Shown: piece by piece, positions 1-36,557 of the stretch
Numbering within the stretch: position 1 is the stretch's first letter
How the letters are laid out: each line of letters begins with the position of its first letter
Origin: Sneathiellales bacterium
GTDB lineage: Bacteria > Pseudomonadota > Alphaproteobacteria > JANQFL01
DNA: 36,557 bases
NCBI GenBank assembly: GCA_028277845.1
Contig: JANQFL010000008.1
Location: 1 to 36,557 of the forward strand
Reading direction: 5' to 3'
Program-made: the position numbers and the translations under genes
The notes under the pieces: generated by a model
Told to the model about the DNA's origin: nothing
Databases searched by the model: none
Seen by the model: only the letters and a program-made list of their open reading frames with translations

Positions 1-259
1 CATTCTGACGGAGCGTATTGGCGCCAAGGCCAAGGCTGGCGGTGACGGCCATACCCGGGGTATGGCCGAGACGGCAGCCGCCGGATTTGGCGCCAATACG
101 CCCGTCCCACAAAAGCGCAATGGGGGTTTCCGAGCGGGCGCCCCCCAACGGCGTCAGACGGCTTGCGCGATGCCCGGCATCGCGCGGCCCCGTCTTCCTG
201 GTGGATGGCCAGGCCGCTCGTGAAACAGAATGGATTCCATCTAAAGAGGAACTGCTCTA
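1..259. repeat. Palindrome-rich terminal-inverted-repeat element (MITE-like), left window copy, 5' end missing
   Basis: Positions 1-55 match 36459-36513 exactly, and 61-86 match 36520-36545. The right edge at 226-257, read in reverse complement (GAGCAGTTCCTCTTTAGATG...), matches the left edge of the other copy at 36435-36465 with one substitution in the first 23 bases and a small gap further in, so the element has imperfect terminal inverted repeats of about 31-32 bp. A TA dinucleotide (258-259) flanks the edge, as a TA target-site duplication would. Inside are nested palindromes: 13-27 with 87-101 (15-bp perfect arms), 47-55 with 59-67 (9-bp arms), and 165-185 (10-bp arms around one base). 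No credible coding region is present. Full length is inferred at about 285 bp by joining the two partial copies. It resembles a non-autonomous IS630/Tc1-mariner-type element, but that assignment is inference. Confidence 0.75.
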
Positions 260-355
260 GTTGTCAAACACCGATACTTGGAACGCTGCCATAAAAGTGT
301 AGCCGTGCCGGAAACGCCGGGCAATTGGGACAAAAGGGCACACTTGGGCGTACGT
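260..355. other. Spacer after the repeat element, no gene seen
   Basis: This is a short stretch between the repeat element and the 3' end of the glycosyltransferase gene. I see no open reading frame with protein-like composition and no convincing terminator hairpin. Confidence 0.5.
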
Positions 356-1627
356 TCAAACCTCGGTACCGACCGATTGCCGGCAGATAACGTCATCGAT
401 CACCGCAACTGCATTGGCGATTCCGTCTTCGCCGGCGATGGCACGGGCGACGGCCTGGGCACGCTCCCGATAGGACGGCGTTTGCGTGAGCGCGACCAGC
501 CCTTTGGCGAAACGTTCCGAGCGCAGACGGCGTAGGGATTGAGGCTTCGGACCGCATCCCAGCTTCCAGATACGATGCCCCCAGAACGGCTGATCGACCG
601 ACAGCGGGCAAACCAGCGTCGGCAATCCCGCCCGCAATCCGGCGGCCGTGGTACCGGCACCGCCGTGGTGCACGACGGCGGCAACATGTTTGAACAAGGC
701 TTCGTGCGGCGCGCTGTCGATGACGTAAAGACTGTCGGGCACATCGATTTCCGCCACGCCGCCCCAGCCCGTTGCCAGAATCGCCCGCACGCCTGCCCGG
801 CGTACGCCGTCAACGATGGTACGCGCCAGCTTCTGCGGGTCGCGTGACGTCATGGACCCGAAGCCGATGTACACTGGTGTCTCACCGGCATCGAGAAATG
901 CCTTTAACGACGCGTCCGGCCGCCAGTCGAATCCTTCATCGAGAAACCAGTATCCGGTCATGTGCAGGCCGTCGTCCCAATCATCCGGGCGCGGCACCAC
1001 GGCCGGAGATACGGCGCACAGCCGGGGCGACATGGCTCCGCCGATCTCGCCGCCGAACGGCACGAACACGGGTCCTTCGTCCAGACCCAGTATCGTCTTG
1101 CGCCAATCGTTGTAGATGCCCCGGTACAACAACCTTGCCAGGTAGTGCAGCTTGTATGTCAGGCGGTTGAGCCAGCGCCACTTGTCGAACGTCCAGACGG
1201 CCATGGGAAAGGCGCTGGTCGGATAAAGCGGAATCGGCGATGTGGACACCAGCGCCGCACCGGTGGCTTCGGCCACGTCTACCGCCGCCAGGGTCTTGGG
1301 GTGGTAGATAATCAGGTCGGCGCCGCGGCCCGCTTCCCATGTCGCCTGCAGGGACCGCTTCATCCACGGCACGATGTGCGTCTTCCAGATCCGGATCATG
1401 GCCAGGATGTTGCCCGCCATCACCTCCCGTACCTCGGCCGACTGCAGGAACGCCTGCATATCGATGCCGATGGAGCGGAACGAAAGTCCATGTTCCGTCA
1501 CCCATTGCGCGAAGTTTTCCGGCGCCGCCAGCAGCACATCATGGCCGCGCGCCTGCAGTGCCTTGCCCAGGGCGATGTACGGCTGCACGTCTCCGCGCGT
1601 GCCGAGCGTGAGGATGGCGATCTTCAT
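356..1627 (-). CDS. UGT/GT1-type glycosyltransferase (sterol/macrolide glycosyltransferase-like)
   Basis: The 423-residue protein has the two-Rossmann GT-B organisation of the MGT/UGT family. The N-terminus (residues 1-31) has the acceptor-domain signature KIAILTLGTRGDVQPYIALG..L..RGHDV. The donor-domain strand VYIGFGSM is at 252-259. The nucleotide-sugar-binding signature HHGGAGTT is at 320-327, followed by LP.LV.P...DQPFWG to residue 350. Enzymes of this family transfer sugars from nucleotide-sugars to small lipophilic acceptors such as sterols, hopanoid-like lipids, polyketides or carotenoids; the acceptor cannot be told from sequence. There is no signal peptide, so it is probably cytosolic or peripheral. 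An ATG at 1627 follows a GGAG about ten bases upstream. It is divergent from the membrane-lipid-like operon starting at 1761, so a shared promoter region of about 130 bp is possible. Confidence 0.85.
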   Translation of the reverse strand: MKIAILTLGTRGDVQPYIALGKALQARGHDVLLAAPENFAQWVTEHGLSFRSIGIDMQAFLQSAEVREVMAGNILAMIRIWKTHIVPWMKRSLQATWEAGRGADLIIYHPKTLAAVDVAEATGAALVSTSPIPLYPTSAFPMAVWTFDKWRWLNRLTYKLHYLARLLYRGIYNDWRKTILGLDEGPVFVPFGGEIGGAMSPRLCAVSPAVVPRPDDWDDGLHMTGYWFLDEGFDWRPDASLKAFLDAGETPVYIGFGSMTSRDPQKLARTIVDGVRRAGVRAILATGWGGVAEIDVPDSLYVIDSAPHEALFKHVAAVVHHGGAGTTAAGLRAGLPTLVCPLSVDQPFWGHRIWKLGCGPKPQSLRRLRSERFAKGLVALTQTPSYRERAQAVARAIAGEDGIANAVAVIDDVICRQSVGTEV

Positions 1628-1760
1628 CGGCGGCGGTCTCCGCGCCGGGAAATGTGAACACGCGCAGCCGGCGAATGGGTTACCATGACTGTCCCCCGAA
1701 GCGGACCTCGCTCATGCGAACCTGGTCCGCGAGCGGCTCAACCGGCACAGGAGGCGCGTC

Positions 1761-2486
1761 ATGGGTTTCGGCACCATCATGATCATCTATCACTATTTCG
1801 GCCTCGGTTTCCTCGTTGCGGCCGCAGCGGGCAATCGCGACCGATTGCACCGGGCGCTGATCGGCGTCGCGATCCTGGCGGTGGTCGCCGCCATTTGTTA
1901 CCCGATTTACATGATGGGCGCGATCATTCCGTCACCACGTGCCCTTTTGGGCATCTGGCCCCTGCCCGCCATGGCCGGCATCGGCGCGCACTTCCTGATG
2001 AACAAGATCCCCGCCCTGCAGGATGAAAAGACGAAGCGCCGGGAGGCCAGGAAGGCGGCCAAACGGGCAACGGCACGAAACGACAAAGGTGAAAGCATCG
2101 AGCAGGCCGTGGCCCGCCTCGACAAGGCGTTGAAGACCGGCGACATGGACGGCGTGCTGGCCTGCTACGACGATGACGCGGTGGTCATGCTGGAATCCGG
2201 TAATATGGTACGCGGCAAGGCGCAATTGAAATCGGTGTTCAAACGCTTTCTCGGTTCGGGTCTGGCCTCGACCCGGCATCCCCAGGTGGTCGAGGCAGGC
2301 GACATGGCTCTGTTCGTTGCCCGCTGGAGTTCAGCCGGAAAATCCCACGACCACGAAGGCGGAACCGCACCTCCACCGACTTTCACAGCTACTTCCGTGT
2401 TCCGGCGCAGCCCTGATGAGACAGGTGCTTTGCGCTGGCGCTTGATGATCGACAACCCCTTCGGCCCAGGTACCCGGTCGGCATAG
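1761..2486 (+). CDS. Membrane-anchored NTF2/SnoaL-like protein
   Basis: The 241-residue protein has an N-terminal hydrophobic part with segments around residues 5-22 and 34-53 and a weaker third near 60-80. A charged linker rich in Lys/Arg/Glu/Ala follows (about 88-112). The C-terminal part (about 113-235) looks like an NTF2-fold DUF4440/SnoaL-type domain: an EQAVARLDKALKTGDMDGVLACYDDDAVV helix, a VRGKAQLKSVFKRFL helix, and beta-strand-like MALFVARW and LRWRLMIDNPF. Such domains bind small hydrophobic ligands or act as accessory domains, so no enzymatic role can be assigned. The start is supported by AGGAGG about seven bases before the ATG. It leads the apparent operon with the Lgt-like and radical SAM genes; the gap to the next gene is 64 bp and contains two short hairpins. 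Confidence 0.7.
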   Translation: MGFGTIMIIYHYFGLGFLVAAAAGNRDRLHRALIGVAILAVVAAICYPIYMMGAIIPSPRALLGIWPLPAMAGIGAHFLMNKIPALQDEKTKRREARKAAKRATARNDKGESIEQAVARLDKALKTGDMDGVLACYDDDAVVMLESGNMVRGKAQLKSVFKRFLGSGLASTRHPQVVEAGDMALFVARWSSAGKSHDHEGGTAPPPTFTATSVFRRSPDETGALRWRLMIDNPFGPGTRSA

Positions 2487-2533
2487 CGAGTAATCGCTCG
2501 CATAACGTGCCGCAATTTCGCCTAAAAGGCGAA
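2486..2533. other. Two short hairpins between NTF2-like and Lgt-like genes
   Basis: One inverted repeat pairs 2486-2490 with 2497-2501. A second has perfect 6-bp arms, TTCGCC at 2517-2522 and GGCGAA at 2528-2533, with loop TAAAA. No T-run follows, so an attenuating or mRNA-processing structure is as likely as a terminator. Confidence 0.3.
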
Positions 2534-2550
2534 CTATCAACGCGGCTGGA

Positions 2551-3249
2551 ATGGTTCATCTCCTATTCGATCTTCTCGCCTGGGCAGCCGCCATCGCGAC
2601 CGGTATCGCCGTCTGGCAATGGCGGCTCAAACAAACCGACACACATGCGCCCGTGCGACGAAGCACGGGATATTTGCTGGCGCTGGTCGCGGGCGCCATC
2701 ATCGGCGCGTTCGTTGTCGGCACCGCCAATATGCAACTGTCCGGTCATGACGGCGTCGGGCGCTCCATAATTGGCGCCCTTGCCGGGGCCATTGTCGCCG
2801 TCGAAGGCTACAAGGCCGCGACCGGAATTCGAGGAAGTACCGGCGTCTACTTTGCTGCGCCATTGGCTGTCGGCGTCGTGATTGGGCGGATCGGATGTTA
2901 TCTGGCCGGACTTGACGACTTTACGCACGGGTCTCCAACCACACTGCCGTGGGGTGTGGACTTTGGCGACGGCGTCGTGCGGCATCCGGTCCAGCTCTAC
3001 GAAGCCCTCGCCCTGGCGGCCTTCCTGTTCGCGTATCTGCTGGCCCTACGCAAGAATTGGCAGCCGGTCATGGCGTCGGGCTTTTATCTCGTCGTGGCGT
3101 GGTACGGCGCTCAGCGGTTCATCTGGGAGTTCATGAAGCCGTACGCCCTCGTCGCCGGCCCGTTCAATTTGTTTCACGTCCTCAGCGCGGCTCTGGTTGC
3201 GTACGGGTTGTGGATGATCTTCTTCAGGCAGAGACAAATCGGATCATGA
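2551..3249 (+). CDS. Lgt-like integral membrane protein (prolipoprotein diacylglyceryl transferase family), short divergent form
   Basis: The 232-residue polytopic protein has about six to seven hydrophobic segments. Two Lgt-family hallmarks are clear: GRIGCYLAGLDD near residues 111-122 and RHPVQLYEAL near 147-156 (Lgt: GR.GN...GE and PRHP.QLYEA). Classical Lgt moves the diacylglyceryl group of phosphatidylglycerol onto the lipobox cysteine of preprolipoproteins in the inner membrane. This protein is shorter than E. coli Lgt (291 residues). The region where Lgt carries its essential HGGL histidine reads SIIGALAGAIVAVEGYK, with no histidine. I therefore call it a paralogous family and not the housekeeping enzyme. 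Its stop overlaps the start of the radical SAM gene (ATGA), which suggests translational coupling. The ATG at 2551 has only a weak ribosome-binding site. Confidence 0.75.
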   Translation: MVHLLFDLLAWAAAIATGIAVWQWRLKQTDTHAPVRRSTGYLLALVAGAIIGAFVVGTANMQLSGHDGVGRSIIGALAGAIVAVEGYKAATGIRGSTGVYFAAPLAVGVVIGRIGCYLAGLDDFTHGSPTTLPWGVDFGDGVVRHPVQLYEALALAAFLFAYLLALRKNWQPVMASGFYLVVAWYGAQRFIWEFMKPYALVAGPFNLFHVLSAALVAYGLWMIFFRQRQIGS

Positions 3250-4730
3250 GCGATCAATCACCCGATATGCATTCCCCGCAGACCATCCGGAAACAGGCAC
3301 CGTATATTTTCTACGGTCAGACGACAGCATTGTGCGGCGCGTGCCTCATGCCGGTTCCCGCAAAGATCATCATCGAGGGAGGCGACGTTTTTCACCTCAA
3401 GCGGTGCACCCGACACGGCGTGCAAAAAGTGAAAATCTCCAGTGACGCCGCGTACTTCAAACAGTGCAAGGACTACTTGAAGCCCGGCGACCGGCCGCTA
3501 CGTGTTCAGACCCGAACCGAATACGGCTGCCCGTTGGACTGCGGGCTGTGTCCGGATCACGAGCAGCATTCGTGTCTCGCCTTGGTCGAAATCAACGAGG
3601 CGTGCAACCTCAATTGTCCGGTGTGTTTCGCTGACTCCTCGACAAGCAAGACCAGCCATCGGCCACTGGAAGATATCGAGGCCATGTTGGATGCGCTGGT
3701 AGCCAGTGAAGGCGAGCCGGATCTGGTGCAGATCTCCGGTGGAGAACCGACGATCCACCCGCAGTTCTTTGACGTTCTCGATGCCGCGAAACGCCGGTCG
3801 ATCCGACATCTGATGGTCAACACCAACGGTATCCGCATAGCCAAGGATCCGGCATTCGCCGAACGGCTCGCCAGGTACGTGCCACGCTTCGAAGTCTATC
3901 TGCAGTTCGACAGCCTGCAGCGCGACGCACTGATGGACTTGCGCGGTGCCGATCTGCGTGAAGTGCGCCTGCAGGCACTGCGTCGGTTGGAGGAACTTGG
4001 CATTTCCACGACACTCGTGGTGACTGTGAAGCGAAGCGTCAACGACGACGAAATCGGCGACATTGTGAAATTCGCGCTGGAATACGACTGCGTGCGCGGT
4101 GTCACGTTCCAGACCATCCAGGACGCCGGACGAAACGAGGGCTTTGCGCCGCCGGAAAACCGCATGCTGTTGAGCGATGTGCGCAAGGCGGTGATCGCCG
4201 ATTCCGGCGTGTTCGGAGCCGACGACCTGATGCCCCTGCCCTGTCACCCGGAACAGATCTGCATCGGCTACGGTCTGCGCAAGGGCACATCGGTCACGCC
4301 GCTTCTGTCTCTGCTGCCCAAAGACCTGCTGCTCGACGCCGCCCCGAACACCATCGCCTTCGAAAGTTTTCCGGCGCTCAGGGAAGCAGTATTCGATCTT
4401 CTGTCGCTGTCGACCGCGGCGTCCGATTCGGCCGATAGGCTGGGCCAGGTACTGTGCTGCCTGCCCCAGGCGGCGATTCCCGAAACCATCACCTACGCCG
4501 ATACCTTTCGTATCGTCATTCTTGAATTCATGGACCGTCACAACTTCGACGTCGGCGGCGTCAAGCGCTCGTGCATGCACTTCGTCCAACCGGACGGCCG
4601 CATCATTCCGTTCGACACCTTCAACCTGTTCTACCGCGACGGCCAGGTGGAGAACCTGCGGCAACGGTTGCGGCCGGACACGACGGACCAGCGCCATGTT
4701 CGAAGGGGGCAAGCATCACTGGAGGAGTAA
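3246..4730 (+). CDS. Radical SAM protein of the MJ0619 / tetraether lipid synthase (Tes)-like family
   Basis: The 494-residue protein has an N-terminal cysteine module (Cys30, Cys33, Cys54 in ALCGAC...KRC.RHG). A second cluster, GCPLDCGLCPDHEQHSC, covers residues 94-110 (Cys95, 99, 102, 110). The radical SAM motif CNLNCPVC is at 120-127 (Cys120, 124, 127 for the 4Fe-4S cluster that cleaves SAM). A QISGGEPTIHP glycine-rich motif follows. Near the C-terminus are PLPCHPEQIC and RSCMHFVQPDGRIIPFD. This pattern matches the archaeal MJ0619 family, whose members include enzymes that join two lipid tails by sp3 C-C bond formation to make tetraethers; bacterial homologues have been linked to membrane-spanning lipids. 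The exact reaction here is unknown. I chose the ATG at 3246 over longer in-frame starts because it overlaps the upstream stop as ATGA and begins where family similarity begins. Confidence 0.8.
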   Translation: MSDQSPDMHSPQTIRKQAPYIFYGQTTALCGACLMPVPAKIIIEGGDVFHLKRCTRHGVQKVKISSDAAYFKQCKDYLKPGDRPLRVQTRTEYGCPLDCGLCPDHEQHSCLALVEINEACNLNCPVCFADSSTSKTSHRPLEDIEAMLDALVASEGEPDLVQISGGEPTIHPQFFDVLDAAKRRSIRHLMVNTNGIRIAKDPAFAERLARYVPRFEVYLQFDSLQRDALMDLRGADLREVRLQALRRLEELGISTTLVVTVKRSVNDDEIGDIVKFALEYDCVRGVTFQTIQDAGRNEGFAPPENRMLLSDVRKAVIADSGVFGADDLMPLPCHPEQICIGYGLRKGTSVTPLLSLLPKDLLLDAAPNTIAFESFPALREAVFDLLSLSTAASDSADRLGQVLCCLPQAAIPETITYADTFRIVILEFMDRHNFDVGGVKRSCMHFVQPDGRIIPFDTFNLFYRDGQVENLRQRLRPDTTDQRHVRRGQASLEE

Positions 4731-4735
4731 CCGGC

Positions 4736-4951
4736 ATGGGGGAACAACAAGACGGTGGTTGGGGACCTGTCGTGGTCGCCCTGGGCACTTTGATCGCCGC
4801 GCTCTGCGGCGGATGCGGGCTGGCGTTCATCTTGTATGAAGGCGCCGCCTTCGGCGAATTCGGCATTGCCTCGGGCATGGCGATTTGGTTCGGCATTGTT
4901 CCCGGGGTTATCGGCCTTTTGATCCGTTGGGCCGGCAAGTCCATGAAGTAG
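4736..4951 (+). CDS. Tiny membrane protein with GGC motif (paralogue 1)
   Basis: The 71-residue protein has two hydrophobic segments, about residues 11-34 and 43-66, and ends in a short basic tail. The first segment runs into ALCGGCGLAF (Cys24, Cys27). It starts six bases after the radical SAM stop, with a strong GGAGGAG (4721-4727) before the ATG, so it belongs to the same transcript. It resembles the next gene in size, in the ALxGGC segment and in the later hydrophobic stretch, so the two look like a tandem duplication. I do not recognise the family. It could be an accessory subunit of the upstream enzymes or a substrate of the Lgt-like protein. Confidence 0.65.
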   Translation: MGEQQDGGWGPVVVALGTLIAALCGGCGLAFILYEGAAFGEFGIASGMAIWFGIVPGVIGLLIRWAGKSMK

Positions 4952-4977
4952 AAGATATAGCCGTGCCGTGCCCGAGA

Positions 4978-5202
4978 ATGAGTAGCGTAATGATCGCCAC
5001 CGGCGCTCTGGTTACTGCTTTGAGTGGTGGCTGCAGTATTGTGTTCGGCATCGATGCGGTTGGGTCGGCATGGCTGCTGTCACTGCCGTTTGGCGGCCTT
5101 CCGTTTCTGACCGGTCTTGCCCTGGTCTACTTCGGTTGGCGCGTGCGCAAACGATACGAGTCGCGCAACAGCGGCTCGCCCAGGACCGAAAACGAGGTTT
5201 AA
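4978..5202 (+). CDS. Tiny membrane protein with GGC motif (paralogue 2)
   Basis: The 74-residue protein has hydrophobic segments at about residues 4-26 and 31-52, followed by a basic, hydrophilic tail (WRVRKRYESRNSGS...). The first segment contains ALSGGCSIVF (Cys19), matching ALCGGCGLAF of the preceding gene. The ATG at 4978 is taken as the start; an in-frame GTG at 4963 would add five residues. It lies 26 bp after the previous stop and probably ends the operon. No known family was recognised. The predicted topology is two membrane spans with the tail on one face. Confidence 0.55.
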   Translation: MSSVMIATGALVTALSGGCSIVFGIDAVGSAWLLSLPFGGLPFLTGLALVYFGWRVRKRYESRNSGSPRTENEV

Positions 5203-5337
5203 CCGTATAGACAGCCACGATTTGTGCTTTTCCCGTGCCAATTCAGTTCTTCACCAACGTGTGAACAGGGGTTTATTTGCATTCCGGCGGGTGAATGCGA
5301 TGTTTTCGTCATAAACATTCGTTCGACGGGAGCGACT

Positions 5338-5808
5338 ATGATGAAAATGCTAATGCGACGGTCCGGTTTCGCTACTGTTGTGGCAGCCGTACTGCTAATT
5401 CCACTCTTCGCCGCGCCGGCTTTGGCCAAGGATGCGGTCTATACTGGCACGTTCAGTAGCCTGGCGATCAGCGGCTACGACCCGGTGGCCTATTTCACCC
5501 AGGGTATGCCGGTGAAGGGCAAGAGCGCCCTGGAGCTGGACTATATGGGTGCCACCTGGCGCTTTGCCAGCAAGGCGAATTTGGAAGCCTTCAAGGACAT
5601 GCCGGAGAAATACGCGCCGCAGTACGGCGGGTATTGTGCCTGGGCGGTTTCGCAGGGTTATACGGCATCGACCATACCGGAGGCCTGGAAAATCGTCGAC
5701 GGCAAGCTTTACCTGAATTATTCGAAAGGCGTGCAGGCGACCTGGGAAAAGGACATTCCCGGCAATATCACCAAGGCCGACGGCCACTGGCCGAAGGTCT
5801 TGAATTGA
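5338..5808 (+). CDS. Exported YHS-domain protein
   Basis: The 156-residue precursor starts MMKMLMRRSG and carries a classical signal peptide with a hydrophobic core and an APALA cleavage region near residues 27-31. The mature part has the proteobacterial periplasmic YHS-domain signature: LAISGYDPVAYFTQG, then a YMGATWRFAS strand, then YAPQYGGYCAWAVSQGYTA, and IVDGKLYLNYSKGVQATWEKDI near the C-terminus. Some relatives are annotated as YHS selenoproteins; here the conserved GGYC position is an ordinary cysteine. YHS domains are often linked to metal handling, but the role of this subfamily is unknown. A GGGAG five bases before 5338 favours this ATG, with the next codon also ATG. It is monocistronic and convergent with the cyclase at 5918. 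Confidence 0.8.
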   Translation: MMKMLMRRSGFATVVAAVLLIPLFAAPALAKDAVYTGTFSSLAISGYDPVAYFTQGMPVKGKSALELDYMGATWRFASKANLEAFKDMPEKYAPQYGGYCAWAVSQGYTASTIPEAWKIVDGKLYLNYSKGVQATWEKDIPGNITKADGHWPKVLN

Positions 5809-5917
5809 CTGCGGCATCCGGGCGGATTTTCACCCGTCCGGGTCGCGCAATTGACGCCGCCCGGCAAATGGACCCTCCATATCGTCATCGCCGACAGCGG
5901 CACGTTGAGGGGCCCAG

Positions 5918-7315
5918 TCAGGCCCGTTGTTCCGACCCCATCCAGACCTGCACCGGTTCTTCGCGGCCCTTGAGCGTGTGCGTATCGCCGCAACGGAAAC
6001 CATCCAGGGCATCATCGTCTTCATCGGATTCCGATCGTACCCGTTGAACCATGTCGTCGCTCAAGACGATCTGAACGCCGAGCGGGCGGCTGAGCGATTC
6101 AAGATGGCTGGCGACGTTGACGGTATCGCCGAGTACGGCGAATTCCAGACGCCGCTCCGAGCCTACATCGCCCAGCACCGCGTCGCCGTAGTGCACACCC
6201 AGAGACAGGCGGATCTGTTCGGTGCCCTCCTTTTCCCGCTTCCGGTTCCACTCGTCGATACTGCTTACCATCGCCTGGGCGCAGCGCAAGGCATTGTGCG
6301 CATCGTTCGGGCCTGGTTCGGGCGTGCCAAAAGTGGCCATCAGGCCATCGCCGAGGAACTTGTCGAGGGTGCCTTCGTGTTGAAACACCGCGTGTTCCAT
6401 GCGGCTGTGAAACTCCCTGAGCGTGTCGACAACCTCGTCCGGCGTATGGCGTGAGGCGAACTGGGTAAAGCCGACGATATCCACGAACATGACGGCGACA
6501 GGCTGGGAACGCACCACGCCCAGGGGCTGGTCGCGGTCGGCCAGGCGGTCCACGATGTTGGGCGGAAAATGCCGCGACAGGTTGTTGCGTTCGCGCGCGG
6601 CCTCGGCCTGTTTGATCAGCAGTTGGTTGGTCCGCCAGCCTCCGAGAGCGAGCGTCGCGGTGACGATAATCAACACGATCACTTCCTGCAGGCGGGCGGG
6701 AATGTCGACCTCGTTGGGATCGAGGAATTCGAAGATCTGCGGATGACCGGCCAGCGCGCCTTTGACGGCCGCCGTCAGTTCGGGATATTCGGCCGGGATG
6801 AACCAGATGATCAGCATGGAGACGATCCACAGGCCGGATGTCCAGGTCCCGAAGGCGAACAGCGTGCGCCACGAATAGGCCAGTGTGGCAAACGCCAGAA
6901 AGATAAAGAAATACATGAAACCGTTGAACTGATATTGCATGGCCAGCGGCCATACTGCGTCGACGAACGGGTTGGGCACAATAAGAACGAACGTCATCAA
7001 GGCCACGTCGACAAATAATAGCAACAGCTCCACACGCGACACGCCGACGCGTGCGACCCGCAACTGAATCCAACCGTTCAGCGCGAATCCGAGCAGCATG
7101 ACTTCGTAGTACAACACCTCCCAGTTGGGATTGAGAAACGGAAGGTAGAGCCCGATGATCACCAGCGCGATCCAACGGGCCAGTACGGCGAGCCTTTGGC
7201 CTTGCCGCTTGTCTTCCCGCAATGCCTGTAACAGATAACGGTTGGCCGGATCGTCTTCATCCAGTTCCGCCCGTTCCCGGGCCGTCCTGAAGACTTCGGC
7301 CAGTGATTGTGCCAT
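5918..7315 (-). CDS. Membrane-anchored class III adenylate/guanylate cyclase
   Basis: The 465-residue protein has a cytosolic N-terminus of about 45 residues, then five or six hydrophobic segments (about 46-62, 70-83, 97-114, 130-147, 154-173, 210-225). A short coiled linker (RERNNLSRHFPPNIVDRL) leads into a class III cyclase domain (about 270-455). Metal-binding aspartates are Asp279 (VMFVDIVGFT) and Asp323 (KFLGDGLMATF). Lys319 is the base-contacting lysine, and Asn400 of GDTVNVASHLE is present. The position usually filled by the transition-state Arg (N..xxR) is His404, encoded CAT. The enzyme would make cAMP from ATP, although Glu391 sits where many adenylate cyclases have Asp, so purine specificity is uncertain. 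The ATG at 7315 has AGGGGA upstream and is preferred over a 30-residue extension. Confidence 0.85.
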   Translation of the reverse strand: MAQSLAEVFRTARERAELDEDDPANRYLLQALREDKRQGQRLAVLARWIALVIIGLYLPFLNPNWEVLYYEVMLLGFALNGWIQLRVARVGVSRVELLLLFVDVALMTFVLIVPNPFVDAVWPLAMQYQFNGFMYFFIFLAFATLAYSWRTLFAFGTWTSGLWIVSMLIIWFIPAEYPELTAAVKGALAGHPQIFEFLDPNEVDIPARLQEVIVLIIVTATLALGGWRTNQLLIKQAEAARERNNLSRHFPPNIVDRLADRDQPLGVVRSQPVAVMFVDIVGFTQFASRHTPDEVVDTLREFHSRMEHAVFQHEGTLDKFLGDGLMATFGTPEPGPNDAHNALRCAQAMVSSIDEWNRKREKEGTEQIRLSLGVHYGDAVLGDVGSERRLEFAVLGDTVNVASHLESLSRPLGVQIVLSDDMVQRVRSESDEDDDALDGFRCGDTHTLKGREEPVQVWMGSEQRA

Positions 7316-7487
7316 GCCGATCCCCTCGTCCCTTGTTCTTCTCCCGCCAGCGATGGATGGCCGCCGGTTCCCTATCCATGTGGGCACTTTGGTCCAGGCT
7401 GCCAAGTGGGGATTAAACCCTTAACCCGTGCGCCTGTGAACCGGGAGGACAGCCCGGTTCAGTCCAGTCGCAAGCAAGAGAGACGGC

Positions 7488-8336
7488 TCAGTCGGGTTTA
7501 CCGTACCGCCGGGTGTCACGGAAAAAGTCCGCCAAATAGACATGGTCGCTGTCTAGAAACTCGCGCGGACCCTGGCCGTGGAACTGCTGCATGACCCGCA
7601 CGAAATGGGGTTGGTCGTAGTAGCCGGCACCATGCGCCAGCTTGGTCAGATGCGCCCGGTCGTCGTTGAACAGGGCTTCCATCGCCGTGTTCAACTGAAG
7701 CATCTTGGCGAAGTATTTCGGCGTGACGCCGACGATCTCGGTAAACCGCCGCCTCAGTTGGCGTTCGCTGACGTTCAGATCCCGGCATATGTCGGACACC
7801 TGAGTCAGGCCGTTGCTGTGTTCAATGGCTGCCGCAGCCGCCGCAACGTAGTCGACGTCCGGCCGCGCCTCGTCGACCGATGACAGCAGCGCATGTTGAA
7901 AAGCGGACGGCCAATGCAGCCCGCCGCCCAGTGCCTTATGAGTGCGGCTCAGCAAACGTTCGGCGAAAGGCGCGCTGACGTCCGCCACGTTCTGAGCCCG
8001 GCCGTATAGCTGCCTGCCATTGACATGCGCCAACCGGTATTGACCCGTCGGCGTAAACTCCGCCAACAAAAACTTTGGCTGATCGCGCGGTGTGACTTCG
8101 GCGAAGTGGTTCTGTAGTTGGCCGAAGAAAACCAATCCGTCAAATGACGTCAACGGCGTGTCGCCGAATACAGCCCTGAGCTCTCCGGAATGAATCCAGC
8201 AAATGTAGCTGTACCCCGACGGCACTGGGTGAATACGCTGATTGACAACGCGGTCGTCCTTCGCCACGAGAAACCGCCTCACGAACGGCCGCAATGCCGC
8301 CGGTGCCGCGACGACGGTAAATCCATACGGTTCCAT
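7488..8336 (-). CDS. AraC-family transcriptional regulator
   Basis: The protein is 282 residues from the ATG at 8336. The N-terminal half looks like the cupin-like sensor domain of AraC regulators (VPSGYSYICWIHSG, FFGQL, FTPTGQYRL). The C-terminal double helix-turn-helix covers about residues 170-261, including VSDICRDLNVSERQLRRRF and LAHGAGYYDQPHFVRVMQQFHGQGPREFL. The upstream in-frame start at 8399 has no ribosome-binding site, and the added 21 residues are very basic and unlike the family. It lies in the same orientation as the cyclase but 172 bp before it, so it is probably transcribed separately. It is divergent from the PEP-CTERM gene at 8553, with an 11-bp palindrome between them. Confidence 0.85.
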   Translation of the reverse strand: MEPYGFTVVAAPAALRPFVRRFLVAKDDRVVNQRIHPVPSGYSYICWIHSGELRAVFGDTPLTSFDGLVFFGQLQNHFAEVTPRDQPKFLLAEFTPTGQYRLAHVNGRQLYGRAQNVADVSAPFAERLLSRTHKALGGGLHWPSAFQHALLSSVDEARPDVDYVAAAAAAIEHSNGLTQVSDICRDLNVSERQLRRRFTEIVGVTPKYFAKMLQLNTAMEALFNDDRAHLTKLAHGAGYYDQPHFVRVMQQFHGQGPREFLDSDHVYLADFFRDTRRYGKPD

Positions 8337-8418
8337 CTTGTGCTGCCTGCTCCGCTGTGTCCGTTTTTTACAAGCCGACCGTGACCGGCCTTTGTACATT
8401 TCGGTTGCAAATCGAGCG

Positions 8419-8449
8419 GGGCATTCCGCGTCTGCATAGCGGAATGCCC
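8419..8449. promoter_or_regulatory. 11-bp perfect inverted repeat between divergent AraC and PEP-CTERM genes
   Basis: GGGCATTCCGC at 8419-8429 is the exact reverse complement of GCGGAATGCCC at 8439-8449, with a 9-base spacer. It sits about 80 bp from the AraC start and about 100 bp from the PEP-CTERM start. No T-run follows on either strand, so an operator for the divergent promoters is more likely than a terminator. Which protein binds is unknown. Confidence 0.45.
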
Positions 8450-8552
8450 GTTAGAATAGTGTGATTTTGGAGTGTCAAACAACAAAAACGCGAATACCCG
8501 GACGTGATGGCGAATTCCCACCCGTCCCGGTGACGGTAGGAACAGGACAAGG

Positions 8553-9293
8553 ATGGAGACAGCCGTGTATTGCACTCACGGACGGTGGAGTTTGGCCGGA
8601 ATCAATCGAATAGCCCGGAGGGCCGCAACGATCGCAGCCATCGTAGCCTTCCAGGTTCTCCCGCAGCCGGTATCCGCCGTCCCGGTGGACTGGTCAGACA
8701 GCATATTGTTTCAAGCCCGGGGCGGACTGGAAAATCCACTTGTCGCCGTCGCCTTCAATCCGCAGCCCGAACCGCCGGCCTATGGCGGCACACAAACGTC
8801 GCAGGAGAACGGCGTCGCGGTCATGACGGCGCCGAATGTTGACAATCCACAAATGTTCCAACTGTTGCTTTCCATTAACCTCGGATCAGCCGCCGGCGGC
8901 CCGCAAAACGCCAATGTCTTCTATCCGCCGGATCCGATCGCGCCATTCCCATCCCTGCAGTATTCCATCGCAACGTCGCTCGGAACGGTCCTGGTCGATT
9001 TGGACTTCTCGACTTCGTCCGGTGGTATCGGATCCGATGTCGATGCGGTGGCCTTTAATCCGCAACCCGAACCGCCGGCTTTCTCGTCCGGTCAATCGTC
9101 CAGCTTCGGTTTGGAATTCGCCTTCACGGCTCTGTCGGACGCCACCGTGCGCATTGGTCTGACACTGGAAAACGGCGAGCAACTCCACCTGACCCAGGTG
9201 CCTGAACCCGCAGCCCTGGTCCTTTTCACCGCAGGTCTGGTGTTTGTGGCCATGTCGCGCCGCAAAAACGCGACTGGGGCGCAGTCGTCCTGA
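8553..9293 (+). CDS. PEP-CTERM protein with duplicated VAFNPQPEPPA motif
   Basis: The 246-residue exported protein has a signal peptide at about residues 18-43 (ARRAATIAAIVAFQVLPQPVSA). The C-terminal sorting signal VPEPAALVLFTAGLVFVAMSRRK covers 216-238: a PEP motif, a hydrophobic helix and a basic tail. PEP-CTERM signals are processed by exosortase in exopolysaccharide-producing Gram-negative bacteria. The mature part has two exact copies of AVAFNPQPEPPA (residues 65-76 and 165-176), exactly 100 residues apart. The similar DNA (8745-8780 and 9045-9080) points to an internal duplication of a roughly 100-residue unit. The function is unknown; it is presumably a surface or matrix protein. The ATG at 8553 is accepted on the basis of the signal peptide. 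Its stop lies two bases before the convergent TetR gene's stop codon. Confidence 0.8.
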   Translation: METAVYCTHGRWSLAGINRIARRAATIAAIVAFQVLPQPVSAVPVDWSDSILFQARGGLENPLVAVAFNPQPEPPAYGGTQTSQENGVAVMTAPNVDNPQMFQLLLSINLGSAAGGPQNANVFYPPDPIAPFPSLQYSIATSLGTVLVDLDFSTSSGGIGSDVDAVAFNPQPEPPAFSSGQSSSFGLEFAFTALSDATVRIGLTLENGEQLHLTQVPEPAALVLFTAGLVFVAMSRRKNATGAQSS

Positions 9294-9295
9294 AA

Positions 9296-9886
9296 TTATG
9301 ACACGACGGACGTCAACAACGTCCGGATCGCCGCTCTGTATTCCTTGGCCGGGCTACCGTCCGCGACAGCCAGGGCGGCACGGTCGAAGGCCGCCGACAG
9401 CAGGTCGGTCATTGCGTCGAGAGACGCCTTGCTGACGCGCTTGCCCGCCAGCGCCGACGCCAACCCTAACCTGAGTTCCTCACCTCCCGTTTCCTGATCA
9501 ATGCGGCGCATTTCGCCATGGCCAAGCACGGCCGGGCCATCCAGCAGCAAAAGGCGTACGCGTCCCGGCGCCGCCATCGCTTCGAAATAGGCGTTCGCAC
9601 CGGTGATCAATCCGTCCATGGCGGACTTCGGCTCATCAGCCGATTTGGAAATGTGAAGCGAAACGGCCTCGGCCTCCTGCCGAATGACCGCGCGGAAAAG
9701 GTCCGCCTTGTCCGCGAAGTGATGATACAGCGCACCGCGTGTCACCTTGGCAGCCTTGACGATCTCTGGTGTGCCGGTTTCCGCATAGCCTTTGGTCACG
9801 AACAGCTTGCGCGCAGCTTTGATCAGCGCTTTCCGCGTAGCTTCGGTACGCTGCTTGTTGGTACGCCGGGCAGATTCTTCTTGCAT
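9296..9886 (-). CDS. TetR-family repressor
   Basis: The 196-residue protein has an N-terminal TetR helix-turn-helix at about residues 18-63 ([45 protein letters not shown]). The C-terminal part (about 75-190) is a helical ligand/dimerisation domain that cannot be matched to a ligand. It is divergent from the VOC-family gene at 9956. Two palindromes with identical arms fill the 69-bp intergenic region, one touching this gene's start codon, so it very likely represses itself and the VOC gene. It is convergent and nearly abutting with the PEP-CTERM gene. Confidence 0.88.
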
Positions 9887-9903
9887 ACATACAGCCTGTA
9901 TGT
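9887..9903. promoter_or_regulatory. Putative TetR operator O1
   Basis: ACATACA-GCC-TGTATGT is a perfect 7-bp inverted repeat with a 3-bp spacer, immediately adjacent to the TetR start codon (9886). It has the same arms as the second site at 9916-9932. Confidence 0.7.
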
Positions 9904-9915
9904 TTATTGTAATTT

Positions 9916-9932
9916 ACATACATATTGTATGT
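9916..9932. promoter_or_regulatory. Putative TetR operator O2
   Basis: ACATACA-TAT-TGTATGT has the same 7-bp arms and 3-bp spacer as O1, with centres 29 bp apart (about three helical turns). It lies upstream of the VOC gene and its AGGAAG ribosome-binding site (9943-9948). Confidence 0.7.
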
Positions 9933-9955
9933 TTTACCTCGCAGGAAGAAAAGCC

Positions 9956-10381
9956 ATGAAATGCACTCAGTTCTATCCCGTCATCATGACCGATGACGTC
10001 ACTGGCACCGCCCGCTTCTATGTGGAAAAGTTCCGTTTCACGCCCCAATTCGAAAGCGATTGGTACGTTCATCTGCAATCCGCGGAAGACCCTTCGGTCA
10101 ATATTGCCGTCCTGCAAGGCAACCACGAAACCATACCCGAGCCGGTACGCGGACGGACCACCGGGCTGATCATCAACTTCGAGGTGGACGACGTGGACGC
10201 GGAGTATGAACGTGCCGGCGACAATGGTTTGCCGATCCTGTTGCCGTTGAAGGACGAACCGTTCGGGCAGCGCCATTTCATCACCCAGGACCCCAACGGC
10301 ATCCTTATCGACATTATCAAGCCGATCCCGCCAAGCGCCGAATATAAGGAACAGTTTGCGACCGAAGCCTTGCCGGTCTGA
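9956..10381 (+). CDS. VOC-superfamily (glyoxalase/bleomycin-resistance fold) protein
   Basis: The 141-residue protein opens [37 protein letters not shown], a typical betaalphabetabetabeta VOC module. The second half has [17 protein letters not shown] followed by [27 protein letters not shown], the conserved D.NG...... end of the fold. Members bind a metal and act as dioxygenases, glyoxalases or drug-binding proteins; the substrate here cannot be assigned. The ATG at 9956 has AGGAAG seven bases upstream. An in-frame upstream extension back to 9518 overlaps the TetR gene antisense and is not real. Regulation by the divergent TetR through the two ACATACA palindromes is strongly suggested. Confidence 0.8.
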
Positions 10382-10400
10382 CCGCGAGACGAGCCGGATG

Positions 10401-10435
10401 GCTGGCGGCCGGCGAGTTGATCGCCGACCGCCGGC
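10401..10435. terminator. Bidirectional terminator-like hairpin between VOC and tautomerase genes
   Basis: GGCGGCCGGCGA (10404-10415) pairs with TCGCCGACCGCC (10421-10432) with one mismatch and loop GTTGA. Three more base pairs, including one wobble, extend it to 10401-10435. It lies between two convergent stop codons. The T-run is weak on both strands. Confidence 0.6.
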
Positions 10436-10440
10436 ATTTC

Positions 10441-10653
10441 CTAGTCCCCGGCGGCTTTCCTCCGGCGGTACTCGTCTGTCTGGATGCCTGCGATACCCCA
10501 GTTCTCCAGTTCCACCTCATCGATGACGATAAACGTGGTGGCCGGATCCTTGTTCAGGACGCGGACCAGGACATCGGTAATCCCTTCGATGACCGCGGCT
10601 TTTTGCTCGCGGGTCACGTCCTCTCGGGTAATCTTCACGTTAACGTATGGCAT
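10441..10653 (-). CDS. 4-oxalocrotonate tautomerase-family enzyme
   Basis: The 70-residue protein MPYVNVKITREDVTREQKAA... has the invariant Pro directly after the initiator Met; after Met removal it is the catalytic base of the tautomerase superfamily. KDPATTFIVIDEVELENWGIAG matches the second half of 4-OT-type subunits. Such enzymes form small homo-oligomers and interconvert keto/enol forms of 2-hydroxymuconate-like compounds or detoxify related reactive carbonyls. It is the last gene of a minus-strand run (GST, NTF2-like, tautomerase) with gaps of 28 and 40 bp, so it is probably co-transcribed. The length is normal for a slightly extended family member. Confidence 0.85.
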   Translation of the reverse strand: MPYVNVKITREDVTREQKAAVIEGITDVLVRVLNKDPATTFIVIDEVELENWGIAGIQTDEYRRRKAAGD

Positions 10654-10681
10654 GGATTCGTCCCTTCCCTCTTGCTTTGCG

Positions 10682-11071
10682 TTAGGTGGTCTGATCGGGG
10701 GCGACCCGGTCGTAGTGAAAGACCTTGGATATGATGCGCCAGCCTCCGCCGGTCAGTATCAGTGTGAGAAAGTCCGTGAAGTGACGCTCTCCGACGACGC
10801 AGCGCACCCGTGCGAACGCCGTCCTCGGGCCGGCGAAGTCGATGGACTCGATCACGTCGGCACGTACCTGTCCCGCACGCGCCGGCGACGGCCGCTTGTC
10901 GACGATGGGGAAATACTCATCCATCGACAAATTGACCAGGTCCGCGTCCGTCGCGCAGACGTAGCGGGCCTGCGGATGCAGCACTTTCCGCAACCGGTCT
11001 GTGTCGCTGTGATAGAGCCCATCGAAGTAGGTCTTCAGCACCAGAACGACGGGTTCGAAGTCTTGTGTCAT
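10682..11071 (-). CDS. NTF2-like protein (SnoaL/lumazine-binding type)
   Basis: The 129-residue protein begins MTQDFEPVVLVLKTYFDGLYHSDTDRLRKVLHPQARYV and ends LILTGGGWRIISKVFHYDRV, the cone-shaped NTF2-fold pattern of the putative lumazine-binding group. The ATG at 11071 has GAGGA six bases upstream; a longer in-frame reading to 11428 overlaps the GST gene and is rejected. It sits between the GST and tautomerase genes in the same direction. Related proteins accompany oxidoreductases and glutathione-dependent enzymes, often with unknown function. Confidence 0.75.
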   Translation of the reverse strand: MTQDFEPVVLVLKTYFDGLYHSDTDRLRKVLHPQARYVCATDADLVNLSMDEYFPIVDKRPSPARAGQVRADVIESIDFAGPRTAFARVRCVVGERHFTDFLTLILTGGGWRIISKVFHYDRVAPDQTT

Positions 11072-11111
11072 TTTCGTCCTCGCAATCGTGCCGGTCCGGC
11101 TTGGCGGAAAC

Positions 11112-11729
11112 TCAGGCGCTCGCCAGACCTTCTGCCTGAAGCGCCTTGACAACGGCAGGCCGTCGGCCGATGCGCTCGACATAAGCGGCAACATTGGGCC
11201 AGCGGTCGAGGCCGATACCGACGAAGTTGGCCCAGTTCGCAACAACGAAGGCGTAGCTATCGGCAACCGTGTACGTCTCACCCAGTAGATAGGGGCCGTG
11301 CTCACCGAGCGTGCTGTCGATAAAGGCCATACGCCTGGCAACCCCGGCCTCGGCGGCGGAGCGTTCTGGCTCGGAAAGCGGCGACGGTGCAAAAAACGGT
11401 CCGAAAGCCTTGTGCAGTTCGGACGCAACGAAATTCAGCATTTTGTGCAATCGTGTCCGTTCGATCGTGCCGGCCACCGGTGCCAAACCGGCTTCAGGCC
11501 TTGTGTCGGCCACGTATTGCAGGACCGCCGGCGCTTCGGTGAGCACCTCGCCGTCGTTGATCGTCAATGCGGGCACGTATCCATTCGGATTTATGGCGGA
11601 ATAGTCGGCGCCGGATTCGGTTTTCTGCGCGGTCGTGTCGACCTGTTCCAATTCGAAATCGGCGCCGATCTCGTTCAGGGCGATGTGCACGGCCAGCGAA
11701 CAGGCACCGGGTTTGTAATACAGCTTCAT
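11112..11729 (-). CDS. Glutathione S-transferase, beta-class-like
   Basis: The 205-residue protein has an N-terminal thioredoxin-like domain starting MKLYYKPGACSLAVHIALNE. Cys10 in GACSLA is the position typical of bacterial beta-class GSTs. The cis-Pro strand NGYVPALTINDGEVLTEAPAVLQYVAD contains the glutathione-binding E-A/S motif. The C-terminal helical domain (about 85-200) includes LLGETYTVADSYAFVVANWA, the conserved N-capping Asp region. It conjugates or reduces electrophiles with glutathione in the cytosol. The ATG at 11729 has GGAGAGA upstream. It is the first gene of a three-gene minus-strand operon and divergent from the HxlR regulator, which is likely its controller. Confidence 0.88.
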   Translation of the reverse strand: MKLYYKPGACSLAVHIALNEIGADFELEQVDTTAQKTESGADYSAINPNGYVPALTINDGEVLTEAPAVLQYVADTRPEAGLAPVAGTIERTRLHKMLNFVASELHKAFGPFFAPSPLSEPERSAAEAGVARRMAFIDSTLGEHGPYLLGETYTVADSYAFVVANWANFVGIGLDRWPNVAAYVERIGRRPAVVKALQAEGLASA

Positions 11730-11804
11730 GGATGTCTCTCCTGCGTCTGTCTGAGTTTGAAACTGATCAATCAGGTAGGAGATGAGATTTCTTTTGTAAA
11801 CTAG

Positions 11805-11819
11805 GTAACTATTTGTTAC
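11805..11819. promoter_or_regulatory. Candidate HxlR operator
   Basis: GTAAC-TATTT-GTTAC is a 5-bp inverted repeat in the AT-rich 131-bp space between the divergent GST and HxlR genes. A further GGTAAC copy lies nearby at 11841-11846. HxlR-type regulators commonly bind such a site in the shared promoter region. Confidence 0.45.
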
Positions 11820-11860
11820 TAAAGAATGTAGTTTCCATTCGGTAACCCGTGGTAAGTCCG

Positions 11861-12253
11861 ATGGCCTTGAAGATCCGCAAAAACAAAAGCCCCGAACCGC
11901 CTTACGGCTGCCCACTGACGGAATGCATGTCGGTACTCGGCGGTGCCTGGACGCCGAATGTTATTTGGAGCCTGAGCGCCGGACCACGGCGCTTCAGCGA
12001 ATTGCGTATCGATATTCCCGGCGTATCGCCCAAGGTGCTAACCACGCGGTTGAGAGACCTCGAAGCGCGCGGCATTCTGCACCGCGATGTCAAACCGACA
12101 TCGCCTCCGTCCGTGGAGTATTCCCTGACCGCTCACGGCATGAAACTGGTGCCGGCGATCGAAGCTATAGTCAGTGTCGGGCACGAATTGAAAAAGGCCG
12201 GTAAACCGACGCCCAAACGGCGCACGTCACGCCGTTTGGCCAAGTCGGTTTAG
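11861..12253 (+). CDS. HxlR-family winged-helix regulator
   Basis: The protein is 130 residues from the ATG at 11861; an in-frame GTG at 11849 would add four. The family pattern is clear: YGCPLTECMSVLGGAWTPNVIWSLSAGPRRFSELRIDIPGVSPKVLTTRLRDLEARGILHRDV, then PPSVEYSLTAHGMKLVPAI. The conserved cysteine in GCP is the residue that senses electrophiles or oxidants in several HxlR proteins, and a second Cys (TEC) is close by. The tail is lysine/arginine-rich. Its position divergent from the GST operon suggests it controls that detoxification operon in response to an electrophile. Confidence 0.85.
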   Translation: MALKIRKNKSPEPPYGCPLTECMSVLGGAWTPNVIWSLSAGPRRFSELRIDIPGVSPKVLTTRLRDLEARGILHRDVKPTSPPSVEYSLTAHGMKLVPAIEAIVSVGHELKKAGKPTPKRRTSRRLAKSV

Positions 12254-12284
12254 ATCACCGGTTTTAAACGACGTCACCGCATTT

Positions 12285-12309
12285 CAACCGCCGCCAGCCG
12301 CGGCGGTTG
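12285..12309 (+). terminator. Hairpin downstream of HxlR gene
   Basis: CAACCGCCGC (12285-12294) and GCGGCGGTTG (12300-12309) form a perfect 10-bp stem with loop CAGCC, 31 bp after the HxlR stop. It is followed by GTTTG, a weak T-tract. Confidence 0.55.
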
Positions 12310-12546
12310 GTTTGACCTGTTCCCGCGCATATTCGGGCGAGCAGGATTTCTATCCGCAACTCCCGCACACCATCCCCAATTGAGTGTTTACGGGCGTTGA
12401 GCACCTGGAGGTCCGGGGCCTGGTTCGTCGAATCACATGTTCTTCCCTGTCACTCAGAGGCCCTATCGCCTGTCGGAGTTGCGGGATGTCGTGCGGTACG
12501 TCTTTCCCAACCTTGCCGAATAAGCACGAAACTGCCCGCCGTCGTT
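12310..12546. other. Gene-poor spacer with one possible 28-codon ORF
   Basis: I find no established gene here. One short frame, 12437-12523 (+), reads MFFPVTQRPYRLSELRDVVRYVFPNLAE. It has protein-like composition but no convincing ribosome-binding site. It may be a small protein, a remnant or chance. Confidence 0.3.
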
Positions 12547-13182
12547 TTAATCAGCCGGCGGCCGAGCGCCAAGATATCCTGCCATCATGATCTCAAACTG
12601 ACGGTCGACCGTGGTCCCAACCGAGCGGTCCCGGCCGGTGAACCGCGTCATGAGGATGCCCAGCAGATTGGAAAACAGGACGGCCGCCAGTTCCTCAGGC
12701 GATGCAGTCGGCCGGATCCGGTTTTCGAGTCTCTCGATGCATACCCTGAAGACATGGAGGCTGTTGTCGAGCAGGGCGTTGAGTTGCTGATCCGCTTCTT
12801 CGTTCAAGCCTCTGCGTTCGTCGCTTTCGAACAAATAGAGACCAAGCTTGAAATCAAATTCCCGCTCCAGATAGAAATCGAGAAAAGCCCGCGCCGCTGC
12901 CCGGAACGCCTCTTCCGGTTTTGCCTGGCGCCCCGACGCGGCCGCCACTGTCTGCGAAAGCCTGTTAAGGCTGTCCGTCAGCAGTGCGGCATAAATCTCC
13001 TCCTTACCGGAAAATATGCCGTATATCGCGCCGGTAGTGCATCCCGCTTGCGTGGCAATGGACCGCATACCTGCGCTCAGGCCGCCATCCCGTTCGAACA
13101 CCACGCGGGCCGCGGACAGGATCTGGTTCCGCCGGCTTTCCTGCGCACTGGACGTGCTGTTCGCTGGGATAGTTGTTGGCAT
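12547..13182 (-). CDS. TetR-family regulator
   Basis: The 211-residue protein has its helix-turn-helix at about residues 20-64 (ILSAARVVFERDGGLSAGMRSIATQAGCTTGAIYGIFSGKEEIYAALL). The rest is a helical ligand-binding domain with FRAAARAFLDFYLEREFDFKLGLYLFESDERRG, an arrangement common in TetR proteins that sense fatty or aromatic acyl compounds, although the ligand is unknown. It is divergent from the crotonase gene at 13334. The shared region contains TAACACTGTTA (13294-13304) and a partial copy, ACACTGTTA, at 13188-13196, so control of itself and the crotonase is plausible. Confidence 0.85.
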   Translation of the reverse strand: MPTTIPANSTSSAQESRRNQILSAARVVFERDGGLSAGMRSIATQAGCTTGAIYGIFSGKEEIYAALLTDSLNRLSQTVAAASGRQAKPEEAFRAAARAFLDFYLEREFDFKLGLYLFESDERRGLNEEADQQLNALLDNSLHVFRVCIERLENRIRPTASPEELAAVLFSNLLGILMTRFTGRDRSVGTTVDRQFEIMMAGYLGARPPAD

Positions 13183-13293
13183 GGATCACACTGTTACTTG
13201 ATATACCCTTTTCGAATTACCCATTAAATAACTGTTTTTGATAGGTTTATCAATTCAATTTGACAGACTTCGCAAACTACGGTTCATTATATA

Positions 13294-13304
13294 TAACACT
13301 GTTA
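13294..13304. promoter_or_regulatory. Candidate TetR site upstream of crotonase
   Basis: TAACACTGTTA is a perfect palindrome (TAACA-C-TGTTA). A related ACACTGTTA lies at 13188-13196 just upstream of the TetR start. The two flank the divergent promoter region. Confidence 0.45.
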
Positions 13305-13333
13305 CATACACATTGCGAACGGAGGAAAGACCG

Positions 13334-14143
13334 ATGACCGTTGAGATCGAACGTGATGGGGACGTATGGACCGTCATTCACAACAGGCCCGAAGCGCGCA
13401 ACGCCATGGACCCGGACTCCGCCGATGCCCTGGTCGCCGCCTTCGAGGAATTCGATCGCAGCAATGCCAAGGTCGCCGTGTTCTACGGCGAAGGCGGCGC
13501 GTTCTGCGCCGGATGGGACCTCAAATACGCGGCCACGCTGGCCGACACCGAAAAATTCCAGAAGGAGATCATCGAGGGCCTGGCCTTTCCCGTCGGTTCG
13601 GCACCGACACCGCGCGGCCCGTTGGGCCCGTCACGCATGGAACTGTCGAAACCGGTAATCGGCGCCATCGAGGGCCCCGCCGTCGCCGGTGGCATGGAGC
13701 TGGCCTTGTGGTGCGATATCCGGGTCATGGCGGAAACCGCCTATCTCGGTGTCTACTGCCGCCGCTGGGGCATTCCGTTGGTGGACGGTGGTACCGTTCG
13801 CCTGCCCCGCTTGGTCGGACAGGGCAAGGCCCTGGAGATCGCCCTGACCGGACGCAAGGTACCCGCCGAGGAATGCTACCGCATCGGGTTGTGCGAGCGC
13901 GTCGTCGCGCCGGGTCAGGCCAAGGACGCCGCCTTGGAGATGGCCGCCGAGATCGCCCGCTTTCCACAGGCCGCCGTTCTCGCGGACCGGCGGTCAATCA
14001 TCGAATCCCGCGGCATGACCGTACGCGAAGGCATGAAATTGGAATGGGCCAACGGGATCGACGCGCACCGCAAGGAAGGCGCCGCCGGTGCCGGCCGCTT
14101 CAGGGACGGCGCCGGCCGCCACGGGGATTTCAGCCGGATTTGA
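13334..14143 (+). CDS. Enoyl-CoA hydratase/isomerase (crotonase) family protein
   Basis: The protein is 269 residues from the ATG at 13334, which has GGAGGA seven bases upstream. Crotonase landmarks are WTVIHNRPEARNAMDPDSADAL, the oxyanion-hole segment AFCAGWDL, and EGPAVAGGMELALWCDIRV. The catalytic region reads YLGVYCRRWGIPLVDGGTVRLPRLVG. Hydratases carry catalytic glutamates in this region; here they appear replaced (Tyr/Cys/Arg and Asp), so hydratase chemistry is doubtful and another crotonase reaction is possible. It is convergent with the acyl-CoA synthetase at 14183. An upstream in-frame extension to 13238 crosses the promoter region and is rejected. Confidence 0.82.
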   Translation: MTVEIERDGDVWTVIHNRPEARNAMDPDSADALVAAFEEFDRSNAKVAVFYGEGGAFCAGWDLKYAATLADTEKFQKEIIEGLAFPVGSAPTPRGPLGPSRMELSKPVIGAIEGPAVAGGMELALWCDIRVMAETAYLGVYCRRWGIPLVDGGTVRLPRLVGQGKALEIALTGRKVPAEECYRIGLCERVVAPGQAKDAALEMAAEIARFPQAAVLADRRSIIESRGMTVREGMKLEWANGIDAHRKEGAAGAGRFRDGAGRHGDFSRI

Positions 14144-14161
14144 GTTACAGTCTATTGGCCG

Positions 14162-14189
14162 GGCCTGGGTTTTGGTTTGAGCCTAGGCC
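14162..14189. terminator. Hairpin between convergent crotonase and acyl-CoA synthetase genes
   Basis: GGCCTGGGT (14162-14170) pairs with GCCTAGGCC (14181-14189), including two wobble pairs, with a 10-base loop. The stem includes the stop codon of the minus-strand synthetase. It is a possible bidirectional terminator. Confidence 0.4.
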
Positions 14190-15784
14190 TCGGCCAACAG
14201 CGCTTCCGCCATTTGCCGCAGCTTGTGTCTTTGGATCTTGACGCCGTTGGCGCTGACGGTGGCCGGAAACTCCTGCAACACCTGTACGCGAACCGGCACC
14301 TTGAACGCCGCCAGCCCGGACTTGCAGTGATCGATTAAACCTTGCTCGGAAACTTGCTGGCCCGGATTGGCGACCACAAATCCGACAGGACGGGCACCTT
14401 TTTCGGTCGGCACGGCAACCACCTGAGCGCCGTTCACGGCGGAATGCTCCTGCAGATAGGTTTCAATTTCCGCGGGCGCTACGAGAAAACCGCCGAGCCG
14501 CAGGACGTCACCCATGCGGGTCAGAAAGACGAACCCGCCCCCCTCTTCCTTCGGTGCCAGGTAACCCAGGTCGCCGGTGCGCAGGAAACCGTCGCTATGC
14601 AGGGCCTCCGCCGTCGCCTCCGCGTTGCGGAAATAGCCGACCATTAGGCTTGGCCCCTTCAATTCGAGCTCTCCCGTTTCGCCACGCGGCAGGATCTTGC
14701 CGGTATCGGGATCACGTATCCGGGCATCGGCGTCGGATGAAGTGAAAAGGCCGCCGGCCCGGCGGCGCATATCGAGGGGTGCGTCCGCCGGTTGACGGGC
14801 ATATAGGGCTTGGACCTCGCTCATGCCATACAGGCCGAACAATGTCAGTCCCACATTCCCGGCCCGCTCGACGATGTCTTCCAGGGCCTGATTGAAAGCG
14901 GCGTAGCCAACGGCCCGTACCGTCGGGAAAGGCCGGTCGAATGCCGGATCGACGGCGGCCAGCAGCCGGTCGATCATGTCGTCCGTGCCGTTGAAGTCCG
15001 TCACCTCGTGGCGGCGTATCAAAGTGGCGGCCATATCCCCGTCAAAGGCTGCGAGCATGACCATCGGCGCCTGAGCCGCGACGGTCGCCATGGCCTGGGC
15101 ATAGCCGAACACGCCGCACAGAGGCAAGGCCTGCAACAATACCGTATCCGGTCGGTCGTATCCGAACGCCTTGACCACCTCCTCGCCGTGCCGGGCCATG
15201 GCGAACTGACGGTGCAACACGAACTTGGGCGCCTTTGTGGTGCCCGACGTGGTGAAGATGTTGCAGGGCGTATTCTCCGTGGCGATATCGTCCGTCAGCG
15301 GCGCATGACCCTCCAGGGTCGCGTACGGTACGACGGCGAACGGCAAGTCCGGAACATCCGGCTCCCCGTCATCCTCGCTGTAGACAACAATGGTCTCCAA
15401 CTCGGTCAACGCGGCTGACTCGATCCCGGCGAGGATGTCGAGAAACGGGATCTGCTTGAAGCCCGGCCACAGCACCAGAACCTTGGCGCCGGACCGGCCG
15501 ACGATATCCTCCACTTCCGCCGCCCGGAAGCGGGTGTTCACGGCAACGGTAATGGCACCGATTCGGGCACAGGCGAAAGTCAGGGCGAGATAGGCCGGAA
15601 CATTGGGTAACCACAAGGCCACGCGATCGCCCTCCTCCACCCCCAGCGACTTGAGGCCTGCGGCCAAACGCTGGCTCAAATTCAGCAAATCCGACGCCGA
15701 AATTTTGCGATCGTCGTGGATTATGGCCGGCGCGTCCGGCTTGGATTCGGCAAATCGCGCCAACAGGCCCGTGACGGTGGGCAT
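14183..15784 (-). CDS. AMP-forming acyl-CoA synthetase (ANL superfamily)
   Basis: The 533-residue protein has normal family length. The P-loop-like motif FTTSGTTKAPKFVLH lies near residues 180-195. The adenylate-binding LFGLYGMSEVQALY is in the middle, and LRTGDLGYL followed by RMGDVLRLGGFLVAPAEIETYL marks the hinge and C-terminal domain. The C-terminal region SANGVKIQRHKLRQMA carries the catalytic lysine segment. It would activate a carboxylic acid to an acyl-CoA via acyl-AMP; chain length or aromatic preference is not deducible. The ATG at 15784 has GGAG nine bases upstream. It is divergent from a cyclase and convergent with the crotonase; nearby crotonase and thioesterase genes suggest a CoA-ester pathway. 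Confidence 0.87.
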   Translation of the reverse strand: MPTVTGLLARFAESKPDAPAIIHDDRKISASDLLNLSQRLAAGLKSLGVEEGDRVALWLPNVPAYLALTFACARIGAITVAVNTRFRAAEVEDIVGRSGAKVLVLWPGFKQIPFLDILAGIESAALTELETIVVYSEDDGEPDVPDLPFAVVPYATLEGHAPLTDDIATENTPCNIFTTSGTTKAPKFVLHRQFAMARHGEEVVKAFGYDRPDTVLLQALPLCGVFGYAQAMATVAAQAPMVMLAAFDGDMAATLIRRHEVTDFNGTDDMIDRLLAAVDPAFDRPFPTVRAVGYAAFNQALEDIVERAGNVGLTLFGLYGMSEVQALYARQPADAPLDMRRRAGGLFTSSDADARIRDPDTGKILPRGETGELELKGPSLMVGYFRNAEATAEALHSDGFLRTGDLGYLAPKEEGGGFVFLTRMGDVLRLGGFLVAPAEIETYLQEHSAVNGAQVVAVPTEKGARPVGFVVANPGQQVSEQGLIDHCKSGLAAFKVPVRVQVLQEFPATVSANGVKIQRHKLRQMAEALLAEA

Positions 15785-15872
15785 GAAAACTCCTTTTGCG
15801 TCATACGGAAATACGGCGGCATTCTACGCACCGCCGCCGTATGACACTATATTCGAGGAAAGCGGCCGGGAA

Positions 15873-17123
15873 ATGTCCAAGATGAACCAAAACGCGGAAA
15901 AACGCCCCTGGCGTATGTCCAGGACCGCCGAGTGGCTGATCACCGAAGGCTGGCGCATCCGCTCCACCGGCAAACTTGTGGATGCGGTTTGTGATCATCT
16001 GCTGGCCGAGGGTATTCCGCTGTGGCGGTTCGCCACCTTCGTCACCACGCTACACCCCCAGGTGTTCGGCGACAATTATGTCTGGACCCGTGGCGGCGAA
16101 CGTCAATACCGGGCCGGCACCCATGACATGTCGCGCTCGCCGGTTTTCGCCAACAGTCCCGTGCGCTTGGTGCGGGAGACCGGCCATCCGGTGCGGCGGC
16201 GCCTGATCGGGCCGGAGGCGGTGCTGGATTTCCCAGTGCTGGAGGAACTGCGCGACGGCGGCGTGACCGATTACATCGCCCTGCCCCTGACGTTCACCGA
16301 CGGCGTCAGCCACACGGTCACAATTTCTTCCGACCATCCGGACGGGTTTACCGACGAACACATCGCGCTGCTTGAAGATCTGGCCCCGCTGCTTGCGCGC
16401 ATCGCCGAGGTCCACGCCACCAAGCGGGTGGCGGAACGGTTGCTGGACACCTATGTCGGTCCGGATGCCGGTCACCGCATTCTTGCCGGTAAAATCCTGC
16501 GCGGCAGCGGCGACACCATCGACGCGGCGATCTGGTTTTGCGACCTGCGCGGCTTCACGCCACTTTCCGACACTCTGCCCCGCGACGAAATGATCGCGTT
16601 GCTGAACGACTATTTCGACCGCATGGCCGCCCCGGTGCAGGAACGCGGCGGAGAGGTTCTCAAATTCGTCGGTGACGCCATGTTGGCCATCTTTCCCGTC
16701 GACGCGGAAGACCGCGATACGTCCGCACGGACCGCCTGCCGGTCTGCCCTGGAGGCCGCCGGCGCCGCCATCGGCGGTATGGAGGAACTTAACCGAGAAC
16801 GGGCCAGAAATGGGGTGCCGTTGCTCGATTTCGGCATAGCCCTGCATGTGGGCGACGTGTTGTACGGCAATATCGGTTCGGCCAACCGGCTGGACTACAC
16901 CGTGATCGGTCCGGCAGTAAACCTGGCCGCACGGATCGAGGGCCTGTGCAAGCCGCTCAACCAGAAAGTCCTCGCATCGGCGGATTTCGCCAGCCTTTGT
17001 CCCGGGCCGCTGCTTTCCCTCGGCCATCACGCGTTGAACGGGGTCGCCGAACCGCAGGAAGTCTTCGCCATGGCGATGGCTAGAATAGGTCAAGCCTTTG
17101 ACAACATGACCTTCGACGAGTAA
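15873..17123 (+). CDS. Soluble class III adenylate cyclase with N-terminal sensor-like domain
   Basis: The 416-residue protein starts MSKMNQNAEK at 15873, with an alternative ATG at 15882. Residues about 16-185 form a GAF-like region (LVDAVCDHLLAEGIPLWRFATFVTTLHPQ ... YIALPLTFTDGVSHTVTISSDHPDGFTDEHIALLEDL) typical of a rhizobial/rhodospirillal cyclase class. The catalytic domain (about 215-400) is complete: Asp224 (WFCDLRGFT) and Asp268 (KFVGDAML) for metals, Lys264 and Asp341 (LDYTVIG) as adenine-specifying pair, and Asn350 and Arg354 (VNLAARIEG) for the transition state. It has no membrane segment. It is predicted to make cAMP in response to a ligand or partner sensed by the N-terminal domain. 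Confidence 0.85.
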   Translation: MSKMNQNAEKRPWRMSRTAEWLITEGWRIRSTGKLVDAVCDHLLAEGIPLWRFATFVTTLHPQVFGDNYVWTRGGERQYRAGTHDMSRSPVFANSPVRLVRETGHPVRRRLIGPEAVLDFPVLEELRDGGVTDYIALPLTFTDGVSHTVTISSDHPDGFTDEHIALLEDLAPLLARIAEVHATKRVAERLLDTYVGPDAGHRILAGKILRGSGDTIDAAIWFCDLRGFTPLSDTLPRDEMIALLNDYFDRMAAPVQERGGEVLKFVGDAMLAIFPVDAEDRDTSARTACRSALEAAGAAIGGMEELNRERARNGVPLLDFGIALHVGDVLYGNIGSANRLDYTVIGPAVNLAARIEGLCKPLNQKVLASADFASLCPGPLLSLGHHALNGVAEPQEVFAMAMARIGQAFDNMTFDE

Positions 17124-17187
17124 TGACGTCGCAACAAAACGACGACGCGTAAGCCAACAGCGCCCATATAACGTGAGTATTCAGACT

Positions 17188-17619
17188 ATGTCCGGAAACC
17201 GGCCACCCTTCGTCCACCGATCCGTTGTCCGTTTCACCCATACGGACCCCGCGGGTTATGTCTTTTTTCCCCGCTATTTCGAGAAACTTCAGGCGACAGT
17301 GGAAGACTGGTTCAACAAGGCGCTCGGGCTGTCCTATGCCGACTACATCATGAAGGAGCGCCTCGGCCTGCCGACGGCAAAGACGGAATGCGAATTCCAG
17401 AAACCCTGTTTTCTAGGTGAGGAACTGGACATCGCACTGTTTCTGGAAAAGATCGGCAATTCGTCCCTGCACATTCGGTTTGAAGGGTCGGTGGGAGGCG
17501 AACCCCGCCTGATCGCGCGCAGTATCCTGGTGGTGATCAGCACCGAAAGCGGCCGGCCGCAACGCATCGACGACGATCTGCGGCAACGCCTGGAGGCCTA
17601 TCAGGGCAGTACATCCTGA
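17188..17619 (+). CDS. Hot-dog acyl-CoA thioesterase, 4-hydroxybenzoyl-CoA thioesterase type
   Basis: The protein is 143 residues from the ATG at 17188; a GTG at 17173 would add five. The active-site loop FTHTDPAGYVFFPRYFEKLQATVEDWF carries the catalytic Asp of the 4HBT family (consensus D.aGhvf...yf). PTAKTECEFQKPCFLGEELDIALFLEKIGNSSLHIRF forms the central helix-sheet part. It hydrolyses an acyl- or aryl-CoA to free acid and CoA in the cytosol. It lies 64 bp downstream of the cyclase in the same direction. The acyl-CoA synthetase and crotonase close by suggest shared metabolism, but no operon with them exists. Confidence 0.82.
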   Translation: MSGNRPPFVHRSVVRFTHTDPAGYVFFPRYFEKLQATVEDWFNKALGLSYADYIMKERLGLPTAKTECEFQKPCFLGEELDIALFLEKIGNSSLHIRFEGSVGGEPRLIARSILVVISTESGRPQRIDDDLRQRLEAYQGSTS

Positions 17620-17639
17620 CAGGTTTCAACGCAATCCTA

Positions 17640-17658
17640 CGACCGGTAAGCCCGGTCG
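17640..17658. terminator. Hairpin between convergent thioesterase and PEP-CTERM genes
   Basis: CGACCGG (17640-17646) and CCGGTCG (17652-17658) form a perfect 7-bp stem with loop TAAGC. No clear T-tract follows. Confidence 0.4.
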
Positions 17659-17690
17659 CATATCAGAATTCGGAAGTGAGGCGTTTTGCG

Positions 17691-18347
17691 CTAGACGCGC
17701 TTGCTGAGGAAGTGGCCGCGGCGGCGATACAGCAGCAGCGCCGCGAATCCGGCACCGAACAGTAGCATGGTCTCCGGTTCGGCGACGGTCGGATATTCGT
17801 GGATCACGATCGCGCCGGTAAACGGATCCGGAAACGGCGCGTTGATATCCATCAGGATCTGCTTCGTGATCACCAGTTCCGTACCGTCCGGCAACGGATC
17901 GAAGAACAGGGACAGCTCCCCGGCATCCTTGATCATCGTGTGATTCAGTGGGTTGGCGACTCCGCCACTGACGATGTCGATGCTGACATCCCCCCAGAAG
18001 AAGAAATCGGTCTGAATGATCTCGTGCCAGTCCGTCCAGGTCCTGACGCCGGGGGCGATGGTGATGGTTTCTGTCAGAGTGATGATGTCACCCGGAATCA
18101 TGCCTGCGCCCGTGCCGAACGATTCATCGGTGACGATGATCTGTTTTTCCCAAGGACCGGCATTCGGATCGTGCGAAACGGACGCGGCAATTTCCGACGA
18201 TCCCAGATTAACTTCGACCAAAGTGACCACGGAGGGTCCGTTCGGATTCATGCTGGCCGGGATGGCAAGAGCGCCCGTTCCGCCGAAACCAATCAAAGCC
18301 GCGAAAGCGAACAATTTCACAAACAACTTCTGAATTGAAAAACGCAT
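17691..18347 (-). CDS. PEP-CTERM-like exported protein
   Basis: The protein is 218 residues from the ATG at 18347. The signal peptide MRFSIQKLFVKLFAFAALIGFGGTGALA is followed by a beta-rich mature region (VTLTETITIAPGVRTWTDWHEIIQTDFFFWGD). It ends AEPETMLLFGAGFAALLLYRRRGHFLSKRV: a near-canonical sorting signal (EPE in place of PEP), hydrophobic helix and basic tail. It would be exported and probably processed by an exosortase outside this window. The mature domain was not recognised. The longer reading to 18491 adds a lysine- and asparagine-rich stretch from the AT-rich upstream region and is rejected. Confidence 0.72.
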   Translation of the reverse strand: MRFSIQKLFVKLFAFAALIGFGGTGALAIPASMNPNGPSVVTLVEVNLGSSEIAASVSHDPNAGPWEKQIIVTDESFGTGAGMIPGDIITLTETITIAPGVRTWTDWHEIIQTDFFFWGDVSIDIVSGGVANPLNHTMIKDAGELSLFFDPLPDGTELVITKQILMDINAPFPDPFTGAIVIHEYPTVAEPETMLLFGAGFAALLLYRRRGHFLSKRV

Positions 18348-18621
18348 GGACGTCGCCGATACAATGAAGAGGTACGAATGAACAACATGGTTAATGCAAT
18401 TTTTACGCCGTAGAATTTTTTTGTTGTTTTTCAATATGTTAACTGTTTTACGGGCGATCAGAATCGGACGATGTGTTAACCATACCGACACTCCGATTCA
18501 GCCCGTTTTGATAAAGCTGTTGTTTTTCAACAACTTAGATTCAACGCGAGGTGTAAAGAAAATCGACAGTTTTTCGGCGCGGTTGATGACGGGCGGCCCG
18601 TACGACTGAGATCGCCGGTGT
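18348..18621. other. AT-rich intergenic region with a hairpin
   Basis: This roughly 270-bp region is markedly more AT-rich than its surroundings and holds the upstream region of the PEP-CTERM gene and the 3' region of the ComB-like gene. A hairpin at 18514-18536 (nine-position stem with one mismatch, loop TTTTT) could end the ComB-like transcript on the minus strand. Two GTTAAC palindromes lie at 18438-18443 and 18475-18480. No gene was seen. Confidence 0.45.
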
Positions 18622-19317
18622 CTATTCTGTGTCATCTTCCCGGATGGCAACCAACTCGCCGCCCTGTCTGACGACACGGACCGCGAAATCAATGGCGTCC
18701 ACGTCCATCGCCGCGTCCCGGTCGCGGGGATCATACTCGCCGCTCAACAGCAAACGGGATGGCGGCGGCGGTACGAGGCCCGACAGGAAAACGCGTGCGG
18801 CCGTACCATCGGGTGCCCGCCCCTCGATCATCGAGCGGAGATACAGTGCGCACACTTCATCTTCGTCGGCCCGTCCCTCGTTGCGGCGTCCCATGGCGAC
18901 AAGCGTGACCAACGGGGGATCGACCCGCCGGATGGTCTTGGCCGTTGCCGCCGCATTGACCAGTGCGCCGGTGTACAGGCGTTCCGCATAGCCGACAGCA
19001 TGCAGGCCCGCCGTCCCGTTGGTCGTCGTCTGGACCAACGTTTTGCCGGTCAAGTCCATGGCCGAAAACGCATAGGGTGAGTTGCCGTAATCGAATTCAT
19101 CGGGTTTCGCGCCGCCCCGCTCGCCCACGGTGATATCCGCCGTACCGGCGCGTTTCATCTCAATCGCTTTATCGAGATCGTCGGTCAGGACGATACGCGC
19201 CGCGCCGCGGGACAAGGCGATCGCCGCAACGCTGAAGGCACGAAACACGTCGATGACGACAACCACACCTTCGGCCGACGCGGCCCCTTCCAGCCCGCTG
19301 ACTATACGGACAACCAT
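18622..19317 (-). CDS. ComB-family phosphatase (2-phosphosulfolactate phosphatase-like)
   Basis: The protein is 231 residues from the ATG at 19317; a GTG at 19347 is possible. Family motifs are VVVIDVFRAFSVAAIAL, GERGGAKPDEFDYGNSPYAF, GKTLVQTTTNGTAGLHA and ALVNAAATAKTI, the ordered pattern of the ComB family. ComB removes phosphate from (2R)-2-phospho-3-sulfolactate in coenzyme M synthesis, with Mg2+. No other coenzyme M gene is visible here and the family is widespread in bacteria without coenzyme M, so sulfolactate metabolism or another small phosphate ester is possible. AGGGAG lies about ten bases before the ATG. It is flanked by PEP-CTERM genes in the same orientation, but the gaps are large enough for separate promoters. 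Confidence 0.8.
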   Translation of the reverse strand: MVVRIVSGLEGAASAEGVVVVIDVFRAFSVAAIALSRGAARIVLTDDLDKAIEMKRAGTADITVGERGGAKPDEFDYGNSPYAFSAMDLTGKTLVQTTTNGTAGLHAVGYAERLYTGALVNAAATAKTIRRVDPPLVTLVAMGRRNEGRADEDEVCALYLRSMIEGRAPDGTAARVFLSGLVPPPPSRLLLSGEYDPRDRDAAMDVDAIDFAVRVVRQGGELVAIREDDTE

Positions 19318-19386
19318 CTCCGCCCATCTCCCTGCCTCGAACGGCACGGAGGTTAAGCGTCACGGCAAGAGATTGCCACTGTGGAG

Positions 19387-20316
19387 TTATGTTGCTTTCT
19401 TTTTGCGGCGCCGAATCAGCCAGCACATCCCTGTCATACCGCCGAAAAACACAGCCCAAGACGATGGCTCGGGAATGTCGGCGACGGGCCCTGGTCCGGG
19501 CGGATCGACGACCGCCTGTTCATAGGTGTATGTCGCTGTAATGATGGGAAAGAATGTCCGCGTGTGTTCGGAAACACGCCAGCCTGGATGCACTGGTGAA
19601 ATCGACACGCCGCGCAGCGTTAGATCGTTGTGATCGGTAACGGTTTGAAACCCGGTGGAGGCAAAGCCGAAATCGACGCTGCCAAGGCCTTCAAACAGCG
19701 CCAGGTCGGCCGCACTGGTATACTGAAGTGAAAACGCCTCGGCGCGCAGACCGGGACCAAACCGGCTCGTACTCCTGGAGTGGCCGAGAAAAGCGGATGC
19801 CGATCCTTCCGGCAAATTGCCGACAAAGTGGTTGAGGCCGAGCGCCGCATTGGTCACCTGGGTAAACCCGACACGGGATCCGCTTCCCACGTCGTTGACG
19901 GTGACCTGGCCGGTCTGAAGGAAGAAGTCAAAGTCTCCGACGACGACCTGATAGGTGTGGGCGATTGAGAACGCCAGGTCGACCTGGGTCAGCGTTCCCA
20001 GACCGGTGTCGAACTGTGCGATGCTGCCCGTCGTACCGCCATTGATGCTGCACCGCTGCCCGGAAATGCTGTTGCGACATGCATCCCGCGTGACAGGAAA
20101 ACCGGTGGCGAGATAGTTCAAACTGCCAAACATGGTCGTGTAATGATAGCTGAGACCGGGCAATGTCGACGCGGTGACGGTCAGCGCCTGGCCCGGTTGT
20201 ATCGTCAATGTGGCCAGGACAAGAACGAAAAGCCCGGTGATTGCCCGCTGCATTTGCGTGGGTCTGGCCATGTCTGGAAAAGGCGCGCGGCGCCCTATTC
20301 GAAGAACTGGAAACAC
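19387..20316 (-). CDS. PEP-CTERM exported protein
   Basis: The protein is 309 residues if the GTG at 20316 is used; that codon has a strong GGGAGG about nine bases upstream. ATGs at 20271 and 20253 would shorten the N-terminus. The signal peptide core is AITGLFVLVLATLTIQPGQA. The mature part is beta-rich and serine/glycine/threonine-rich, with a possible disulfide pair CRNSISGQRC. It ends DIPEPSSWAVFFGGMTGMCWLIRRRKKK: a canonical PEP motif at about residue 282, hydrophobic helix and basic tail. It is predicted to be an exosortase-processed surface or matrix protein. The upstream region contains a three-half-site array next to a NarL-type regulator gene, so it may be that regulator's target. 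Confidence 0.78.
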   Translation of the reverse strand: MFPVLRIGRRAPFPDMARPTQMQRAITGLFVLVLATLTIQPGQALTVTASTLPGLSYHYTTMFGSLNYLATGFPVTRDACRNSISGQRCSINGGTTGSIAQFDTGLGTLTQVDLAFSIAHTYQVVVGDFDFFLQTGQVTVNDVGSGSRVGFTQVTNAALGLNHFVGNLPEGSASAFLGHSRSTSRFGPGLRAEAFSLQYTSAADLALFEGLGSVDFGFASTGFQTVTDHNDLTLRGVSISPVHPGWRVSEHTRTFFPIITATYTYEQAVVDPPGPGPVADIPEPSSWAVFFGGMTGMCWLIRRRKKKAT

Positions 20317-20433
20317 TGTCTACACCTCCCGCCGGGTTTGGATCCGGTCATACCCGCTCGGCACGTGGCAATCGTGAACGGGTGTTATGGGGACAGTGTA
20401 GAAAGCGCTGGGAGCGTGATAAATGAACGCCGC

Positions 20434-20462
20434 TACTCACAGTATGAGTACTTGTACTCATA
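20434..20462. promoter_or_regulatory. Array of alternating TACTCA/TGAGTA half-sites, putative NarL-type regulator binding site
   Basis: TACTCA (20434-20439), TGAGTA (20445-20450) and TACTCA (20455-20460) alternate in orientation. The last two form a perfect 9-bp inverted repeat, TATGAGTAC-TT-GTACTCATA (20443-20462). The two-base spacer is too short for an RNA hairpin loop, favouring protein binding. It lies just after the response regulator gene and about 120 bp before the start of the PEP-CTERM gene (minus strand). Confidence 0.55.
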
Positions 20463-20475
20463 TGATCGGAAACTC

Positions 20476-21123
20476 TTACAAATGTTCTTTTTCCTTGACC
20501 GCGAATTCGACAAGGGCGTTGGGGCCGTCCAAACCGAGGGCACGGCAAATGTTGGCCCGATGATTTTGTACCGTCCGGTAACTGATATCCAATTCGCGGC
20601 CGATTTCCTTACTGGTCTTGAATTCGGACACCAGCCGCAACACGGCGCGCTGCGCCGGTGTCAACGCCGACAGCTTCTCGTCAATCTGCCCATCTGGCGG
20701 AGAAAGGACCGCGCCGCGCGAATGCCCGACATTGGGGCTGACATAGCGACCGCCGTCACACACCACATCGAGACACCGGATCAGTTCGTCATGGGCGTCA
20801 TCCTTCAGTAAGTATCCATTGGCGCCCAACTCGAACGCCCGCTTGAGATACCCCTCGTCCGCATACATGGTCAGCACAACGCAAGCGGTCCCCGGCGTGT
20901 TGTCGCGCATCCACTGCAGAACTTGCAGGCCACTGCGATCGGGCATTGCCAGGTCGAGAACCGCCGCATCGAACCGGTTCAGTTCCAGTTGGCGAATCGC
21001 GGATTGACCGTCTCCCGCCTCGGCGGTAACGACGTAGTATGGCGATTCCTCAATGATGTTTCTGACACCGCGCCGGAAAATCGGATGATCATCGGCTATC
21101 AGGATGGACCGCACCGTCGTCAT
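20476..21123 (-). CDS. NarL/LuxR-family response regulator
   Basis: The 215-residue protein has a receiver domain at about residues 5-120: acidic pocket Asp11-Asp12 (IADDHP), phospho-acceptor Asp57 (AAVLDLAMPD), the switch Thr (VVLTMYAD) and conserved Lys (YLLKDD). The C-terminal LuxR helix-turn-helix covers about 150-210 (LTPAQRAVLRLVSEFKTSKEIGRELDISYRTVQNHRANICRALGL). Its start overlaps the histidine kinase stop as ATGA, so the two form a translationally coupled two-component system. The alternating half-site array immediately downstream is a natural candidate binding site and lies upstream of a PEP-CTERM gene. Confidence 0.92.
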   Translation of the reverse strand: MTTVRSILIADDHPIFRRGVRNIIEESPYYVVTAEAGDGQSAIRQLELNRFDAAVLDLAMPDRSGLQVLQWMRDNTPGTACVVLTMYADEGYLKRAFELGANGYLLKDDAHDELIRCLDVVCDGGRYVSPNVGHSRGAVLSPPDGQIDEKLSALTPAQRAVLRLVSEFKTSKEIGRELDISYRTVQNHRANICRALGLDGPNALVEFAVKEKEHL

Positions 21124-22994
21124 GACTTTCGCAACGACGGCACCCGCGCCATGACGGCTGTCCCACCTATCGCTCCTGGTTCCACCGAAAACTCACCATC
21201 CATCAGCGTCACCCTCTCGCGCAGCATCGCAAGGCCATGTCCACCGGGAAACCCGGCGCCGACGCCATCGCTCCAGTTCAAACCACGGCCATCGTCCTCG
21301 ACCCGGATTTCCACGCCATCGCCATTCCGGGCCAAACGAACGGAACACCGTCGCGCGCGCGCATGCTTGATCACGTTGCTAACAGCCTCCTGGACAAATC
21401 GGAAGGCATGAATATGGTTTTCCTGGAGAAGCAATTCGTCAACGGGTTCGAGGTGTGTTTCACAGTCAATTCCGGCTGTCGCGAATGCCTGTTCGACCAT
21501 TTCCCGTATCGCAGGAATCAATCCGAGATTCTCCAGTTGATGGGGATGAAGGAGCCGCGACAATGCCCGTGTCTCATCCAGGGTGCCGCGCACCTGATCC
21601 GACAAATCAATCAGCTCGTCGGCGACGTCGGGCTGTTCAAGCTTTTCCGCCATCCGGCGCAGAGCATTTCGTAGTACCAACAGACTTTGGCCGATGGAGT
21701 CGTGCAGTTCACCGGCAATCTGCCGTCGATCGGTCTCCTGGTTCTTGATCAGGTCTCGCGAAAAACGTGCCTGGGCGCGGACCGTTTCCATTTGCGCCGC
21801 GGTCTTCTCCGTTTCGAGCAGATTGATTCGGTCAGCTAGCGCAAAGGACAACAAAATGGCCTCGCACGCCGTGCTCAACTCGATGGCATGGTCGGTCAGA
21901 AGATTGCTGGGAACCCACCCGGTCGTTCGCAAAATCAGCAATACGGCTCCCGGCGCCAAGGTGGCGAAGGCCAGCAATACAAAGCGCGCGGGTCGATACC
22001 CCGAAGCCAAACCGTGAATACCGGCCGCCGCGATGACGCATACCTCCACCAACGTTACCAGCATCATTAGCCGTAAGCCGTGCGGATACGATACCCATAT
22101 GCCAACTATGGCGGCCGGAATCGCAGCCGCTGCCAGGACGGACAACATCCCGGCCAGAACCCGCTGTCGCCGGCGCAGGTCGAAGATCTGGGAAACGAAG
22201 AATGCACCGGCCGCTATCGTCACCGCGAAAAACACGATCGTCATGGTGTTCGACAGCTCTGACACATTAGGCCATAGATACTGGCCTCCGAAACCGGTGA
22301 GCGTCAGCTGCAAGAGAGCCGTTCCGCCCAGATACAGCACATAGAACAAATAGGCGTTGTCGCGAACGGCCAGCAACAGGAATGCGTTGTACACCATCAG
22401 CGTTACCAACAGGCCGAAATATCCGCCAAAGAACATCAGCACGCCGCCGTCCGCCCGAAGGTAGGCGTCTTCGCGCCACAGGGTGATCGGTACAACCATG
22501 GTGCCGTCGCTGGCGACACGCACCCAGATGTCGATCTCGGAAGATTCGCTCTCGGGAATCGGAAACACCGGATTTCGATGATTGTACGGCCGGGACGAAA
22601 AGGCGCGCATGTCACCCGCGAACTGGCTGTCGATGACATTGCCCGCGTCGGTGAAATACACCGTGACATCATCGAGAATGGGCGACGCCACCTCGATCAG
22701 CCAGCGTCCTTCGATTTGTCCAAGGCCGGACAACGTCACGTGGAACCAAAAAGCGGAGCCGGTCATGCCCAAGTTGGGCCGTTCGTCCAACACCGGATGA
22801 AAATCCGCCGTCCGCGCCAGAACTTCGGACAGGGTCAACGCTGTCGACACATCCTCCAATACCGTCATTTGGGGCGCCAGAATCAATGTACGAACGTCTC
22901 GGCGCATGTCCAAAGCGGAAACCGATGCGCTTGTCGTAACGGCCATTCCCACGAGAGCACCAAGGACCGACAGAAACGCCACGCAACGATGCAT
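21120..22994 (-). CDS. Sensor histidine kinase with 7TM-DISM input module
   Basis: The 624-residue protein has a signal peptide at about residues 1-28. A periplasmic beta-rich 7TMR-DISMED2-like domain covers about 45-172 (FWFHVTLSG...GRWLIEVASPILDDVTVYF, IDIWVRVASDGTMVVPITLW). Seven hydrophobic segments lie at about 185-385, a coiled linker at 388-420, and a HisKA_3 dimerisation domain with phospho-accepting His431 in GELHDSIGQ. The HATPase domain follows (FVQEAVSNVIKHARA N-box, VEDDGRGL and GGHGLAMLRERV G-boxes). DISM modules are thought to sense extracellular carbohydrate or other small ligands. It pairs with the overlapping NarL-type regulator. Surrounding PEP-CTERM genes suggest control of surface or exopolysaccharide-related functions, which is inference. 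Confidence 0.9.
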   Translation of the reverse strand: MHRCVAFLSVLGALVGMAVTTSASVSALDMRRDVRTLILAPQMTVLEDVSTALTLSEVLARTADFHPVLDERPNLGMTGSAFWFHVTLSGLGQIEGRWLIEVASPILDDVTVYFTDAGNVIDSQFAGDMRAFSSRPYNHRNPVFPIPESESSEIDIWVRVASDGTMVVPITLWREDAYLRADGGVLMFFGGYFGLLVTLMVYNAFLLLAVRDNAYLFYVLYLGGTALLQLTLTGFGGQYLWPNVSELSNTMTIVFFAVTIAAGAFFVSQIFDLRRRQRVLAGMLSVLAAAAIPAAIVGIWVSYPHGLRLMMLVTLVEVCVIAAAGIHGLASGYRPARFVLLAFATLAPGAVLLILRTTGWVPSNLLTDHAIELSTACEAILLSFALADRINLLETEKTAAQMETVRAQARFSRDLIKNQETDRRQIAGELHDSIGQSLLVLRNALRRMAEKLEQPDVADELIDLSDQVRGTLDETRALSRLLHPHQLENLGLIPAIREMVEQAFATAGIDCETHLEPVDELLLQENHIHAFRFVQEAVSNVIKHARARRCSVRLARNGDGVEIRVEDDGRGLNWSDGVGAGFPGGHGLAMLRERVTLMDGEFSVEPGAIGGTAVMARVPSLRKS

Positions 22995-23075
22995 GCCGAC
23001 TCCCTATAATTCTCCTGTCGGTAGAAGTATAGCACGGTTTGGCACTTACACGTCGTGCCCGCCAATCAAAGCTGT

Positions 23076-23852
23076 CTAGCGTGGGTCCTGTTCACCGATC
23101 CAGGGGTCGGCACCCAGGTCCCGCATGATGCCGATCAGGTCCTGGCATGCCGCCTCCAATGCGTCTTCATCCATGCTACGCAACACGACACTCACACCGA
23201 ACCGGCTGGAGCGGTAAAAAGGATAGCTGCCCATGGATACTCTGGGATACTGTTCCTGCAGCGCGCCCAGCGACTTGGCCAGCTTGCCTTCCGCCAGCTC
23301 GGCGCCAATCGTACGCGACCGCACGGGCGATCCGCCAACCAGACGATGGCGCAGGCTTTCCAGCATGGTCTGCATAATGACCGGGATGCCTGCCAGCACG
23401 AAAACGTTCTCGATCTGGTAACCAGGCGCCTTGCTGACGGGGTTCTCCACCAGCAACGCCCCAACGGGAATGCGCGCCATGCGCAGCCGGGATTCATTGA
23501 GATCCCCTTCGGCATAATGGGATCGCAGCAACGCGTGCGCTTCCTCGTTCAGTTCGATGGGAACACCGAACGCTTTGGCGATGCTGTCGGAAGTGATGTC
23601 GTCGTGGGTTGGCCCAATGCCGCCCGATGTGAATACGTAATCGTATTTGGCGCGGCATTCGTTGACGGCGGTGGCGATACCGTCCGGATCATCGGCGACC
23701 ACCCGTGCCTCACGCAATTGGATGCCGATTTCGTTGAGCCATGTCGCCAGGTACGACAGATTTTTATCCTGGGTGCGCCCTGACAGGATTTCGTCGCCTA
23801 TGATGATGAAGCAGGCCGTAACTACCGAATTGCCGCCGTTCACGTCGTCCAT
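23076..23852 (-). CDS. CinA N-terminal-type MoCF-domain protein (competence/damage-inducible protein A-like)
   Basis: The protein is 258 residues from the ATG at 23852; a TTG at 23864 would add four. The molybdopterin-binding MoCF domain is clear: CFIIIGDEILSGRTQDKNLSYLATWLNEIGI, VVADDPDGIATAV and the signature YVFTSGGIGPTHDDITSDSIAKAFG. The C-terminal 80 residues (FYRSSRFGVSVVLRSMDEDALEAACQDL) are the short extension of the stand-alone alphaproteobacterial form. The CinA deamidase domain is absent. Full CinA proteins act in NMN deamidation and ADP-ribose hydrolysis; the role of the short form is unclear. AAAGG lies before the ATG. It precedes the sfsA-map-radC region but is divergent from it. 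Confidence 0.82.
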   Translation of the reverse strand: MDDVNGGNSVVTACFIIIGDEILSGRTQDKNLSYLATWLNEIGIQLREARVVADDPDGIATAVNECRAKYDYVFTSGGIGPTHDDITSDSIAKAFGVPIELNEEAHALLRSHYAEGDLNESRLRMARIPVGALLVENPVSKAPGYQIENVFVLAGIPVIMQTMLESLRHRLVGGSPVRSRTIGAELAEGKLAKSLGALQEQYPRVSMGSYPFYRSSRFGVSVVLRSMDEDALEAACQDLIGIMRDLGADPWIGEQDPR

Positions 23853-24030
23853 TGCCTTTGCCAAAAACCAATCGAATACCTACCCTGCAACACATAGGCA
23901 CACAAATAAGTCGGGTGCAAGTCAACGCCCACGCGTTTAACACGAATCGCCCTACCGTTTGGCTAGATAGACAGGCAATTACACGGGTTCTAAACTGTAT
24001 CGGTACTGCGCCCATGCAAGGAGACAGTCT

Positions 24031-25980
24031 GTGAACGCCGAGGGCGTGGAACGGAGATTGGCAGCGATCCTGGCCGCCGACGTGGTCGGCTATAGCCGTC
24101 TAATGGGCGTCGACGAAGCGGGGACCCTTGCCCAGCTCAAGGCCAACCGGCGCGAAATCATCGATCCCAAGATCGAGGAAAACAACGGACGCGTCGTCAA
24201 GCTGATGGGCGATGGCCAGCTCTGCGAATTTCCCAGCGCGGTCGACGCCGTGCGCTGCGCCGTCGAAGTGCAGGCGACCCTGGTCCGGCGCAATGCCGGC
24301 GTTCCCGACGAGCAAAAAGTACAGTACCGGGTGGGCGTCAATCTCGGCGATGTCATCGTCGAAGACGGTGATATCTACGGCGACGGAGTCAACGTCGCCA
24401 CCCGTCTGGAACAATCGGCCGAGCCCGGCGGTGTCGCCATTTCCGGCTCGGTCTACGACCTGGTGCACGACAAGCTCGACTTCGTCTACATCGATGACGG
24501 CGAACGCGAAATGAAAAACATCGCCGAGCCGGTCCGCGTGTACCGCGCCTATGGTTTGGAATCCGCGCCGTCCGGCAAGGCCGCTAGGCGCCGCAAACCT
24601 CCGCCCACCGCGAATCGCCACCAGCCGCTGATCACGAGCGCCGTCGCCGCCCTGACAGCGATCCTCATCGCCGGCGCCGCCGTGATCTGGCTGTCGCCCT
24701 GGAGCTGGAAAAAGGACAACCCCTCCACCGGCACGCCGGCGGTGACTCCAACTGAACAATCAACATCCACGACGGCGGCAAAACCCGAAACGGATGCGAA
24801 ACCAGCGATCGCCGTGTTGCCGTTCGACAATATGAGCGGTGATCCGGATCAGGAGTATTTCAGCGACGGCATGACCGAGGACCTGATCACCGAATTGTCC
24901 CGGTTTTCCGGCTTGCTGGTCATCGCCCGCAATTCGGTCTTCACCTACAAGGGTACGCCAGTCAAGGTGCAGCAGGTCGCCAAGGAGCTTGGCGTTACGT
25001 TCGTGCTGGAAGGCAGCGTACGCAAGGCAGGCAATCGGGTAAGGATCAATGCCCAGTTGATTGACGCCCATACAGGGCATCATTTGTGGGCCGAGCGATA
25101 CGACAGGGAGATGACCGACGTCTTCGCGGTGCAGGACGAAGTGACCGATCAGATCATCACTGCACTGGCCATCACGCTGACGGAAAACGAAGTCGAGCAG
25201 GCCAAAAGAACGGCGGAAACCAATCCCGAGGCCTATGACGCACTGCTGCGGGGTGTCGAACATTTCAGACGCTTTGCCGCCGATGAAAACAATGAGGCCC
25301 GCACCTGGTTCCTGCGCGCCATCGAATTCGATCCCAATTACACCCGCGCCTACGCCAACGTTGCGTTGACCCATGCCATGGATGTCACTTTCAACTGGAG
25401 CGAAGACCTGGAGAAGTCGAACGAGCTCGGTTTCAAGTACGCCGAGGAAGCGTTGGCCCTGGACGACGGGGTGCGCCAGGTGCACTTCACTCTGGGCGCC
25501 CTTTACATTGCGGCCAAATTGCCGGAACAGGCGCTCAAGTCGGCACGCAGGTCGTTGGAGATCGATCCCAACTACGCCGACGGCTACGGCCAGTTGGCCA
25601 ACGCCCTGGTGCATGCCGGGCGACCGGCCGAATGCATCGAGGCCATCAGGAAAGCCATGCGCCTCGACCCGAGGGTGCCGTTCTTTTACACCTGGATTCT
25701 CGGCCACGCCCTGTTGTTGCAGGGCAAGTTCGAGGAATCGGCGGCGGAACTGCAGAAGGTGGTCGAATCCACGCCCCACTTCGGCGAAGGTCACCTCTAT
25801 TACGCTTCGGCTCTCGGCCATCTCGGCCGTCTGGACGACGCCGAATGGGAGATCGAGGAGGCGCAAACACTGCTCCCGGCTTTTTCCCTCGCCGAGGCCA
25901 AGAAGTTCATGCCCTATGTACGCCAGCAGGACCTGGACCTGTTTCTTGAGGGCCTCCGCAAGGCGGGCATGACGGAGTAA
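24031..25980 (+). CDS. Class III adenylate cyclase fused to TolB-like and TPR region
   Basis: The 649-residue protein starts with GTG, nine bases after AAGGAG. The cyclase domain (about 8-175) has Asp17 (AADVVGYSRLM) and Asp61 (LMGDGQLCEF) for metals, Lys57 in the base-contacting position, and Asn121 and Arg125 (GDGVNVATRLE). A basic Pro-rich linker leads to one membrane helix (about 200-221), then a low-complexity Thr/Pro/Ala spacer. A FlgO/TolB-like domain (about 258-385) starts IAVLPFDNMSGDPDQEYFSDGMTEDLI. Tetratricopeptide-like repeats cover about 395-600 (ARTWFLRAIEFDPNYTRAYANVA, ARRSLEIDPNYADGYGQLANAL). The cyclase is cytosolic and the TPR part is on the other side of the membrane if the helix spans it. 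The family is abundant in alphaproteobacteria and individual triggers are mostly unknown. Confidence 0.88.
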   Translation: MNAEGVERRLAAILAADVVGYSRLMGVDEAGTLAQLKANRREIIDPKIEENNGRVVKLMGDGQLCEFPSAVDAVRCAVEVQATLVRRNAGVPDEQKVQYRVGVNLGDVIVEDGDIYGDGVNVATRLEQSAEPGGVAISGSVYDLVHDKLDFVYIDDGEREMKNIAEPVRVYRAYGLESAPSGKAARRRKPPPTANRHQPLITSAVAALTAILIAGAAVIWLSPWSWKKDNPSTGTPAVTPTEQSTSTTAAKPETDAKPAIAVLPFDNMSGDPDQEYFSDGMTEDLITELSRFSGLLVIARNSVFTYKGTPVKVQQVAKELGVTFVLEGSVRKAGNRVRINAQLIDAHTGHHLWAERYDREMTDVFAVQDEVTDQIITALAITLTENEVEQAKRTAETNPEAYDALLRGVEHFRRFAADENNEARTWFLRAIEFDPNYTRAYANVALTHAMDVTFNWSEDLEKSNELGFKYAEEALALDDGVRQVHFTLGALYIAAKLPEQALKSARRSLEIDPNYADGYGQLANALVHAGRPAECIEAIRKAMRLDPRVPFFYTWILGHALLLQGKFEESAAELQKVVESTPHFGEGHLYYASALGHLGRLDDAEWEIEEAQTLLPAFSLAEAKKFMPYVRQQDLDLFLEGLRKAGMTE

Positions 25981-26035
25981 TCCCTACTCCGAATTTCCGA
26001 TTGATTTGCCCGGAAACTGGCCTAAGTTACCGGCC

Positions 26036-26758
26036 ATGAAATTCCCCGATCCCTTGATTCCCGGCACGCTGATCAAGCGATACAAGCGGTTTTTGTCCGA
26101 TATCACCCTGGCTGACGGCCAAGTGGTAACGGCCCACTGCGCCAATTCCGGTTCGATGATGGGGCTGACCGAACCCGGCTCGGCGGTTTGGCTGTCGCCG
26201 GCGCGCAACCCCAACCGCAAGCTCAAATTCACCTGGGAGTTGGCCAGCGGCGCCGACGGCGACCTGGTCGGCATCAACACCAGCCTACCCAACCAGATCG
26301 TGGCCGATGCGGTGGCGGCGGGGCAAATCAAGGAACTTGTGGGCTATGCCAGCCAACGCCGGGAGGTCAAATACGGCAAGAACTCCCGCATCGACCTGCT
26401 GCTCGAGGACCCCGACAAGCCGAAATGCTATGTCGAGGTCAAGAACGTCACCCTGAAGCGGAGTAACGGAGCCGAAGGCGGCGTGGCCGAGTTCCCCGAT
26501 GCGGTGACGGCCCGGGGCGCCAAGCACCTAGTGGAGCTTTCTGACATGGTCGCGGAAGGCCACCGGGCGGTGATGGTGTACCTTGTACAACGGCAGGATT
26601 GCGCCATATTTGACGTAGCCGCCGATATCGACCCGACCTACGCGGAAGCCTTGACCGAGGCCCGTAAACGTGGTGTTGAGACATTGTGTTATAGTTGTAA
26701 GGTGTCGCCCGAGGAAATCGTGGTCGACAAGCCTTTGCCCCTGGCCTTCGACGCCTAG
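26036..26758 (+). CDS. sfsA: SfsA-family protein (sugar fermentation stimulation protein)
   Basis: The protein is 240 residues from the ATG at 26036. Conserved blocks are IPGTLIKRYKRFLSDITLADGQVVTAHCANSGSMMGL, NRKLKFTWEL, VGINTSLPNQIVADAV, and the nuclease-like core SRIDLLLEDPDKPKCYVEVKNVTL. FPDAVTARGAKHLVEL and FDVAADIDPTYAEAL follow. The D...E.K arrangement resembles restriction-endonuclease-fold active sites, and E. coli SfsA binds DNA, but the physiological function is not settled. The length is normal. It is followed 41 bp later by map, a neighbour it often has in alphaproteobacteria. Confidence 0.9.
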   Translation: MKFPDPLIPGTLIKRYKRFLSDITLADGQVVTAHCANSGSMMGLTEPGSAVWLSPARNPNRKLKFTWELASGADGDLVGINTSLPNQIVADAVAAGQIKELVGYASQRREVKYGKNSRIDLLLEDPDKPKCYVEVKNVTLKRSNGAEGGVAEFPDAVTARGAKHLVELSDMVAEGHRAVMVYLVQRQDCAIFDVAADIDPTYAEALTEARKRGVETLCYSCKVSPEEIVVDKPLPLAFDA

Positions 26759-26799
26759 GGCGCGGCGACGACGGACCGTTTGAAGAGACCCAATCCGGA

Positions 26800-27630
26800 A
26801 TGAAGTACTTGGACAGCAACGACGCACCGGCCCGCAATGTGGGCGTGATCAAACTGCACGGCGAGGACGGTTTCGCCGGCATGCGCAAGGCCGGCCAGTT
26901 GGCGGCCGCGGGCCTGGACATGATCGCCGAACACGTGGTGCCCGGCGTGACCACCGAGGCTCTCGACACCCTGTGCCACGACTTCATCGTCGACAACGGC
27001 GCCGTTCCGGCGCCCTTGAATTACCGCGGCTTTCCCAAATCCATCTGCACGTCGGTCAACCACGTGGTCTGTCACGGCATTCCCGGCGACAAGGTGCTGC
27101 GCAAGGGCGACGTGCTGAACATCGACATCACCGTCATCGTCGACGGCTGGCATGGCGACACGAGCCGCATGTTCTACGTCGGCGAGCCGAAGGATATTCC
27201 GCTCAAGGCGCGGCGGCTGATCGACATCACCTACGAGGGCATGATGCGCGGCATCGCCGCCGTCAGGCCGGGCGTCCGCACCGGCGCCATCGGCCATGCC
27301 ATCCAGAACTACGTCGAAGCGGAGCGTTGTTCGGTGGTGAGGGATTTCTGCGGCCACGGCCTCGGCCGGGTGTTCCACGACGCGCCCAACATCCTGCATT
27401 ACGGTGATCCGGACGACGGTGTGGAACTGCGCGAGGGCATGTTCTTCACCATCGAACCCATGGTCAATCTGGGCAAGTACGACGTGAAGATCCTGGCCGA
27501 CGGCTGGACCGCCGTGACCAAGGACCGCTCCCTGTCCGCCCAGTTCGAGCATTCCGTCGGCGTGACGGCGGATGGCTGCGAAATCTTCACCACCTCGCCG
27601 GCCGGGCTTCACCACCCGCCCTATGGCTGA
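26800..27630 (+). CDS. map: Methionine aminopeptidase, type I
   Basis: The 276-residue protein has all metal ligands of type I MetAP: Asp109 and Asp120 ([19 protein letters not shown]), His186 ([10 protein letters not shown]), Glu219 (FTIEP) and Glu250 (QFEHSVGV). The substrate-side histidines His92 (VCHGIPG) and His193 are also present. It removes the N-terminal Met from nascent proteins in the cytosol. The N-terminus has about 20 extra residues compared with the E. coli enzyme, a common feature. The ribosome-binding site is weak. Its last eight bases overlap the radC start, indicating coupling. Confidence 0.93.
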
Positions 27631-28306
27631 CGACAAGCCCCACTATCACGGTCACCGGCAGCGTCTGCGGGCGCGCTTCATGCAGAGCGGCGGCGACGCC
27701 CTGCCCGACTACGAGTTGATGGAACTTGTATTGTTCAGCGCCATTCCCCAGGGCGATGTCAAACCGCTTGCCAAACACCTCATCGACCGGTTCGGCAGCT
27801 TCGCCGAAGTGATCAGCGCACCGCCGGAACGTTTGAAGGAAATCAAGGGCTTGGGCGATGTTTCTATCGCGACGCTCAAAGTTATCCAGGCCGCCGCCCA
27901 ACGCCTCACCCAAGGTCAGGTCCTGGACCGGCCGGTCCTGGGGTCGTGGCACGCCCTGCTCGACCACTGCCAGGCCACCATGGCGTACGACAAGACCGAA
28001 CAGTTCCGGGTGCTGTTCCTCGACCGCCGGAACACGCTGATCGCCGACGAAGTGCAGCAGCAGGGCACGGTCGACCATACGCCGGTATATCCGCGCGAGG
28101 TGGTCAAACGGGCGCTGGAACTGGAAGCGTCGGCCATCATCATGGTGCACAACCACCCGTCGGGGGATCCGACGCCGTCGCGGGCCGATATCACCATGAC
28201 CCAGGAGGTGCGGGACGCGGCGGCCAGGCTGGGCATCACGCTGCACGACCACCTGGTCATCGGACGCGGTCAGCACGCCAGTTTCAAATCGCTTGGCCTG
28301 ATTTGA
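27623..28306 (+). CDS. radC: RadC/JAB-domain protein
   Basis: The protein is 227 residues from the ATG at 27623, inside the end of map. The N-terminal helix-hairpin-helix-like region (about 25-95) includes [33 protein letters not shown] and [15 protein letters not shown]. The C-terminal JAMM/MPN+ domain (about 105-225) has the zinc-binding motif [16 protein letters not shown] with His176, His178 and Asp189. Historically it was named for DNA repair, but the enzymatic role of RadC proteins remains unclear. The length is normal. An in-frame extension to 27572 would overlap map further and is not needed. Confidence 0.9.
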
Positions 28307-28319
28307 ACCGAACCCGTCC

Positions 28320-29591
28320 ATGACACCAAACAGGCGTTTCGCATTTCTGCGGGCCGACCCGCGGCTGCTGGCTTTCGGGTTCCTGCTGACCTTCAGCTCC
28401 AGTTTCGGCCAGACGTTTTTCATCAGCCTGTTCGCCGGCGACATCCGGGCCACGTTCGACTTGAGCAACGGCGCGTTCGGTGCCGCCTATTCCGTCGGCA
28501 CCGTTGCCAGCGCGGTCGCGATGACCTGGACCGGCGCCTGGATCGACCGGGTCGACCTGCGCGCTTGGACATTTGTCCTGCTTGCCGCCATGGCCATTGC
28601 CTGCCTGGCGATGGGCGCGAGCCAGAACTTCGTCATGCTGGCCTTCGCCATCTTTCTCTTGCGCCAGACCGGCCAGGGACTGGCGACCCACACCGCAATG
28701 ACCAGCCAGGCGCGCTACCACCACGACGCCCGCGGCCGCGCCGTCGCGACCGCCGGACTGGGCTTTCCCCTGGCCGAAGCCGTATTTCCCATTCTCGCCG
28801 TCGCTCTGGCCGTCGCAATCGGCTGGCGGCAGAGCTGGTTCGTGTTCGCGGCGGCGATCGCGTTCGTCCTGCTGCCGGCCAGCCTTTGGCTGTTGCGCGG
28901 CCACGGCAGACGCCATGAACGGTATCTTGAAACTATTGCCGTGCCGACCACCGCACCGGGCGAAGGCGCCGGAACCCGGTTATCCGTCCCCGGCCGCCAA
29001 TGGACCCGGCGCATGGTTCTGAAGGATCCGCGGTTTTATCTGCTGCTGCCGGTCATCCTGGCACCGCCGTTCATCTTCACCGGCGTGTTCTTTCACCAAG
29101 TGCATCTGGCCGAGGTCAAAGGCTGGGGCATGGATGTCTGGGCCACCACCTACGCCGGATTTGCTATTTCCAGCGTGTTGTCGGGCTTCGGGTTCGGCGC
29201 CGTGATCGACCGGGTGGGTGCCGCCCGCGTGCTGCCCGCTCTATTGCCTCCGTTGGGCATCGCCTGCCTTCTGATTACCGTATTCGACAGCGTCCCGGCG
29301 GCCTGGGGATACATGCTGGTGGGCGGTCTGACCGCGGGCATGATGGCCACTTTTTTCGGCGTTTTCTGGGCCGAGGTCTACGGCACACGCCATCTGGGCG
29401 CCATCCGCTCCCTGGCCACGGCCTTGATGGTGTTGTCCACGGCCCTGTCGCCGGTGGTCATGGGTGTTCTGATCGACTGGGACATTGCACTCGAAACCCA
29501 GACACTGGCCTGCGCCATTTACTGTCTGGCCGCCTCGGTCCTCGCCTGGGCCGCCGCCCGGCTTTACGCATCGCCTGACGCATCCCAGTAA
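28320..29591 (+). CDS. Major facilitator superfamily transporter
   Basis: The 423-residue protein has about 12 hydrophobic segments in two six-helix halves joined by a hydrophilic loop near residues 195-230. A typical MFS loop2-3 motif appears as WTGAWIDRVDLR in the first half and FGFGAVIDRVGAARVLP in the second. Pro- and Gly-rich helices such as GLGFPLAEAVFPILAVALAV are consistent with a drug or metabolite exporter/uptake fold. The substrate is unknown. It starts 13 bp after radC and so may share a transcript with map-radC. It ends about 100 bp before the DapA-like gene. Confidence 0.85.
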   Translation: MTPNRRFAFLRADPRLLAFGFLLTFSSSFGQTFFISLFAGDIRATFDLSNGAFGAAYSVGTVASAVAMTWTGAWIDRVDLRAWTFVLLAAMAIACLAMGASQNFVMLAFAIFLLRQTGQGLATHTAMTSQARYHHDARGRAVATAGLGFPLAEAVFPILAVALAVAIGWRQSWFVFAAAIAFVLLPASLWLLRGHGRRHERYLETIAVPTTAPGEGAGTRLSVPGRQWTRRMVLKDPRFYLLLPVILAPPFIFTGVFFHQVHLAEVKGWGMDVWATTYAGFAISSVLSGFGFGAVIDRVGAARVLPALLPPLGIACLLITVFDSVPAAWGYMLVGGLTAGMMATFFGVFWAEVYGTRHLGAIRSLATALMVLSTALSPVVMGVLIDWDIALETQTLACAIYCLAASVLAWAAARLYASPDASQ

Positions 29592-29694
29592 TGCAATTCG
29601 ATGCCTTGTATACCGCAAGGCTGCCGAGCGATAATGGAACATGCGTTTTTGATAAACGATCCCAAACGGGATCCGCAGGGAAAGTCAGACATCC

Positions 29695-30639
29695 ATGACC
29701 GATTCAGAGACCGGCGCCCTTCCCTTCGGCGCCTTGACCGCCGCCTTGTCCCCGTTCACCAGCGACGGCGCGCCCGATACCGGACGCCTGCTCGGGCACA
29801 TCGACTGGCTGCTCGCCAACGGCAGCGACGGCGTCGCCGTCATGGGCACCACGGGCGAGGCCAACAGCCTGACGGTCGATCAGAAGCTCGGAATTTTCGA
29901 AGCCGTCACGCAACACCTGCCCGCCCACAAACTGATGCTGGGCACCGGCTGCTGCGCCCGGCCGGACACCCTGCGCCTGACCCGGGCGGCCTTGGACATG
30001 GGTTGCCCGCACGTGCTGATGCTGCCGACGTTCTATTACAAGAACCAATCGGACGATGCCGTTTACGGCACATTCGCGGACATCATCCAGGCCGTCGGCG
30101 ACGACCGGCTGCGGGTCTACCTCTATCACTTCCCGAAAATGTCGGCGACGCCCGTCAATCTGCCGGTGGTCGAACGGCTCATCAAGCACTACCCGACCGT
30201 GGTGGCGGGGCTGAAGGACAGCTCGGGCGACTGGGACAACTACACCAGCGTCGTGTTGCGCAACTTCCCGGGCTTCGGCGCCTTCAGCGGTACGGAGCGG
30301 CATCTGCTCAATGTGTTGAAGGCAGGAGGCCCGGGCTGTATCTCGGCCACCGCCAACGCCACGACGCCGCTGGCTGGCCGGGTGAAATCCCTCTGGGCCG
30401 CCGGTGACCTGGATGCCGCCGAGACCGCCCAGCAAACCCTGACGGCGGCCCGCCTGGCGTTGCAGGAATTCCCGGCGATCCCGGCCCTCAAGGCACTGAC
30501 CGCCGACCGCACCGGCGACAACGCTTGGCTCAACATGCTGCCACCGTTCTGGCCTCTGCCTGCGGAAACCATCGACGCCGTCAAGGACGCCATCCGCGAA
30601 TTCGGTTTGGTGGGCGGTGTGGCCGACGCGGCAGACTAG
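29695..30639 (+). CDS. DapA-superfamily (DHDPS/N-acetylneuraminate lyase type) aldolase/lyase
   Basis: The 314-residue (beta/alpha)8 enzyme has the substrate-carboxylate loop GTTGE (51-55), catalytic Tyr144 in VYLYHFPK, and Schiff-base Lys174 in VAGLKDSSGDW. In true DHDPS the Tyr motif reads YN.P; here it is YHFPKMS, and the active-site details differ from lysine-pathway enzymes, so a catabolic 2-keto-acid aldolase or dehydratase is more likely. The class forms a Schiff base with pyruvate or a related keto acid. GGGAAAG precedes the ATG. The neighbouring MFS transporter in the same orientation could carry its substrate, but this is only positional. Confidence 0.85.
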   Translation: MTDSETGALPFGALTAALSPFTSDGAPDTGRLLGHIDWLLANGSDGVAVMGTTGEANSLTVDQKLGIFEAVTQHLPAHKLMLGTGCCARPDTLRLTRAALDMGCPHVLMLPTFYYKNQSDDAVYGTFADIIQAVGDDRLRVYLYHFPKMSATPVNLPVVERLIKHYPTVVAGLKDSSGDWDNYTSVVLRNFPGFGAFSGTERHLLNVLKAGGPGCISATANATTPLAGRVKSLWAAGDLDAAETAQQTLTAARLALQEFPAIPALKALTADRTGDNAWLNMLPPFWPLPAETIDAVKDAIREFGLVGGVADAAD

Positions 30640-30825
30640 GTGTTTGATCCCGGGATCTGATAGTCCGGATGACGTCTGAATCGTTCAGGTTCCGAAGCCC
30701 GCACTGTTTGCGGTACGTCTCACGGGCATAGGCAACGCCTTTACACCCGATGACTTGAAGGCGCGTTTGCGCGCGTAACTCACAGACCTTGATTGTGGAA
30801 TCAGTAGACTCAAAGACAATCCCTA
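30640..30825. other. Intergenic region with possible gene remnant
   Basis: No complete gene was seen. The frame 30680-30778 (+) encodes IVQVPKPALFAVRLTGIGNA... and ends FTPDDLKARLRA before TAA. It looks like the C-terminal end of a real protein but has no start codon and follows a TGA. It may be a relic of a deleted or disrupted gene at the border of the following cassette. Confidence 0.35.
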
Positions 30826-30871
30826 TTGCTGTTTAAAAACCTAACGTACGGTTTATAAACAGCAATTTTTT
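30826..30871. terminator. 16-bp inverted repeat with T-run; terminator and/or TetR operator
   Basis: TTGCTGTTTAAAAACC (30826-30841) and GGTTTATAAACAGCAA (30850-30865) form a 16-bp stem with one mismatch and an 8-base loop, followed by six T residues (30866-30871). It has the form of an intrinsic terminator for the upstream gene. The stretch 30831-30849 also recurs nearly perfectly, inverted, at 30938-30956 before the TetR gene, so a regulatory role is likely as well. Confidence 0.6.
30831..30849 (+). promoter_or_regulatory. Putative TetR site A (19 bp)
   Basis: GTTTAAAAACCTAACGTAC matches the reverse complement of 30938-30956 at 18 of 19 positions. It is about 120 bp upstream of the TetR start codon. 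Confidence 0.6.
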
Positions 30872-30937
30872 AATGAAAAAGTGAATTTTTTCAATGATAT
30901 AGTGTTTGTATATATCTCTGTTGAAAAAAAACCGAAT

Positions 30938-30956
30938 GTACGTTATGTTTTTAAAC
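30938..30956 (-). promoter_or_regulatory. Putative TetR site B (19 bp), next to the ribosome-binding site
   Basis: Read on the minus strand it is GTTTAAAAACATAACGTAC, one mismatch from site A. It abuts the AAGGAG ribosome-binding site (30957-30962) of the TetR gene, a position suited to autorepression. Confidence 0.6.
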
Positions 30957-30967
30957 AAGGAGCAGAT

Positions 30968-31603
30968 ATGAGTCAAAGCGGTATCAAACCAACGCGTCGC
31001 AGTCAGGAAGATCGCATAAGAGGCACGCTGGATGCTGCCTACGAGGCTATTCTGTCGAGTCTCGATGAGAACGGATATTCGGCAACCACCTTCTCTTCGG
31101 TGCAAGCGAATTCAGGCTTGTCGCGTGGTGCGTTGACTTATCATTTTTCTTCAAAGAAAGAGATGATCGTTTTTGCCTGCCGGCGTTTGCTGGATGCGGC
31201 GATCCGTCCGACTCAATCAAGTGGGCAGAGGCGCGCGGCGGCTTCCGGAAACATTGCGGATTTCCTGATGTACCACTGGCGGCATCTCGTCAACACGCGC
31301 GAAGGCCGTGCTTTCATCGAAATACTGGTGGCCAGCCGAACAGACTTAAATCTCGATGCCGAAATCGGGCCGATGCTCGAGGAATGGGACACTGAAATCT
31401 GCCGCTTGGCGACCATCAATTTCTCCGCGGTCACCGGATCTGACGAAGACGCGGCGTTGTTGTGGAGCATGGCACGGACATTTGTACGCGGACTCATCAT
31501 TCATGCGCGCTTCATAAACGATCCGGCGCGATTGGAAGAGATGGTGGACCGGTTCGGACAAATGCTGGCTGATGAATTGCGACTAAAAGGGGTGAACAGG
31601 TGA
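30968..31603 (+). CDS. TetR-family regulator
   Basis: The protein is 211 residues from the ATG at 30968, which has AAGGAG five bases upstream; an in-frame extension to 30881 crosses the AT-rich promoter and is rejected. The helix-turn-helix covers about residues 18-65 (RGTLDAAYEAILSSLDENGYSATTFSSVQANSGLSRGALTYHFSSKKEMIVFA). The C-terminal domain (about 80-205) is helical, without a recognisable ligand motif. It stands alone before the four-gene SCP2/ALDH/ADH/CoA-ligase operon in the same direction, with a 202-bp gap. The upstream inverted 19-bp pair suggests autoregulation and probably control of the operon. Confidence 0.85.
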   Translation: MSQSGIKPTRRSQEDRIRGTLDAAYEAILSSLDENGYSATTFSSVQANSGLSRGALTYHFSSKKEMIVFACRRLLDAAIRPTQSSGQRRAAASGNIADFLMYHWRHLVNTREGRAFIEILVASRTDLNLDAEIGPMLEEWDTEICRLATINFSAVTGSDEDAALLWSMARTFVRGLIIHARFINDPARLEEMVDRFGQMLADELRLKGVNR

Positions 31604-31805
31604 CGCTCCAGGTAACGCCGGTGCCAACGGTCACTGGCCGGAAGGTGGACTGAAAACGAAACGGTTCGTTCCGGTGCGCGAGATCAACATACCGGCGGCA
31701 CTCATTGTCACCGATGCCGCTGGACGAAGACATACCGCGTAAGCGTGGAAAGGTTGAATTCAACGCGGATTTCCTGGGCCACGGACAAAAACAGGGGGGG
31801 GAACA
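31604..31805 (+). promoter_or_regulatory. Upstream region of the SCP2-ALDH-ADH-CoA ligase operon
   Basis: This 202-bp spacer ends in a purine-rich ribosome-binding site (GGGGGGGAAC) immediately before the ATG at 31806. An inverted repeat AACGAA-ACGG-TTCGTT lies at 31655-31670 and could be an operator or hairpin. I do not see a copy of the 19-bp sites found before the TetR gene. Confidence 0.35.
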
Positions 31806-32216
31806 ATGGCTTACTTCAAGGACGCAAAAGAACTCTATCACTATTTGGGTGGCATTTTTCGCCAAGCCCAGGAGGACCCGGACGTCGGGCCAGCGCTTCG
31901 CGATTCAGGTATCACGCTCAGGCTGGAATATCATGGTCCCGCTGCCATTCTCACGATCGAAATGAATCCGGACGGCATCAAGGTTCATGAGGGTGAGTGC
32001 GATATCAAGCCCGACGTTCGTATGCAGATGTCCGCCGACGATGCAAACAAGTATTGGCGCGGAGAATACAACGTCGCGGTGAATCTCGCGCGCGGGAAAG
32101 TCAAGGCCAAGGGGCCGGTCACAAAAATCCTCAAGCTCATCCCGGCGACCAAGCCGCTTTTCCCAAAATACAAGGCGATGATGGCCGAAAAGGACGCGGC
32201 AGTGGCCATCTCATGA
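31806..32216 (+). CDS. SCP2 sterol-carrier-domain protein
   Basis: The 136-residue single-domain protein has SCP2-fold features: an N-terminal helix (AKELYHYLGGIFRQAQEDP), strands LRLEYHGPAAILTIEM and CDIKPDVRMQMSADDANKYWRGEYNVAVNLARGKVKAKGPV (the typical D-v.l..s.e.f..i..G.......a...G.l...G segment), and an amphipathic C-terminal helix (TKILKLIPATKPLFPKYKAMM). SCP2 domains bind hydrophobic lipids, sterols or acyl-CoAs in a tunnel. Its stop overlaps the aldehyde dehydrogenase start as ATGA, so it is translated with that enzyme. A likely role is to deliver or sequester a hydrophobic substrate for the pathway; this is inference. Confidence 0.82.
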   Translation: MAYFKDAKELYHYLGGIFRQAQEDPDVGPALRDSGITLRLEYHGPAAILTIEMNPDGIKVHEGECDIKPDVRMQMSADDANKYWRGEYNVAVNLARGKVKAKGPVTKILKLIPATKPLFPKYKAMMAEKDAAVAIS

Positions 32217-33739
32217 CGGATTCGAGGGCAAACACCCGGCACATGCCGCTGTACATCGGCGGTGAACGGGTAGATACGGCCGAACACGATGAAATTCGTT
32301 CACCCATTGATGGGCAACTCGTCGGAACCGCTGCGCGCGGTGGTCCAAACGAGATGGAATACGCTATCGCAGCAGCGAAGGCCGCTCACGAACTAGGCGA
32401 CTGGCGCAATATGGATCCAGACGGCCGCTCCGATATTCTGATCGCTATTTCAGAGCGGATGAACGAGTTACAGGATGAACTTTGCGCATTGCATGTCCGC
32501 GAAAACGGAGTGACGATTCGCGCAGCGATTGCGTTCCATGTCGGGTACGCCATCAGTCACTTGCGGTATTTTGCTGACTGCGCCCGAACTTACGAGTTCG
32601 AAAAGGCGGGACCGATGCTCGAGTTTCCGACGCTGGCGGCGGGGCTTGTCCGCCGCGAACCAGTCGGCGTCTGCGGTGCCATAGTCCCTTGGAATTTCCC
32701 CCTTTTGCTGGCTATTTGGAAAATCGGTCCTGCGCTTGCGGCGGGCAACACTATTGTCGTCAAAGCCGATGAAAAGACACCGCTGATATTGTTGAGATTT
32801 GCGGAAATTGCTCATGAGTGCGGTTTGCCGCCTGGGGTGCTCAACATTGTAACCGGCGCCGGTGAAGTAGTCGGAGCGCAACTCGCTGCTCACCCTGATG
32901 TGCGTAAAATCGCTTTCACAGGTTCAACGGCGGTGGGGAAACAAGTCCAGAAGGCCGCCACCGACAACCTCAAGAAAGTAACACTTGAGCTCGGGGGCAA
33001 AGGGCCCAACATCGTGCTCGAAGACGCGGATTTGAAAGAGGCTGTCGACGGTACCCTGTTCGCATTCCTCGTTTACTCCGGTCAGGCCTGTGAAAGTGGC
33101 ACACGCCTACTCCTGCACAATGATATTCATGACGAGTTCATGGAAGCCCTGATTACACGCGCCAAGACCGTGCGGATGGGCGATCCAATGGACTTCGATA
33201 CAGATATGGGGCCGGTCATTTCCGCCGAACAGAAAGCGCGGATCACCCGATACATCGAAAGCGGGAAGGCGGAAGGCGCAACATTGGTTTTGGGGGGAGG
33301 AACTCCTGAAGCTGTAGTTGGCGGACACTGGGTCGAGCCGACGATATTCACCGATGTCAGCAACGACATGAAGATTGCACGAGAGGAAATCTTCGGGCCA
33401 GTGCTGTCCGTGATTCGTATCCACTCCGAAGACGAGGCAATCGCGATTGCAAACGACACCGAATATGGTCTGTCAGCAGGTGTCTGGACCAACGATACGG
33501 ATCGCGGGATTGAAATCGCCCGTAAGATCGAGTCCGGCACCGTGTGGGTGAATGACTGGCATATGGTCAACCACCTTTATCCGTTTGGCGGCTACAAACA
33601 ATCGGGACAAGGCCGCGAATTGGGACCGCATGCGATGGATGAGTACACGGAATCCAAATTCATTCATGCGGACATGACCCGCGATCTCGATGCACACATC
33701 TTCGATGTTGTCGTTTCGACGCCCTGGGAGGATATGTAA
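32213..33739 (+). CDS. NAD(P)-dependent aldehyde dehydrogenase
   Basis: The protein is 508 residues from the ATG at 32213. Conserved features are PWNFPLLL with Asn161, the cofactor segment VVKADEKTPL, GSTAVGKQVQ, catalytic base Glu259 in LELGGKGPN, and nucleophile Cys293 in YSGQACESGTRLLL. EEIFGPVLSV and PFGGYKQSGQGRELG are near the C-terminus. It oxidises an aldehyde to the carboxylic acid. It is directly followed by the alcohol dehydrogenase with no spacer (TAA then ATG). Together they convert an alcohol to an acid, which the downstream ligase could activate. A longer in-frame reading to 31997 overlaps the SCP2 gene and is rejected because of the ATGA coupling. Confidence 0.9.
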   Translation: MTDSRANTRHMPLYIGGERVDTAEHDEIRSPIDGQLVGTAARGGPNEMEYAIAAAKAAHELGDWRNMDPDGRSDILIAISERMNELQDELCALHVRENGVTIRAAIAFHVGYAISHLRYFADCARTYEFEKAGPMLEFPTLAAGLVRREPVGVCGAIVPWNFPLLLAIWKIGPALAAGNTIVVKADEKTPLILLRFAEIAHECGLPPGVLNIVTGAGEVVGAQLAAHPDVRKIAFTGSTAVGKQVQKAATDNLKKVTLELGGKGPNIVLEDADLKEAVDGTLFAFLVYSGQACESGTRLLLHNDIHDEFMEALITRAKTVRMGDPMDFDTDMGPVISAEQKARITRYIESGKAEGATLVLGGGTPEAVVGGHWVEPTIFTDVSNDMKIAREEIFGPVLSVIRIHSEDEAIAIANDTEYGLSAGVWTNDTDRGIEIARKIESGTVWVNDWHMVNHLYPFGGYKQSGQGRELGPHAMDEYTESKFIHADMTRDLDAHIFDVVVSTPWEDM

Positions 33740-34840
33740 ATGCCCAAGGCCGCGATTCTCAACAATCCCGGTGAGGCATTCGTCGTTGAAGAGATGACGC
33801 TCACGCCGCTGAGGCCAAAGGAAGTGCGCGTCAAAGTGCGTGGAGTGGGAATCTGCCATACCGACCTGAGTGCCAAAGACGGGGTGGTGCCGTTGCCGAC
33901 GCCTGTTGTGCTCGGCCATGAGGGTGCGGGCGAAGTGCTTGAAGTCGGTAGTGACGTGACTCGTCTTAAGTCCGGCGATCATGTTGTGGCTACCTTCGAC
34001 ACATGCGGCGAATGCCAATTCTGCGAAGCTGGCAGACCTGCCTATTGCGAGGTTTTCGCCGCGCTGAACTACTTCGGCACACGTATGGATGGTTCCGCAA
34101 CCCTGTGCGGCTGCGACGGCGGAGATCTGCACGGCAGTTGGTTTGGTCAGTCAACTTTCGCGACAGAGGCGATAATCAGCGAACGTAATGCGGTCAAGGT
34201 CGACAAGGATCTGCCGATCGAAATCCTCGGCCCGCTTGGTTGCGGTTTCCTGACGGGAGCGGGCACGGTCTTGAATGTACTAAAGCCGAGGGCGGGACAA
34301 TCCATCGTGATTTTCGGTATGGGTAGCGTCGGTCTCGCCGCGCTATTGGCCGCAAAGGCCGCCGACTGCGGCACTATTATCGCGGTAGACCCCAATGAAA
34401 AACGACTGGTTCTGGCGAAAGAACTGGGAGCGACCCATACATTCTGTCCCTCCAAGGAGGACGATATTGTTTGGGACGTCATGGAAATCACAAGTCCGGG
34501 CGCTGATTTCAGTGTCGATTGTGTCGGTCAAGGGGCGGTCGTTAGGCAAGCGCTAGAGGTCTTACGAACCCCGGGCACCTGCGCGACAGTCGGTCTTGCG
34601 AGCCTGGAGAACGATATCACCATTGACCAAGGACACTTGCTCCTGGGGCGCAACTTGATGGGCGTGATCGAGGGTGACGCGGACCCTCATGTCCTTATCC
34701 CGAAGCTGCTGGATATGTGGAAAGCCGGCGCATTCCCATTTGACCGACTTATCGAGAAATTCCCTTTCTCGGAGATCGAAGGTGCCATCGCCGCAACAAA
34801 AGAAGGCCGCGTCGTCAAGCCAGTCATAGTCATTGACTAA
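33740..34840 (+). CDS. Zinc-dependent alcohol dehydrogenase (aryl/allylic alcohol dehydrogenase-like MDR)
   Basis: The 366-residue protein has catalytic zinc ligands Cys39 (GICHTD), His60 (GHEGAG) and Cys168 (LGCGFLTGAG). Structural zinc ligands are Cys89, Cys92, Cys95 and Cys103. The Rossmann motif GMGSVG is at 193-198, and Asp217 after IIAV favours NAD over NADP. The architecture and the LGCGFLTGAGTV region resemble the XylB/benzyl-alcohol and geraniol dehydrogenase branch of medium-chain dehydrogenases, although substrate assignment by eye is uncertain. It would oxidise an alcohol to the aldehyde used by the upstream dehydrogenase. Its ATG follows the previous TAA without a gap. Confidence 0.88.
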   Translation: MPKAAILNNPGEAFVVEEMTLTPLRPKEVRVKVRGVGICHTDLSAKDGVVPLPTPVVLGHEGAGEVLEVGSDVTRLKSGDHVVATFDTCGECQFCEAGRPAYCEVFAALNYFGTRMDGSATLCGCDGGDLHGSWFGQSTFATEAIISERNAVKVDKDLPIEILGPLGCGFLTGAGTVLNVLKPRAGQSIVIFGMGSVGLAALLAAKAADCGTIIAVDPNEKRLVLAKELGATHTFCPSKEDDIVWDVMEITSPGADFSVDCVGQGAVVRQALEVLRTPGTCATVGLASLENDITIDQGHLLLGRNLMGVIEGDADPHVLIPKLLDMWKAGAFPFDRLIEKFPFSEIEGAIAATKEGRVVKPVIVID

Positions 34841-34863
34841 CGCAAGGCTCAAGGGAGGAAACC

Positions 34864-36435
34864 ATGTTGAATTACTCTGTCATTCTCGAGGACACGGCGC
34901 GACGGCGTCCCGATCACACCGCGTTCAAGTTCATGGACAAGTCGATGAGCTATGCGCAGATTGATGCTGCGGCCAACCAGGTGGCCAATGGTCTTGTGGC
35001 GGCGGGTGTCAAGCCCGGCGACAATGTGGCCGTCAGCTGCCTCAGCTTGCCATACTTCCCCATGCTGGTTTTCGGTATTCTCAAAGCCGGTGCCGTATTG
35101 GTGCCGCTGAACGTGCTGCTCAAACCCCAGGAAATCGAATACCACCTGAAGGACTGCAACGCGAAAGCCTATTTTTGCTTTGAGGGCAACGAGGTGCTCC
35201 CCATGGGGGAGTGGGGGCACGCCGCTTTTTCGGCCACCGATAGCTGTGAACTGTTTTATGTCGTTACCGCGGACCCCGCCGCAAGCCCGCCCATAGCGGA
35301 TACGGCGACACTCGGCAGCTTGATGGCCGGACAACCAGCCGACTTTGACCCTTATCCGACCAATTCGGACGATACCGCAATCATCATCTACACCTCCGGG
35401 ACCACCGGAAACCCGAAAGGTGCTGAGCTTACGCATTCGAACGTAATGATGAATACGGTCCAACTTCGCGACCTGATGCACTACAACGATGACGACGTCT
35501 CTATCCTCGTGTTGCCGCTATTTCATGTCTTTGGGTTGATCGTTCAGATGGCCTCGGGTGTCTATCACGGTGTCACTCACATCCTCGTGCCCAAGTTCGA
35601 ACCCGACCCGGTGATGCATCTTCTCGACAAAGAGAACGTGTCCGTCTTTTGTGGCGTCCCCACGATGTATTGGGCGCTTCTCAACACCGAATCCGACGCT
35701 GACCTCAACAATATCTCGAAGCACCTTCGCGTATGCATCTCCGCCGGGCAATCCATTCCGGGTGCGACGCTTGAAGCCTTTGAAAAGAAATTCGATACGA
35801 CAATCATCGAAGGCTACGGTATGTCGGAAACTTCGCCCGGCATCACTTTCAATCGACTTGATATGCCGCGTAAGATCGGATCGGTCGGTACTCCGTTCTG
35901 GGGTGTCGAGGTGCGCGTAGTAGACGCGGAAGGTAGTGGCTTGGTTCAGGGTGAGCGAGGCGAAATCGTCTGCCGCGGGCATAACGTCATGAAGGGGTAT
36001 TATGGTGATCCGAAGAAGACCGCCGAAACCATAAAAGACGGTTGGATGCATACCGGGGACGTCGGGGTTTTCGACGAAGACGGCTACCTCTATATCGTCG
36101 ACCGCATTAAGGAGATGATTATCCGAGGAGGCGAAAACATCTACCCCACTGAAGTCGAGGCCATGCTGACGGAACACGAGGCCATCAGCCTCGTTGCCGT
36201 CATTGGCACACCGGACGAGCGAATGGGCGAGGAAATCAAAGCCTGCATAGTGCTGGCGGAAGGTGCTTCAGCAACGCCGGACGAGATCATTGCCTGGGCG
36301 AAGAACCGAATGTCCGCGCAGAAGTATCCGCGCATCGTAGAGATCACCGATTCTCTTCCCATGACCGCAACGGGTAAGATCTTGAAGAAAGAGCTGAAGG
36401 CAAAGGAAGTGTCGTCCGTACAAACGGCCGATTAG
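34864..36435 (+). CDS. AMP-forming acyl-CoA ligase (fatty-acid--CoA ligase family)
   Basis: The 523-residue ANL enzyme has its P-loop YTSGTTGNPKG at 176-186 and adenylate motif EGYGMSETSPG in the middle. The hinge region is WMHTGDVGVFDEDGYLYIVDRIKEMIIRGGENIYPTEVE. The catalytic C-terminal lysine is Lys505 in MTATGKILKKEL. It activates a carboxylic acid to acyl-CoA. GGGAGGAAA lies before the ATG. It is the last gene of the SCP2-ALDH-ADH-ligase operon. The stop codon TAG (36433-36435) is composed of the TA flanking the repeat element plus the element's first G, so the C-terminal end may have been set by insertion of that element; the last residues (SSVQTAD) are non-conserved. Confidence 0.9.
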   Translation: MLNYSVILEDTARRRPDHTAFKFMDKSMSYAQIDAAANQVANGLVAAGVKPGDNVAVSCLSLPYFPMLVFGILKAGAVLVPLNVLLKPQEIEYHLKDCNAKAYFCFEGNEVLPMGEWGHAAFSATDSCELFYVVTADPAASPPIADTATLGSLMAGQPADFDPYPTNSDDTAIIIYTSGTTGNPKGAELTHSNVMMNTVQLRDLMHYNDDDVSILVLPLFHVFGLIVQMASGVYHGVTHILVPKFEPDPVMHLLDKENVSVFCGVPTMYWALLNTESDADLNNISKHLRVCISAGQSIPGATLEAFEKKFDTTIIEGYGMSETSPGITFNRLDMPRKIGSVGTPFWGVEVRVVDAEGSGLVQGERGEIVCRGHNVMKGYYGDPKKTAETIKDGWMHTGDVGVFDEDGYLYIVDRIKEMIIRGGENIYPTEVEAMLTEHEAISLVAVIGTPDERMGEEIKACIVLAEGASATPDEIIAWAKNRMSAQKYPRIVEITDSLPMTATGKILKKELKAKEVSSVQTAD

Positions 36436-36557
36436 AGCAATTCCTCTTTAGATGGAAGCATTCTGACGGAGCGTATTGGCGCCAAGGCCAAGGCTGGCGG
36501 TGACGGCCATACCTGGCGGTATGGCCGAGACGGCAGCCGCCGGATTGGCGCCAAGAC
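36433..36557. repeat. Palindrome-rich terminal-inverted-repeat element, right window copy, 3' end missing
   Basis: This copy shows the left edge of the element: TA (36433-36434), then GAGCAATTCCTCTTTAGATG... to 36465, the terminal inverted repeat partner of 226-257. From 36459 it repeats positions 1-55 exactly and then diverges. The inner hairpin has identical 9-bp arms in both copies (36505-36513 with 36518-36526), but a different loop (TGGC here, CGG in the left copy). The window ends inside the element. Confidence 0.75.

Follow-up and report, generated by a model that had tools for sequence, protein, structure and literature searches.

The locus studied here raises the question of what a bacterium makes with an Lgt-like membrane protein and a radical SAM protein resembling archaeal Tes (GDGT-MAS), encoded side by side in a window of 36,557 nucleotides (the whole stretch of DNA that was analysed). 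The host genome is 5.39 Mb in size and 98% complete, and is the sole representative of its order in the compared set. A first-pass annotation had read the pair as a possible source of either an unusual lipid or a doubly modified lipoprotein. Its gene coordinates were reproduced, as was the ATGA overlap, with the start of the radical SAM gene (from 3246) overlapping the stop of the Lgt-like gene (to 3249). The membrane protein it placed ahead of the pair does contain an NTF2-like domain, and two tiny membrane proteins follow as it described. The features discussed below are:

356-1627: glycosyltransferase, beside the Lgt-like/radical SAM locus
1761-2486, plus strand: membrane protein with a SnoaL/DUF4440 (NTF2-like) domain, by domain match
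2551-3249, plus strand: Lgt-like integral membrane protein, 232 aa, 7 helices, by Pfam LGT and fold
3246-4730, plus strand: radical SAM protein of the Tes/GDGT-MAS fold, 494 aa, by sequence and fold
3333-3416, plus strand: rubredoxin-type site C30, C33, C54, H57, in 69/69 members of the bacterial clade (His in 68/69) and in 19/19 archaeal Tes
3528-3560, plus strand: N-terminal auxiliary [4Fe-4S] motif C95-x3-C99-x2-C102-x2-H105, in 69/69 members of the clade
3603-3626, plus strand: radical SAM cluster motif C120-x3-C124-x2-C127, in 69/69 members of the clade
4242-4574, plus strand: clade-specific C-terminal cysteines C333 (4242-4244), C404/C405 (4455-4460) and C443 (4572-4574)
4736-4951, plus strand: tiny two-helix membrane protein 1, 71 aa, with lipobox-like ALCGGC, C27 at 4814-4816
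4978-5202, plus strand: tiny two-helix membrane protein 2, 74 aa, with lipobox-like ALSGGC, C19 at 5032-5034

The resemblance of the radical SAM protein to Tes is borne out by both sequence and fold. Using phmmer, it matched MJ0619, the M. jannaschii GDGT-MAS of PDB entries 7TOL and 7TOM, with an E-value of 2.6e-61 over two stretches (25-333 and 421-467), and its AlphaFold2 model (mean pLDDT 83.5, with residues 383-413 of low confidence) superimposed on 7TOM with a Z-score of 46.1 over 425 residues at an rmsd of 2.6 Å, showing that the Tes fold extends over the whole length; the second-best structure scored 19.5. Membership in the Tes family is another matter. The best NCBIfam score was 290.4 bits for TrsS (NF045646), short of its cut-off of 490, and the Tes model NF045702 gave 265.7 bits against a cut-off of 450. 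In a tree of 110 relatives, built by a quick method with SH-aLRT support and drawn with a midpoint root, the protein falls into a 69-member bacterial clade with a support of 100, and the 19 archaeal proteins, which score above the Tes cut-off or group with proteins that do, form another group; the tool warned of several long branches, which lie outside both of these groups.

The metal sites separate the two groups further. Three of the four Tes sites are kept in the bacterial clade, namely the rubredoxin, N-auxiliary and SAM-cluster motifs. At the fourth, the equivalent of Tes C455 is Ser in 62/69 members (S, T, A or E overall), that of C470 is Asp or Glu in 68/69 (D, E or S overall), and that of Tyr459 is Ile, Phe or Met. 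Tes numbering follows PMC9433317; from Met439 and Tyr459 we counted residues in the alignment to locate C455 and C470. As both cysteines are conserved in archaeal Tes, they probably act there, with Met439, as ligands of the C-terminal cluster. The bacterial clade instead has its own nearly invariant set, C333 (69/69), C404 (67/69), C405 (69/69) and C443 (69/69), which would be expected to hold a [4Fe-4S] cluster; C110 is likewise invariant among the 69. TrsS-like relatives have C333, C404, C443 and mostly C110 as well, but they lack C405 and retain the Tes-type CC and PFC cysteines. Because the protein belongs to a separate clade with its own invariant cysteines in place of the Tes ligands of the C-terminal cluster, it is not Tes. 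Since the replaced ligands bear on C-C bond formation in Tes, a radical reaction other than C-C coupling is possible.

A plain bacterial Tes that makes brGDGT-type lipids, with neighbours that are incidental, is therefore quite improbable. Such a reading can point to the fold, to the three retained metal sites, and to the brGDGT role that has been proposed for bacterial Tes homologues (PMC8941075), but the clade is separate from archaeal Tes, the ligand set of the C-terminal cluster differs in 69/69 members along with the loss of Tyr459, and the gene is strongly linked to its Lgt-like and tiny neighbours. Another known enzyme that couples lipid tails is Mss, a membrane-spanning lipid synthase of anaerobic bacteria, which is said to share the Tes architecture (PMC13274423).

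That linkage was examined in a contig scan for relatives of the radical SAM protein, which returned 79. The sample of related loci was drawn with patterns taken from the protein in the window, and it therefore favours near relatives. Of the 72 loci of the clade, 69 have an Lgt-like gene no more than 5 kb away, far above chance, so the survey for conserved pairing that the first-pass annotation had proposed came out in its favour. The gene is directly upstream in 51 of these, further upstream on the same strand in 14 and elsewhere in 4, and two of the three loci without it are on truncated contigs. Archaeal Tes loci examined had neither Lgt-like nor tiny membrane genes, unlike the loci of the bacterial clade. 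The clade spans at least seven phyla (Pseudomonadota, Bacillota, Bacteroidota, Ignavibacteriota, Acidobacteriota, Cyanobacteriota/Melainabacteria and Campylobacterota), with a further locus (L128) in a genome from a Chloroflexota sample, and cultured genera carrying the module include Bradyrhizobium, Paenibacillus, Neobacillus and Aquimarina. More divergent Lgt neighbours occur beyond the clade in Mycobacterium, Moraniibacteriota, small-genome Alphaproteobacteria and some Chloroflexota.

Distances among the Lgt-like proteins track those among the radical SAM proteins (r = 0.935, with 0 of 2000 permutations as high), and we conclude that the pair is conserved across phyla and co-inherited. The Sulfuricurvum (Campylobacterota) copies have their nearest relatives in Alphaproteobacteria for both genes, suggesting that the two were transferred together. 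Within the class of the host, distribution is patchy: the radical SAM clade was found in 3 of 385 genomes, and an intact close Lgt-like gene was found only in the same three. A fourth genome of the class carries a frame-disrupted Lgt-like remnant (L136; G325:C68) with no radical SAM gene, as if the module were being lost there. Two alphaproteobacterial genomes of 1.2-1.5 Mb (L005 and L006) hold a very divergent version of the module, ordered as radical SAM gene, two tiny membrane proteins and Lgt-like gene; the motifs of the two tiny proteins in L005 are AGTC and FGTC.

The glycosyltransferase at 356-1627 had been taken as adding to a lipid theme, and the NTF2-like gene had been noted as preceding the pair. 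Nothing like the former recurs among the conserved neighbours of related loci and the latter has a counterpart in none of the other loci of radical SAM relatives, so both were rejected as members of the module.

The assignment of the Lgt-like protein to the Lgt family was confirmed, with 73.6 bits against a Pfam LGT gathering cut-off of 24.9. Its model (pLDDT 93) matched E. coli Lgt (5AZB) with a Z-score of 13.5 over 213 residues, the next entry scoring 6.4; 5AZB was missed by Foldseek alone and was found by a second structure search. A profile built from 38 sequences (37 Lgt-like proteins and the host's canonical Lgt) also recovered E. coli Lgt at 9e-31. Aligned to E. coli Lgt, the protein keeps R113 (R143), Y185 (Y235), R189 (R239) and E193 (E243) and has K196 at R246. 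Across the subfamily of 72, R143 is kept in 68, Y235 and R239 in all, E243 as E or D in all and R246 as K or R in all. In E. coli Lgt, mutants of R143, R239, E243, R246 and H103 are inactive, and Thr is the sole tolerated substitution at Y235, with partial activity (PMC4728403). Other positions are replaced: I74 stands at H103, C116 at N146 (Cys in 71/72) and a His at Y26, and the HGGL histidine (H103) is present in 0/72. From these alignments the donor side, which handles phosphatidylglycerol, looks kept and the acceptor side looks changed. The loss of His103 and the exchange of Asn146 for Cys fit an acceptor other than an ordinary prolipoprotein.

It is very improbable that the protein is simply a second ordinary prolipoprotein lipidase. 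The Pfam match and the fold would allow it, but the HGGL histidine is missing throughout the subfamily, the score on TIGR00544 is 32.7 bits, well below the cut-off of 118.9, and a canonical Lgt with HGGL (264 bits) is encoded elsewhere in the host genome, making the present copy an extra one. The same histidine bears on our own reading: as His103 is essential in E. coli Lgt (PMC4728403) and missing in 72/72, diacylglyceryl transfer to a thiol is not assured, and this is the chief weak point of the lipid-transfer reading.

The tiny membrane proteins, with two to four helices, are a third component of the module, newly recognized here. In 49 of 71 clade loci the gene that directly follows the radical SAM gene encodes such a protein, as opposed to 1 of 34 Tes/TrsS-like loci (Fisher p 2e-11), and TrsS-like loci have no tiny Cys protein in that position. 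In 14 of the remaining clade loci a tiny protein is found elsewhere nearby, notably in Betaproteobacteria, in which it comes ahead of the radical SAM gene; since a Cys filter was used to pick these 14, they were kept out of the shuffle statistics. In the other 8 of the 71 (L019, L022, L025, L058, L059, L061, L063 and L067), a tiny Cys protein was not found. Where present, there are one to three of these genes per locus, alike mainly in their Cys motif. They had no Pfam match above cut-off and no NCBIfam match, and Phage_holin_3_6 gave a weak match below cut-off.

For the shuffle test we used 22 representatives sharing less than 40% identity and not selected for Cys. The motif [GAST]-x-C is present in 20 of the 22, against a shuffled mean of 10.1, and in 18 the Cys lies 16-21 residues past the last upstream charge or the N-terminus (null mean 6.9; 0 of 10000 shuffles as high). 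In a wider set, 23 of 32 have a net positive flank before the Cys helix, and by the positive-inside rule the Cys is predicted at the outer face, where Lgt works. Most of the tiny proteins, though not all, thus have a helix flanked by basic residues on the inside and, where it reaches the outer face, a Cys preceded by small residues. The arrangement is like that of a bacterial lipobox in its basic inner flank, its run of about 17-20 uncharged residues and its Cys after small residues, and is unlike it in having a free -1 residue, a hydrophobic stretch past the Cys and a motif that is often in the last helix. As the -1 residue is often other than A, G or S, most of these motifs are not canonical lipoboxes. 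The motif sits in the last helix in Bacillota (ACFG) and Bacteroidota (GICG) and mostly in the first in Alphaproteobacteria, and because the Cys helix differs among phyla, we read the recurrence as one of geometry rather than as demonstrated common descent. Being divergent, present in one to three copies and having mainly one exposed Cys in common, the tiny proteins look like acceptors rather than structural partners.

Small, divergent proteins with one residue motif in common also resemble precursors, and the module could be a RiPP-like system in which the radical SAM enzyme alters the tiny protein itself, to which the Lgt-like enzyme adds a lipid or on which it uses one. The peptide modifiers SkfB, SuiB and anSME are indeed among the Foldseek matches that rank after Tes. 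We find this reading unlikely: those matches are confined to the core shared by radical SAM enzymes, spanning about 215-260 residues with Z-scores of at most 19.5 as compared to 46.1 for Tes, the Cys is predicted outside and away from a cytoplasmic enzyme, and in the alphaproteobacterial tiny set (mean identity 27%) no conserved residue stands out beyond the near-invariant Cys and one Gly.

Since the pair is conserved and co-inherited and both members have lipid-handling folds, the product is most naturally taken to be a lipid or a lipoprotein, and the gene set probably attaches or builds an unusual lipid. The earlier proposal of an unusual lipid or doubly modified lipoprotein thus stands as regards the conserved pair and the folds, and falls short by one of the refuting conditions it set for itself, as the radical SAM protein is placed outside the archaeal Tes clade; of its two alternatives, the tiny Cys-bearing proteins favour the lipoprotein. 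We put a probability of about 0.37 on a three-component bacterial module for membrane lipidation, made up of Cys acceptors, an Lgt-like transferase and a Tes-like enzyme that modifies lipid tails. From the gene linkage, the folds, the residues kept and lost and the position of the Cys, all of which are observed, we infer the following chemical steps and their order. The acceptors would be the tiny membrane proteins, each offering one Cys at an extracytoplasmic helix end within a relaxed lipobox, [G/A/S/T]-x-C. The Lgt-like enzyme would hold phosphatidylglycerol by the two arginines that Lgt also has, and move the diacylglyceryl group to this Cys, which is the simplest account of an Lgt fold that keeps the phosphatidylglycerol-side residues next to acceptor-like proteins. 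On the cytoplasmic side, the radical SAM enzyme would take a hydrogen from a lipid-tail carbon, and tails would be joined or otherwise modified; such a step on lipid tails is suggested by the Tes fold and by a crystal of GDGT-MAS with bacterial phosphatidic acid in its hydrophobic pockets (PMC9433317). The tails could be modified while still on phosphatidylglycerol or once they have been transferred to the protein. Weighing against this scheme, a cytoplasmic radical SAM enzyme together with a Cys or Lgt site that faces outward would require lipid to move across the membrane. The product would be a protein bearing a macrocyclic, cross-linked or membrane-spanning lipid. A narrower version is, in our view, doubtful: the tiny multi-helix proteins would be a new class of bacterial lipoprotein, lipidated at a relaxed lipobox by a dedicated Lgt paralogue and bearing a radical-coupled (macrocyclic or membrane-spanning) lipid that a Tes-fold radical SAM enzyme with a re-engineered C-terminal Fe-S cluster produces.

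The product might instead be a free lipid, with the radical SAM enzyme coupling or modifying phospholipid tails (a bacterial tetraester, for example), the Lgt-like enzyme swapping a glyceryl or head group, and the tiny proteins serving as scaffolds or membrane anchors whose Cys is structural or redox-active. We regard this as a tentative but real possibility, given that the match to the GDGT-MAS fold runs over the whole length, that it is bacterial phosphatidic acid that sits in the GDGT-MAS pockets (PMC9433317), and that a part in brGDGT synthesis has been proposed for Tes homologues of bacteria (PMC8941075). Apart from their Cys motif and position, however, the tiny proteins are too divergent for a plain scaffold. 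Several carriers also belong to genera (Neobacillus, Paenibacillus, Aquimarina and Bradyrhizobium) that are not known for membrane-spanning lipids.

Known Tes homologues in bacteria number in the hundreds, and they have been cited as possible makers of the brGDGT lipids used as climate proxies (PMC8941075, PMC11868695). In the collection of open-access papers searched, no account turned up that links them to Lgt-like and tiny Cys genes, though accounts elsewhere are possible, and open-access papers naming both a diacylglyceryl transferase and a radical SAM enzyme do not, by their titles and abstracts, treat the two as a pair. The present analysis splits a large bacterial clade from Tes on the basis of its place in the tree, its cluster ligands and its neighbouring genes, and we argue that genome-based inference of lipid producers should not treat its members as Tes. 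It also gives a subfamily of Lgt paralogues and a set of tiny proteins a common context, and offers an alternative that is testable in the four cultured genera named above.

Several other genes near these loci are worth recording. In three TrsS-like loci (L071, L075 and L077), where an Lgt-like gene was not found, the radical SAM gene is followed by a methyltransferase-like gene whose start region carries CCAxFY. A similar glycosyltransferase-like protein with the motif MGYGHQRA adjoins the module in one Ignavibacteria and one Kapaibacterium genome (L039 and L043), and two betaproteobacterial loci have a large lysophospholipid-transporter-like gene upstream of the Lgt-like gene (L048:300-2276 and L073:619-2739). 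Just 3′ of the tiny genes in the window, on the same strand, is a gene for a small exported protein resembling a YHS-domain protein (5341-5808). Further along, the exported protein at 8553-9293 contains AFNPQPEPPA twice and ends in a hydrophobic tail resembling a PEP-CTERM sorting signal (VPEPAALVLFTAGLVFVAMSRRK).
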